DNA from: a virus
Reading direction: 5' to 3' (one strand)
DNA: 64,000 bases
IMG/VR virus record: IMGVR_UViG_3300032323_001387
Span: 62,001-126,000 of that record
Every line of letters begins with the position of its first letter. Position 1 is the stretch's first letter. A program made the position numbers and the translations under genes. The notes under the pieces were generated by a model. The model did not search any database and was not told the origin of the DNA. It saw nothing but the letters and a program-made list of their open reading frames with translations. Below are positions 1 through 64,000 of this stretch, one piece after another.

Positions 1-80
1 ACGTCCAGCAGTAGATCTCCTGTGGCAAGATCTACTATCTTAACAAATCCTTCGATGTTTAATTTTATTTGGCTCAGCAT
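1..80 (-). CDS. Partial CDS, N-terminus of a probable virion protein (runs off the window)
   Basis: An ATG at position 80 on the minus strand opens a frame that stays open to the window edge. The 26 visible residues begin MLSQIKLNIEGF and continue with VKIVDLATGDLLLD. An AAGGA ribosome site lies about 7 bases before the ATG. The gene follows the giant virion gene in the same direction with a 35-base gap, so it is probably the next member of the baseplate/tail operon. The text VDLATGDLLLD resembles the start of small conserved structural proteins that I remember from T4-like marine phages, but the fragment is too short to name. Confidence 0.6.
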   Translation of the reverse strand, partial: MLSQIKLNIEGFVKIVDLATGDLLLD

Positions 81-115
81 ATGTTTTCCTTACATTTATT
101 TAATCTTATATTTAA

Positions 116-3100
116 CTACGCATTTAATATTAATTGGCCATTTTCGTAGATTAGCAGTTCCTCACCGATTTCCAATTCTACTGGTTCAATCACAGTTCTA
201 TTGACTGTTCCGCCGCGAATTTTATCTCGATATGATTTTACTGTATTATAAAAATTAGTAAGTACCGTGATTTGATCTCGCTGCAAGTAGTCATCAGTTT
301 TCAATGTAGAGCTAATCAAGTTAACCGGTTCCACTGTGCTAGACTTTGCTAACCAATCTACACCAATCTGCTCACGCATTACATAGCGGAACATTGTACA
401 TACAATTTTACTGTAATATTTAGAATATTGACCTGTGAATATTTCATAGCGCAATGAATCTAATATAGCATTATAAACACTGTTTAGATCATAATCCCAT
501 GGCAACTTATCCCACCCAACAGTATCATATGAACTTAGACTCCAAGGAGCATATAAATCGCTGGAGAATTCAATGGCTCCTTTTGTTTTATACACCGGGC
601 CAAAACTACCGTCGACATTCTTTTCATATATTGTATAATCACGTATACCTGTATTAACTTTGATATACGAACCGGAAGTTACTGTAGTTGTGTAAATATC
701 AGCGGCTGATTCTAACACCAATGATATTTCTTTAGTCGGGTCAAATGTTTCACTTCGGTAATCAGTGTAGCTCCAAAATCTAGGCACATTGATGATTTCG
801 TCACCGACGACATAAAACTCGTTATTGAGTCTAGTATTGCCCCAGGTGTCAATATTGGAAATATTAACACTAATCATAATCTCATTTAATTTCTTAATAA
901 ATGTTCGTCTTGCTTCGATAGTATCATCAAACCAACTTTGAACATATGGGCGCACTAAGTTACCTAATCTACTGTATGGATGTAGATTGAAGATATCAGG
1001 CACATTTTTTGTTATATTGAAATCTAATGTGTTACGTACAGGATCTATATCTCTTACACTTAAACTTCCAGGTGGTAACACCTGCCACTTACTTGGATTC
1101 CAAGCTCCAGTGGTTGTATCTTTGCACACATAGATATTGTCATTGTAAATTACAATATCTAGGTAGCCGTAAGTTACGGACTGTTTATAGCCTTGTATTG
1201 GAAGTTTTTGCCAAGCATCTTCATTGAATGTTCCTGTAGTTGTATAACGACAAACGAAAAAGTATCCATTATACTTGACAAGGTCATCCTGAGTATATGT
1301 ATTATTATTATTGTAATGTACATACTCTGCTCTCTTTCTATAGAATATATGTGCACTTAAACTATCACGCAGTCTGACATGTAACCATTCAGGAATAGTT
1401 TCGACAGTGTTATTTTCAGATATGAAAATCCATTGCTGGTGTTTTTCATTGCCTTTGATTTTTTTCTTAATCTGTACAACTGTACTTGTATTATTCAAGT
1501 ATGGCTGAATTCCTTTGAGTACAATAGCATTATTGCTAATAGGTGCCCACCATGGAATCCCGGCTGCACTAGGATTTAATAAGACTTTGCTTAACTGTTC
1601 AGTGGTATATACTCTAGATTGTTTACTTTGTTCGGCAATAACATTTTTATTTTTAACCCAGAAATAGTAAACAGTATATGTTTCGCCGTTGATGTAATCT
1701 TCCTCTTCCACCCAATGATAATTATCAGTGTCAAGGGAGCGGTCGACATAAACTTCGCCAGAGGCTACTTGGTCAAAGGCCACTAATCCTTTTTCTACCA
1801 TTTTATTCCATTGGCTAGGAGGTACAGGGCTCTTTGTCCATTCATAGACATCGGGCAATTTACCGTTAACTGTAGTTCCCCAATATTTTTCCTTAGTTGA
1901 TTCGTCACCACTTTCGTAGTCACTGAATTGAACTGTGCTAAGATCCCACCAACGGCGGCCGATAAATTCTTCGTGCCATCCCAAACTGGTATATACTGAT
2001 TTATAACTATCAGTTGATCTATTGTACTTTGCAGGATCTACTCGATTGATAACATCGATGTCATTTTTAAATACATCTGGTATATACATCTTCTTTGGAT
2101 CAAACAAATCTAGTTTTGCAACTGTTCTGTTTTCTGCATAATCGTATATTATTAAATGTTCAATGTCGCTAGGATCTACTGGGCGGCTTTCTTCTTTAAC
2201 TATCGAAGATACTCCATTGCGTACTTCATATACTTTATAGTTACCATAGTCAAACGTGGCTTCTTTATTATTTAGATTTAATCCATCGTCTATAATAGCA
2301 ATTGGCCATGTCGGACTATAACCGCTTGGTGTTGCTTCCTTAGTCAATACTGTTTGCCCAATAGCATTTGTGAATGGGTTATACTTTTTCTTCCATGCAT
2401 AGCCAAAGTCATCTGCGTTAAGTCCTGTAGCTAAGTTAAAATCTGTATGATTTTTAAATCTAACAGGCTTGAATGTAAATAACTTGCCAGTATAGCAATT
2501 AGAACCAATGGTAGCATCAATGAAGAACTGCGTTTCGTTTGCAGGTCCTTCGGCTAATGCTTGTACTTCCCAGATACCATTGATGCTAGAATTTCCCAGG
2601 CTTGCGTTAACAACTAATACATAGTCGCCCTTGCTTACCTTATGTGCTTTATTTGTCGTTATTCTTGCTTGACTAGCGTCATCGGGCCCTGGACAAATTT
2701 CTAATATACCAAGATCTCTGTCCACAGTCTGCAAGACTTGCCATGTACCCGGTTTAAATATGCTCATACCGCTGTTAGCTAGATCTGGATTGGGTTTATA
2801 GTAATTGCCTACAAATATATTAGGTAAGTGCGGTTCGTCAATTTGACTAAACTTATCATTGTTATTAGACCATGTATTTGGACTTACTGTTGTCTTAGCA
2901 TAGTATAACTTGCCGTTTATTCTGACTTGATCATATTGCTTGTAACTAGCAGTTTCGTCATATGCAGGAATATTCCATAATTCAGCAAAATTATCGTACA
3001 GGCTCGATAGGTTGTCCAGAGTGTCTATTGATAAGTCAGTGTCGCCGGTGAATAGTGGTCCACCTGTGGCCAAGTCTCTGTATGTTCTATCATAGGTATT

Positions 3101-6100
3101 GAATGTTAAATCTTTGTTAAATGGCCTGTGAACCCAACGCTTGCTATTATTTTTAAAATATAAAATACTGTCATTAGTTGTCGGTTCGGCCTTGTCAATG
3201 AACTTAACTACTTGCGATGTCTTAGATGGATGACGGATGTCGCTGGACAGCATTTCAAATTCATAATATTCTATGTTCTTTGTGTTGCCTATTTCACCTA
3301 ATCTAACCATGTACTCTTCATATGGCTTTGATTGTGATTCATCTTTGATCGTTAACGGTGCAAGTTTGTTGAAAACTTCAACTGTGCCTTTAGTATAAGT
3401 AATGGCATTTTTAAATAATGTTTCATTTTCTTCCTGCAGGAATAGTTGACGCAATTCTGGATTTCTATTCAATCCAAATTGAGATCTGCTGGCCTCACTA
3501 ACGGTACGGTCTAATATTACATTTTCAATGTCTAACAAGTTTCTGCCTTGTTCAGCCATAGAGTCATAGTTAGGGATAATACCATTTGATGTAATTACAT
3601 AACCAGGTGCATAATAAGTTCCATCCCAATCTTGACTTTTCTTGCCGCCTATTACGAAACTACGCTTAGTTGTACTTTGCTCAGGTAAGAAATATACATC
3701 ATCGAATACACTAGTAGAATTTAAATGTACCACTGTTTCAAAAGAACTAAACGTTAATTTAATGCCGTAGATTGATCTGTTGGCATCTTTTGTTTTGATA
3801 ACAACAGTGTTGCCATCGCTGAAACGATTAACCAATAGATCTTTACTGAATAAAGGCTTGTTGTATCTATCAACGCATTGACCCACATTTTCATTAGTGC
3901 CTTCTAAGTTGTCTAGATGACCAGCTATGCCTTTAATCACCAATTGGTCAGCACACGGATTCAAATCAATGTAACTACCTGCGGCCAAAGGAGAATTACT
4001 CCAGAATATAAATTGCTTGGCACTTAACTGCCAATCACGAATGTCCCCGGCTTCTGGTTCTTCAAAGACAAATCCAATGCTTTCTAAATATTTTCCATAG
4101 CCTATTAACAAATCAAATATGTCTTGACGACTCTTATAACGTTCTCCATAATTTTGATAATACAGCTCGGTGGTATATGTATTCTTTTGTTTGAAGGTAA
4201 CATCTCCCACTGTTATTGCCGTAGTACTGCTGTTATCAGCTGGAACGAAAGCTGCTATGTAACCATCCTCTGTGGCAAATCCAGTAACTGAATAATATTC
4301 GCCGTCCCATATAATCCTGACACCGCTATAGAATATTTCCTTGTCGGGATAATGATTTATAGTTCTAACGTCATAACTTTCTTCAGGAACAAACAACGTA
4401 ATACGTTGACTATTGACACTGGTACTTTGAATACGGATATTGTCTTTGTTAGTGAATCCATTTAATAAAAATTCTTTTTTAACTTTGATGTTATTGAACT
4501 TGTCAATGACTTCTGCTTTATAATCTTTATTGTTTAGTACACAGAACTCCGAGAACAAGCTCTCTATACCACTAGTATAAACTGTTTCTCCAGCAACTAC
4601 TTTTCTATGATAGTCATGTTCAATGTTACCTTGTTGCCAATACAATGTATTTCGGTCAAGCTTGTTACCCCATTCGTTAACTATTGTCTGTCCTGGTACC
4701 CAATTTGTATTAACATATTGTGCAGGATTACGAAGATACCACATCTTAGTCTTGGCAGCAAGTCCCCATTGTGTATTGTAGAACACATTTTCATATGGGC
4801 CGACTTCTCCCGGTAACCACGAAGCGTTTGCTTCCATGGCAGATAACCACAACCAACTTAGTTGGTCAGGAGGTAATAAATTACCATTACTGTCAATAGG
4901 GAATTCCTGTTCAATACTTAAATCATTGCATCTGGCAAACTTAGGATTTATTATTCTATTAGTTGGCGATCCCACATTACCTGTACGTAATGCTTTTTCT
5001 AATTGTACTCTTTTTGTAGAATCTGTCCATGAATAATTTGCATCCCACCAACTTGGCTTTAATGTATGACCCAGCATTTCCCACGGATGTGTATGCGGGC
5101 GATCTGTATCAAATAGGAATTGATAAATTAATCTCCATGATCCTGTTACACTATAAACGTCTTCGCCGGTGCCTAGTTTATATATGTACGTGAAACCATT
5201 GGCTGCATCGTAGTCATTATTGGCCATTAAAAATAAATTATTTTGATTTAGCCACTGATTTGCTTCAGTTAACATTATCTGTCTAACCGGGTTAAGACCT
5301 TTTTCAAGCAATCTAAAATAACCAGGGATGCTTTCTATGTAATTTCTAAAATTATTATTTTCTACATCGTATGATATGCTGCTCCACACTGCTAATTCAT
5401 ATTCATAAAGTAACTGGTCAATAGTATCCAATGGATAATACTTGTTGTTACCTAAATCTTCAACTCCAGCTTCTAAATAATATCTAGTACCATCGTGACG
5501 ATACATAAAATATTTTCCAGGAGTGGTTGTGTCTTCATAAATTTCAGGCTGGTATACTGGCGCTAGACCTATTTTAGCCAAGCTGGCTGGTATCTGCGCT
5601 TTGTATCTTCCATACCATTGTTTGATATTAACAATCTCACCAATTAAGTCATCAGATAAAAATTCAACGTGAGTATACTTGTCTATATCGCTTACTAATA
5701 TATAATCGACGCCTCTTTTTAGATAGCGTTTATTATGTGTTAAATGCAAGACATATTCTTTACCAGCACGATGAGAGATGTTTTCAAAATCGCCAGTTAA
5801 GTTAAATGTTAAATCATTACCAATTTCAAAATCTACTTCTCTGTAGTTGTCTAGCTTTTCTCCCCAACCCATCATGTTACTATGAGTCCAGAATGTGTTA
5901 TTGTCAGCAGTTGTTACATAGATTCCAGAAATAGCCATTGTTAGTAAATCATGGCTTGAATATCTAGTTTCGTCGACTGAATTTATTGCCGATTCTAATT
6001 CTACTTTTAGTTTGTTTAAGAAACTGTCATAGTGCTTGCCTTGTCGGATCATTAGATCTCCCAAGTCAAATGGCATGTTAGTAGAAGTAATTGCAAATTT

Positions 6101-8671
6101 ACTCAATGGCTCGTTATGCTTTAGTAATGTGCCACCGCCGAGTACTGTTGTCTGCAATAGCGATTCATTGTCAAACGATTCCCTAATATTTGCAGAATTA
6201 GATTTAATACTAGTGGCATGTTGATACAAGCTATAATAATTAATTTCCGACAGCTTTTGATTTAAAGGATTAACTGTCAGGGACATTGGGGCTGTTCTAG
6301 TCGTTGGCCATGTCACTATACTATTGACTACTACTTTGTCGCCGGATTGAATTTTGCTATCTAAGCTATCTGTAGCAATCAATCGTTGATTAGCATCCAA
6401 AGATCCATCTAATAATGTTATATCAGATATTACATATTCATATTCATCGAATATCGGATTTGTCTGATCTTTGGCATATACGTCTTGCAAGAATCTCCAT
6501 TTATTGACAGGCTTAACTATTGCAGTTTTATATGGAGACGTAGCAAACGTCCACATTAGTCTCGTATTGGTAACAAACAATTCGTTATCGATATATGACG
6601 ATCCTATTAATATGCTATCAGACAAGTCTAACTCTATAATACCATTTGATATTCCGTTATTAACACAGTAAGGTGCTTCTAATAGCACCGGAGTTGTAAT
6701 GTTGTCAACTATTGACGTCTTAAAGAATGTGACAGGACCCGGTAAGTCGTGACATACTATTCTAACTGTCCCGCCAGATACCAATGGTATAAACGATTCA
6801 AATGAGTTATATCCTTTTTTACTCGAAAATTCTATTAATCCGTAGCCATTGACATCGAAATAAAATCTTAAAATCTTTTTGGTATCGTAATACGCATGTA
6901 TTGTAGTGAAACCCGTTGCTATAGGACTTACTAGACCAGACCACGGTTCTTCAGCTAAACTTTCAAATTGTAAATCCTGTGATTGTTTAGTAAAGTTTAA
7001 TCCTTTTCTATTTTGATAAAAAGGCACTACTCTATTAAAGAAATTATAGCCATAAGGGCCGGATAATGTAATATTTTCGCCTGTGATTGCATCGTTATAG
7101 GAATACGATGCGTCAACGTCTGTTATAAATTTTAGCTGATTAGGACTCACTGCACTAGGATTATTTTCATCGATTAAATCAAAATCAATATTACTTACTT
7201 TGATATTTTTAGCAAGTATATTATCATATGTCGGACCATTTTGGAAACCCAAGATAGTTCCGCCAGCAAATTGAGTTTCATTCAAATCTTCTAAATTAAC
7301 GCCATCGCTTTTATAGAATTCAAATAATACGTTTTGATTAGGTGTTGTTTTATTCTGAGCTAAACTCCATTTATTGTTTTTGTATATAACTTTATGATAA
7401 CGCAAATCTGAATTAGCAACAATAAGTGCTCCGTCATTCTCGTTGATAGTAACGTTGATTTGCGTGAATACTATCCCAGTGCCTACGCCAGATACTCTGT
7501 GTACTCCTGGTGTATCTTCAAATACAATAAGGTCATTGTTCTGTATTGTATAACCAGAACTATCTTTTAATGTTGTTCTAGTTGGACTTTGATATACGGT
7601 TTTTGTATATGGTAAAATACTTTTAATCTCTGCTTTTGTTGCGCTAGGCCAATTGTATATTTTTACTCCTCTGATAAAAGTAATAATAGGACGTTTAGCT
7701 TTATTTTGTGCCGTAACGAATTCTTCTAGACTTACGCCTAAAAATTTAGCAACAGCTTTAATAGTATTAATATGATACCAGTGATCTATTACTTGCCAAT
7801 GATTAGGTTGAATAGTTTTTTCCTGTGTTATGTATTCAGGCTCGCTGGTAACAATCATGCTACCGTCCCAGGTTTCGCTGTCCCATTTAATAGCAGGTGG
7901 GTCATCAAACTCGCTGGTCTTATCCCATGGACGTTTTTTGAGCCAACTATCCGGAATTCGTTTGTCTATAGCAGTTGCAGGTAATAATGCTATACCATCA
8001 CCTACACCATATACGTAATATAACTCAGGATTGTTTTCATCTTCTGTCTTATATGCAGCATCAACATTTCCTGTAAAATAAACAGTCATGCCATTTTGCA
8101 GTTCTAATGTTTGACCTGTCAAATCATCTATAATCTCAGCAAAAGGTCTTCCAACTATTTCAGTAGCAATACTATATTTGTTAGTATTATTTGGACCCGG
8201 ATTAGCGTGTATCCGGCATGCTGGCATGTCGTTAGCGATCCAGTAAAATAAGTTATAATCGGTCAGACGTACAGGATTGATTGGCAATTCTAATACATTA
8301 ATGTCTTTATCAAGCATAACTCCGTCTTTTAAAGGAGAACCTTTAATAGTTAAGTAATTTTCTATATCAATGTAAGAACTTTTGCCCAAGTAAGTGTCAC
8401 TTGAATCAGAGATCACTAGCATATTATTTGCTTGACTCTCTCGACGAACCTCGTTGCTTTCAACTTTTAAGAACTCTTCTGGCCTATTACTTGCAGATCG
8501 TAAGCCATATGTTTCTTTAAAAGGCAATAACTGTCCTTTACTGGTCATTACGTCCAGCGTAGAGTCTAACATTTTTTTGTTAGGTTCTGTGCTTAAAACG
8601 CTAGGCAGTAATTTATAGTTACTAACTTTTTGTGCTAGTTGTTGATTTGGTTTTTTACTTTGTCTGCTCAT
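116..8671 (-). CDS. Giant virion structural protein, probable baseplate wedge component
   Basis: This 2851-residue protein is the largest gene in the window. It directly follows gp6 with a 4-base overlap, which is where T4 has gp7 (1032 residues). Position and size suggest a baseplate or baseplate-attached fibre protein assembled late in infection. No signal peptide or membrane segment is visible, and the protein is rich in Asn, Tyr and Asp. Three segments of about 40 residues share a carbohydrate-binding-module-like pattern (a V-x-Y/I-N-G/D core, then YxxK/R, a TTTG-type turn, then xxW): one near residue 1924 and two in tandem near 2450-2530. They resemble CBM5/12 chitin-binding repeats and may touch the cell surface. 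I infer a gp7-like place in the wedge from context only; most of the sequence is unrecognised. The start MSRQSKKPN overlaps the gp6 stop, as expected for coupled translation. Confidence 0.75.
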   Translation of the reverse strand: MSRQSKKPNQQLAQKVSNYKLLPSVLSTEPNKKMLDSTLDVMTSKGQLLPFKETYGLRSASNRPEEFLKVESNEVRRESQANNMLVISDSSDTYLGKSSYIDIENYLTIKGSPLKDGVMLDKDINVLELPINPVRLTDYNLFYWIANDMPACRIHANPGPNNTNKYSIATEIVGRPFAEIIDDLTGQTLELQNGMTVYFTGNVDAAYKTEDENNPELYYVYGVGDGIALLPATAIDKRIPDSWLKKRPWDKTSEFDDPPAIKWDSETWDGSMIVTSEPEYITQEKTIQPNHWQVIDHWYHINTIKAVAKFLGVSLEEFVTAQNKAKRPIITFIRGVKIYNWPSATKAEIKSILPYTKTVYQSPTRTTLKDSSGYTIQNNDLIVFEDTPGVHRVSGVGTGIVFTQINVTINENDGALIVANSDLRYHKVIYKNNKWSLAQNKTTPNQNVLFEFYKSDGVNLEDLNETQFAGGTILGFQNGPTYDNILAKNIKVSNIDFDLIDENNPSAVSPNQLKFITDVDASYSYNDAITGENITLSGPYGYNFFNRVVPFYQNRKGLNFTKQSQDLQFESLAEEPWSGLVSPIATGFTTIHAYYDTKKILRFYFDVNGYGLIEFSSKKGYNSFESFIPLVSGGTVRIVCHDLPGPVTFFKTSIVDNITTPVLLEAPYCVNNGISNGIIELDLSDSILIGSSYIDNELFVTNTRLMWTFATSPYKTAIVKPVNKWRFLQDVYAKDQTNPIFDEYEYVISDITLLDGSLDANQRLIATDSLDSKIQSGDKVVVNSIVTWPTTRTAPMSLTVNPLNQKLSEINYYSLYQHATSIKSNSANIRESFDNESLLQTTVLGGGTLLKHNEPLSKFAITSTNMPFDLGDLMIRQGKHYDSFLNKLKVELESAINSVDETRYSSHDLLTMAISGIYVTTADNNTFWTHSNMMGWGEKLDNYREVDFEIGNDLTFNLTGDFENISHRAGKEYVLHLTHNKRYLKRGVDYILVSDIDKYTHVEFLSDDLIGEIVNIKQWYGRYKAQIPASLAKIGLAPVYQPEIYEDTTTPGKYFMYRHDGTRYYLEAGVEDLGNNKYYPLDTIDQLLYEYELAVWSSISYDVENNNFRNYIESIPGYFRLLEKGLNPVRQIMLTEANQWLNQNNLFLMANNDYDAANGFTYIYKLGTGEDVYSVTGSWRLIYQFLFDTDRPHTHPWEMLGHTLKPSWWDANYSWTDSTKRVQLEKALRTGNVGSPTNRIINPKFARCNDLSIEQEFPIDSNGNLLPPDQLSWLWLSAMEANASWLPGEVGPYENVFYNTQWGLAAKTKMWYLRNPAQYVNTNWVPGQTIVNEWGNKLDRNTLYWQQGNIEHDYHRKVVAGETVYTSGIESLFSEFCVLNNKDYKAEVIDKFNNIKVKKEFLLNGFTNKDNIRIQSTSVNSQRITLFVPEESYDVRTINHYPDKEIFYSGVRIIWDGEYYSVTGFATEDGYIAAFVPADNSSTTAITVGDVTFKQKNTYTTELYYQNYGERYKSRQDIFDLLIGYGKYLESIGFVFEEPEAGDIRDWQLSAKQFIFWSNSPLAAGSYIDLNPCADQLVIKGIAGHLDNLEGTNENVGQCVDRYNKPLFSKDLLVNRFSDGNTVVIKTKDANRSIYGIKLTFSSFETVVHLNSTSVFDDVYFLPEQSTTKRSFVIGGKKSQDWDGTYYAPGYVITSNGIIPNYDSMAEQGRNLLDIENVILDRTVSEASRSQFGLNRNPELRQLFLQEENETLFKNAITYTKGTVEVFNKLAPLTIKDESQSKPYEEYMVRLGEIGNTKNIEYYEFEMLSSDIRHPSKTSQVVKFIDKAEPTTNDSILYFKNNSKRWVHRPFNKDLTFNTYDRTYRDLATGGPLFTGDTDLSIDTLDNLSSLYDNFAELWNIPAYDETASYKQYDQVRINGKLYYAKTTVSPNTWSNNNDKFSQIDEPHLPNIFVGNYYKPNPDLANSGMSIFKPGTWQVLQTVDRDLGILEICPGPDDASQARITTNKAHKVSKGDYVLVVNASLGNSSINGIWEVQALAEGPANETQFFIDATIGSNCYTGKLFTFKPVRFKNHTDFNLATGLNADDFGYAWKKKYNPFTNAIGQTVLTKEATPSGYSPTWPIAIIDDGLNLNNKEATFDYGNYKVYEVRNGVSSIVKEESRPVDPSDIEHLIIYDYAENRTVAKLDLFDPKKMYIPDVFKNDIDVINRVDPAKYNRSTDSYKSVYTSLGWHEEFIGRRWWDLSTVQFSDYESGDESTKEKYWGTTVNGKLPDVYEWTKSPVPPSQWNKMVEKGLVAFDQVASGEVYVDRSLDTDNYHWVEEEDYINGETYTVYYFWVKNKNVIAEQSKQSRVYTTEQLSKVLLNPSAAGIPWWAPISNNAIVLKGIQPYLNNTSTVVQIKKKIKGNEKHQQWIFISENNTVETIPEWLHVRLRDSLSAHIFYRKRAEYVHYNNNNTYTQDDLVKYNGYFFVCRYTTTGTFNEDAWQKLPIQGYKQSVTYGYLDIVIYNDNIYVCKDTTTGAWNPSKWQVLPPGSLSVRDIDPVRNTLDFNITKNVPDIFNLHPYSRLGNLVRPYVQSWFDDTIEARRTFIKKLNEIMISVNISNIDTWGNTRLNNEFYVVGDEIINVPRFWSYTDYRSETFDPTKEISLVLESAADIYTTTVTSGSYIKVNTGIRDYTIYEKNVDGSFGPVYKTKGAIEFSSDLYAPWSLSSYDTVGWDKLPWDYDLNSVYNAILDSLRYEIFTGQYSKYYSKIVCTMFRYVMREQIGVDWLAKSSTVEPVNLISSTLKTDDYLQRDQITVLTNFYNTVKSYRDKIRGGTVNRTVIEPVELEIGEELLIYENGQLILNA

Positions 8672-11600
8672 CGACCGATCCTAATGTTGCTGTCAGTGAT
8701 TTCTGAAATAACTATAATGTCATTTACATTTGCTACGCTAGTAACAACTTCATTCCTATCTGGTTGAATTTGGAATAGCGTACCGAATTTACTTTCCTGA
8801 TTTAATGGAACAATTACCACACTGCTTAAATCTGTACTTAAACTTGTATGTATGTATGCTGCCAATTCTGTGAAATAAAATGTTTCCCCAAAGCTAAAAT
8901 TGCCCGGAGTAAAAAAGGTATCAACTGCGGCAATTACTTTGCTTTTTATTTCGCTGTCTGTTAATTTACTTTTTATATTTTTAACCACTTTGAATTGTGC
9001 TTGAAATTCCTTGTCTGACAAATTGCCAAATAAAGGTTTGTATTTTACCGGATGAAATATAATCTCATCAGTCATCATCTTATAACTTAGTAAACCAGAA
9101 AAACTATTTCTTAATTCTTCTGATGTTTGCGGTAAGGGTGCGAGTACATTAGTATCAGCAGCTCTTTTCCATGATGTGTAATCATCATTATATGTCTTAG
9201 TTAACACATAGACGTCAATGATGTTTGTTAGACTCGGATCCAGTGACTGGTCTATTTCTACCGAGTGTTCCCATTTAAACGGAACGGAGTTAATGCCCGG
9301 AACTACTTTTACTACACTTTCTGGTGTCGATACTTCTACCGGTACAAGATAACTAAAATCGCCTTCTTCGTAGTTAACTAAATTTAATCTGCTATCACGT
9401 ACTAGCGAAATAAAGTGTTCAGGATCGTCGGGTAAAAAGTCATTGTCTATGTCCAATGGGGTAACTTTAACTTTACTGTTATCAGTGTATCCATCATCAT
9501 AAACATAGTAACCGCTGATCTTATAAGATTTAGATTCTTGTATTTTATTATTGGCGCCCATTTGTAACAGACTAATAGTATCTTTACTTAATGATGGGAA
9601 ACTAGGATTGAACGTAGGACTCCAGTTAATGTTATAGAATCTAATAAGCTCATCGCTGCCGAAGATATAGTCAAGCTGTCGAATAGTAATCTTCCAGCCT
9701 TGACCATCTCTTATACATGCAATCAACCATTCATTATTATCACTTGTTCTATTCCAAGTTGATTCAACGTCGACAAGACTGTTGATCACTATCCATCTAG
9801 GAGTAAGGTTATCAAATTTCAATGCAAAATTTTCTTTTGCATTTAATTTATCGATAATTGTAGCTCTAGTTAAATCATCAAAAACTCGTGTAAATGGAGG
9901 CAATATTTCTTTGATTAAATCCAAAGACGTTATAGATTTACTGATCTCAACAGTACCCATACCGTTTACCAGTAAACCAGTATAAACGTAATCAATGTTT
10001 TCAATACCAAGACCATCACCTTTAATATCATATACGTTGGCCCAGCGATTAACTCCTTCCGGTGTTTGCAATCTCAATACAGAACCTGGTCTCAACGAAC
10101 GCAATTCAGCGCCAGTGGTAAAGCCCAACTTAACAGGAGTAGCGTTACCGTTAGATTCCGAAATATAACCATTGCTGCTATTGGCATCATTATATGCAAC
10201 TCTCCAGCGGTAGTCCAACACTTTATAAACTTTAGAGCCAGCGGTATGGCTTGCGGCTGCTGTTCCTTGTGCGGCTCTTTGAACACCAATGAAGGTCGAA
10301 TTTTGACTATTTTGCTGTAACTCTCTGTAAGTGAACAATTCATCATCGATCATTAACATGCCGCCATCGATGTCAAAGTTATCGTATGGGTCTGTTGTGT
10401 TTGTATGATCAACTACCATTGAACTGAAAATATCATTTACACCGATTGCATTAGTCAACGTTGTATAGTAAATTGTTTTTCCAATATTAACTGTCGGAAA
10501 ATAATTTAATGCGGCATTGCCTGTTACGTTGGTTAAATTTAATTTACCATAATAAAAATTCAATAGGCCAACGTTGCTTAATTTACTTTCGATATATTCA
10601 TCTAATAAATCAACTGTGCGCCTTGTAATGTCATCTGGAACAACTGTGTTCTTAACAGATTCTTCTCTGTACAAATAACCATCATCGGCAAATTCTATCA
10701 ATGGACGATTCTTACCTGTAGGATCTTTTAAATCAACATAACGACTGTGGCCACTGAATGTTCTATTTTCTGCCTTAAGAACTAATACGTCATTGTTTAG
10801 CGTTGGCAGGAATCCGTTGTAATCATCTGCGGTAACCATTCTATTTTTGCTATAGAATGCTTCTGGTGCATTACGTTTAATTTCGTCAACTGTTTCAGAT
10901 GGCAAGCCAGTGACCATATTGTCTTGCAATTCCATTGTCAGTGACAATGTATGTGTTTGATTATCGGCGTTGCGATAGCTGATATCAAAAGTAACGTTCG
11001 TAATTTCTCCAGACTTGACTCTAATAAAATTATTCTCTGCGGTTCTATACCAGACGCGAATATTACCAGTAGGAACATTAGTAAACGTTCCGTCACCAAA
11101 CTTGATGCTAGTTATGTCAGCATCACTGTACAATACTTCGTAGAGATCTTTATTTGCTGCGCCGTATTCATTGACAACAATGTTACTAAAGTCTAAATTG
11201 CTTACACGAGTCCATGTCTTAATAACAGATCCGTTTTCGTCTATTGTTTGTACGTGGAAATCTTCTTCACTGATATTATCAGTCATTGGAATATCAATGA
11301 CTGCATTGGCTGTTGGACTTAATAGAGTTTGTACTGTATTAGCAATATAACCTTGTTTGGCTAAAAAGAAAAAACCCGTTTTTGTGCTGCCAACACCTTT
11401 ACCGTCATTACGATACAACACACTAAATGCTGTATTGTAATCCGGCTCTACTTGTGAAATAATTCCCAAAGTGTTAATATCAACCGGTACCAAATCAAAA
11501 TTCAAACTGTATCCATCTACTACAGCGCGAACCGGGAAGTTAACAATAGAATTTGTATTGTTAAAATTATATACTTCGTAGACTGTGCTGTTTATGCTAT

Positions 11601-12135
11601 TTGTTGTTCGCTTAACTGGATTACCGAATTTGTTGTTGTCGCCAAAGGCTGCATTCATGACTCTGATGAATCGTTCGTATTCTAATTCGCTGGGATCGCT
11701 GCCCCATTGAATAGTTTTATTAGATAAGTTTACACCGGTGCTATCAAGAATCTGATCACTGCTTACTGCACTTACTACTTTCATAAATCCCTGTGCAGGA
11801 CGAACACGTTTTGGTTTGTATGAAAGCATACGTGCAATACGTAACACACTTTCACGTTTTTCTGCTGTGTCTAAAATATTTTCTCTAGCATTCAAATCCA
11901 TACGGAATGCCAAGTTCTGCCCTACATATGCAACTAAATCTAGTAACGCAATGAATTCACTGTTTTGGATGTAATCGTTAAATTCCTCAGGATAGTTAGT
12001 TTGCATGTAATTAACCATGCTTTGACGCAGTGTGTCAAAGTCATAGCTAATGAATTCGGCATTTTTAAAGCTGGAATAAACTATACTCCAATCTTCTGCT
12101 CCATATAAATTTTCTTGTCTAATTGCTTTTGGCAT
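8668..12135 (-). CDS. gp6: Baseplate wedge protein gp6
   Basis: T4 gp6 is the wedge subunit that dimerises into the inner iris ring of the baseplate. The N-terminal 130 residues carry the most recognisable part: YDFDTLRQSMVNYMQ, then NSEFIALLDLVAYVGQNL and AFRMDLNARENILDTAEKRES, typical of the gp6/gpJ family. The protein is 1155 residues against 660 in T4, and the extra length lies in beta-rich middle segments. It sits between gp25 and the giant wedge gene, with a 5-base gap on one side and a 4-base overlap on the other. The C-terminus has the expected SDSEIKSKVIAAVDTFF segment followed by GNFSFGETFYFTELAAYI. I am confident of the family; the role of the extra middle domains is unknown. Confidence 0.92.
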   Translation of the reverse strand: MPKAIRQENLYGAEDWSIVYSSFKNAEFISYDFDTLRQSMVNYMQTNYPEEFNDYIQNSEFIALLDLVAYVGQNLAFRMDLNARENILDTAEKRESVLRIARMLSYKPKRVRPAQGFMKVVSAVSSDQILDSTGVNLSNKTIQWGSDPSELEYERFIRVMNAAFGDNNKFGNPVKRTTNSINSTVYEVYNFNNTNSIVNFPVRAVVDGYSLNFDLVPVDINTLGIISQVEPDYNTAFSVLYRNDGKGVGSTKTGFFFLAKQGYIANTVQTLLSPTANAVIDIPMTDNISEEDFHVQTIDENGSVIKTWTRVSNLDFSNIVVNEYGAANKDLYEVLYSDADITSIKFGDGTFTNVPTGNIRVWYRTAENNFIRVKSGEITNVTFDISYRNADNQTHTLSLTMELQDNMVTGLPSETVDEIKRNAPEAFYSKNRMVTADDYNGFLPTLNNDVLVLKAENRTFSGHSRYVDLKDPTGKNRPLIEFADDGYLYREESVKNTVVPDDITRRTVDLLDEYIESKLSNVGLLNFYYGKLNLTNVTGNAALNYFPTVNIGKTIYYTTLTNAIGVNDIFSSMVVDHTNTTDPYDNFDIDGGMLMIDDELFTYRELQQNSQNSTFIGVQRAAQGTAAASHTAGSKVYKVLDYRWRVAYNDANSSNGYISESNGNATPVKLGFTTGAELRSLRPGSVLRLQTPEGVNRWANVYDIKGDGLGIENIDYVYTGLLVNGMGTVEISKSITSLDLIKEILPPFTRVFDDLTRATIIDKLNAKENFALKFDNLTPRWIVINSLVDVESTWNRTSDNNEWLIACIRDGQGWKITIRQLDYIFGSDELIRFYNINWSPTFNPSFPSLSKDTISLLQMGANNKIQESKSYKISGYYVYDDGYTDNSKVKVTPLDIDNDFLPDDPEHFISLVRDSRLNLVNYEEGDFSYLVPVEVSTPESVVKVVPGINSVPFKWEHSVEIDQSLDPSLTNIIDVYVLTKTYNDDYTSWKRAADTNVLAPLPQTSEELRNSFSGLLSYKMMTDEIIFHPVKYKPLFGNLSDKEFQAQFKVVKNIKSKLTDSEIKSKVIAAVDTFFTPGNFSFGETFYFTELAAYIHTSLSTDLSSVVIVPLNQESKFGTLFQIQPDRNEVVTSVANVNDIIVISEITDSNIRIGR

Positions 12136-12140
12136 TACTC

Positions 12141-12533
12141 TTATCCTTGTAGTCTGCTTACTGCGGTATCTCGATTAAATGTAGCAACAAGCTCTGTTAA
12201 TGTTGCTGTAGGAACATAGTTCAGTATAATCGCTACTGTGATGATCTGGGAGTCTGTATCTTCCCTTACATCTAATTGTTTTAATTCTAGTCTAGGGTCT
12301 TTAGTCAGTATTCGTTGCATGTCTTCTTCTATCAGTCGAACGGTTTCGTCGGTTATAGGATCAAACAACAGATCCCATACTATACTACCAAAATCTGGAC
12401 TCATGATTCGTTCGCCTTTTCGAGTGTATAACTCGTTCAAAAGGTCGCGTTTAGCAAGTTCAATGTCATATAACTTGAAGTTGCCCCATTGTTTATCTAC
12501 TGTACTAAAGCCTTTAAATTTACGCATACTCAT
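12141..12533 (-). CDS. gp25: Baseplate wedge protein gp25 (lysozyme-like fold)
   Basis: gp25 proteins (GPW/gp25 family) join baseplate wedges to the sheath. The sequence has the family features: GFSTVDKQWGNFKLYDIELAKRD, then GERIMSPDFGSIVWDLLFDP, where EF/DFG...W..LF is the signature, and a C-terminal strand pair around TVAIILNYVP. Length from MSMRKF is 130 residues, close to T4 gp25 (132). The open frame extends 47 codons further upstream, but that stretch is hydrophobic, is unlike the family and overlaps the plus-strand gene at 12577, so I reject it. Two ATGs compete, 12533 and 12527. A late box AATAAATA ends exactly at 12533, five bases before the ATG at 12527, so the second ATG may be used on a leaderless mRNA. 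First gene of the wedge operon. Confidence 0.92.
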   Translation of the reverse strand: MSMRKFKGFSTVDKQWGNFKLYDIELAKRDLLNELYTRKGERIMSPDFGSIVWDLLFDPITDETVRLIEEDMQRILTKDPRLELKQLDVREDTDSQIITVAIILNYVPTATLTELVATFNRDTAVSRLQG

Positions 12534-12540
12534 ATTTATT
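12533..12540 (-). promoter_or_regulatory. T4-type late promoter box AATAAATA before gp25
   Basis: On the minus strand the box AATAAATA differs from the T4 late consensus TATAAATA at one position. It overlaps the ATG at 12533 and stands 5 bases before the ATG at 12527. Transcription should start about 5-7 bases past the box, which is at the second ATG. Confidence 0.5.
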
Positions 12541-12576
12541 ATAAAATAATATAAGTAGTTAACGATAGGACGCACT

Positions 12577-12795
12577 ATGAACAAAAATGATTGGCAAAAA
12601 AGAAATATACCTGACACTGTTAATATTATCTGCGAAAACAATAACAAAGCAATGACTGCCAATGTCATTGACATGAATGATAGATTATTAATCGCAGCGA
12701 TACAAGGGGTAAAAATTACCCTTATCAGTCAACACGAAAACGGCATTTATGCCGGCAAGATGGGCGGCTTAGATCTAATTTACAAGTCAAAATAA
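12577..12795 (+). CDS. Small hypothetical protein
   Basis: A 72-residue protein starting MNKNDWQKRNIPDT. It has a weak AGGA ribosome site 7 bases upstream and is followed at once by a clear terminator whose 5' arm starts inside its stop codon. The pattern (ANVIDMNDRLLIAAIQGVKITL, then GIYAGKMGGLDLIY) suggests a small beta-strand-rich fold. It sits alone between the gp25 operon and the HNH gene, in the opposite direction to both. I do not recognise it. The terminator and good start support it being real. Confidence 0.6.
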   Translation: MNKNDWQKRNIPDTVNIICENNNKAMTANVIDMNDRLLIAAIQGVKITLISQHENGIYAGKMGGLDLIYKSK

Positions 12796-12816
12796 AAGGG
12801 GCTCTGGGCCCCTTTT
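12794..12816. terminator. Bidirectional rho-independent terminator
   Basis: AAAAGGGGC and GCCCCTTTT form a perfect 9-bp stem around the 5-base loop TCTGG. A and T tracts on the two sides let it work in both directions: for the small plus gene ending at 12795 and for the minus HNH gene ending at 12827. Confidence 0.9.
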
Positions 12817-12826
12817 ATTTCATTGC

Positions 12827-13357
12827 CTACTTAGGCACATCGCTGTAGCCTAAATATTCTCCCCAAGCAGGATCTCTCATTGAGTATGGGATCACCATTT
12901 TAGCAGCCTTGACCATTTGCCAATAATTAGGTTCTTTGGGCACTGTCAGTGGCTCGATTACTTTGGCGCCTTTAAGCCAATTGCAAGTCCCACAACAAGT
13001 TACCAAGTTACTCCAAGTGCTACCACCTCCTCGGCTTTTTGGTTTGACATGGTCCAAGGTTAAGTCTTTGGCTTGGAACTGTTCGCCGCAATACTGGCAA
13101 GTATAGTTGTCACGCAAATAAACCATTTTACGATTAAACAACACACGCTGACGGGGTCTAACATAACGCCTAGTCATAACGATACTAGGAACTTTTAGCT
13201 CCAAATGTTGGCTATGAATCGTCCAGTCGTCGTACTCTTTAATTACCATCACTTTGTTTAAGTAAAGCAATTTGACTGCCATTTGCCAGTCAATGACGCT
13301 GGGAGGTAACATACTCAATGGAGTACCGTCGTGGTTTAAAACTAATGTATCGCTCAT
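12827..13357 (-). CDS. HNH endonuclease family protein
   Basis: A 176-residue protein with the HNH/zinc-finger nuclease core: CQYC at residues 87-90, LDHVKPKSRGGG (catalytic His103), SNLVTCC (Asn117) and CGTC near 122-125. Two Cys pairs would hold a structural zinc. The N-terminus (LVLNHDGTPLS, then WQMAVKLLYLNKV) is typical of stand-alone HNH proteins widespread in bacteria and phages, so it need not be a homing enzyme. I chose ATG 13357 because family members start at this point; an in-frame ATG at 13390 and a TTG at 13402 lie upstream. The gene has its own perfect sigma70 promoter and a terminator, so it is an independent, probably early, transcription unit. Confidence 0.88.
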   Translation of the reverse strand: MSDTLVLNHDGTPLSMLPPSVIDWQMAVKLLYLNKVMVIKEYDDWTIHSQHLELKVPSIVMTRRYVRPRQRVLFNRKMVYLRDNYTCQYCGEQFQAKDLTLDHVKPKSRGGGSTWSNLVTCCGTCNWLKGAKVIEPLTVPKEPNYWQMVKAAKMVIPYSMRDPAWGEYLGYSDVPK

Positions 13358-13407
13358 TTTATTAAAATTTATTTTGGTATGAAATAGCATTGACGCTATC
13401 AAAAATA

Positions 13408-13436
13408 ATTATACAACATTAAATATATTGTGTCAA
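13408..13436 (-). promoter_or_regulatory. Consensus sigma70 promoter for the HNH gene
   Basis: On the minus strand TTGACA (13436-13431) and TATAAT (13413-13408) are both perfect and separated by 17 bases. Predicted start near 13401. The -35 is followed by CAA, giving the 9-mer TTGACACAA shared with three other promoters in this window. Confidence 0.93.
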
Positions 13437-13465
13437 CACACATTCTGTAAAGAAAGGAGCTAAAA

Positions 13466-13675
13466 ATGGACATAGACTCTATCGAACACCACATACGCAC
13501 TTTGGACAATCAACATACACACGTATCAAGAAAATTGGATGCACTGCTTGCTCAAAAAAGTTGGAATGAATATGAAGCAGAAGACCTTAAAAAGCAGAAA
13601 CTTAAACTAAAAGACGAACTATCAATTATGTATCGAAAGCGATACGACTTAATGAATGAACACGATTACGATTAA
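13466..13675 (+). CDS. DUF465/YdcH-like small coiled-coil protein
   Basis: A 69-residue, highly charged alpha-helical protein. The IEHHIRTLDNQHTHVSRKLDALL helix followed by LKKQKLKLKDELSIMYRK matches the DUF465 (YdcH) pattern, in which the second helix has the LKxxKLxLKDE core. Family members are small bacterial proteins of unknown function. A strong ribosome site AAAGGAG lies 7 bases before the ATG. The last 20 bases overlap the next gene. I see no clear promoter on this strand; the region upstream holds the divergent HNH promoter. Confidence 0.7.
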   Translation: MDIDSIEHHIRTLDNQHTHVSRKLDALLAQKSWNEYEAEDLKKQKLKLKDELSIMYRKRYDLMNEHDYD

Positions 13676-14114
13676 CTTTACATTGGAAACCATAGATTTT
13701 GTACTAAAATCTTTAGAAGAAAAAGCCACAGAATTCCACAAACATTCAGTGGAGAGTTATCCTTACGATGTTTACAAAGAACACGATGCTAAAAATCTAA
13801 GTTGTTTGCAGGCTATAAATTATTTTTCCAATCTGAAAGCATTAAAAGAAGTGGAAATTGGTTATCGAGGACACGACTTAAACGTGGAGTATCAAACTCG
13901 ACGATATAACCAATTAGAAAAATTCCATTTTATTAGTAAGGATGATGATAGATCCGATATACATACGGCACTATCAAACCTGCAAACTGAATTAATCCAA
14001 AACAAATATAGACGTGAGACTAGTAAACTAATCATGTTTGATGTTGAGCTACCAGAAAATATTGCAAATATTTTGGACTCATTGGGCATTATAAAAAACC
14101 GTCTACGAAAATAA
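13656..14114 (+). CDS. Hypothetical protein
   Basis: A 152-residue soluble, charged protein, starting MNTITINFTLETIDF within the end of the DUF465 gene (20-base overlap, so probably translationally coupled). Mostly predicted alpha-helical with no motif I recognise. A second ATG four bases upstream is out of frame. The gene ends just before the ligase promoter, whose 13-bp inverted repeat plus T-run probably also terminates this transcript. Confidence 0.6.
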   Translation: MNTITINFTLETIDFVLKSLEEKATEFHKHSVESYPYDVYKEHDAKNLSCLQAINYFSNLKALKEVEIGYRGHDLNVEYQTRRYNQLEKFHFISKDDDRSDIHTALSNLQTELIQNKYRRETSKLIMFDVELPENIANILDSLGIIKNRLRK

Positions 14115-14143
14115 TTGACACAAATTCTCTATACTGTTATAAT
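14115..14143 (+). promoter_or_regulatory. Consensus sigma70 promoter for the ligase operon
   Basis: TTGACA at 14115-14120 and TATAAT at 14138-14143 are both perfect with a 17-base spacer. Predicted start near 14150, about 25 bases before the ligase ATG. The -10 lies inside the loop of a perfect 13-bp inverted repeat. Confidence 0.93.
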
Positions 14144-14160
14144 AATGGTATAGAGAATTT
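14122..14160 (+). terminator. Inverted repeat with T-run, terminator overlapping a promoter
   Basis: AAATTCTCTATAC (14122-14134) and its exact complement (14148-14160) flank a 13-base loop that contains the -10 box TATAAT. The 3' arm runs into six Ts in all, so RNA from the gene ending at 14114 should terminate here. As duplex DNA the same repeat spans the promoter core and could be an operator. Confidence 0.75.
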
Positions 14161-14174
14161 TTTACGGGACCACT

Positions 14175-15488
14175 ATGGACAAACCTTGGCAAGTCATCGG
14201 CGATTTGGAAAAACATGCCAGTCGCTTAAACAAAGAAGCTATCATTCAAGTTCAAGCAGATGCAGGTAACACTGAGTTTTTTGAAGGGTGCAGGCTAGCA
14301 CTTGACCCTATGATTACGTTTGGGCTTAAACAAATTCCAGAAAAGACAGATGCAGATGGTGCTGGTTTGGATTGGGATAGTTTTAGTCTCATTATCACTG
14401 GCTTTGTTAATCGCAGTCTCACAGGCAACCTTGCCCGCGACACAGTTGCTCAAATGATGAAGAGTGCTACAAAAGCACAGTGGAATGGTTGGTATCGCCG
14501 TATCCTTATCAAGGACCTGCGTTGCGGTACTAGCGAAAAAACAATTAATAAGATTGTAGAAAAGAAATATGCTAGTTATATCATCCCTATTTTTGGTTGT
14601 CAGCTTGCTCATGATAGTGCTAATCATGAAAGTAAAGTTACTGGCAAAAGAATTATCGAAGTCAAGCTTGACGGAGTTCGTGTTATTACTATTGTCCATC
14701 CCAACGGCCGTGTTGATCAATTTAGCCGTAATGGCAAGGAACTGGTAAATTTCCCGCATGTTAAAGAGCAGTTGAGCAAGATTGCTGGACAGTTTACAGA
14801 GCCTATGGTCTTGGACGGCGAAATTATGAGTAGCAGTTTCCAAGACTTGATGAAGCAAGTGCATCGTAAAAGTAATGTTAAAGCTAATGATGCTGTACTG
14901 AACTTGTTTGACGCATTGCCATTAGTTCAGTTTGAATCTGGTGAAAGTGCCACTACACAAGAACAACGTAGTGAGTGGATCAATTCATGGTTTGCATTCA
15001 ACAAAGATGCATTGCCCAACGTAACTGTTGTAGGGCAAGAACTTGTTGATTTGGACACAGAAGCTGGCCAAAAACGTTTCAAGGAAATTAATGCACTGGC
15101 CATCGAAGGCGGCTACGAGGGCATTATGATTAAGGACCCTGAGGCTCCTTATGAGTGCAAGCGCAGTTATGCTTGGTTGAAACTAAAACCTTTTATTGAG
15201 GTAAGTTTGGAGGTGCAAGGTGTCGAAGAAGGAACAGGACGAAACGAAGGACGATTGGGAGCACTTATCTGTGCAGGAGACGACGGAGGAAAGTTTATTC
15301 AAGTCAATTGCGGTAGCGGTTTTTCTGATAGCGATCGCATCACTTTTTGGACTAGTCGTGATTCATTACTTGGAGCAGTGGTTGAAGTAAGAGCCGATGC
15401 TATTACACAGAATCAAGACGGTACGTATAGTTTGCGATTCCCTCGCTTTTTGCGATTCCGCGGATTTGTTCCTGGAGAAAAACTATGA
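14175..15488 (+). CDS. gp30: ATP-dependent DNA ligase (T4 gp30 type)
   Basis: Seals nicks during replication and recombination, using ATP to adenylate the motif I lysine. Motif I is EVKLDGVR at residues 162-169, giving the nucleophile Lys164. SRNGKEL follows (motif Ia region), then VLDGEI (motif III), EGIMIKDP (motif IV) and YAWLKLKPF (motif V). The C-terminus from about residue 345 forms the OB-like domain. Length is 437 residues against 487 for T4 gp30. It is the first gene of a plus operon of small genes, driven by a perfect sigma70 promoter, so early or middle expression is likely. The stop overlaps the next start by 4 bases (ATGA). Confidence 0.95.
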   Translation: MDKPWQVIGDLEKHASRLNKEAIIQVQADAGNTEFFEGCRLALDPMITFGLKQIPEKTDADGAGLDWDSFSLIITGFVNRSLTGNLARDTVAQMMKSATKAQWNGWYRRILIKDLRCGTSEKTINKIVEKKYASYIIPIFGCQLAHDSANHESKVTGKRIIEVKLDGVRVITIVHPNGRVDQFSRNGKELVNFPHVKEQLSKIAGQFTEPMVLDGEIMSSSFQDLMKQVHRKSNVKANDAVLNLFDALPLVQFESGESATTQEQRSEWINSWFAFNKDALPNVTVVGQELVDLDTEAGQKRFKEINALAIEGGYEGIMIKDPEAPYECKRSYAWLKLKPFIEVSLEVQGVEEGTGRNEGRLGALICAGDDGGKFIQVNCGSGFSDSDRITFWTSRDSLLGAVVEVRADAITQNQDGTYSLRFPRFLRFRGFVPGEKL

Positions 15489-15670
15489 TAATAGTTTTTC
15501 TAACCCTTACGTTCCTTTTGGCTTTTCTGTCCGGATTTCACTGGTGTGCATATCAGGTAGAGAAAATTGAAGGCAAAAGCGGATTGAAATATGCAGCCTA
15601 TAGTCTGATGTGTGGTGCAATCAGCTTCTGGTTAATGATTATTGTTGTAGGCAAAGTGTCGAATGGCTAA
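15485..15670 (+). CDS. Small two-span membrane protein
   Basis: A 61-residue protein with two hydrophobic segments, about residues 1-22 and 38-57, joined by a short charged loop (QVEKIEGKSG). The ATG overlaps the ligase stop (ATGA), implying coupling, and the end overlaps the next gene by 8 bases. Function unknown; small early membrane proteins of T4-like phages often alter the host envelope, but nothing here shows that. Confidence 0.65.
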   Translation: MIIVFLTLTFLLAFLSGFHWCAYQVEKIEGKSGLKYAAYSLMCGAISFWLMIIVVGKVSNG

Positions 15671-15911
15671 TCAAACAGACTATTTTAACCGCATTGGCTA
15701 TAAACCAATTTGGCATTTAGGTGACAGAGTATTCGGTCATTGGAATAAAATTCCATTTATAGGTTCTGTGGGCAACGATACTGTAATTAGTCAGCTAGAA
15801 GGACCACGTATTAGCATTCATTTGGATTTACCTATTAGATTTGACAAAAAAATTTATAATGTTATAATTGTCAAGCATAAAGATATTAAAGCATTAAGGA
15901 TATTCGAATGA
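15663..15911 (+). CDS. Hypothetical protein
   Basis: An 82-residue protein, beta-rich by eye (WHLGDRVFGHW, then GNDTVISQLEGPRISIHLDLPI, then YNVIIVKHKDIKALRI). The SISIHLDLP-type strand and closing KHKDIKALR look like a small SH3-like barrel, but that is a guess. It overlaps both neighbours by 4-8 bases in the ligase operon. Not recognised. Confidence 0.6.
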   Translation: MANQTDYFNRIGYKPIWHLGDRVFGHWNKIPFIGSVGNDTVISQLEGPRISIHLDLPIRFDKKIYNVIIVKHKDIKALRIFE

Positions 15912-16222
15912 TAAATTGGCTACGAACAAAACTACATAACTTTATTTTTCCAACCGAAAATGCGTTTACGTTTCGTGATGATAGAAAAATGAATACTATT
16001 TCCGCTATTGGCAGTAGTAGACACAATCAGACACTAAGCAGTGAAAACGAACCTTTGAGATTTACAGTATATAATGCTTCAGGAGGCAAGATTGTCGAAA
16101 TTAGTCACTACGATCAAAAACGTGATCGTCATGAAACGAGCTTACATATTATTAGCAGTGACGAGGACTTTGGAGAAAGCCTTGGCAAAATTGCGTTCAT
16201 CGAGCTCCTTAAAAAAGGCTAA
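15908..16222 (+). CDS. Conserved hypothetical protein
   Basis: A 104-residue protein. The second half (PLRFTVYNASGGKIVE, then HYDQKRDRHETSLHII, then DFGESLGKIAFIELL) is a block I remember as conserved in T4-like cyanophages and related phages, where it has no assigned function. The first 35 residues are basic and variable. Its ATG overlaps the previous stop by 4 bases, and the stop is one base before the next ATG. Confidence 0.7.
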   Translation: MINWLRTKLHNFIFPTENAFTFRDDRKMNTISAIGSSRHNQTLSSENEPLRFTVYNASGGKIVEISHYDQKRDRHETSLHIISSDEDFGESLGKIAFIELLKKG

Positions 16223-16223
16223 T

Positions 16224-16460
16224 ATGCTTACCGATAAAGAAATTGGTATGATACTTGCCGCACAGTTAATGGCTACTATTAGAGACAAAGAACAATCTTA
16301 TATCAGTACCGTAGGCGCTCAATACTCTAGTTTAAAAGATCCTGGTAAACAGATCATGGCAGAACTTGTGGATATGATGTTTGTTAAGGCTGTTGAATTC
16401 GATCAAAAGCGCAGGCAGGATGATGCTGAGCAACTCGTTATAGAAAATCTTAAAAAATGA
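16224..16460 (+). CDS. Hypothetical protein
   Basis: A 78-residue protein starting MLTDKEIGMILAAQL, mostly alpha-helical and charged. The open frame extends 50 codons upstream, but that part overlaps the preceding gene out of frame, so I start at ATG 16224, preceded by AAAAAAGG. It ends in an ATGA overlap with the short Cys-rich gene that follows. Not recognised. Confidence 0.6.
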   Translation: MLTDKEIGMILAAQLMATIRDKEQSYISTVGAQYSSLKDPGKQIMAELVDMMFVKAVEFDQKRRQDDAEQLVIENLKK

Positions 16461-16618
16461 AATGTACTACATGTAGAAAAGAGTATTCGATACAGTGCGA
16501 TTATAATCAAGGCCGATGCCCACATCATAAACCTATGATTAATACTCACTCCATGCGTTTTTTAAATTTGTTCACTGCTATTAAAGAATGGCTCAATCGT
16601 GATAAAAACAGCCGTTAA
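16457..16618 (+). CDS. Short Cys-rich protein, probable zinc finger
   Basis: A 53-residue frame starting MKCTTCRKEYSIQCDYNQGR. Cysteines at 3, 6, 14 and 21 with His23 and His24 make a CxxC-x7-C-x6-C pattern that could bind one zinc. The ATG overlaps the previous stop (ATGA), and the 3' end overlaps the next gene by 20 bases, the same spacing habit as its neighbours. The Lys/Arg-rich C-terminus (EWLNRDKNSR) suggests nucleic-acid or protein binding, by inference only. Confidence 0.6.
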   Translation: MKCTTCRKEYSIQCDYNQGRCPHHKPMINTHSMRFLNLFTAIKEWLNRDKNSR

Positions 16619-16817
16619 AACAATCAAACAAGGGGACAATGACTTTATGTTTTGTCCGGATGGTATGATCTTATGGCCAAGAGCTTCGTTTGAGATCACT
16701 GACCAGTGTCCTAGTTATTATAAAACTATTATAGCAGAAGCTTATAGTAAAGGGTGGCTCAGACCCCTAGCACATATGCCAGTGCATGAGCATTTTATGG
16801 AACAACTAACATTATGA
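16599..16817 (+). CDS. Conserved hypothetical protein
   Basis: A 72-residue protein. The core WPRASFEITDQCPSYYKTII followed by AYSKGWLRPLAHM is a pattern I remember from small proteins of T4-like phages with no known role. The proposed start is GTG (16599), inside the end of the Cys-rich gene; an ATG at 16647 would give a 56-residue product. Its stop overlaps the next ATG by 4 bases. Confidence 0.65.
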   Translation: MIKTAVKTIKQGDNDFMFCPDGMILWPRASFEITDQCPSYYKTIIAEAYSKGWLRPLAHMPVHEHFMEQLTL

Positions 16818-17185
16818 CAAACCCTTTTCGAGATCAAGAAAAATTTATGCGAGCCTGCGATCAGACAGTCGAAGGCTTTAATCAAGAACAATTTAAATTG
16901 TATGTAAAATTAATTGAAGAAGAATTTACAGAGCTTAAAGAAGCAATCAACAACAACGATCTGTTAGAGACGCTAGATGCGTTGGAAGATATTCTTGTTG
17001 TTACCATTGGTGCTATTCACTCGGCTGGTATGGATGGCGAAGGTGCGTGGAAAGAAGTTATGAGCACTAACTTTGCCAAGATTGATAAAGAAACTGGCAA
17101 GGTTCGTAAGCGTGAAGATGGTAAGGTCTTGAAGCCTGTAGGTTGGACTCCTCCGGATCTTACACCTTATGTCAAAAAAGTCTAA
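16814..17185 (+). CDS. MazG-like / phosphoribosyl-ATP pyrophosphohydrolase-fold protein
   Basis: All-alpha NTP pyrophosphohydrolases of this family hydrolyse nucleoside triphosphates to monophosphates and PPi with Mg ions. Here the metal-binding pattern is EExxE at residues 36-40 (EEEFTELKEA), followed by LDALEDILVV with Asp55 and Asp59. The C-terminal NFAKIDKETGKV... GKVLKPVGWTPPDL tail is typical of the single-domain phage form (123 residues). It lies near the end of the ligase operon, fitting a role in nucleotide pool control. The substrate cannot be read from sequence. Confidence 0.82.
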   Translation: MTNPFRDQEKFMRACDQTVEGFNQEQFKLYVKLIEEEFTELKEAINNNDLLETLDALEDILVVTIGAIHSAGMDGEGAWKEVMSTNFAKIDKETGKVRKREDGKVLKPVGWTPPDLTPYVKKV

Positions 17186-17426
17186 TGTGCTAGACATGAC
17201 GCCCGAAGAAGCTCGGGCGTTTTTACGTAGAGTAATGGGTCCGGACAAGCGCCGCATAAAAGGTCAAGAGTATAAGAATCTAATGTTTATACTCAGTCTC
17301 AAAACTCCTGTAAGTTCGGCAAACAATCAACGGTTATGGACTGACGAATACGAACACAATGGCCGTACATACCTAGTAACCTTCGGCATCGAAGACGATC
17401 CTTGGTTAGAAGAAGTCTGCGATTAA
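17169..17426 (+). CDS. Hypothetical protein, last gene of the ligase operon
   Basis: An 85-residue protein beginning MSKKSNVLDMTPEEARAF. It overlaps the MazG-like gene by 17 bases and its last 4 bases overlap the end of the convergent spike gene. ATG 17196 is an alternative start. A perfect 8-bp hairpin with a T-run lies in codons 11-18, so transcripts may often end inside this gene. Not recognised. Confidence 0.6.
   Translation: MSKKSNVLDMTPEEARAFLRRVMGPDKRRIKGQEYKNLMFILSLKTPVSSANNQRLWTDEYEHNGRTYLVTFGIEDDPWLEEVCD
17199..17224 (+). terminator. Terminator-like hairpin inside a coding region
   Basis: ACGCCCGA (17199-17206) and TCGGGCGT (17213-17220) pair perfectly over the loop AGAAGC and are followed by four more Ts. 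This is a good intrinsic terminator shape placed in the first codons of the last operon gene. Confidence 0.65.
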
Positions 17427-19675
17427 TATGGCCACGGGCCAACAAAGCCCTGTCTAGCAATATTTTCTAAATTGCCATCTGTGACATTTTTATTAACTAG
17501 ACTATTAAGTGCATAGGTAGATCCTTCTATAGGAGTGCCAGTCTGCCTAAAATAGTTTGTTGCATTAGCAATTAACTGTTGGTCTGTGGCAGGACTACTT
17601 GTTTGTCGATTTAGTTTACCTTTAGCAATCATCTCATTGGTCTTAGCAATGCCTTTATTAATAATCTGCTGTTCATTGATTTCAGGGCCATAATTATTAT
17701 TGGCAATGATGCTTGCTTCTAAAATTCGACGATTTCTGTCTCGTTCGTCTGCGGCGATAAAGCTAGCTGCCTGGTCCCATGCACCTGCTTTATACAAAGG
17801 TGTTAAGTCTACTTTTTGTCCTTTTACAAATGCTGTGCTAGCATCGCCTGTTTGATTTTGATAACTCACTAAACCATCAAACACGTTTTGTGGTACACTT
17901 TTTACTCCCGTAGATGCTAGCATATTTTTAACATCGCGTTGATTTCGTGCAATATCATTGTATAACATTTGTTGTGCATTGTCTGGACTGATACCTTGAC
18001 TTAAGATTTTTCTTAGGTCCATAGACGAGCCGGTGCCAACTGATACTCCGCCAGCAACTACACTATTTGTCGGTGATATTTTTTCAGTGACACTTTTTAA
18101 TCCAGTAGTAATTGCATTACCTGCGGCTGATAACTTTGCTTGGAAATCTTTAAAAATATTTGTACCTAGCAACACTGATCCATTTCCAGGTGGCAAATTT
18201 AAATCAAAGCCTTTTGCTCCTGTATAAGGAGGAGTTGCTTTTTCTGGAATTATCACACTTCCGTAGCCACCGCTCTCGCCTTTACCATCAGCAGTATTAA
18301 CCGGAGTGTATCCGTTTTGTTGTTTAATAACGCTGACAATTTTTTCACTGACTGTTGCATCTTCTACTGCTACTTCTTCATCGTTATTGGGAGTAGGTAC
18401 AATAGGTGCAGGTGCTTCATTCTCTTTTGGCTTTCTAGGCTGAATCTGATTAGGAGCAGGATCAGATTGCATTTGCATATTACCAGTGCCCACAGGATTA
18501 ATCATTCCACTGTGGCCGGCCCATGGTTCATGTTCTGGTACAATGCTACAAATACTTTCCTTTACGCCTTGATTAACAGCTAGGTTGTACATTGGTATTT
18601 CATTGGCAGCATCAGCAACGGGACCGTTCATATGAATAACGCCAGCTGTTTCATAATGTGCTACTCCACTTAAAATATTACTTGTTTCGCCACTACTAAT
18701 TTTAGTATTTGTTGCCGCTAGCATAGAAACTTCGTTGCCGGCGCTGACTTGAAAACTACCAAAATTGGCTTTCATGTTAATATTCAATCCTGCTTCTATA
18801 TTAACATTATTGTCTGCATATAAGTTTATATTTTCTTGACTTCTGACGTTTATGTCTTTGCTGCCATATAAATGTATTCTGCCATCTGCACTCAACTCTA
18901 CCCAACTTTCACCATTTTTACTAATGAGATAAATGTGCCCAGCAACATCATCTAATAATAACTGAGTGCCGTTGGTTGTTCTTAATCTAATTAATTTATT
19001 GTTACCATCTTTGTCGCCGTCATCTAATACAAATTGATGCTGGCCAGGAGTTAATAAACCTATAACTTTACTAGGAGTTTCTCGCATTGCACCGCTGCTA
19101 GTTGTTCCACGTAAAGGATCATTTTCTAATCCCTGCATTTTTAAAGAATTATATGCAGGCGCATGTGCCACGTATTTTTCTAAATCTGGATCTGGATCTT
19201 TTCTATTTTTTGGCGCTACTGGTATGTTTTCGCCTTTATGTGTTTTACCGGCAGGGATTCCAGGAACACTGACCTGTGTGCCACGCTGATACATACAAGC
19301 AAACCAGTAACACAGGTCAGTCTTACCATCCGCAAATGTTACCAATACTCTAGCATCTATATCAGGTGGTACTGCCCAGAATCCATAACTCTTAATAGTA
19401 TCAATGTATTCTTCTACGTTAGTACCCTGATCAAATATACTTGTCGTTCCTGCAAAAGGACTAGCATAATTAGCCACATACCAACTACTTTCTTCCTCAG
19501 GGTCTCCTCCAAATTCAGGTATGTATACTTGTAAGCGGCCCATGTTTTGGCCATCGTCATTCTTTTTAACAATACCGATATATACCCCATACATTCGAGG
19601 TACGCCGGCGCCCCTGTTATCTACATAACTAGCTGGAGCTTTTTTATTGCCATTGGGATTAGGAACTCTTGCCAT
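17423..19675 (-). CDS. gp5: Baseplate spike protein, gp5/VgrG-like
   Basis: Forms the central spike below the baseplate hub that pierces the outer membrane. Residues about 25-130 are the gp5-type OB domain (GVYIGIVKKNDDGQNMGRLQVYIPEFGG, then YGFWAVPPDIDARVLVTFADG, then FACMYQRG). Residues 215-345 carry the strand-rich repeats of a beta-helix needle (LRTTNGTQLLLDD, then SWVELSADGRIHLYGSKDINVRS, then NINLYADNNVNIEAG). No T4-type lysozyme domain lies between them; the cell-wall activities appear to be in the two upstream genes. After residue 400 a Pro-rich linker leads to a helical C-terminal part of about 200 residues that may be a further domain. It shares a TAATG junction with the hub gene. 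750 residues against 575 in T4. Confidence 0.88.
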   Translation of the reverse strand: MARVPNPNGNKKAPASYVDNRGAGVPRMYGVYIGIVKKNDDGQNMGRLQVYIPEFGGDPEEESSWYVANYASPFAGTTSIFDQGTNVEEYIDTIKSYGFWAVPPDIDARVLVTFADGKTDLCYWFACMYQRGTQVSVPGIPAGKTHKGENIPVAPKNRKDPDPDLEKYVAHAPAYNSLKMQGLENDPLRGTTSSGAMRETPSKVIGLLTPGQHQFVLDDGDKDGNNKLIRLRTTNGTQLLLDDVAGHIYLISKNGESWVELSADGRIHLYGSKDINVRSQENINLYADNNVNIEAGLNINMKANFGSFQVSAGNEVSMLAATNTKISSGETSNILSGVAHYETAGVIHMNGPVADAANEIPMYNLAVNQGVKESICSIVPEHEPWAGHSGMINPVGTGNMQMQSDPAPNQIQPRKPKENEAPAPIVPTPNNDEEVAVEDATVSEKIVSVIKQQNGYTPVNTADGKGESGGYGSVIIPEKATPPYTGAKGFDLNLPPGNGSVLLGTNIFKDFQAKLSAAGNAITTGLKSVTEKISPTNSVVAGGVSVGTGSSMDLRKILSQGISPDNAQQMLYNDIARNQRDVKNMLASTGVKSVPQNVFDGLVSYQNQTGDASTAFVKGQKVDLTPLYKAGAWDQAASFIAADERDRNRRILEASIIANNNYGPEINEQQIINKGIAKTNEMIAKGKLNRQTSSPATDQQLIANATNYFRQTGTPIEGSTYALNSLVNKNVTDGNLENIARQGFVGPWPY

Positions 19676-22662
19676 TATCCTTTACCTCCTAATGCTGCTT
19701 TTCTGATATACTCAAATTCATCTTTTGACGTCAAACTGCTTGGCTTTAAATATCTATCAGGACCTTTCGAACCAGACGGTATCACTCCAACTCCATAGTT
19801 ATAATATTCGTTGCCGGCTTTCAAGCCTTCTTCCCATGTGTTGTATCCATTGTATTTGTTTCGATTGGCAATATAGCCTACTCCCAATGGGTTATTAACT
19901 TCTGCAGGGCCTGGGCGAGCAGTATTGTTATTCTTCCAATCATCTAATCCACCTGCTCCGCTCTTAGTCATAGCAAGGCCGGCCAGTGTTTCAGCTGAGT
20001 ATGGTGAATAATTTGGAACTCCGGCTTCTGCATAGGCTTTCTTGTCTATTCCTTCTAGATGCTTATAATAAGCTTTTGTTTCTTCGCTGTATTGTCTCTT
20101 GGCAGCTTCGTATGCTTCATTTCTAGATTTACCATTATCGACCATAGCCTGTGCATTTGTCACTGGATCAGCAACTGCTGGCGGAGGATCATCTCTTAAC
20201 ATAATTCGTTGTCTAGTTAATGCGTCTGGTATTCCGGTTATAGTAGCAACGGTATTAGGAGCTGTTACTCCTCCTGCGCCGGCACCTTGATCTCCAGACA
20301 GTGCTTCTTGTTTCAATTCGGCATCACGTTGTTCAGCGCCTTGTCTACGTAGATCATTGATTCTATCACGAGCTCTGTCTTCTGATGCCAGTACTCCATC
20401 TGCCCAATCTTCAAAGGACACATCGCCGCCCTCTGTTAAATTGGCTCTAGGCAAAATATGACTAGGTATTGTAGGATCTCTGGATGCTATTAATTTTTGT
20501 GTCCACTTACCTTCTTTAAAAGAATTTTCAATTTTAATAACTCTATAAATGCCAACGATTTGATCATTGTAATTAAACGTTAACATGTCTTGATCATTGT
20601 AACCACCATCAGGCATCATTGTACAGAAATAAAATAACTGGCTTCCTTTATACCATTGCGCTACGCCATAATCTTTCCATACTGGTTCTTTTGACGCCCA
20701 TCCTGGTTCAATGCCGGGCATACGTGCATTGATCATAGCCCTAATCTCATTTTCATTTGAACTAGGCAATTCTATTTTATTAAATCCTGTTTGCCCATTT
20801 ACTAATAAATTAGGAACACCCAGCCAATAAGGATCCCCTACAATTTCCATGTCCAAATTCATTAAGTCGCGAGGTGCTAGTTGAACTGCGAATATTTTTT
20901 CCATTAACTTTTCGTTTTCGGATTTAACAATGTCAACTTGCTCGCCGATAACATCTGGTTCCATTCTAGGAATCAAATTAGGATAATCCATTTCAATGGC
21001 TTTTTTGTATATTGTTTCCCATACATTTTTATCTTTGCCAACATCTTCTGCATAGACTAAAGTATCGAATAAATCTTTTCTGTTTTTGATACTAGTGCCA
21101 GTTACTTTTTGTATTTGCGTATTAAATTCTTCTTCTCGTTTAACAATTTCTTTATTTAAAAAAGCAATATAGTCTTGTATATCTTTATAGTCTTGCTGAG
21201 CTTGTTTACCTTTTCTGTTAAGATAACGTTGATATGCTTCAGGATCTCCTTTGGCATATTTTTCCATGTCCTTTTTTAAGCTCATAGTTAGTTCTTGAGC
21301 TTTGCGTTGCATTGTTTGTATATCAATTCGAGCCGTGCCAGCATCGTTGGCATGAACATAAGGACTTATACGACGATTATAATTCTGTATGTTCATTGCG
21401 CCCGGGCCTGTCTGTCCTCTATCGGCCCATATAACTGGAAAACTAGGTATGCTGAAGGCTTGATTATACTGCATGTCTACGCGAAGTACTTCAGTGTTCA
21501 TACCAGTGTAATTAAAATAATACAATTTACGCAACAATCCTTCTTGTAAATAATATCTTAATTTTGTAAGTACCTTGTCTTTGTTGCTCATTTTGTTTAA
21601 TAAAACGAGCTCATCTGGATACTGGTACATATTTGGTTGATCAGCCAAGTAAATTAAAAATACATGCTTGACAGCATAGCGTTGTCTAATATAATCAAAA
21701 GATTTGTAAACGCTATAGGTTTCAACTCTAAAAAATTGATATACACTACCAAGCATACTTTCTAAATTTGCTTTACTTTGTTCACTGCTACCTGTTGCAT
21801 CAGCAGTTTGAGGGCGCGGACGACCAGGCAGTAAATCAGATATATCTTTAGTACTTTGTAATATTCTAGATATTTGTTGTGTTAATGGAGTGCCTGGTCG
21901 TACACTGACATTAAACTTTCCAAAGAATGCACCTAACCCTCCCCATGTTCCTTGAACTGCCGGATCTGCTCTGCCCTTTGTAGTGAATTCATATTTTTCT
22001 ATTCTGGGTTCAACTAAGAAATGATATTCATCATGGAACACGTCTTGGCTCGCAGGGTTAGGGCCTCCAACTGCTGCACCACTGCCTGCTTTTTGTCTTG
22101 CGGCCGCATATTTAAATTCTTTTGTTTCTAATTCTATTTGTAATTTTCTAAAATAATCCCCAACCGTGCCAGTTTCAATTTTGATTGCTTCTTTAATAGG
22201 CTGTACTAAATCCGTTTGTCCGTGATTACCAGTGTGCGTAAATCTTATATTGTATTCTGTACCTTTCTCAGTGACAGAAGCTTTGACCTCTGTGGAAATT
22301 ATTAGAATTGGCCATATGTATTTGTATGGTGTTCCAGATAACGGAACGTTCTCACCGAATATTTCTATTTCTAATAGATATTTGGCATCAAGGTAATTCA
22401 TTACCCCCACTTGAAAGGCAGCGGCTTTAATATAATCCAGCATGGCCATGCCAGTGGGTTCATATATCTTTAAATCACCTGTGTGATTCATAGCAATCAA
22501 TGTCATTGCATTAGCGTTAATAGAAGCTTCCCAACTGACGTCTGTGACAATGAATCTTCCAGTAGTGGCTGTTTCGGCAATAACTACTCCCAGTCTCGGA
22601 TCTAGTTTGTTGACATCGTTTGGATGTACTAATGTTAATCGTGTATAATAGGTATGTGCCAT
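19675..22662 (-). CDS. Baseplate hub protein (gp27-like) with possible C-terminal cell-wall domain
   Basis: A 995-residue protein lying between the M23 gene and the spike gene, where the hub (gp27) is expected. The N-terminal 240 residues have hub-like text (RFIVTDVSWEASINANAMTLIAM, then YLLEIEIFG, then YNIRFTHTGNHG). The middle carries a long charged helical region near 440-560 and further hub-type segments (GDPYWLGVPNLLVNG, then MLTFNYNDQIVGIYRVIKIENSF). The last 110 residues (AEVNNPLGVGYI, then YNTWEEGLKAGNEYY) resemble the NNPLN-type small muramidase or glucosaminidase fold in other phage hubs, so a fused lytic domain is possible; I cannot point to its catalytic residues. Single-base overlap with the spike gene and a 3-base gap to the M23 gene. 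Confidence 0.75.
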   Translation of the reverse strand: MAHTYYTRLTLVHPNDVNKLDPRLGVVIAETATTGRFIVTDVSWEASINANAMTLIAMNHTGDLKIYEPTGMAMLDYIKAAAFQVGVMNYLDAKYLLEIEIFGENVPLSGTPYKYIWPILIISTEVKASVTEKGTEYNIRFTHTGNHGQTDLVQPIKEAIKIETGTVGDYFRKLQIELETKEFKYAAARQKAGSGAAVGGPNPASQDVFHDEYHFLVEPRIEKYEFTTKGRADPAVQGTWGGLGAFFGKFNVSVRPGTPLTQQISRILQSTKDISDLLPGRPRPQTADATGSSEQSKANLESMLGSVYQFFRVETYSVYKSFDYIRQRYAVKHVFLIYLADQPNMYQYPDELVLLNKMSNKDKVLTKLRYYLQEGLLRKLYYFNYTGMNTEVLRVDMQYNQAFSIPSFPVIWADRGQTGPGAMNIQNYNRRISPYVHANDAGTARIDIQTMQRKAQELTMSLKKDMEKYAKGDPEAYQRYLNRKGKQAQQDYKDIQDYIAFLNKEIVKREEEFNTQIQKVTGTSIKNRKDLFDTLVYAEDVGKDKNVWETIYKKAIEMDYPNLIPRMEPDVIGEQVDIVKSENEKLMEKIFAVQLAPRDLMNLDMEIVGDPYWLGVPNLLVNGQTGFNKIELPSSNENEIRAMINARMPGIEPGWASKEPVWKDYGVAQWYKGSQLFYFCTMMPDGGYNDQDMLTFNYNDQIVGIYRVIKIENSFKEGKWTQKLIASRDPTIPSHILPRANLTEGGDVSFEDWADGVLASEDRARDRINDLRRQGAEQRDAELKQEALSGDQGAGAGGVTAPNTVATITGIPDALTRQRIMLRDDPPPAVADPVTNAQAMVDNGKSRNEAYEAAKRQYSEETKAYYKHLEGIDKKAYAEAGVPNYSPYSAETLAGLAMTKSGAGGLDDWKNNNTARPGPAEVNNPLGVGYIANRNKYNGYNTWEEGLKAGNEYYNYGVGVIPSGSKGPDRYLKPSSLTSKDEFEYIRKAALGGKG

Positions 22663-22665
22663 ATG

Positions 22666-23385
22666 TTATCCTCCGTCGTGCATTTTGTGAACGTCGTTGG
22701 TGTTTAGTAATCCTCGTTGTTTCATAAATCCACCCAATGAGTCATTGTTATTTGGTTTTCTCGGCTGGGTATTAGATGGTGGTGGTTTATTAAACAATCC
22801 TTCTTTTTTCTTTTGCCTATCGTTATTTAAATCCGAATTTTGATTTTTTTTGGGGTCAGGTAAAGGTTTTCCTGCTTTGAATTTATTTGGTGTAGCTATA
22901 CCTGTTCTAAGATTATTAATAGGATTGCCATCTTTATCTAAATTGTATGTAGCAACATTAAGATAAGGTTTACCGGTATTAGGATCTATAGATTCCGGAT
23001 CAGCTGCTCGGCCGCCTTCGTTCTTTGGTCTTTTTCCGCCGGGCCATGCTTCAAAATGCAAATGTGCAGCATATGGCCTTCCGGAACCATCTGTACCTGA
23101 ATTACCAGTACTGCCCAGATATGTACCTGGTTCTAACTGCATGCCTGGACGTAATTGAGTAGGAGCAGTATCTAAGTGTCCATAATAATATTCAGTGCCG
23201 AATTGATCTCTAACTATAACGCCATTGCCGCCAGTTTTATTTGGAGTATCCAATACGCGAACAACTGTAACAGGGGTTGTATTATATAAAGGTGTTCCTA
23301 CTGGTGTACTAAAGTCACAGCCATCATGTGGTCTACCGCCACGGTCTGCGCCGAAATGTCCATTTGGGTGTGTTTTTGTAGACAT
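22666..23385 (-). CDS. M23-family peptidase, virion-associated endopeptidase
   Basis: Lysostaphin-type Zn peptidases cut peptide cross-links in peptidoglycan. The zinc ligands are visible: His20 and Asp24 in RPHDGCDFS, His108 and His110 in AAHLHFE; YYGHLD (His70) is the usual second conserved His. The domain fills residues 1-120; the rest is a Pro/Asn/Lys-rich, probably flexible tail. No signal peptide, and placement between gp53 and the hub gene means it should act from the virion during entry and not as an endolysin. It shares a 1-base overlap with gp53. Confidence 0.92.
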   Translation of the reverse strand: MSTKTHPNGHFGADRGGRPHDGCDFSTPVGTPLYNTTPVTVVRVLDTPNKTGGNGVIVRDQFGTEYYYGHLDTAPTQLRPGMQLEPGTYLGSTGNSGTDGSGRPYAAHLHFEAWPGGKRPKNEGGRAADPESIDPNTGKPYLNVATYNLDKDGNPINNLRTGIATPNKFKAGKPLPDPKKNQNSDLNNDRQKKKEGLFNKPPPSNTQPRKPNNNDSLGGFMKQRGLLNTNDVHKMHDGG

Positions 23386-23708
23386 TATCTAACCCCGGCC
23401 AAATTCTCCAATAAGGCAGAATCACTTGGGATAAAGACTTGCATACCAGACTTAAAATCCCAAATAGGATCTCTGATTACATCTACATTTGCCAATGCTA
23501 TTATCCACCACAGTCTACTAGTTCCAAACTGCTGGTAACTAAACAAATCTATTCTATGTTCGCATTCAGGTGGCACAATAACATAATCGCCTTTGGTAAA
23601 ATTTACAGCCGGTAAGCTCGATACATCTAAGTAAAAATTCTTAATGGATGTCTGACGAAGGAAACTTCTATCACCATACATGTCTGTTGGAATAATAGTT
23701 GATGCCAT
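23385..23708 (-). CDS. gp53: Baseplate wedge protein gp53 (LysM-like)
   Basis: gp53 locks adjacent wedges in the T4 baseplate. This 107-residue protein covers the conserved core: RQTSIKNFYLDVSSLPAV, VIVPPECEHRIDLFSYQQFGTSRLWWIIALAN, and the closing LysM-like KSGMQVFIPSD. The LWWIIALAN segment is the family hallmark. T4 gp53 is 196 residues, so this is a short form. It lies between the gp48-like and M23 genes with 1-base overlaps on each side. Confidence 0.85.
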   Translation of the reverse strand: MASTIIPTDMYGDRSFLRQTSIKNFYLDVSSLPAVNFTKGDYVIVPPECEHRIDLFSYQQFGTSRLWWIIALANVDVIRDPIWDFKSGMQVFIPSDSALLENLAGVR

Positions 23709-24364
23709 TAAATGTATCCTTTCGAACTCAATGCACCTTTGGAAAAATCTTCTAAGTTAAATTCATTGACAGTTTTGTATATGTTTGGCTGCATTAATAA
23801 ACCTATATTAATAGTAAAAAATACAGGCAAATAAAATTCTCTAGTTCTTTGTCCAGTAATAACCATTTCAGGAACGCCGTTTTCGTTCGTTGGTACTTCT
23901 GTTGTTGGTTTTTTTACATCACGCGAGGTTTCGACTAGTTTGTCATCTGGAGAAAATACTCCTTTAACATAGTCAATGTCGTCAGGGAATGTCATTGAAA
24001 ACTTACTAATAACTACTGGTACGTTATTAAATATTGGACTACCGTATGCAAAAAATCTTAAAATTCTCGGACTTTGGCCGCGCTGAGCATCAGTTCTGCC
24101 ATAATTCATTTTGGTATAAGTGCGTAAAAATCTAATAGCATATTCACAGTGATTAAAGTGCTCTGTGGTATGAGCACTAAACTTACAGGTTAAATTGATT
24201 GTTGGGTTTTCTGTTCTAGAATATGCATACGGCTGATAATTGGTGTGCGTGAGACTGTATGCGTCATATTTGACGTCATTGCTATACTCGATCTGTGGAG
24301 TATATTGGAAACCCAATTCTTTCAAAGTTCCCACATGATTTTTTGCTCTTAAAAATACGCTCAT
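23708..24364 (-). CDS. gp48: Baseplate tail-tube junction protein, gp48-like
   Basis: A 218-residue protein at the head of the hub operon. The pattern NPTINLTCKFSAHTTEHF, then HCEYAIRFLRTYTKMNYG, then SPRILRFFAYGSPIF and VVISKFSMTFPDDIDYV is the tail-tube-like sandwich seen in gp48/gp54 class proteins, which cap the hub and start tube growth. The end (REFYLPVFFTINIGLLMQPN) fits the last strands. T4 gp48 is 364 residues. gp54 is the alternative; I prefer gp48 because a second tube-like protein at 63054 fits gp54 better. A GCTAAATA late box stands only 5 bases before its ATG. Confidence 0.65.
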   Translation of the reverse strand: MSVFLRAKNHVGTLKELGFQYTPQIEYSNDVKYDAYSLTHTNYQPYAYSRTENPTINLTCKFSAHTTEHFNHCEYAIRFLRTYTKMNYGRTDAQRGQSPRILRFFAYGSPIFNNVPVVISKFSMTFPDDIDYVKGVFSPDDKLVETSRDVKKPTTEVPTNENGVPEMVITGQRTREFYLPVFFTINIGLLMQPNIYKTVNEFNLEDFSKGALSSKGYI

Positions 24365-24369
24365 ACTAG

Positions 24370-24377
24370 TATTTAGC
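24370..24377 (-). promoter_or_regulatory. Late promoter box GCTAAATA before the hub operon
   Basis: On the minus strand GCTAAATA is followed by five bases and then the ATG at 24364. No ribosome site fits between box and ATG, so the late mRNA should start at or next to the start codon. Confidence 0.65.
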
Positions 24378-24411
24378 GTATAATAATCTATAGTTTTAAT
24401 TCCAAAAAGAC

Positions 24412-24441
24412 TTGACTTTGTTAAAAGGAATGTGTTAAAAT
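24412..24441 (+). promoter_or_regulatory. Sigma70-like promoter for gp55
   Basis: TTGACT (24412-24417) and TAAAAT (24436-24441) with an 18-base spacer. The -10 ends 7 bases before the ATG of gp55, so the transcript would be leaderless. Confidence 0.6.
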
Positions 24442-24448
24442 AAATGCT

Positions 24449-25306
24449 ATGGCAACATCACAAGCAAACCCACTAGCTAAACAGTACTTGACTAACAAGG
24501 AATTACTCAAAGAAATTCATCTTAGTAAGAACAACTACAGTAGCTATACAAAACCCGAATATGGTAATTATGATTTAATTTTAGCCGATGTGTCTAAAAT
24601 TAACATAAGAACTATAGCAGAAGCTAAACGCAACCATGCACTCAAACTAAGCCAACTTGCTTTAGCAGAAGCTCAAAAAATTAACCCAAAAGCTAAATTA
24701 GCAGAAGTTGAAATTGACTATAAAAAAGTCGCAAAAACTGACGTTGTATTTAGAATCATGACACATGATCATGTGCCATTGGAACCTGGACGCAAGAAGA
24801 CTCCAAAAAATCGTGGAGATCATCACAGCAAATGCAACTTTCCTCCCTATCAACATTTTAAATTTGAAGAAGTTGACGGAGAAGAAAAACTCGTCTGCGT
24901 TGGCAAAAGTCACTGGAAAGGTGACATGGACACTGGAGAGTTTTGCTTAGATGGCGAGATAACAAAAAAGCTTGCCAAGAGTTATATGCTACTCTGCGAA
25001 CGCTACAGTATGCGATTTAACTGGCGTGGTTATACATACGTAGATGAAATGCGTAGCCAAGCATTACTACAACTAAGTCAAATCGGTTTACAGTTTGACG
25101 AATCAAAATCACAAAATCCTTTTGCTTATTATACAGCGGCCATTGACAACAGTTTTACTCGAATCCTTAATATTGAAAAGAAAAACCAAATGATTCGAGA
25201 TGACTTGCTAATTGAATATGGTAGCAATCCTAGTTTTTCTAGGCAATTTGAACACGAAGCTAATATGCGCGACGAACGTGATCGTCTGGCAGGATTGAAA
25301 GATTAA
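24449..25306 (+). CDS. gp55: Late transcription sigma factor gp55
   Basis: T4 gp55 replaces the host sigma factor and recognises only the TATAAATA late box. This 285-residue protein is longer than T4 gp55 (185). The sigma-2-like helix region lies in the C-terminal half: KLAKSYMLLCERYSMRFNWRG, then MRSQALLQLSQIGLQFD, then NPFAYYTAAIDNSFTRILNIEK and NQMIRDDLL. The N-terminal part includes a helical stretch with GNYDLILADVSKINIRT and a His/Cys-containing insert (residues 105-170) that I do not recognise. It precedes gp47 and gp46. Many matching late boxes are present in this window. No ribosome site is seen at usual spacing; its promoter implies a leaderless mRNA. Confidence 0.88.
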   Translation: MATSQANPLAKQYLTNKELLKEIHLSKNNYSSYTKPEYGNYDLILADVSKINIRTIAEAKRNHALKLSQLALAEAQKINPKAKLAEVEIDYKKVAKTDVVFRIMTHDHVPLEPGRKKTPKNRGDHHSKCNFPPYQHFKFEEVDGEEKLVCVGKSHWKGDMDTGEFCLDGEITKKLAKSYMLLCERYSMRFNWRGYTYVDEMRSQALLQLSQIGLQFDESKSQNPFAYYTAAIDNSFTRILNIEKKNQMIRDDLLIEYGSNPSFSRQFEHEANMRDERDRLAGLKD

Positions 25307-25314
25307 GGACTTAT

Positions 25315-26334
25315 ATGACAGATATGTTTAAGAAAGCGGCTGTTTTTACTGACATCCATTTTGGTATGCGACAAAATTCAAAATCACACAATGATGATTG
25401 TATGGGTTTTGTTAAATGGTTTTGTGCTACTGCTCAAAAGGAAGGCTGCGACACTGCTATCTTTATGGGCGACTGGCATCACCATCGTGCTACAGTTAAC
25501 GTCAGTACGCTAAACTATACGGTGGATGCCATTGATTATATCAGCAAACACTTTGAACGCTTCTTCTTCATTCCTGGCAATCACGACTTGTACTATCGTG
25601 AGAAGCGCGACTTAACAAGTATTCCATTTATCAGAAATCAGAAAAACGTTGTTTTGGTTAATGATGTTTATACCGAAGGCGGCGTTAGTCTTGTGCCTTG
25701 GCTAGTAGGAGATGAATGGACTAGCATGAAACGTCTTGACAGTCGTTATGTGTTTGGCCACTTTGAACTTCCTAACTTTAAAATGAACGCTATGGTTGAA
25801 ATGCCCGACCATGGTGGACTGAGCAGCGAACACTTTCCTAATCAAGAATATGTTTTCTCCGGTCACTTCCATCTGCGTCAACGTAAAGGTAATGTGCAGT
25901 ATATTGGCAATGCTTTCCCGCATAATTACAGTGATGCATGGGATGATGATCGTGGCATGATGATTATGGAATGGGGTACTGCTCCTAGATACATTGCTTG
26001 GCCAGATGCGCCCAGTTTCAAAACTATTGATCTTACAAGATTGATTGAAGATCCTGACAAGTATATGAATAAAAATAGTTTCCTGCGTGTTACCTGCGAT
26101 GCTGATATTAGTTTTGAAGAAGCAACATTCTTAAAAGAGAATTGGATGGAAACATACAATCTTCGAGAACTAAACCTTATTCCAGCCAAGCGTGAAGAAC
26201 ATACACAAGATTGGAGTGGTGATGTACACTTTGAGTCAGTGGATCAAATTGTTGTCAGTCAACTTACAGCAATTGAAAGCGATGTAGTTGATCGCCAAAC
26301 GCTCATTGACATTTACAACGGACTTCATGTATAA
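25315..26334 (+). CDS. gp47: Recombination endonuclease subunit gp47 (Mre11/SbcD-like)
   Basis: Nuclease subunit of the gp46/gp47 complex, which resects DNA ends for recombination-dependent replication. The calcineurin-like metal motifs are all present: DIH (Asp13, His15), GDWHHH (Asp53), GNHD (Asn89, His90), a later FGHFELP and GHFHLR. Length is 339 residues, the same as T4 gp47. It follows gp55 by 8 bases. Its last codons contain the promoter for gp46: the stop codon TAA is part of the TATAAT box. Confidence 0.96.
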   Translation: MTDMFKKAAVFTDIHFGMRQNSKSHNDDCMGFVKWFCATAQKEGCDTAIFMGDWHHHRATVNVSTLNYTVDAIDYISKHFERFFFIPGNHDLYYREKRDLTSIPFIRNQKNVVLVNDVYTEGGVSLVPWLVGDEWTSMKRLDSRYVFGHFELPNFKMNAMVEMPDHGGLSSEHFPNQEYVFSGHFHLRQRKGNVQYIGNAFPHNYSDAWDDDRGMMIMEWGTAPRYIAWPDAPSFKTIDLTRLIEDPDKYMNKNSFLRVTCDADISFEEATFLKENWMETYNLRELNLIPAKREEHTQDWSGDVHFESVDQIVVSQLTAIESDVVDRQTLIDIYNGLHV

Positions 26335-26335
26335 T
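26306..26335 (+). promoter_or_regulatory. Sigma70 promoter for gp46 inside the end of gp47
   Basis: TTGACA (26306-26311) and TATAAT (26330-26335) are perfect, with an 18-base spacer. The start codon of gp46 begins 8 bases after the -10, so the gp46 transcript should be leaderless or nearly so. Confidence 0.8.
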
Positions 26336-26343
26336 ACACAACG

Positions 26344-34819: not shown

Positions 34820-35671
34820 ATGTCTAAACATACATTAGAACAAGTTTTAGAAGCCCTTATTAACAAAGAAGATGATCGTGCAAGCGACTTGCTACATCAA
34901 TACTTTGTTCAAAAAGGCAAATCAATCTATGAAGAGCTAAGTCAATTCGACGAAGCTGCTGAAGAAGAATTAGACGAAGAAGTCGAAGAAGAATTAGAAG
35001 AAGGCTTTGGTGCAGCTCCTAGTCAAGACTTCGAAGATGAGATCATCGCTAACGAAGATGACCTAGAAGACGAAAGTTTATTCGGCGAAGCTGAAGGCGA
35101 CAACGAAGACCCAATGGCAGCTGACGAACCAACAGACGACGAAGCAACAGCTGACTTGGCTATGGACGACGCAGAAGGTGCCGAAGGCGGAGAAGGCGCT
35201 CCAGCAGGTGCTGAAGGCGCAGCAGAAAAGCTAGACGTTGCCACAGACGCACTAGAAGAACTAAAAGCATTCTTTGCTGAACTAACTGGTGACGAGCCAG
35301 CTGGTGATGACATGGGTGCCGACATGGGCGATGAGCCTGCTATGGGTGGTGACGAGCCAACTAAAGAAGGTTATCGTGCTTTTGGTGAAGCAGCAACTTT
35401 AAAAGCTGTTAGCAAGCCAACTCCAGGCGACAACGGCGCTAACACAAAGAGCCCAACAGCAACTGGTAAGCGTATCGACAGCAATGGCGCTAAGGCAGTT
35501 AACTTCACAGGCGAAGCTGGTGCAGGTCAAGCTACTCCAAGCAGCAAGACTGATGACATGGGCAACGTAAACAAAGTTGGCAATGCAAAAGCTCCAGCGC
35601 AGAAAAGCGTAAGCGTTCCTAAGAACAGCGATGCAGCTAGCAACAAGACTAGTCCAGTAGCAAAGAGTTAA
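34820..35671 (+). CDS. Acidic prohead core protein (gp68-like)
   Basis: A 283-residue protein with a conserved helical N-terminus (TLEQVLEALINKEDDRASDLLHQYF, then SIYEELSQF), followed by about 130 residues dominated by Glu, Asp, Ala and Gly and a Ser/Lys/Ala-rich tail. The N-terminal block matches the prohead core proteins that T4-like phages carry between portal and gp21. The acidic bulk fits a scaffold core that gp21 degrades. Strong ribosome site; four bases separate it from gp21. Confidence 0.72.
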   Translation: MSKHTLEQVLEALINKEDDRASDLLHQYFVQKGKSIYEELSQFDEAAEEELDEEVEEELEEGFGAAPSQDFEDEIIANEDDLEDESLFGEAEGDNEDPMAADEPTDDEATADLAMDDAEGAEGGEGAPAGAEGAAEKLDVATDALEELKAFFAELTGDEPAGDDMGADMGDEPAMGGDEPTKEGYRAFGEAATLKAVSKPTPGDNGANTKSPTATGKRIDSNGAKAVNFTGEAGAGQATPSSKTDDMGNVNKVGNAKAPAQKSVSVPKNSDAASNKTSPVAKS

Positions 35672-35675
35672 TTAA

Positions 35676-36314
35676 ATGGCATACTTACCATTAGTAGAAT
35701 CTTTAACATACGATCAGGCGAAGATGAAAACTCACCTGATTGAGAACGCCTCTGGTGGCAAGGATCTCTACATGGAAGGCATTTTCATTGAAGGTGGTGT
35801 ACGCAATCATAACCAACGTGTATACCAAGTCAGTGAAATTGCCAAAGCATGTTCTGCCATTTCAGAAAAAATTAAAAACGGTTTCAGTGTGCTCGGCGAA
35901 GCTGATCACCCTGATGACTTACAAGTTAACTTAGACCGTGTTAGTCACATGATTACAAATATGTACATGAATGAAAACACTGGTATAGGTAAATTAAAAA
36001 TCCTACCAACACCAATGGGTAAAATCGTTGAAACGTTGTTGACAAGCGGAGTTAAGCTTGGTGTTTCAAGTAGGGGTTCAGGAAACGTCAATGAATCTGG
36101 TGGCGTTTCTGATTTTGAGATAGTCACGGTTGACATCGTGGCCCAACCAAGTGCTCCAAATGCATATCCAAAAGCTATCTATGAACGTGTTATGCACGAC
36201 CGTAGACGCGGCGCCCTATGGGACGTTGCATCAGCTTCCAAGTATGACAATAAAGCACAAAAATACCTCAAGGAAGAGGTTCTCAGGTTCATCAATAACC
36301 TAAATAAAAATTAA
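35676..36314 (+). CDS. gp21: Prohead maturation protease gp21
   Basis: Serine protease (S77 family) that cleaves core and capsid proteins during head maturation. Catalytic residues by pattern: His78 in GEADHPDD and Ser131 or Ser132 in LGVSSRGSG, with DFEIVTVDIVAQPSAPNA as the closing block. Length is 212 residues, equal to T4 gp21. It sits between the acidic core protein and gp22, the standard order. Confidence 0.95.
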   Translation: MAYLPLVESLTYDQAKMKTHLIENASGGKDLYMEGIFIEGGVRNHNQRVYQVSEIAKACSAISEKIKNGFSVLGEADHPDDLQVNLDRVSHMITNMYMNENTGIGKLKILPTPMGKIVETLLTSGVKLGVSSRGSGNVNESGGVSDFEIVTVDIVAQPSAPNAYPKAIYERVMHDRRRGALWDVASASKYDNKAQKYLKEEVLRFINNLNKN

Positions 36315-36325
36315 GGGGAATAAAG

Positions 36326-37432
36326 ATGAGCGGAATTAAAGAACTATTTGGCACTGAGGTTTTATCTGAGGAAGTTCAAAGTCAACTACAAGAGGCATGG
36401 GATAACCAAGCTAAAGTATTGCGTGAAGAAGTGGAAGCTAATTTACGTGAAGAATTTAGCCAACGTTATGAACATGACAAAGGCCTTATTGTAGAGGCAG
36501 CGGACAAAATGATTTCCGAAGCTATTCGTAAAGAACTTGAAGAGTTAGCTATTGACAAGCGTGAACTTGTAGAATCGAAAGTTGCCTACAAGAAGCAAGT
36601 TAAAGAACATGCTAAACTTTTAAACAAGTTTGTTTTAGAAGCATTGGCTAAGGAAGTTAAAGAACTTAGAGAAGACCGCACTGCACAGAAAGCAAACTTC
36701 GAGAAACTTGAAGAATTTGCTCTTAAGAAACTAAGCAACGAACTACGTGAGTTGAAAGAAGACGAAGACAAATTAGTTAAGGCTCGTGTCGACCTAGTAA
36801 CCGAAGGTCGCAAAGTAATAGCTGAAGCAAAAGCAAAATTCATCAAAGAAGCAGCCGTTAAAGCTGAAAAACTTCTAGGTGAATCATTGCGTAATGAAAT
36901 CACACAACTACGTGAAGACATTCAAGTAAGTCGTGAAAATGCATTTGGTCGTAAGATCATGGAAGCATTTGCTGGTGAATTTATGGCAAGTGGTTTTGCT
37001 GACGGCACACAAGTTAAGAAGCTTGGTGACAAACTAGCAATTTTGGAATCTAAACTAAGTGAAGCTACGAAAGTAGTTACAGAGAAAGATGCTGAAATTG
37101 CCAAAGCACAATCCAAGATTCGCATTGCTGAAGATGCTGTAAAGCGTCAAAGTATTATGCAAGAGTTGGTAGCTCCGCTAGGTAAAGAAAAGCGTGAGAT
37201 CATGGAAGATTTGTTAAAGACAACAAAGACCGAAAGTCTACGTGAATCATATAACAAATACCTACCAGCTGTTTTAAATGAAACAGCAGCTAAGCCAACA
37301 GGCAAAGCTGTAATTTCCGAAAGCGCAACATCGCAGAAGACTGCGGTAACAGGCGATAAAGCTTCTAGTGATAACACTGCTCCGGCAGACATTATTTCAC
37401 TAAGAAAATTAGCCGGAATTGGAAAAATTTAA
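36326..37432 (+). CDS. gp22: Prohead scaffold protein gp22
   Basis: Main internal scaffold on which gp23 assembles. 368 residues, almost entirely charged alpha-helix with heptads (EEVEANLREEFSQRYEHDKGLIVEAADKM split by short turns). The block FGRKIMEAFAGEFMASGF and the C-terminal SLRKLAGIGKI are conserved features of gp22 in this phage group. An AAGGGGAATAAAG region gives a good ribosome site. It overlaps the annotated upstream extension of gp23, but the true gp23 ATG lies 11 bases past its stop. T4 gp22 is 269 residues. Confidence 0.92.
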   Translation: MSGIKELFGTEVLSEEVQSQLQEAWDNQAKVLREEVEANLREEFSQRYEHDKGLIVEAADKMISEAIRKELEELAIDKRELVESKVAYKKQVKEHAKLLNKFVLEALAKEVKELREDRTAQKANFEKLEEFALKKLSNELRELKEDEDKLVKARVDLVTEGRKVIAEAKAKFIKEAAVKAEKLLGESLRNEITQLREDIQVSRENAFGRKIMEAFAGEFMASGFADGTQVKKLGDKLAILESKLSEATKVVTEKDAEIAKAQSKIRIAEDAVKRQSIMQELVAPLGKEKREIMEDLLKTTKTESLRESYNKYLPAVLNETAAKPTGKAVISESATSQKTAVTGDKASSDNTAPADIISLRKLAGIGKI

Positions 37433-37442
37433 GGAGACTATT

Positions 37443-38624
37443 ATGTCTGAAAAACTTTTCGAAGCCCAGAACTGGACTGCAACTAAAGACGTTCTACTAG
37501 AAGGCTTGAATGGCAACCGTAAGGCTGTTATGGAATCTGTGTTAGAAAACACAAAGAAAAATATTATGGAATCTGCTAGCGCAGGTGCCACACAAAGCGG
37601 TAACATCGCTGTTCTTAACAAGGTAATTTTACCTGTTATCCGTCGTGTTATGCCTACTGTTATTGCTAACGAGATCATCGGTGTTCAACCAATGACTGGT
37701 CCAGTTGGTCAAATTCACACTCTACGTGTACGTTATGCTGAAACTGCCGCTGGCGTTACAGCAGGTAGCGAAGCATTGAGCCCATTCAACATTGCTAAAG
37801 CATATTCCGGTAACGGCGATGCTAACAATCCAGGCCCAGAAGCAACTGCTACAATGGAAGGTGCTATTGGTAAGAAGTTAAGCATCCAGATCTTGAAACA
37901 GACTGTTGAAGCTAAAACTCGTAAGATGTCTGCACGTTGGACATTTGAAGCTGCTCAAGACGCACAAGCTATGCATGGTTTGGACGTTGAGGCAGAAATC
38001 ATGGCTGCTTTGGCACAAGAAATCACTGCTGAAATCGACCAAGAGTTGCTAGGTAAACTACGTACTCTAAGCGGTGCCGCAGTTCACACTTTTGACCAAG
38101 GTCAAAACGGTACAGCATTCACAGGTAGCCCAACATTCGTTGGTGACCAACATGCTGCTCTAGCTATTATGATCAATGATGTTGCTAACCGTATCGCTCA
38201 ACGCACACGTCGTGGCGCAGGTAACTATGTTGTTGTTTCCCCAACAGCATTGACTATCCTACAAAGTGCTACAACTTCTGCGTTCGCACGTACTACAGAA
38301 GGTACATTCGAAGCTCCGACAAACACAAAGTTTGCTGGTACATTGAACAGCTCAGTTCGTGTTTATGTTGACAGCTATGCTGACGCAACTACACCGATCT
38401 TGGTTGGTTACAAAGGTCCTAACGAAATGGACGCAGCAGCTTTCTATTGCCCATACATCCCATTGATGAGCAGTGGTGTTGTTCTTGATCCAGCTACAAT
38501 GGAACCAGTCGTATCTTTCATGACACGTTATGGTTATGTTGAGTTAACAAACACAGCATCATCTCTTGGTAATGCTGCTGACTACCTAGGCAAAATTGCT
38601 ATGGGTAGTGCTAAGTTCTTCTAA
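37443..38624 (+). CDS. gp23: Major capsid protein gp23
   Basis: HK97-fold major head protein. 393 residues from MSEKLFEAQNW, which has an AAGGAG ribosome site 6-7 bases upstream; an in-frame ATG at 37419 lies inside gp22 and is unlikely. Hallmarks: VIRRVMPTVIANEIIGVQPMTGPVGQIHTLRVRY, given here as two blocks RVMPTVIANEIIG and QPMTGPVGQIHTLRV, then RKMSARWTFEAAQDAQAMHGLD and the C-terminal RYGYVELTN. T4 gp23 is 521 residues, so this is a shorter form. The start codons have the regular, C-ending codon use of a highly expressed gene. Confidence 0.97.
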   Translation: MSEKLFEAQNWTATKDVLLEGLNGNRKAVMESVLENTKKNIMESASAGATQSGNIAVLNKVILPVIRRVMPTVIANEIIGVQPMTGPVGQIHTLRVRYAETAAGVTAGSEALSPFNIAKAYSGNGDANNPGPEATATMEGAIGKKLSIQILKQTVEAKTRKMSARWTFEAAQDAQAMHGLDVEAEIMAALAQEITAEIDQELLGKLRTLSGAAVHTFDQGQNGTAFTGSPTFVGDQHAALAIMINDVANRIAQRTRRGAGNYVVVSPTALTILQSATTSAFARTTEGTFEAPTNTKFAGTLNSSVRVYVDSYADATTPILVGYKGPNEMDAAAFYCPYIPLMSSGVVLDPATMEPVVSFMTRYGYVELTNTASSLGNAADYLGKIAMGSAKFF

Positions 38625-38675
38625 ATCGAAATTTCGATTTTACAACTTACAAAAGGGCTCTTCGGAGCCCTTTTT
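38623..38675 (+). terminator. Terminator after the major capsid gene, preceded by an 18-bp palindrome
   Basis: AAAAGGGCTC and GAGCCCTTTT form a perfect 10-bp stem on the UUCG-type loop TTCG (38651-38674), with a T-run. The same hairpin recurs at 45921. Just before it, 38623-38640 is a perfect 18-base palindrome (AAATCGAAA and its complement) starting inside the gp23 stop codon. Confidence 0.93.
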
Positions 38676-38679
38676 GTTC

Positions 38680-38687
38680 TATAAATA
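38680..38687 (+). promoter_or_regulatory. Late promoter box TATAAATA, consensus
   Basis: Perfect TATAAATA, 5 bases before the ATG at 38693 and 5 bases after the capsid terminator. No ribosome site fits between; the transcript should be leaderless. Confidence 0.8.
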
Positions 38688-38692
38688 ATCAT

Positions 38693-38926
38693 ATGTTTAA
38701 AACAGTAAGTCAAGAAGTTAAAGTAGAACGCATGTCTATATGTAAACAATGCGACTCATTTATAAGTAGCATGTCTACTTGTAAACAATGCGGATGTTAT
38801 ATGCCAGCAAAAGCTACTTTTGCTAGTAGTGAGTGCCCAGACAAAAAATGGACAACTGCACCTGCCGGCGAAAATCTAATAAATAAGATAGAGGAAATGA
38901 TTCTCGAAAGCTGGAATAAACAATAA
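38693..38926 (+). CDS. Small zinc-ribbon-like protein
   Basis: A 77-residue protein with Cys17xxCys20, Cys30xxCys33, Cys35 and Cys48. The pattern ERMSICKQCDSF, then STCKQCGCYMPAKATF, then CPDKKW is a small conserved zinc protein found in T4-like aquatic phages; the role is unknown. The ATG is 5 bases after a perfect late box. The gene ends in a TAATG junction with the next one. Confidence 0.7.
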   Translation: MFKTVSQEVKVERMSICKQCDSFISSMSTCKQCGCYMPAKATFASSECPDKKWTTAPAGENLINKIEEMILESWNKQ

Positions 38927-39324
38927 TGGCAGACTTATATACCAAGTTACATGGTACAACTACTGATAGATTTAAAATAGGCTTAAAAAACCAACGAGTT
39001 ACATTGTCTGGCAATACAGTTAATACAGCAACAACAGAATTATTAGACAGGGACGGATTAAAATATACAGCAGAATCTACAGTATTCTTTACAGCATATA
39101 TTGTTGGCAAAGGTGCAAATGTGGCTGCTTATGAAATAAAAGGTTGTTATTTACAAGGCACTACAACAATATCTGGTTACGTTACAAACACTTATGTTGA
39201 TACTAACAACTTTACAGAGCCAACGATAAGTTTTAATGCCGACGGCGATATTACAGTGACTGTCACTGGCGTAGGTACTGATGTTATAGATTGGACAGCA
39301 GTTATTGATTTCGTTTCAATATAA
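38926..39324 (+). CDS. Probable virion protein, beta-rich
   Basis: A 132-residue protein of alternating strands and Thr/Asn turns (MADLYTKLHGTTTDRFKIGLKN, split: LHGTTTDRF and IGLKNQRVTLSGN). It follows the zinc-ribbon gene with a 1-base overlap and lies in the late fibre module, so a minor structural role is likely. Not recognised. Confidence 0.55.
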   Translation: MADLYTKLHGTTTDRFKIGLKNQRVTLSGNTVNTATTELLDRDGLKYTAESTVFFTAYIVGKGANVAAYEIKGCYLQGTTTISGYVTNTYVDTNNFTEPTISFNADGDITVTVTGVGTDVIDWTAVIDFVSI

Positions 39325-39333
39325 GAGAGTAAT

Positions 39334-40476
39334 ATGGCAATTAAAGTAAATCATTCAACAGAAACATTAACTCCAGAAAGCGGCGTCTTAGAAGTTAATG
39401 CACAAGGTGCGTTAAAACTTCCAACAGGCAGTTCTTTACAACGTCCAATTGGCACAGAAGGTCAACTGCGATATTCCAATGAGTTGTTTAATCCTGAATT
39501 TTTTGATGGAACAACTTGGCGCTTATTAACGAATAAAGACTATGTTGATAGTCAAATAACACAAACTGATAGCGATCTTACTAATACCATTAATAACTTA
39601 CAGTTGAATGATTTGACTGACGTAACCGTTACAAATCCAACTACAGGTGAAGTGTTAGTATATGACACGACCATAGGACAATTTAGAAGTCAAACCAATG
39701 CACTGACACCTATAACAAGAAATTTTATGGGTGATGGTACAACGTTAGAATTTGATATTCAAACCAGTGTGAGTAATCCAAACTTATTGGTAGTATCTAT
39801 CAACGGTATTACGCAAGAACCTTATTATAGTTATACGATTGTAGACGGTACGACACTTACATTTGATGAAGCACCTGCACAAAGTGATAGAATACAAGTT
39901 CGTATCCTTAGGAGTAACACTACCAGTGATAGACCTAGACCTAAAATAACTAATATATCTTATAGCACATTAGGCCAATACACAACGATTTCAGTCGTAT
40001 GTTTAGACATAACATACGGCACAGGCGCCAAAATTGGTGGCCAAGCAATAACTAGGATAGATTACCCTAGCGAAAATATTCTTCAACTTATGGTTGAGAC
40101 AAGTCAAGTAACAGGTTCCTTATGGAATACTGCACAAGACTTAACGCTGGTCGATACCAGCGGCAATGAATATGTTTATAAAAATTTAATAAATTATGGT
40201 TCAAGCAAGCCTCAGTTTACAGATAGCACATCATATATTGGGCGATTTAGAGGTGGAGACAGTATTAATTTTCCAATTGGAGTAAATAATACTACAAGTA
40301 TAAACATACAGCCTGCTAATGCAGGTGAATCCGCAATTAGCTGGTTGTCAGTAAGCGGAACAAGTATCGTAGGAACTGCTCCTAATAACAGCAATCCTAG
40401 TCGATACGAAATTACAATAGTAGCCAGTGATGGTCTTATTAATATAACTAAGAACTACTGGCTACTAGTCATATGA
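39334..40476 (+). CDS. Tail fibre-associated structural protein with Ig-like C-terminus
   Basis: A 380-residue protein. Residues 1-100 resemble fibre N-terminal modules (TLTPESGVLEVNAQGALKLPTG, then LFNPEFFDGTTWRLLTNKDYVDSQ). Residues 130-190 (NFMGDGTTLEFDIQ, then LLVVSINGITQEPYYSYTI) are homologous to the C-terminus of the 1708-residue fibre. The last 70 residues (INFPIGVNNTTSINIQPANAG, given as NFPIGVNNTTSINIQ) look like an Ig/cadherin-like domain. It starts 9 bases after the previous gene with a weak AGAGAG site. Confidence 0.65.
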   Translation: MAIKVNHSTETLTPESGVLEVNAQGALKLPTGSSLQRPIGTEGQLRYSNELFNPEFFDGTTWRLLTNKDYVDSQITQTDSDLTNTINNLQLNDLTDVTVTNPTTGEVLVYDTTIGQFRSQTNALTPITRNFMGDGTTLEFDIQTSVSNPNLLVVSINGITQEPYYSYTIVDGTTLTFDEAPAQSDRIQVRILRSNTTSDRPRPKITNISYSTLGQYTTISVVCLDITYGTGAKIGGQAITRIDYPSENILQLMVETSQVTGSLWNTAQDLTLVDTSGNEYVYKNLINYGSSKPQFTDSTSYIGRFRGGDSINFPIGVNNTTSINIQPANAGESAISWLSVSGTSIVGTAPNNSNPSRYEITIVASDGLINITKNYWLLVI

Positions 40477-40477
40477 A

Positions 40478-40528
40478 CTTATCCTAAGTTGGCGGCACCA
40501 AACTTAAACATGCCAAGGAGTTGATAAG
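40478..40528 (+). promoter_or_regulatory. Structured leader before the short fibre gene
   Basis: TAAGTTGG (40485-40492) can pair with CC and AACTTA (40498-40506), or TTGGC (40489-40493) can pair with GCCAA (40512-40516) next to the AAGGAG ribosome site. CTTATC and GATAAG bracket the whole leader. The two inner pairings exclude each other. Confidence 0.35.
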
Positions 40529-40735
40529 ATGCCTTTAATAAAGTTGAGGTCCAGTTCTATAACCGAAAGCGTAAATTTACGTGGACAACCAACTGCATCT
40601 AGTCAAATTTCCGAAATAGCTACAACGGAATTCGTAACTCATGAAGTTGCTAATTTAGTTGATTCTGCTCCTGAGTTACTTAATACTCTAGCAGAGTTAG
40701 CGCAGTCTTTGGGCACAGACCAAAATCAAGCCTAA
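40529..40735 (+). CDS. Stand-alone N-terminal fibre domain, duplicate of the next gene's start
   Basis: A 68-residue protein that matches the first 68 residues of the following 1708-residue fibre: MPLIKxRSSSI, then LRGQPTA, then VDSAPELLNTLAELA against VDSAPGLLDTLNELA. It ends in TDQNQA-stop where the large gene continues. Either it is a remnant of a tandem duplication or a separate small subunit with the same particle-binding domain. It has its own AAGGAG ribosome site, so it is probably translated. A hairpin separates the two genes. Confidence 0.7.
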   Translation: MPLIKLRSSSITESVNLRGQPTASSQISEIATTEFVTHEVANLVDSAPELLNTLAELAQSLGTDQNQA

Positions 40736-40736
40736 C

Positions 40737-40756
40737 AGAATTTCATTAGAAATTCT
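40737..40756 (+). terminator. Hairpin between duplicated fibre starts, weak terminator or processing site
   Basis: AGAATTTC (40737-40744) and GAAATTCT (40749-40756) form a perfect 8-bp stem with loop ATTA, followed by ATTTTAAGGA. The U-run is short and contains the next ribosome site, so it may be a partial terminator or an RNA-processing hairpin. Confidence 0.45.
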
Positions 40757-40773
40757 ATTTTAAGGATAATAAA

Positions 40774-43700
40774 ATGCCATTAATTAAAGCCCGGTCAAGT
40801 TCTATTATGGACAACGTTGACCTACGTGGTCAACCAACGGCAGAAACGGCTCAACAATCGGTTAATACTAACCAATTAGCCAGTACTGCTTATGTTAGAA
40901 CAGCAGTTGCTGAATTAGTCGATTCTGCTCCAGGTTTGCTAGATACATTGAATGAACTAGCTGCCGCGATTGCAGATGATGCAAATTTTGCAACAACCGT
41001 TGCAAATAGTATTGCTACAAAAGTACCATTAGATGGTAGCGTAGCAATGACAGGTGAACTGACATTGTCAGGTACACCGACACAAAATTTAAGTGCAACA
41101 ACAAAACAGTACGTCGACGATTTAGTTGACAGTCAGATGATCTACAGCACAGATGATGTTGCTGAAGGTACAACTAACTTATATTACACAGCTACTCGTG
41201 TAAAAAATGCAATTAGTTTAACTAGTGACAACACTACTGTATTAGACTATGATAGTGCAAGTGGTCAATTTACATACAATCACCCAACAAGTGATGGTGT
41301 TCTAGAAGGCGCAACAAACTTATATTTCACAACAGCTCGTGCTCGTAACAGCATTAGCATGAACAGTGATGATGGTACTATCATTTCTTATAGTAGCAGC
41401 ACTGGTGAAATTACATTCACAACCCCAGATACAGACAAGATCGTCGAAGGCGCAACAAACTTATATTTCACAACAGCTCGTGCTCGTAATTCAATCAGCA
41501 ATGGCGCAAACATTGACTATGATGCAAGCAGTGGTATTGTTAGTACACAAGCTGCGGTTTGGAGTGTTAACGGTCAAGAACACACAGTTGTTTTAGATAC
41601 AGACGACATTAGCGAAGGTAGTGCAAACTTATACTTTACGAATGCTCGCGCTCGTAGTGCAGTAAGTTTAACAACTGATAACAGCAATATTTTAAGTTAT
41701 AACTCTGGTACAGGTACTTTAACATTTACAACACCTAGTACAGACGCTATTTCTGAAGGCAGCGTAAACTTATATTACACTGATACTCGTGTACGTGCTG
41801 CAATCAGCGCCAGCGGTGATATCAGCTACAACCAAGCTACAGGTAACTTTAGCTATTCAACACCAACTACAGACGGTGTTAACGAAGGATCTAGCAATTT
41901 GTATTTTACAAATGCAAGAGCCCGCAATTCAGTAAGTTTAACATCTGACAACAGCTCAGTTTTAAGTTATGACAATTCTACTGGTGAATTTACATTCACT
42001 TTAGGTAACCAAACTACTGATGATGTACAAGAAGGTACAAATAACTTGTATTATTTGGACGGTCGTGCTCGCGCAGCTATTAGCCTAAGCAGTAACTGGG
42101 GTAATGTCAGCTACGACAATACAAGTGGTGTTATCACTGTTAGTGCGCCTAGTACAGATGACGTAACAGAAGGTACAAACTTGTATCACACAACAGCCCG
42201 CGCTCGAGGTGCAGTAAGTGCTACAGATGCTGGCGGTGACGGCAGTTTCAGCTATGACAGCGCAACTGGTGTATTCACTTATACTGGTCCAAGTGATAGC
42301 GAAGTACGTGCTCACCTAAGCGCAGTTGATGCTGGCGGTGACGGCAGTTTCAGCTATGACAGCGCAACTGGTGTATTCACTTATACTGGTCCAACTGCTA
42401 CTGAAGTTCGTGCTCATTTGAGTGCTACAAGTGCTTCTGGTGCTCAGTATGACAGCAACACTGGTGTTATTAGCTTGTCTAATATTCCAAATAGCAGCCT
42501 AACAAACGATAGCGTAACAGTTAACGGCGCTACAGTGGCATTAGGTGGTAGCACAAGCTTTGACACTGACAGTGTAAATGAAGGTGCAACAAATCAGTAC
42601 TTTACACAGACACGTGCTCGTAATTCTATCAGCTTAACAAGTGACAACACTAGCGTTCTGGATTATGACAGTATCACTGGTGAATTCACATTCAGTCTAG
42701 GTAACCAAACTACTGACGACGTTGCAGAAGGCGCAACAAACTTATACTTTACAGACACTCGTGCCCGTAATGCAGTAAGCGCAGTAGACGCAGGCGGCGA
42801 TGGTAGCTTCAGCTATGACGCAGCAACTGGTACATTCACTTATACTGGCCCAAGTGCAGCAGAAGTACGTGCACACCTAAGCGCAACAAGCGCATCTGGT
42901 GTAACATACAACAGCTCTACTGGCGTAATTGCTCTTGCAAGTATTCCAAATAGCAGCTTGACAAACAGCGAAATCACATTGAACGGTACAACCGTTTCTC
43001 TTGGTGGTAGCAACAGCTTTACTACAGACGCTGTTAATGAAGGTACAACTAACCAATACTACACATCAACTCGCGTTCGTAATGAACTAAGCGCAGACGA
43101 TGTTGAAGGCGTTGGTGCATTCAGCTATAACAGCAACACTGGCGAGTTTTCTTTTGACGCAAGTGCAGTAGTTGCAACAGTTAACGGCCAAAGCGGTTAT
43201 GTAACTTTAGATACAGATGACATCAACGAAGGTTCTGGTAACCTATACTACACAACAGCCCGCACTCGTGCAGACGTTAGTGGTGGTACAGGTGTAACAT
43301 ACACACAGTCAACTGGTGTATTTGCAATCGGTCAAGCAGTTGGTACATCCGACGACGTTACATTCAACGATGTAACAGTTAGTGGTGATTTAACAGTTAA
43401 CGGTACATTGACAACAATCAACAGTACTGATTTAACAGTTACAGATAAGAACATCACTATTGCCGATGGCGCAGCAAACGCAGCCGCAGCAAACGGTGCT
43501 GGTATTACAGTAGATGGTGCTAATGCAACTATCACCTATGCTAGTGCAACAGACAGCTGGGATTTCAACAAAGATGTAAGCATCACTGGTGGTTTAACAC
43601 TAACAGAAGATCTAACAGCTCCTACATTCATTGGTGATCTAACAGGTGACGTAACTGGTACAGTAAGTGACATCAGCAACCACAATACTGATGCTCTAAC

Positions 43701-45900
43701 AGAAGGTTCTACAAACTTATACTTCACAGACACTCGTGCTCGTAACGCAGTAAGTCTAACAAGTGACAAGACTAGTGTATTGAGCTACAATGCAAGCACA
43801 GGCGCATTTACATTTGCTATCGCAAATGCATCTACTAGTGATATTGCAGAAGGCACAAACCTATACTACACTGACACTCGCGCTCGCGCAGCAGTAAGTG
43901 TTTCTGACAATGGTGGCGATGGTAGCCTAAGCTATGACAGCGCAACTGGTGTAATCACATACACAGGCCCAAGTGCTAGCGAAGTTCGTGCACATTTGAG
44001 CGCAACAAGCGCATCTGGTGTAACATACAGCAGCTCTACTGGTGTAATTGCTCTTGCAAGTATTCCAAATAGCAGCTTGACAAACAGTTCTGTTACAGTT
44101 AATGGTGCAACAGTAAGTTTGGGCGGCAGCACAAGTTTCGATACTGACAGTGTAACTGAAGGTGCTGGCAACTTGTACTTCACAGATGCTCGAGCAGCAG
44201 CAGCTATTAGCTTGACAACAAGCGATAGTTCTGTATTGGACTACAACAGTTCAACTGGTGAGTTTACATTCAGCTTAACAGGTATCGACACAGATGAAGT
44301 TACAGAAGGCGCAACCAACTTGTACTTCACTACTGCTCGTGCTCGTAACAGCGTAAGCGCAGTAGACGCAGGTGGCGATGGTAGCTTCAGCTATGATTCA
44401 GCAACTGGTGCATTCACATACACTGGCCCAAGTGCAGCAGAAGTACGTGCACACCTAAGCGTAACAGATTTGGGTGGCGATGGTGCTTTATCTTATGACA
44501 GCGCAACTGGTGTAATCACTTATACTGGTCCAAGTGCTAGCGAAGTTCGTGCTCACCTAAGTGCTACAAGTGCTTCTGGTGTAACATATGACAATGCAAC
44601 TGGTGTAATTGCTCTTGCAAGTATTCCAAATAGCAGCTTAACTAATGATAGTATCACTATCAACGGCACAACCGTTGCATTGGGTGCATCTAACAGTTTC
44701 GATACTGGCAGTGTTACTGAAGGTACAAACTTGTACTATACAGACACTCGAGTTCGTAACGCAGTTAGCTTGGTAACAAGCGACAGCACTGTATTCGACT
44801 ACGATCCAGCTACTGGTGTATTCACTTACAGCGCAACTGGTTTGGACACAGACGAAGTTGCAGAAGGTACTACAAACCTATACTTTACACAAGCTCGCGC
44901 TCGTGACAGTATCAGCACAAACGGCTGGCAAATCAGTTACGACAACGCCACTGGTGTAATTAGTATAGCTACTCCAGATACAGATGACGTATCTGAAGGT
45001 ACAACTAACCAGTATTTCACATTAGCCCGTGCACGTACAGCAGTCAGCTTAACAACTGATAACACTGATGCAATGAGCTATGACAATACAACTGGTATTT
45101 TCACGTTCACATTAAACAGTGTTGATACAGATGAGATCGCAGAAGGTGCTACAAGTTTATACTTCACAACAGCTCGTGCTCGTAATAGTGTAAACAACGG
45201 TGCAAATATCGATTATGATAGCAGCACTGGTACAATCAGCACACAAGCTGCGGTTTGGAGCGTAAATGGTCAAGAACACGCCGTTGTTCTAGATACAGAT
45301 GACATCAGCGAAGGTAGCACAAACCTATACTTCACAGATGCTCGTGCAAGAAGTGCTATCACTCTAACTACAGATGACAGCAACATTCTAAGCTACAATA
45401 CAGGTACAGGTGCTCTAACATTCGTTACACCTACAACTGACAGTATCGAAGAAGGTGCAGTAAATCTATACTACACTGACACTCGTGCAGACGGTCGTAT
45501 TGCAGCAGCAAGTATCCGTGACCTATCCGATGTAGATGCAGATGATGCACTACAAGACGGTTATACGCTAGTTTGGAGTAGTGTACGCGGCGAATTCGTT
45601 CCACAGAACATCGCTGTAACAGCTACTACATTAAACTTTACTGGTGACGGTACAACAACTAGCTTCAGCACTGGTGTTGAAGTTTCAAGCATTGATAATA
45701 CTCAAGTGTTTATCAACGGTTTGATTCAAGCGCCAACATACTCTTATACATTAAGTACAACAAGTAATGTAACAAGTATTGTGTTTGACACAGCTCCAGA
45801 AGCCAACGATTATATCTTCGTTCGTGTAAGCTCTACTAGCACATTGACTGCTGGTGGTATTCTAAACGAAAATAGTAACGTCGACGGCGGTACGTTCTAA
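40774..45900 (+). CDS. Giant repetitive tail fibre protein
   Basis: A 1708-residue fibre. Residues 1-80 are a particle-attachment domain (MPLIKARSSSI, then ELVDSAPGLLDTLNELAA). Most of the rest is a run of about 45-residue units with the ground plan EGxTNLYFTxARARxxIS, then SYxxxTGxFTY, typical of triple-stranded shaft repeats in marine T4-like phages. Around residues 860-960 the series is broken by a VSGDLTVNGTLTTINS block. The last 130 residues (LNFTGDGTTTSFSTGV, then QVFINGLIQAPTYSYTL) form a tip or trimerisation module shared with the 380-residue protein, and the end is NVDGGTF-stop. A strong terminator follows. Ribosome site TAAGGATAATAAAATG. Confidence 0.85.
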   Translation: MPLIKARSSSIMDNVDLRGQPTAETAQQSVNTNQLASTAYVRTAVAELVDSAPGLLDTLNELAAAIADDANFATTVANSIATKVPLDGSVAMTGELTLSGTPTQNLSATTKQYVDDLVDSQMIYSTDDVAEGTTNLYYTATRVKNAISLTSDNTTVLDYDSASGQFTYNHPTSDGVLEGATNLYFTTARARNSISMNSDDGTIISYSSSTGEITFTTPDTDKIVEGATNLYFTTARARNSISNGANIDYDASSGIVSTQAAVWSVNGQEHTVVLDTDDISEGSANLYFTNARARSAVSLTTDNSNILSYNSGTGTLTFTTPSTDAISEGSVNLYYTDTRVRAAISASGDISYNQATGNFSYSTPTTDGVNEGSSNLYFTNARARNSVSLTSDNSSVLSYDNSTGEFTFTLGNQTTDDVQEGTNNLYYLDGRARAAISLSSNWGNVSYDNTSGVITVSAPSTDDVTEGTNLYHTTARARGAVSATDAGGDGSFSYDSATGVFTYTGPSDSEVRAHLSAVDAGGDGSFSYDSATGVFTYTGPTATEVRAHLSATSASGAQYDSNTGVISLSNIPNSSLTNDSVTVNGATVALGGSTSFDTDSVNEGATNQYFTQTRARNSISLTSDNTSVLDYDSITGEFTFSLGNQTTDDVAEGATNLYFTDTRARNAVSAVDAGGDGSFSYDAATGTFTYTGPSAAEVRAHLSATSASGVTYNSSTGVIALASIPNSSLTNSEITLNGTTVSLGGSNSFTTDAVNEGTTNQYYTSTRVRNELSADDVEGVGAFSYNSNTGEFSFDASAVVATVNGQSGYVTLDTDDINEGSGNLYYTTARTRADVSGGTGVTYTQSTGVFAIGQAVGTSDDVTFNDVTVSGDLTVNGTLTTINSTDLTVTDKNITIADGAANAAAANGAGITVDGANATITYASATDSWDFNKDVSITGGLTLTEDLTAPTFIGDLTGDVTGTVSDISNHNTDALTEGSTNLYFTDTRARNAVSLTSDKTSVLSYNASTGAFTFAIANASTSDIAEGTNLYYTDTRARAAVSVSDNGGDGSLSYDSATGVITYTGPSASEVRAHLSATSASGVTYSSSTGVIALASIPNSSLTNSSVTVNGATVSLGGSTSFDTDSVTEGAGNLYFTDARAAAAISLTTSDSSVLDYNSSTGEFTFSLTGIDTDEVTEGATNLYFTTARARNSVSAVDAGGDGSFSYDSATGAFTYTGPSAAEVRAHLSVTDLGGDGALSYDSATGVITYTGPSASEVRAHLSATSASGVTYDNATGVIALASIPNSSLTNDSITINGTTVALGASNSFDTGSVTEGTNLYYTDTRVRNAVSLVTSDSTVFDYDPATGVFTYSATGLDTDEVAEGTTNLYFTQARARDSISTNGWQISYDNATGVISIATPDTDDVSEGTTNQYFTLARARTAVSLTTDNTDAMSYDNTTGIFTFTLNSVDTDEIAEGATSLYFTTARARNSVNNGANIDYDSSTGTISTQAAVWSVNGQEHAVVLDTDDISEGSTNLYFTDARARSAITLTTDDSNILSYNTGTGALTFVTPTTDSIEEGAVNLYYTDTRADGRIAAASIRDLSDVDADDALQDGYTLVWSSVRGEFVPQNIAVTATTLNFTGDGTTTSFSTGVEVSSIDNTQVFINGLIQAPTYSYTLSTTSNVTSIVFDTAPEANDYIFVRVSSTSTLTAGGILNENSNVDGGTF
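42226..42394 (+). repeat. Perfect 67-base direct repeat in the fibre gene
   Basis: Positions 42226-42292 and 42328-42394 are identical over 67 bases with a period of 102 bases (34 codons). Amino acid repeats occur all along the gene, but base-level identity this long marks a recent duplication or gene conversion and a site for unequal crossing-over. Confidence 0.9.
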
Positions 45901-45920
45901 TTAGAAATAATTAGTACATA

Positions 45921-45946
45921 AAAAGGGCTCTTCGGAGCCCTTTTTT
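45921..45946 (+). terminator. Terminator after the giant fibre gene
   Basis: AAAAGGGCTC-TTCG-GAGCCCTTTT plus further Ts, identical in the hairpin to the terminator after the capsid gene. Confidence 0.93.
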
Positions 45947-45963
45947 AACGATCTTTGAATTTG

Positions 45964-45977
45964 TATAAATATAAATA
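45964..45977 (+). promoter_or_regulatory. Overlapping tandem late promoter boxes
   Basis: Two perfect TATAAATA boxes share two bases (45964-45971 and 45970-45977), upstream of the gene at 45995. No Shine-Dalgarno sequence is seen in the short leader. Confidence 0.75.
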
Positions 45978-45994
45978 TATTATTACACACCATC

Positions 45995-46495
45995 ATGCCA
46001 ATTTTCCGAGGTAAAAATTTTGTTAGCGCAGTATCCGACTATAAAGATAGTGTTCGCCTAGCCACACGATCTAATATAAATGTTAGCGCAAATATCTTTA
46101 CAGTAGATGGGGTATCGTTATCAGACAAAGATAGAGTATTATTAGCCGGGCAAATTGCACAAAATCAAAATGGCATATATTCATGGTCCGTTTCTACAAG
46201 TAAATTAACAAGAGCAACTGATGCAGATAGTATTTTTGAACTAAGCAGCGGCAATAAAGTATATGTAGAAGAAGGAAATACACTGGGCAAAAGTTCTTGG
46301 ACATTAGTAACACCCGGGGTAATTACTCCTGGTATTACAGCATTAGTTTTTGCTAAAGAAAGCAGAATTAATACCACAGATGTAAGTGGAAACTACGGCG
46401 GCCCCGGAAAAACATTAGAGATATCAGTAGACGAGACGGGCGAAATCAATTCTATCACTGAAGTAGATATTGATATCGACGGCGGCAACTTCTAA
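45995..46495 (+). CDS. Small fibre-module protein
   Basis: A 166-residue protein. The segment VRLATRSNINVSANIFTVDGVSLSDKDRVLL (given in parts: VRLATRSNINVS and TVDGVSLSDKDRVLLAGQ) then QNQNGIYSW, RATDAD is the widespread fibre domain often written ATTANI...DGV...GDRVLVK...ENGIY. The end DIDIDGGNF-stop matches the DGGTF end of the giant fibre. It lies between two fibre genes under its own late promoters, and could be an adaptor or trimerisation subunit. Confidence 0.7.
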   Translation: MPIFRGKNFVSAVSDYKDSVRLATRSNINVSANIFTVDGVSLSDKDRVLLAGQIAQNQNGIYSWSVSTSKLTRATDADSIFELSSGNKVYVEEGNTLGKSSWTLVTPGVITPGITALVFAKESRINTTDVSGNYGGPGKTLEISVDETGEINSITEVDIDIDGGNF

Positions 46496-46532
46496 TTTAA
46501 CACCTGTTTCTTACACATAGTACTTTGTTTTG

Positions 46533-46540
46533 GCTAAATA
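46533..46540 (+). promoter_or_regulatory. Late promoter box GCTAAATA before the S74 fibre
   Basis: GCTAAATA lies 54 bases before the ATG at 46595. An AAGGGG ribosome site stands about 11 bases before the ATG. The same GCTAAATA variant occurs before gp48, gp13 and gp18. Confidence 0.5.
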
Positions 46541-46594
46541 CTAGACGAATAGTAGAAATCGAACGTTCTATAATTTCAAGGGGTATATACTCAA

Positions 46595-49420
46595 ATGGCC
46601 AATACAATTATTTTAAAGCGTAGTGCAACACCTGGCAAGGTACCAACGACAGGGCAGTTGGCATTAGGCGAAATCGCAATTAACACCTACGACGGTTTAT
46701 TATACATCAAAAAAGATGACGGAACAGCCAGTGTTGTTCAAATCGGTGGTGTAACCAGTGTTAACGGCGAAACCGGTGCAGTAACAATCGACACAGGCGA
46801 CGTTGCTGAAAACGGTAATCTTTATTTTACAAATGCTCGCGCACGTAGCGCGATCAGTGCAGGTTCCGGTATCACTTATAACAGTAGTACTGGTGCAATC
46901 AGCACAACACAGACATTAACAACAGCAGGTACACCTACTTTTGCAGGTCTAACTTTAACTGGTGGTATCAGCAGCATTGCTGGTGACATCATTCCTAGCG
47001 CAGACATTACTTATGATCTAGGTAGTCCAACAAGACAGTGGAAAGATATCTACGTTGGTCCAGGTTCTTTGTACGTTAACGGAAGTAAAGTTCTAGAAGA
47101 CAATTCTGGTACTATTACATTCACAGCCGACGTTGATCAAAACATTCGCATCAACGCAGTTGGCGCAGGTGTATTACAATTAGGTTCTAGTACAACAAAC
47201 GTTAACATCGACGGCACACTACAAATCGCTAGCGGTAAGAACATTACTGACAGCTCTGGTATCAAAGTTAACTTCGGTGATAACATCGAAATGAACGGTA
47301 ACAAAGTTATCGGTCTTGGTGCTCCAAGTTCTGCAAACGATGCAGCTACAAAGACTTATGTTGATACAGCAATTGGTAATATTAGCACAAACAGTATCAC
47401 ACAAGGTAACAGTAACGTTCAAGTTGTTGATACAGGTACTGGTACTGTTACAGTTACAGTTGACGGCAGCACAGCATTGACAGTAACCGCTAGCGGTGTT
47501 GTTATCGCAGGTAACATGACAGTTAACGGTACAACAACAAGCGTTAACTCAAATACAATCAGCTTGGCAGACAACATCATCACATTGAACAGTGATGCAA
47601 CTGGTGCTCCAACACAAAACGCTGGTATTGAAGTTGAACGTGGTGACGAAGCCAACGTGCAAATTCGTTGGAACGAAGGCACACAACGTTGGACATTTAC
47701 CAACGATGGCGCAGTTTATCACCCAATCGTAGTTAATACAGACGGTTTAACAGAAGGTTCAACAAACCTATATCATACAACAGCTCGTGCTCGTGGCGCT
47801 ATTAGTGCTAGCAGCGCAACAGGTGTAAGTTACAACAGTTCTACCGGTGCAATCAGCTTAGGTTCTATTCCTAACAGCAGTTTGACAAACAACAGCATTA
47901 CTATCAACGGTACAAGCGTAGCACTTGGTGGTACACGTACTTTGGATACAGATGCAATCAGTGAAGGTTCTACAAACCAATATTTCACTACAGCTCGTGC
48001 ACGTAGCAGTGTAAGTGCCGGTACAGGTATCAGCTACAACAGTACAACTGGTGCGATCAGTACAAGTGCTATTCCAAACGCAAGTTTGGCAAACAGCAGC
48101 GTTACAGTTGGTACAACAGCAATCGCATTGGGTGCAAGTGCTACTACACTGGGCGGATTGACAAGTGTTACATCTACTAGCTTCACTGGTGCTTTAACTG
48201 GTAACGCTGATACTGCTACAAGTGCAGGTAAGTGGACAACAGCACGTACAATTTCGTTGGGCGGTGACTTAACAGGTAGCGTGAGTTTCGACGGTAGCGC
48301 AAACGCAACTTTAACTGCCACAGTGGCAGCTAACAGCGTTGCATTAGGTACAGACACAACTGGTAACTATATGGTTGACCTAACTGCTGGCACAGGCATC
48401 ACAGTTACTCATACACCAGGCGAAGGTTCTAACGCAACTGTAGCAGTTGACACAACTACAATCGCTACAAGAGCATACGTTGATAGTTCTGTTCAGGCTA
48501 AAGATAACACAGACGAGATCACTGAAGGTACAACAAACTTGTACTTCACTAATGCTCGCGCACGTGGTGCAGTTAGCTTTACAGCAGGCTCTGGTGCATA
48601 CAACAGCACAACAGGTGTTATCACAATTCCTACAAACACTAACCAATTGACTAACGGTGCAAACTTTGCAACGACCAGTTATGTTGATAGTGCAGTAGCA
48701 GGTAAAGACAACACAGACGAAATCACAGAAGGTAGTACAAACTTGTATTTCACTAATGCTCGCGCACGTGGTGCAGTAAGTGTTACTGATGCAGGCGGCG
48801 ACGGTAGTCTAAGTTACAATAGTACAACTGGTGTTATTACTTACACTGGTCCAAGTGCTAGCGAAGTACGTGCTCACTTCAGTGCAAGTACCGGTATAAC
48901 AATTACTAACGGTGCTATTGCAACAACAATTACTCAGTACACAGATGCATTGGCACGTGGTGCAGTAAGTGCAGGTACCGGTATTTCTTACAACAGCACA
49001 ACTGGTGTAATTACTAACAGCTTATCTACAAGCGGTGGTTCAATCGGCGGCGCTATTGCAGTTAGCGGTGCAATTACAGCTACTGGTGAAATTACAGCTT
49101 ACTTCTCTGACTTACGTTTGAAGACAAACATTGTTCCAATCGAAGATGCACTAGACAAAGTCGAAGCAATCAACGGTGTTACATTTGATCCAAACGACGC
49201 TGCTCTAGCATTAGGTATTGATGATCGTCACCAGATGGGTGTTATTGCTCAAGAAGTCGAAGCAGTTGCTCCTGAATTGGTATGTGACAGTGCATTTGCT
49301 GGTTACAAAACAGTTCGTTATGACAAGCTAACAGCATTGTTGATCGAAGCAGTTAAAGAATTAAGTGCTAAAGTGAAGACACTGGAAGCACAGTTGGGTA
49401 ACACAAAGCCAACATTATAA
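46595..49420 (+). CDS. Tail fibre protein with C-terminal S74 intramolecular chaperone
   Basis: A 941-residue fibre built from the same EGSTNLYFTxARARGAIS-type repeats as the 1708-residue protein, here mixed with blocks such as NMTVNGTTTSVNSNTISL. The first 30 residues (ILKRSATPGKVPTTGQLALGEIAINTYDG, cited as KRSATPGKVPTTGQLALGE) are a particle-attachment start typical of T4-like aquatic phages. The last 104 residues are a peptidase S74 domain: SDLRLKTNI with Ser838 as expected nucleophile, then HQMGVIAQEVEAVAPELV and YDKLTALLIEAVKEL coiled coil. Such domains help the fibre trimerise and then cut themselves off. A terminator follows. Confidence 0.9.
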   Translation: MANTIILKRSATPGKVPTTGQLALGEIAINTYDGLLYIKKDDGTASVVQIGGVTSVNGETGAVTIDTGDVAENGNLYFTNARARSAISAGSGITYNSSTGAISTTQTLTTAGTPTFAGLTLTGGISSIAGDIIPSADITYDLGSPTRQWKDIYVGPGSLYVNGSKVLEDNSGTITFTADVDQNIRINAVGAGVLQLGSSTTNVNIDGTLQIASGKNITDSSGIKVNFGDNIEMNGNKVIGLGAPSSANDAATKTYVDTAIGNISTNSITQGNSNVQVVDTGTGTVTVTVDGSTALTVTASGVVIAGNMTVNGTTTSVNSNTISLADNIITLNSDATGAPTQNAGIEVERGDEANVQIRWNEGTQRWTFTNDGAVYHPIVVNTDGLTEGSTNLYHTTARARGAISASSATGVSYNSSTGAISLGSIPNSSLTNNSITINGTSVALGGTRTLDTDAISEGSTNQYFTTARARSSVSAGTGISYNSTTGAISTSAIPNASLANSSVTVGTTAIALGASATTLGGLTSVTSTSFTGALTGNADTATSAGKWTTARTISLGGDLTGSVSFDGSANATLTATVAANSVALGTDTTGNYMVDLTAGTGITVTHTPGEGSNATVAVDTTTIATRAYVDSSVQAKDNTDEITEGTTNLYFTNARARGAVSFTAGSGAYNSTTGVITIPTNTNQLTNGANFATTSYVDSAVAGKDNTDEITEGSTNLYFTNARARGAVSVTDAGGDGSLSYNSTTGVITYTGPSASEVRAHFSASTGITITNGAIATTITQYTDALARGAVSAGTGISYNSTTGVITNSLSTSGGSIGGAIAVSGAITATGEITAYFSDLRLKTNIVPIEDALDKVEAINGVTFDPNDAALALGIDDRHQMGVIAQEVEAVAPELVCDSAFAGYKTVRYDKLTALLIEAVKELSAKVKTLEAQLGNTKPTL

Positions 49421-49457
49421 TTTCCGGAAATTAAATGGGACTACGGTCCCATTTAAT
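49419..49457 (+). terminator. Hairpin terminator after the S74 fibre
   Basis: ATTAAATGGGAC (49430-49441) pairs perfectly with GTCCCATTTAAT (49446-49457) on the loop TACG. A 14-base palindrome (AATTTCC and its complement) starts at 49419. The U-tract is short, so termination may be partial. Confidence 0.7.
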
Positions 49458-49459
49458 AG

Positions 49460-49467
49460 GATAAATA
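49460..49467 (+). promoter_or_regulatory. Late promoter box GATAAATA
   Basis: GATAAATA immediately follows the fibre terminator and precedes the small gene at 49486, with a TAGGAG ribosome site between them. Confidence 0.6.
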
Positions 49468-49485
49468 AACGAATAGGAGATTATA

Positions 49486-49680
49486 ATGGCAGTTTTACCA
49501 GCAACAGGTTCTGAAATTGTTATGGGTCGTGTTAGACAATCATATAATAACGTAGCCCCAGGTGCCGGCCAAAATATTTCATTAGGTGGTACACTTGGTG
49601 GATTTTTAGGACAATCAGCAGGAACTCAAATTAGCTTGAGTTCTAGATTCGGCGGCAGATTAACACCGTTCAACTACTAA
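49486..49680 (+). CDS. Small fibre-associated protein
   Basis: A 64-residue Gly/Ser-rich protein. LPATGSEIVMGRVRQSY is the short LPxTGxxIxMxxV module often found at the start of phage fibre or collar proteins. Two repeats of ISLGG/ISLSS follow. It has its own late promoter and AGGAG site, so it is probably abundant in virions. Function unknown. Confidence 0.65.
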   Translation: MAVLPATGSEIVMGRVRQSYNNVAPGAGQNISLGGTLGGFLGQSAGTQISLSSRFGGRLTPFNY

Positions 49681-49696
49681 TCTTAAGATAGAGAAC

Positions 49697-49728
49697 TATA
49701 AATACCTCAGTAACCCTGAGGTATTTTT
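49697..49728 (+). promoter_or_regulatory. Composite late promoter, terminator and ribosome site
   Basis: The perfect late box TATAAATA (49697-49704) overlaps the 5' arm of a perfect 11-bp hairpin: AAATACCTCAG (49700-49710), loop TAACC, CTGAGGTATTT (49716-49726), ending in Ts up to the ATG. The 3' arm carries GAGG (49718-49721), a ribosome site 7 bases before the ATG at 49729. Transcripts from the late box would begin in the loop and leave GAGG free. Confidence 0.7.
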
Positions 49729-50313
49729 ATGGCTAAACAAAAAACGGTACAACATGAAAAAGATGAAGTATTAGAGCAATTATTTGCACTATGTCCTTTC
49801 AACTCGACGAGTGAGTTTGAAAGACAAAACTTTATTGAATTAACAGGCGTAGCTCGCGCTCGTTATATAGTTTCTGTAATTAACAGAATTAGAAAAATCG
49901 ACAGCGATTTAGAACTAGAGCAACGTACATTTGAACAAAATTGTTTGTTAGAAGAACGTGCGTACTTGGTTAAATTTATTAAAAATGAACCACAGAATGA
50001 ACTTCAATCTATACTTACAAATTGGCAAATTACTGAAGAAGAGTATTGGATTGACTACCTAGGAAAAATTGCCGCTATAGAATTATTGACAATAGGCAAG
50101 CCTAGTTTAGAAACCATGACAAAAATGGTTAAACTTCCAGAAAGTGCTTATATTAAAGCTACACAAATCTGTGTTAAGTTAGCAAACGCAATCAAAGAAG
50201 CTACTGTAATGGCAGAACAAGAAATTGGTATTGATACAAATAACACTGCGGATGTTACAGATCCATCGGCGCCTTCTCAACCTAAGAAATTAAAACTTAA
50301 AAAAATTAAATGA
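49729..50313 (+). CDS. Hypothetical protein of the fibre-glycosyltransferase operon
   Basis: A 194-residue, mostly alpha-helical protein (LEQLFALCPFNSTSEFERQNFIELTGVARARYI, cited in part as FERQNFIELTGVARARYI) with a Lys-rich tail (KKLKLKKIK). Text such as LGKIAAIELLTIGKPS is common in small T4-like phage proteins, but I cannot name it. It starts on the composite late element and overlaps the glycosyltransferase gene by 4 bases. Confidence 0.55.
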   Translation: MAKQKTVQHEKDEVLEQLFALCPFNSTSEFERQNFIELTGVARARYIVSVINRIRKIDSDLELEQRTFEQNCLLEERAYLVKFIKNEPQNELQSILTNWQITEEEYWIDYLGKIAAIELLTIGKPSLETMTKMVKLPESAYIKATQICVKLANAIKEATVMAEQEIGIDTNNTADVTDPSAPSQPKKLKLKKIK

Positions 50314-50954
50314 ACTATAATGAAATTCGATTAGCAATTTGTATCCCTACCAGGGATACAATGCACAGTGGTTGCACGTATTCGCTGTATAATCTTTCGC
50401 AAAAGCTAACCGAACACGATATAGATCATAAATTATTTTTAAGTCCAGGAACACTAATAGCAAACCAACGGCATGAATTAGTATTATCTGCAATAGAATG
50501 GGGTGCTACTCATGTCATGTTTATTGACAGTGACATAGAGTTTCAACCCTATCATGTATTTGATTTATTGGAATTCAATGAATTAATTGTAGGAGCTGCA
50601 TATAGTAAACGAGTTGAACCGTTTATAACAACAGCTTGGCATAAAATATACGATTGGAATTCACACGTAGATGTAACTACGCAAACCGATAGCCATATAC
50701 AAGTAGAATGTATGGCGCTAGGTTTTTGTTTAATTAATACATCTGTATTTGAACAACTAGAACTGCCATGGTTTATATTAGGCTACAATAAAGAAGTGCA
50801 TCAATATACAGGCGAGGATATTGAATTTTTTAGGCAATGCAATGACGTCGGAATTCCGATTTGGCTTGATATAGCTACTACCTGCGAACTAGGACATTTA
50901 GGAACAAAATCATTTAAAGTTGCTGGCGGTATCGAAGTAGACCCTGCCATTTAG
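50310..50954 (+). CDS. Glycosyltransferase-A-fold protein
   Basis: A 214-residue protein with a GT2-like start RLAICIPTRDTMHSGCTYSLYN and the metal/nucleotide-binding DSD in THVMFIDSDIEF, then VECMALGFCLINTSVFEQLELPWF and TGEDIEFF, which fit the acceptor-site part. Enzymes of this family move a sugar from a nucleotide sugar. Its place after the fibre genes suggests it could decorate virion proteins; sugar modification of DNA or host surface is an alternative. The last 41 bases overlap the convergent gene. Confidence 0.8.
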   Translation: MNYNEIRLAICIPTRDTMHSGCTYSLYNLSQKLTEHDIDHKLFLSPGTLIANQRHELVLSAIEWGATHVMFIDSDIEFQPYHVFDLLEFNELIVGAAYSKRVEPFITTAWHKIYDWNSHVDVTTQTDSHIQVECMALGFCLINTSVFEQLELPWFILGYNKEVHQYTGEDIEFFRQCNDVGIPIWLDIATTCELGHLGTKSFKVAGGIEVDPAI

Positions 50955-51300
50955 TATTCCATCTGTTTAGTTTAAGTATGTTAGCTTCTGCAGATACTAT
51001 ATTATCTTTATCTGCAAAATATCGTTGAACTGCAAGATCCTTTTCTGTATTGTCAATAAGCATGTTCAATGTGTTATCTTTAGTAGACAATAGTAACTTT
51101 ATAATGGGATGATCCATGTCTTCTAGATTTAGTAAATGCTGAGTTTGTAAATACCAACGTTCTACGTAACTTATTTCAGGTTTAAATAAAGTATTCAGCA
51201 ACGGATTGTTTAGCCGCACATCCCAGCAATAGTATAAGTCTAATGATCTAGCGACTTTAAGAGGTTGTTCCTTTTTGGGAAATGGTATTATTTCTGCCAT
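50914..51300 (-). CDS. Hypothetical protein
   Basis: A 128-residue protein starting MAEIIPFPKKEQPLKVARSL, overlapping the Nudix gene by 44 bases at its start and the convergent glycosyltransferase gene by 41 bases at its end. Aromatic-rich (DLYYCWDVRLN, then YVERWYLQTQHLLN). Not recognised. Being last in the gp14-gp15 operon, it may be expressed late. Confidence 0.6.
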   Translation of the reverse strand: MAEIIPFPKKEQPLKVARSLDLYYCWDVRLNNPLLNTLFKPEISYVERWYLQTQHLLNLEDMDHPIIKLLLSTKDNTLNMLIDNTEKDLAVQRYFADKDNIVSAEANILKLNRWNTKWQGLLRYRQQL

Positions 51301-51748
51301 TCTTTTTGTCCATCCAATTATAAAAATTCTTAAACTTTTCTTTCAACCGTTTTGAACTCAACATCTGCCTAGTCTTTGGATGTAAAGGGCCAGGCAAGTG
51401 ATCTATATCGGTCCATGCATATCCTATATTCTCTTCGTTCAGCTCTGGTATAAACTCTTTATTAACTAATACAATATATGTGTCGTAGACAAAATCTTTA
51501 CTACGACTATGATAACTATGCAACGGTATTATTTTTTTAATTTTTGTTAGTTGTAATTCTTCTTGTAACTCTCTCTTTAACGCATCTATAGGTTGTTCAT
51601 CGGATTCTACTTTACCGCCAGCAAAGGTCCAAGTGTTAGGATGACTTTCAGTAGGGCTTCTTAGAACAGACATAACTTTATTAGTTTGCTCACTGAGAAT
51701 AATTGCACCTACACCTTTAAACTGCTTCACAGATATAATCTCCACCAT
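51257..51748 (-). CDS. Nudix hydrolase
   Basis: Nudix enzymes hydrolyse nucleoside diphosphates linked to another group. The Nudix box is complete apart from one residue: Gly45, five residues, Glu51, seven residues, then REL, then EE (Glu63, Glu64); the usual final Gly is Gln. The start is MVEIISVKQF with an AAGGA ribosome site, overlapping the end of gp15 by 22 bases. The substrate (oxidised nucleotides, NAD-like or capped RNA) cannot be told. A metabolic gene inside a neck operon is unusual. Confidence 0.87.
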   Translation of the reverse strand: MVEIISVKQFKGVGAIILSEQTNKVMSVLRSPTESHPNTWTFAGGKVESDEQPIDALKRELQEELQLTKIKKIIPLHSYHSRSKDFVYDTYIVLVNKEFIPELNEENIGYAWTDIDHLPGPLHPKTRQMLSSKRLKEKFKNFYNWMDKKNGRNNTISQKGTTS

Positions 51749-53085
51749 CCATTTTGATAAGTTCCTTCAACAGCACTGATCCATTGACCATTTCGCCATT
51801 CATATGTTAAACTCGTTGTAGTATTTAACACCACAGCATTAGAATTGCTAGTACTATCAAATGACACAGTCCATGTACTTCCGTTGTATTGTATAATGTC
51901 ATTGGCTCTAGCATTTACTATACCCCAGTATGAATTGTTAGGAACATCTTCTAAAATTAAGTAACGTTGCCCTGTAATAGCTGCTGGTAAATTTTTTCCT
52001 GGAGCACTTTTACTAGGATTAATAATAGCATTAACTGCGGCTTCTGTAGATGGAGGTAAACTATCGCTGTCCACAGATATGTAAGCAACATTTGATTTAG
52101 TAGGATCTTCATCCAAACTATCTATTACTGCAACAATGTCAGAACTAGGGTCACTGGGATCTATACCACGACGTAATCTTAGATTACTAATACCAGACTT
52201 CATTTCACCGAATGGTTTAAGTATATTTGCCCAACTTAATAAATCGCCATTACTATCAGTGCCACCTCCTGCACTGTTTAATATTATTGCTCGATCACCT
52301 GTAATTTGTAATTGTAATTTTAAATTTTCAAAAGTAACAACTACCCATTCCTTGTTAGGAACAGGATCGCTGGGATTCCAATCTAACATACTATCGTTCT
52401 GCTTCTTTTTAATTTCAGTAAGGATGGTATGAATAAGTGTTTGTCGTTTAACTTTAGCAGGAGGATTGATTAGAATAGGCAATGTAAAGTTTAATGCGGC
52501 AACATCAATGATGTCATCAGTACCTTGCGGCACACTTCTAACAGTCCAAACTACGTTAACTAATTCTGTGTAAGTTAAGTTACTCCAGTCAAATTGATTG
52601 TCGTTGGTTTTTAAGTTAATACTAGGATTGAACAATACTAATAATTGTTCCATTAGTTGTAGTTTTTGATCTGTATTGCTGGTCCATATATCCACTTGAA
52701 CAGTCAAGTCATATGGTACAGGCATATAGCGTTCGATGGTATAAGTGTTGCCTACTTCACCTTCTAAATATTGTCCAGTAACGTTGTCAAACTTCTTTTC
52801 ATAAACACGTTGAGTATCTACGTGTGTAGGGTTTGTTCTACGTTCTGCACTAATTTGTAAATCAGTTACATAGCAACTGATAAATGGTACAGTATTGATA
52901 GCATTCTCACTTTGGTTCTTTAGTATGTGTGCAGCCATACGATTAATATCACCATAGCGTACTGGCACTTGAATGTAGCTTTCATTGCCATCTCTGTCTT
53001 TGCCAGTTTTGACACTAAACCCACCTAAGATCCGCATAAATTGCAGTAAGTATTTTCTTATTTGTTCATCGTAAAAATATTGCAT
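51727..53085 (-). CDS. gp15: Tail sheath stabiliser gp15 with an extra C-terminal domain
   Basis: gp15 caps the contractile tail and joins it to the neck. The gp15 hallmarks are at the start: QYFYDEQIRKYLLQFMRIL, then VPVRYGDINRMAAHIL, then VDIWTSNTDQKLQLMEQLLVLFNPS and ELVNVVWTVRSVPQG. Homology ends near residue 260 (T4 gp15 has 272). The remaining 190 residues add two apparent beta-domains, the last with a Trp/Tyr-rich module (TGQRYLILEDVPNNSYW, then DIIQYNGSTWTVSF) like those on virion decorations. Three bases separate it from gp14. Confidence 0.85.
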   Translation of the reverse strand: MQYFYDEQIRKYLLQFMRILGGFSVKTGKDRDGNESYIQVPVRYGDINRMAAHILKNQSENAINTVPFISCYVTDLQISAERRTNPTHVDTQRVYEKKFDNVTGQYLEGEVGNTYTIERYMPVPYDLTVQVDIWTSNTDQKLQLMEQLLVLFNPSINLKTNDNQFDWSNLTYTELVNVVWTVRSVPQGTDDIIDVAALNFTLPILINPPAKVKRQTLIHTILTEIKKKQNDSMLDWNPSDPVPNKEWVVVTFENLKLQLQITGDRAIILNSAGGGTDSNGDLLSWANILKPFGEMKSGISNLRLRRGIDPSDPSSDIVAVIDSLDEDPTKSNVAYISVDSDSLPPSTEAAVNAIINPSKSAPGKNLPAAITGQRYLILEDVPNNSYWGIVNARANDIIQYNGSTWTVSFDSTSNSNAVVLNTTTSLTYEWRNGQWISAVEGTYQNGWWRLYL

Positions 53086-53087
53086 GG

Positions 53088-54140
53088 TTAATCTGCCTTG
53101 GGTTTAACTACTTGACTTAATGCTTGACGTTCTGGCATTTCCTTACCGCCTACAACAGTTATGTTATCATTATTAATAAATCCAGCACCGTTGAGAACTT
53201 TGTCTCGCAGATCAACTGGACCGTTTGGTGTATTGATTCGTTGCCAACGAGTGCCACGATAAGCAAACATTGCAGGCGGTTGATAGTCAGTGCGTAAGAA
53301 GAAATCTCCTTGATGTGGATTTAGAGGGAAACTCAATCCTTCATTTAATGCTTCACCATGATCATATGTTGGATTTGCATCGCGCTGATAATTCTTACTA
53401 GTATCTTGTAATCCGTCTGTATTGGCTGTATTATCTAATATGTTGGGAGATAGCTGTTCACCTCGAGCAACAATAGCATTAGATATTTCTAATTCTTTTT
53501 GATATGTACTTAACGCATCTTTTAATGTATCGTTGCCATAGTCATTGGCTTTGTTTTGTAAAATATCTCTGTACTCTTGAGCATCTGTCATCGGACTTGC
53601 TTTAATGCGCCAGATGTGTGGATACCAAGTTTGACTAAAACCTTCAGCGGCACGACTAGCATCTTGAACAACATAAAATTTATTTACAGCTGGTTTGCTT
53701 TGATCTAACAATAGGTCGTCTCTAATATGTGGTAGTTCAATGACATCACCTGCCATTAGTTTTCTACCCATGCGTTCAACCATGTCATTGGTATGTAAAC
53801 TGATAAAAATAGTGTCAGCACTTAGAAACAATCCAAACTGAGTTAGGTCAAAGTCTTGATCTCCTACGTTATAAACTCCTCGAAGTTCATAGACGTCTGG
53901 ATCATAAATCCTATCACGATTCTCTAAGAACAATAAGTCTTGAATTTTAGTTTCGTTGAGTACGTCGTCGGCCTTGTAGTTAGGCTTGGTTGGATCAGTA
54001 CTGGCGCCCTGATCTGCTGGTTGTAAATATTTGTGTACTAACACGCCAGTCCCGCCTACCATAAATTGTTCGCGGATAAGTCTATCCATGAAATGGTAGT
54101 CGTTGGTTTTTTCGGATTTCCACAGGCTTAGTCTTGGCAT
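53088..54140 (-). CDS. gp14: Neck protein gp14
   Basis: gp14 with gp13 closes the filled head and binds the tail. Recognised from the pattern LIREQFMVGGTGVLVHKY, then LENRDRIYDPDVYELRGVYN, then TQFGLFLSADTIFISLH, then LMAGDVIELPHIRDDLL (in gp14: FG...D...L.I then P..GDLI..P) and FYVVQDASRAAEGFSQTWYP. 350 residues against 256 in T4. First gene of the minus operon gp14-gp15-Nudix-unknown. The late box GGTAAATA ends 7 bases before its ATG, with no ribosome site between. Confidence 0.82.
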   Translation of the reverse strand: MPRLSLWKSEKTNDYHFMDRLIREQFMVGGTGVLVHKYLQPADQGASTDPTKPNYKADDVLNETKIQDLLFLENRDRIYDPDVYELRGVYNVGDQDFDLTQFGLFLSADTIFISLHTNDMVERMGRKLMAGDVIELPHIRDDLLLDQSKPAVNKFYVVQDASRAAEGFSQTWYPHIWRIKASPMTDAQEYRDILQNKANDYGNDTLKDALSTYQKELEISNAIVARGEQLSPNILDNTANTDGLQDTSKNYQRDANPTYDHGEALNEGLSFPLNPHQGDFFLRTDYQPPAMFAYRGTRWQRINTPNGPVDLRDKVLNGAGFINNDNITVVGGKEMPERQALSQVVKPKAD

Positions 54141-54147
54141 AATGTAC

Positions 54148-54155
54148 TATTTACC
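54148..54155 (-). promoter_or_regulatory. Late promoter box GGTAAATA before gp14
   Basis: On the minus strand GGTAAATA, with the TAAATA core, ends 7 bases before the gp14 ATG. Together with the plus-strand box at 54197 it makes this a divergent late promoter region. Confidence 0.5.
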
Positions 54156-54196
54156 TAAAGTTTTTCTTTGGCTATCTTTTAAATTACTGTGTTTCG

Positions 54197-54204
54197 TATA
54201 AATA
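54197..54204 (+). promoter_or_regulatory. Late promoter box TATAAATA, consensus
   Basis: Perfect TATAAATA, 28 bases before the ATG at 54233, with an AAAGGA ribosome site between. Confidence 0.82.
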
Positions 54205-54232
54205 GTTACAATACACTTTAAAGGATTTTATC

Positions 54233-54880
54233 ATGACTATTACAGATAACTGGGTAAAAGTTTTCCCTGCGAACACATTAGGAACTCCAGAATTGGCATA
54301 TTTCGTAGTTGATATAGGCACAGATATTGAAACAAACTACACAGCAAGTGATAGCTTGTATTCTAAAGCAGTTAGAGCACTACAGTTAAAAACAGACTTA
54401 TATATGGTAGGCGTACCAGACGGTAACATCTTTACATTTGCCGCTAGAGTATCATCTATCCCAGGTGCAGTTGCTGGCTCAATATCCGGCACTATCCCTA
54501 GTTTGGGCGATGACATCGCTGAATTTATCAGTGACGAAACAGTGACAAGTATTTCTGTACGTTCCGGAGGAACTGCCAATGACGTGGGTGACGAATTTGA
54601 ATTCCGTCATGCTTCTTTTGCTACACCATTAAGAGTTCGCGTTACAGCATCTAACTCAGGTGTTGCCACAGCAGTATCGATTGTAAACGGCGGAGTATGG
54701 ACCGATGATAATTCATACCCTGACAATACTACAGCAGGTGGATTTACCAGAGTGCAAGTTGCCGCAGGCCAGGATTGGAATGGCAACAATTTACAAGTCA
54801 ACATTAACTCCTGGGGACTAAGTGATGTTCAAGTTTACAATGCCAGCATTGTAGGCGGCAATCTAGTCTGGAACGACTAA
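54233..54880 (+). CDS. Probable virion structural protein
   Basis: A 215-residue beta-rich protein (LAYFVVDIGTDIET, SISVRSGGTANDVGDEFEF, AVSIVNGGVWTD, LQVNINSWGLSDVQVYN). A perfect late promoter, a good ribosome site and a strong private terminator mark an isolated, highly expressed late gene, so a decoration or structural role is likely. No family recognised with confidence. Confidence 0.65.
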   Translation: MTITDNWVKVFPANTLGTPELAYFVVDIGTDIETNYTASDSLYSKAVRALQLKTDLYMVGVPDGNIFTFAARVSSIPGAVAGSISGTIPSLGDDIAEFISDETVTSISVRSGGTANDVGDEFEFRHASFATPLRVRVTASNSGVATAVSIVNGGVWTDDNSYPDNTTAGGFTRVQVAAGQDWNGNNLQVNINSWGLSDVQVYNASIVGGNLVWND

Positions 54881-54898
54881 TAAAAACAAAAGTATTAC

Positions 54899-54920
54899 AA
54901 ACCCGCTTCGGCGGGTTTTT
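54899..54920 (+). terminator. Rho-independent terminator with UUCG loop
   Basis: AAACCCGC and GCGGGTTT form a perfect 8-bp stem on TTCG, followed by more Ts. It insulates the late gene from the sigma70 promoter 3 bases downstream. Confidence 0.95.
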
Positions 54921-54922
54921 TA

Positions 54923-54951
54923 TTGACACAAATTGGTTTTGGTAATATAAT
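54923..54951 (+). promoter_or_regulatory. Consensus sigma70 promoter for the metalloprotease gene
   Basis: TTGACA (54923-54928) and TATAAT (54946-54951), both perfect, 17-base spacer, with the shared TTGACACAA 9-mer. Predicted start near 54958; an AAAAAGG ribosome site precedes ATG 54980. Confidence 0.93.
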
Positions 54952-54979
54952 ACACTTATAGACAGTAAAAAGGTCCAGA

Positions 54980-55417
54980 ATGGAATATAAAGTCGAAGCA
55001 ACTAGCCAAAAAATACAAAAGTTTTTGGAATCACTGATGCCTTCGTTTATTGAACAACTTGGGTTGACTAACAGTAAACGAGCAGTTCTAGTAAAAGTCA
55101 CAAAAGATTTGGAAAAAGAGTTCCAAGGCTCTACTATGAACATTGAGTTCGCTGATTGTATGCTAGTGTTGATCAGGGCGCCCAAAAGAATCACCCCAAT
55201 GGCTTTAATAGAAATGGCTACTACTTTAGCACACGAAATGGTACACGTAAGGCAGCTGGCCAAAGGTATTATGCGTTTCGACCGCGGCGATGTAAGATAT
55301 TGGAAAGGCAAAAGGTATACCAAAAAAACCAAGTATTTGGACATGCCATGGGAAATAGATGCCTTTTCAAAGCAAGAACTTTTGGTGCGCCGCGCATTTG
55401 AAATTGACACAAAATAG
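54980..55417 (+). CDS. Zinc metalloprotease-like protein (HExxH, SprT/zincin type)
   Basis: A 145-residue protein with HEMVH at residues 85-89 (His85, Glu86, His89) in a helix TTLAHEMVHVRQLAKG, and a later DMPWEIDAF whose Glu125 is a likely third zinc ligand. This is the shape of short SprT-like or phage zincin peptidases. Its role in infection is unknown; it may cut a host or phage protein. It is driven by a perfect sigma70 promoter, so it acts early. The promoter of the next gene lies in its last codons. Confidence 0.78.
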   Translation: MEYKVEATSQKIQKFLESLMPSFIEQLGLTNSKRAVLVKVTKDLEKEFQGSTMNIEFADCMLVLIRAPKRITPMALIEMATTLAHEMVHVRQLAKGIMRFDRGDVRYWKGKRYTKKTKYLDMPWEIDAFSKQELLVRRAFEIDTK

Positions 55418-55432
55418 AAGTTAGCATATAAT
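55404..55432 (+). promoter_or_regulatory. Consensus sigma70 promoter for the 398-residue protein gene
   Basis: TTGACA (55404-55409) and TATAAT (55427-55432), both perfect, 17-base spacer, again TTGACACAA. It overlaps the end of the metalloprotease gene. AGGAG ribosome site before ATG 55455. Confidence 0.92.
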
Positions 55433-55454
55433 TACATTTTACCTAGGAGTAAAC

Positions 55455-56651
55455 ATGGCTACAAAAAGACCCGTTAAACAAGCAAGCTCGGATAAATTGG
55501 CTTGGCGTTTTGAACCGCCTGCTAAAACCGTTGCCTATCGAGAAGTTGATTCTAAGTATGTGGGCGAAGAACCAACTTACCCCAGCGTAGAAGAACAACA
55601 GGCTTGGACTGCCAGCGAGTATAAAACACAGATCCTGCGTTCACTGAATTGGTATGCACATACACAGGATAAAAAGAAAAGTGCAGAATGGCTAGTTCAA
55701 TTCCTTGCACGTAATCCACGCCGCCAAAAATTAGCAGAAGCAGTCAAGCGTGGAGACATTTGGCCAGGCCCCACAGTTGGTTTTGCGCTAAGAGCAGGCC
55801 GAGTTGGACTCGCATTGCGATTCGGTACACTTCGTACTCTTGTTAAACAGCTTAAACAAGCAGACGTTGGCATTGACACTAGTAATCAAGTCGCCGAAGT
55901 CGTTGTAGATGACAAGCCAAAGTTCAATATCCAAGAACGTATGGCTGAAAAGACAGCAGAATTCCTGGGAGAACTCGAAGGTCGTTTTGATGACTTTATG
56001 GCTGAGTTCAAAGGCGAACCCAAGCTAGTCGAATTGATGACTTCGATGAACGTTCCTGCCGTACAGGTTAAAACAGTACAAGAGTTTATTAACAAAAAGA
56101 TTGCAGAGTTTGAAGAAGTTAACTCTAGCAAAGATCCGCAGGTATTGGAAGCATATAAGCATCTAGGCAAGCGCCAAGTCAATACCATTATCAAATGGTG
56201 GACACAGGCTTTGGCAGACGCTAACAGCTACAACGTAGTTAAAAAAGCCAGCAAGGCTCCGCGTAAAAAGAAAGCAGTTACACCTGAAAAAGTTGTAGCC
56301 AAGTTGAAGTACGCAAAAGAGTTTAAAGAACTTAGTCTCAAAAGTGCGGACCCAACTACAATTCTCACGGCGCAAGAACTTTGGGTGTATAACACAAAGA
56401 CACGTAAGCTGGGTATCTACATTGCAGATCAATATGCAGGCGCATTGACAGTTAAGAATAGTGCTATTGTAGGTTTTGATGCTAATGCAAGTGTACAAAA
56501 GACATTGCGTAAGCCCAAAGATCAACTTAAAGAGTTTAGTGCTAACGGCAAGCCGGCCGCTAAGAAATGGTTTAAAGGTATTAAAGCTACAGAAATCAAA
56601 CTTAATGGCCGTATAAGTACTGATATCGTCTTGTTAAAGGTTTACAAATGA
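55455..56651 (+). CDS. Conserved hypothetical protein, basic
   Basis: A 398-residue Lys-rich protein. The N-terminal half is helical (EYKTQILRSLNWYAHTQDKKK, cited as SLNWYAHTQDKKKS, then LGELEGRFDDFMAEF); a basic linker (KKASKAPRKKKAV) near residue 260 leads to a beta-rich C-terminal domain (ELWVYNTKTRKLGIYIAD, then LNGRISTDIVLLKVYK). I remember similar proteins in T4-like aquatic phages as conserved hypotheticals. A nucleic-acid-binding role is only suggested by charge. It shares its ATGA end with the lipoprotein gene. Confidence 0.65.
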   Translation: MATKRPVKQASSDKLAWRFEPPAKTVAYREVDSKYVGEEPTYPSVEEQQAWTASEYKTQILRSLNWYAHTQDKKKSAEWLVQFLARNPRRQKLAEAVKRGDIWPGPTVGFALRAGRVGLALRFGTLRTLVKQLKQADVGIDTSNQVAEVVVDDKPKFNIQERMAEKTAEFLGELEGRFDDFMAEFKGEPKLVELMTSMNVPAVQVKTVQEFINKKIAEFEEVNSSKDPQVLEAYKHLGKRQVNTIIKWWTQALADANSYNVVKKASKAPRKKKAVTPEKVVAKLKYAKEFKELSLKSADPTTILTAQELWVYNTKTRKLGIYIADQYAGALTVKNSAIVGFDANASVQKTLRKPKDQLKEFSANGKPAAKKWFKGIKATEIKLNGRISTDIVLLKVYK

Positions 56652-57814
56652 AAACACAATTAATTGCCACAGTTCTTATTTCATTATTAACCGGATGTTC
56701 GCTAACTGCTTGTGGAGGCAGCGGCAATAATAAGGCAACAGCGCCTAATGACCCTCCGCCTATTATAAATGCAGATACAATTAGTTGTCAAGTACAAAAT
56801 CCTTTAACACTATTAAATGCAGAACCCGTATATAATTTCTCGGGCCTGAATAGTAACTGGTATAATTCTAAAAGTGTTCCGGGCGCAGAATCAAGTCAAA
56901 ATTTTGTAATTGCTTTTTCTAACTTTTCGGCAGTTGCAAAAGAGAAAAATGATGCGGCTTTAAAATCTACATTGGTATCGAATCTTCATCGCTGGGCAGT
57001 AGCAGACGCATTTAAAGGTAGCAGGCTTTGCTGGAATCCCACAACAGGCTGGGATAGTACTTGTACCCAATGGGTTGATCCAAATGGCAATGATTTGAGT
57101 GCCATTCAAGACAATAACTTTATCATGGAGATGGTGGAATCTATTAGACCTTCTTACAGTCTTATATCGGACTGGGCCAAAGAAAATGAGCCAACTAAAC
57201 ATGCCAAAATTATGAGTTGGTTAGATTTTTGGGATGAAAATACACCAAATCCCGACAATGTATTTTTTGGACTAGGAATGGGAAGATACCATTGGGAAAT
57301 ACGGCGTATTACTGATAAATCCGGCGTTGCGGCAACTACTCCATTGGTTCGTAGATTAATGCAGGATATTTTACTGCTAGTCAACGAAGACGGTTCCATT
57401 AGAGATAGAACAACCCGTGGAAATAGAGCTATGTGGTATCATTATTCCTCGCTCAACGAAATCATGACATCTATGTATTTGGCTAAACTAGCTGGTGTTG
57501 CAATAGATCCTGTGCTGGAAAATAGACTGCATAAAGCAGTTGAATTATTTCTCAATACATTAGATAATCCTGCACATATTGTTAAATGGGCAAATACAGG
57601 ACATAACAACGGCGGAGATGGCACTGCACAAAACTTTAATTTTGCCGATTGGTATAACCAACCCTATGCAGGATCGTGGATTTATTTGTATGTAAATTGG
57701 TATCCTTCTAACAATAATACAGCAAGGCTGTCACAAAAAGTTCCTTTAAATTCTGCAAAATCAGCAAGTCAGGACAGGCAATTTGGTATACCTTTAGGTT
57801 GTTTGCTTTTTTAA
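56648..57814 (+). CDS. Secreted lipoprotein with alginate-lyase-like features
   Basis: A 388-residue protein with a bacterial lipoprotein signal: MKTQLIATVLISLLTGC, lipobox LTGC with Cys17 (a second possible Cys at 22), then a Gly/Asn/Pro spacer. So it should be made in the host and anchored at the outer membrane. The mature part is helical and Trp/Asn-rich; NLHRWAVADAF, then FFGLGMGRYHWEIR, and TTRGNRAMWYHYSSLNEIMTSMYLAKLAG resemble the alpha/alpha-toroid alginate lyase family, in which an Asn/His/Tyr cluster is catalytic. I cannot prove lyase activity. It overlaps the preceding gene by 4 bases and ends at a terminator. A host-derived moron is likely. Confidence 0.7.
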   Translation: MKTQLIATVLISLLTGCSLTACGGSGNNKATAPNDPPPIINADTISCQVQNPLTLLNAEPVYNFSGLNSNWYNSKSVPGAESSQNFVIAFSNFSAVAKEKNDAALKSTLVSNLHRWAVADAFKGSRLCWNPTTGWDSTCTQWVDPNGNDLSAIQDNNFIMEMVESIRPSYSLISDWAKENEPTKHAKIMSWLDFWDENTPNPDNVFFGLGMGRYHWEIRRITDKSGVAATTPLVRRLMQDILLLVNEDGSIRDRTTRGNRAMWYHYSSLNEIMTSMYLAKLAGVAIDPVLENRLHKAVELFLNTLDNPAHIVKWANTGHNNGGDGTAQNFNFADWYNQPYAGSWIYLYVNWYPSNNNTARLSQKVPLNSAKSASQDRQFGIPLGCLLF

Positions 57815-57825
57815 ATAACAAAACC

Positions 57826-57863
57826 AAAATCTCCCGCTAAATATACATAGCGGGAGATTTTTT
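57826..57863 (+). promoter_or_regulatory. Composite terminator, late promoter and ribosome site before gp13
   Basis: A perfect 14-bp stem (AAAATCTCCCGCTA at 57826-57839 with 57848-57861) and T-run terminates the lipoprotein gene. The late box GCTAAATA (57836-57843) lies across the 5' arm and loop. The 3' arm holds GGGAG (57852-57856), the ribosome site 7 bases before the gp13 ATG. Late transcripts start past the 5' arm and free the ribosome site. Confidence 0.75.
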
Positions 57864-58610
57864 ATGAGTATTAAAGACGAAATTACCAAGGACATAGAAC
57901 TTAGACTTGGCGGAGGAATGGTTGATGTAGAATTAGATTCTGCACATTATGACTTGGCTATTAATCAGTCCTTACGCAAATATAGACAGCGTAGTAGTCG
58001 AGCAGTAGCGGAAAAATTTATCCCTATAGATATTAAAGCAGAACAGCAAGAATATCAATTGCCATTGAATGTACAATTGGTTAGGGAAGTAATGCTTCGT
58101 CAAACTGGTACAATGGGTATTAGCCAGACAGGCGTTGACTTTGAACCGTTCAACGCTATGTACCTTAACAATATGTTATTACAGCAATCTTCTAGCTTTG
58201 CTGGATTGATGAATTATGAGTTATATTCAGGACGTCGTGAATTAATGGCTCGTATGTTTGGTGGTTATGTAACATTTACATTTAGCCAAAACGATAAAAA
58301 GATTTTGTTACATCGTAAGTTTAGAGCCGAAGATACAGTATTTGCGTGGTGCTGGGTTGAACGCGATGACGAAGATTTGCTAATAGATCCATATGCCGGT
58401 CCATGGTTAAAGGACTATGCCTTTGCCAAAGCCAAATTTATGTTAGGCGAAGCTCGTGCCAAGTTTGCTACTATCGCTGGCCCGCAAGGCGGAACAAGCT
58501 TAAACGGTGATGCACTGAAAAGCGAAGCGGCAGCAGACCTGGAAAAACTCGAAGAAGATTTAAAGAATTATGTAGACGGCGGCGGCTACGGAGGATTCAT
58601 CATTGGATGA
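57864..58610 (+). CDS. gp13: Neck protein gp13
   Basis: Head-completion neck protein, partner of gp14. The start (IKDEITKDIELRLGGGMVDVELDSAHYDLAINQSLRKY, cited as LRLGGGMVDVELDSAHYD) is the typical gp13 pattern in which a helix is followed by VxVELxxxxxDxAIxxSLxxY. Central IPIDIKAEQQEYQLPLNV and LYSGRRELMARMFGG match the aquatic T4-like form, and AWCWVERDDEDLLIDPYAGPWLKDYA follows. 248 residues against 309 in T4. Its stop is just past the TTG start of the next gene. Confidence 0.85.
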   Translation: MSIKDEITKDIELRLGGGMVDVELDSAHYDLAINQSLRKYRQRSSRAVAEKFIPIDIKAEQQEYQLPLNVQLVREVMLRQTGTMGISQTGVDFEPFNAMYLNNMLLQQSSSFAGLMNYELYSGRRELMARMFGGYVTFTFSQNDKKILLHRKFRAEDTVFAWCWVERDDEDLLIDPYAGPWLKDYAFAKAKFMLGEARAKFATIAGPQGGTSLNGDALKSEAAADLEKLEEDLKNYVDGGGYGGFIIG

Positions 58611-58794
58611 TCTAGCAAAACTCAGAGTACTTGCAGGTGTCGATAAGCAAGCACAAAGTCCAGTCACAGGAGAAATCGGCACAGAAAAAGGAGAGTACCA
58701 GCGTAAGCATAATATTCGACCTGGTACAGATGAATGGTTTAAATTATGGTTTGCTAGACCTTCATTGACTGGCGAAAAACCCATTGACAAATAG
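58603..58794 (+). CDS. Small hypothetical protein following gp13
   Basis: A 63-residue protein with a TTG start (58603) and a good GGAGGA ribosome site 7-8 bases before it, overlapping the end of gp13 by 8 bases. It begins MDDLAKLRVLAGVDK, whose LRxLAGxxK matches the last residues of gp22 (LRKLAGIGK). The rest (NIRPGTDEWFKLWFARPSLTGE) suggests a short helix pair. The promoter of the next gene lies in its last codons. Not recognised. Confidence 0.6.
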   Translation: MDDLAKLRVLAGVDKQAQSPVTGEIGTEKGEYQRKHNIRPGTDEWFKLWFARPSLTGEKPIDK

Positions 58795-58812
58795 AAAGTA
58801 CTGCTATATACT
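58784..58812 (+). promoter_or_regulatory. Sigma70 promoter for the nucleotidase-kinase pair
   Basis: TTGACA (58784-58789) is perfect; TATACT (58807-58812) has one mismatch; 17-base spacer. The -10 ends 6 bases before the ATG at 58819, so transcription should start at the A of the start codon: a leaderless mRNA. Confidence 0.85.
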
Positions 58813-58818
58813 AGTAGT

Positions 58819-59307
58819 ATGAACATTTACCTTGACATGGATGACGTAGTTGCTGACTGGATGAAGGCAGCTCGCGAATATCTAAAAAGACCAAGTTGGG
58901 ATTGGTCACAAATTCTCCCAGACACCGAATGGCGACGTCTTAAAGACAATCAAAGAATGTATCGCCATCTCCCACTTAAACCAGGAGCCAATGAACTAGT
59001 TGATTGGGTCACACAATACTGTAGACGAACAGACTCTGGTTTATTCTTTTTAAGCGCATTGCCTCATAAGAACGATGTACCATGGGCAGTGCAAGACAAA
59101 GTATGGTGGGCGCATGACCACTTTCCGCATATCCCTGTTTTCCTTGGACCATATAGTCATGACAAGTGGGTAAGATGCGAACCAGGAGATATTTTGATTG
59201 ACGATAGACCCAGTAACTGCGAAGAATGGATTCGCGCAGGCGGAAGAGCTCATATGTACAAAAACTGGGAAGATTGTAAAGTGTGGCTAGAGGAGACATT
59301 AAAATGA
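58819..59307 (+). CDS. HAD-family 5'(3')-deoxyribonucleotidase-like protein
   Basis: Dephosphorylates deoxynucleoside monophosphates in the nucleotide salvage pathway. The HAD motif DMDDVVADW has the nucleophile Asp6 and acid Asp8; motif II is FFLSALPHKND (Ser), and the acidic motif is DILIDDRPSNC near residue 134. 162 residues, with DWSQILPDTEWRRLKD as the cap region of NT5C-type enzymes. It overlaps the start of gp1 by 4 bases, giving a two-gene nucleotide-metabolism unit with a leaderless promoter. Confidence 0.87.
   Translation: MNIYLDMDDVVADWMKAAREYLKRPSWDWSQILPDTEWRRLKDNQRMYRHLPLKPGANELVDWVTQYCRRTDSGLFFLSALPHKNDVPWAVQDKVWWAHDHFPHIPVFLGPYSHDKWVRCEPGDILIDDRPSNCEEWIRAGGRAHMYKNWEDCKVWLEETLK

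Positions 59308-64000: not shown

What the first reader, a model, noticed from the sequence alone, without database searches (positions are those of the whole stretch)
49697..49728. Terminator, late promoter and Shine-Dalgarno merged into one 30-base switch
The late box TATAAATA overlaps the 5' arm of a perfect hairpin, and the 3' arm carries the GAGG ribosome site of the next gene. RNA read from upstream would terminate or fold and hide GAGG; RNA starting at the late box lacks the 5' arm and leaves it open. Translation of the next gene would thus depend on which promoter was used.
Basis: partly seen in the sequence, partly recalled or inferred. Interest (0 to 1): 0.72.

Follow-up and report, generated by a model that had tools for sequence, protein, structure and literature searches.

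The report
Phage stop–restart hairpin before late gene
Just before a late gene of an uncultured T4-like phage, one 30-base hairpin appears to stop RNA coming from upstream and hide the next gene's ribosome site in any RNA that slips through, while a late promoter inside it starts a new RNA with that site open; this is the classic T4 lysozyme-gene trick with a transcription stop added, and it turns out to be widespread.

Summary
Late box TATAAATA (49697-49704) overlaps the 5' arm of a perfect 11-bp hairpin (49700-49726). The 3' arm holds GAGG and runs into TTTTT-ATG (49729).

All 30 homologues found keep box, hairpin, Shine-Dalgarno (SD) site and a T5-T7 run, while the upper stem varies with compensatory changes. 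A second copy of the layout, with a different sequence, precedes the gp13-like gene at 57864. The phage encodes a gp55-type late sigma factor.

Box, inhibitory arm and SD are the arrangement known from T4 genes e, 49 and I-TevI. The difference is the U-tract: predicted terminator scores are +5.7 and +28 here but negative for every T4 case. The U-tract form recurs before many unrelated genes in IMG/VR, and before gp13-type genes in three phage groups.

Best reading: a one-way stop-and-restart element. Upstream RNA terminates or, on read-through, has a masked SD; RNA from the internal late promoter lacks the 5' arm, so it neither terminates nor masks. Here it separates two late units; at 57864 it separates an early from a late unit. 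No transcript data exist, and termination at 49697 looks only moderate.

The parts
49697..49704 (+). late promoter box TATAAATA
   Evidence: spacing to start codons across the window; T4 position -13 to -6 from PMC1524935
49700..49710 (+). 5' arm AAATACCTCAG of the hairpin
49710..49710 (+). predicted late transcription start (+1), inferred from T4 spacing
   Evidence: not mapped
49711..49715 (+). loop TAACC
49716..49726 (+). 3' arm CTGAGGTATTT
49718..49721 (+). Shine-Dalgarno GAGG, 7 nt before ATG
49724..49728 (+). T5 run (terminator U-tract); T5-T7 in all 30 homologues
49729..50313 (+). controlled gene, 194 aa, function unknown (weak match to phrog_1409)
50310..50954 (+). overlapping downstream gene (phrog_1574, function unknown), probably co-transcribed
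49486..49680 (+). upstream 64-aa gene; its RNA would end at the hairpin
49460..49467 (+). late box GATAAATA of the upstream gene, so the upstream unit is late
57826..57861 (+). second element: 14-bp hairpin AAAATCTCCCGCTA/TAGCGGGAGATTTT
57836..57843 (+). late box GCTAAATA (Aeh1-type CTAAATA) of the second element
57852..57856 (+). Shine-Dalgarno GGGAG in the 3' arm of the second element
57858..57863 (+). T6 run of the second element; terminator score +28
57864..58610 (+). gp13-like head-tail adaptor Ad2 (phrog_211, E 2e-31)
55404..55432 (+). consensus early promoter TTGACA-17-TATAAT of the unit upstream of 57864 (another at 54923-54951)
24449..25306 (+). late sigma factor, gp55-like (phrog_12791, E 1.4e-76)

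Best explanation
It is a one-way stop-and-restart element of the T4 gene e type with an added U-tract. Shown by sequence: a late box, a hairpin whose 3' arm contains the SD, and a U-tract are fused within 30 bases. The fusion is conserved with compensatory changes in homologues, and the same layout is built from a different sequence at 57826-57863. Inferred: gp55-RNA polymerase starts at 49710, so its RNA lacks the 5' arm, cannot form the terminator and offers GAGG to the ribosome. RNA arriving from the upstream late gene forms the hairpin. Part of it terminates in the U-tract and the remainder carries a masked SD. Expression of the gene therefore depends on its own promoter, and the upstream unit is insulated.
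For: Anatomy. Real late-promoter system: boxes 23-48 nt upstream of starts, gp55-like sigma factor, box position and CTAAATA variant. Conservation: 30/30 homologues keep box, helix, SD and T5-T7; 99% of helix cells paired, 7 double-change cells, 0/500 shuffles; 65 of 71 distinct elements form the first three inner pairs against a mean of 15 with arms swapped. Second element: 15 of 16 closest homologues keep it, with varying upstream neighbours and helix covariation. Folding: SD unpaired 0.0001 in long RNA, 0.55 in late RNA. Termination: scores +5.7 and +28 against -4 to -82 for the T4 elements and +30 for two ordinary terminators of the window. T5+ precedes only 2 of 58 starts in the window, exactly these two. 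T5+ goes with a complete hairpin in IMG/VR, 21/34 against 1/39. Established precedent for SD masking: PMC3014915, PMC2988022.
Against: No transcript, protein or structure-probing data. Termination at 49697 is only moderately predicted (+5.7; homologues -6 to +13). The outer pairs cannot covary because box and SD fix them, so covariation rests on the three innermost pairs. One gp13-like homologue, L061, lacks the element, so it is dispensable somewhere.
Confidence: 0.72

Rival explanations
1. SD masking only. It is a plain T4 e-type inhibitory hairpin; the T run is an A/U-rich spacer that pairs with the A-rich box and terminates little in vivo.
For: T4 e, 49 and I-TevI work without a U-tract. 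The 49697 score is borderline. Elements without a U-tract occur in the related genomes G001 and G002.
Against: T5-T7 is kept in 30/30 homologues although only the first Ts pair with the box; T5+ is otherwise absent before starts in the window; the second element scores like ordinary terminators; T5+ is associated with complete hairpins.
Confidence: 0.18
2. Terminator with compact packing. The hairpin is just the intrinsic terminator of the upstream gene; overlap with the box and SD saves space and SD masking has no regulatory effect.
For: Other late genes of the window have a terminator-like hairpin followed by a late box (45920-45977, 38655-38687, 49430-49467).
Against: Those neighbours show that the parts can be separate. 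Fusion with the start point inside the hairpin and the SD in the 3' arm is kept across 30 homologues and rebuilt with other sequences for gp13-like genes; the T4 relatives of the layout are experimentally inhibitory (PMC3014915).
Confidence: 0.08
3. Coincidence of an A/T-rich terminator with a box-like string.
For: TATAAATA occurs about as often as chance predicts in the window.
Against: Conservation, covariation and recurrence.
Confidence: 0.02

Closest known systems
T4 gene e (lysozyme) late promoter / RBS-sequestering hairpin (McPheeters et al. 1986, as reviewed in PMC3014915)
   Same: Late box in the 5' arm, start inside the hairpin, SD in the 3' arm, ATG right after it; even the sequence TAAATACCT...AGGAGGTATT-ATG.
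   Different: T4 e has only TT before ATG and a terminator score of -36, against T5 and +5.7 here. In T4 the upstream RNA is early; here the upstream unit is late.
T4 gene 49, I-TevI, I-TevII and segB leaders (PMC2988022)
   Same: Same layout; 49 and I-TevII were found in T4 by the same scan, I-TevI and segB by inspection.
   Different: T runs of at most 3, terminator scores below zero.
Ordinary terminator followed by a separate late promoter in this phage (38655-38687; 45920-45977)
   Same: Stops one unit and starts the next.
   Different: The parts lie side by side; the SD is not in the hairpin.

Membership tests
T4 e-type late-promoter/SD-sequestering hairpin | T4-type late box overlapping the 5' part of the hairpin or lying in its loop | tested here: met
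T4 e-type late-promoter/SD-sequestering hairpin | SD and/or AUG paired in RNA from upstream, open in late RNA (prediction) | tested here: met
   covariation
T4 e-type late-promoter/SD-sequestering hairpin | late 5' end mapped inside the hairpin | not testable with these tools
   needs RNA 5'-end mapping
T4 e-type late-promoter/SD-sequestering hairpin | late gene preceded by an early or middle transcription unit | tested here: not met
   49697: no consensus early promoter on + between 26306 and 54923. Met for the second element at 57864. So 49697 is filed as a variant.
intrinsic (rho-independent) terminator | stable hairpin followed at once by a U-rich tract, positive predicted score | tested here: met
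   +5.7 at 49697 (modest), +28 at 57826; not listed by the simple scan
intrinsic (rho-independent) terminator | RNA 3' ends in the U-tract | not testable with these tools
   needs Term-seq or in vitro transcription
T4-type late transcription system | phage-encoded gp55-like late sigma factor | tested here: met
T4-type late transcription system | sliding clamp gp45 and co-activator gp33 | tested here: inconclusive
   PF02916 search gave nothing in the genome or in the controls; gp33 was not searched

The most novel reading that the evidence does not exclude
T4-like phages have repeatedly built a fused terminator-promoter-ribosome-site element in front of unrelated late genes. It acts as a one-way insulator that blocks both transcription and translation from upstream while being invisible to its own promoter's RNA.
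Probability: 0.45. Interest if true: 0.6.

Novelty: new variant of a known kind. Interest (0 to 1): 0.45.

Why it matters
It shows that a control device known from a few T4 genes is widespread in uncultured T4-like phages, and that many copies carry a likely terminator built from the same bases. One short sequence would then stop one gene unit, start the next, and prevent leaky expression at two levels. That is testable in cultured phages and in reporter plasmids, and it gives a simple signature for marking transcription-unit boundaries in phage genomes that cannot be cultured.

Tried and rejected
DNA similarity of the locus to annotated phages: no match; protein similarity gave only a weak cyanophage hit of unknown function. 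The box as chance: its count alone is not enriched, so positional and comparative evidence was used. The simple terminator scan missed the site, hence the second score. The exact TAAATACCT...AGGTATT string is absent from CBB, P-SSM2, Syn9, S-PM2, HTVC008M, KVP40, RB49, Aeh1 and S-ShM2, and present in T4, RB69 and Phosso. A structure-based scan found no element in Syn9, HTVC008M and P-SSM2 but two U-tract forms in cultured phages, CBB 111951 and Phosso 129946. My control boxes of equal composition overlap the true element and so overestimate the background. The original papers McPheeters 1986 and Barth 1988 are not in the library; their content is taken from reviews.

Full report
What is there. 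The window is positions 62001-126000 of a 172,208-base virus record. Its closest annotated relatives by major capsid protein are jumbo T4-like phages such as Phosso, CBB and GAP32, at about 67% identity. Between a 64-aa gene (49486-49680) and a 194-aa gene (49729-50313) lie 48 bases. They hold TATAAATA (49697-49704), a perfect 11-bp hairpin (49700-49710 with 49716-49726, loop TAACC), GAGG in the 3' arm (49718-49721) and TTTTT before ATG. The 101-nt RNA folds at -21.7 kcal/mol, z = -4.5. Dinucleotide shuffles of the 48 bases reach an 11-bp stem in 0.2% of cases.

Is the box a promoter? TATAAATA as such is not enriched (7 found, 7.4 expected), but 11 of the 13 ATAAATA sites in the window lie 23-48 nt before a long ORF on the same strand. 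The phage encodes a gp55-type late sigma factor at 24449-25306 (phrog_12791, E 1.4e-76). In T4 the box spans -13 to -6, and Aeh1 uses CTAAATA (PMC1524935; PMC2988020). By that rule +1 is 49710, the last base of the 5' arm. Late RNA would begin GUAACCCUGAGGUAUUUUUAUG.

Two RNA forms. With 110 nt of upstream sequence the SD is unpaired with probability 0.0001; in RNA starting at 49710 it is 0.55. At the second element the values are 0.0000 and 0.77.

Conservation. Protein similarity alone retrieved 30 loci encoding relatives of the 194-aa protein, 46-100% identical. Every one has the element directly before the gene. The T run is 5 to 7 in all: counted in 26, and read as T7 for the four loci (L037-L040) that the script's short window missed. 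On 19 distinct rows 99% of helix cells pair. The box- and SD-constrained outer pairs are invariant, and the three inner pairs show 7 double-change cells (0 of 500 shuffles reach this).

A second element in the same genome. 57826-57863 reads AAAATCTCCCGCTAAATATACATAGCGGGAGATTTTTT-ATG. It has a 14-bp hairpin, a GCTAAATA box reaching into the loop, GGGAG in the 3' arm and T6. The gene is gp13-like (head-tail adaptor Ad2, phrog_211). Fifteen of its 16 closest homologues keep the element, with double changes in three pairs, although the upstream neighbour differs among them. The element therefore travels with the downstream gene. The one exception, L061, has no hairpin.

What lies upstream differs. 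Consensus early promoters (TTGACA-17-TATAAT, often TTGACACAAATTGG...) occur at 54923 and 55404 and drive the genes that run into 57864. Near-consensus versions lie at the same place in relatives G001 (142281, 142765) and G002 (57852). So the second element sits at an early/late boundary, as T4 gene e does. At 49697 no such promoter exists on the + strand between 26306 and 54923, and the upstream gene has its own late box GATAAATA at 49460. The element there separates two late units. 'Early' here rests on the sigma-70 consensus, not on measured timing.

Comparison with T4. The complete T4 genome was scanned. Gene e reads TATAAATACCTTCTATAAATACTTAGGAGGTATT-ATG. Genes 49, I-TevI, I-TevII and segB have the same layout. 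Reviews state that these hairpins block translation from early RNA, and that late RNA lacks the 5' arm and is well translated (PMC3014915; PMC2988022). T4 elements have T runs of at most 3 and terminator scores from -4 to -82. The two window elements score +5.7 and +28; two ordinary terminators of the window score about +30. No T4 element combines TAAATA with T5. RB69 behaves like T4.

How widespread. The downstream proteins fall into 37 clusters, many with a single member; the largest are our gene (33), a 78-aa protein (18), a gp13-type adaptor (12) and a fibre-like protein (7). Some matches must be chance, but 65 of 71 distinct elements form the first three inner pairs, against 15 on average with arms swapped and 4 with shuffled interiors. 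In a second scan that did not ask for a T run, T5+ was present in 21 of 34 elements with a complete hairpin and in 1 of 39 without (Fisher p = 1.4e-8). Rows are related, so this p-value is too small, and a few rows of that scan were not listed. The motif is largely what box plus SD complement dictate (TAAATA followed by CCTC pairs with GAGGTATTTA), so repeated independent origin is plausible. The gp13-type gene carries a U-tract element in three phage groups with different sequences: this phage and its relatives, the cyanophage-like G007, and cultured phage CBB (111951, phrog_211).

Interpretation. Best supported is a stop-and-restart element. RNA from upstream forms the hairpin and partly terminates, and any read-through carries a masked SD; RNA from the internal promoter cannot form the hairpin. 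The masking step is by analogy with tested T4 cases. The terminating step is inferred from the U-tract, its conservation and the score; it is strong for 57826 and moderate for 49697. At 49697 an SD-only role cannot be excluded.

Limits. There are no expression data. The T4 start-point rule was applied to another phage. The tested number of cultured genomes is small. The open library lacks most older T4 papers, so a previous report of a U-tract version may have been missed.

Noticed in passing
T4 46855; L123, L149, L194, L195; L461, L386, L392, L144: Holliday-junction resolvase genes recur behind this kind of element: T4 gene 49 (endonuclease VII), RusA-like (phrog_244) and RuvC-like (phrog_159). 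Delayed resolvase expression may be a shared need.
   Followed up: partly
window 30358-30388: Two late boxes on opposite strands (GATAAATA on + at 30358, TATAAATA on - ending at 30388) lie within about 30 bases of each other between divergent genes.
   Followed up: no
window 54923, 55404, 14115; G001 26780-31600: The lineage has an extended early promoter TTGACACAAATTGG...TATAAT with strict conservation just after the -35 box, often repeated before small genes.
   Followed up: partly
L061 2901-3001: A gp13-like homologue (75% identical) has no hairpin in front; a natural comparison case.
   Followed up: no
G002 83878 and 89525: Two large genes (1559 and 1862 aa) share an identical 14-bp box-in-loop hairpin without a U-tract.
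   Followed up: no
window 56648-57814: An ORF with a weak Pfam match to alginate lyase lies in the putative early unit directly upstream of the second element; other genes take its place in relatives.
   Followed up: no
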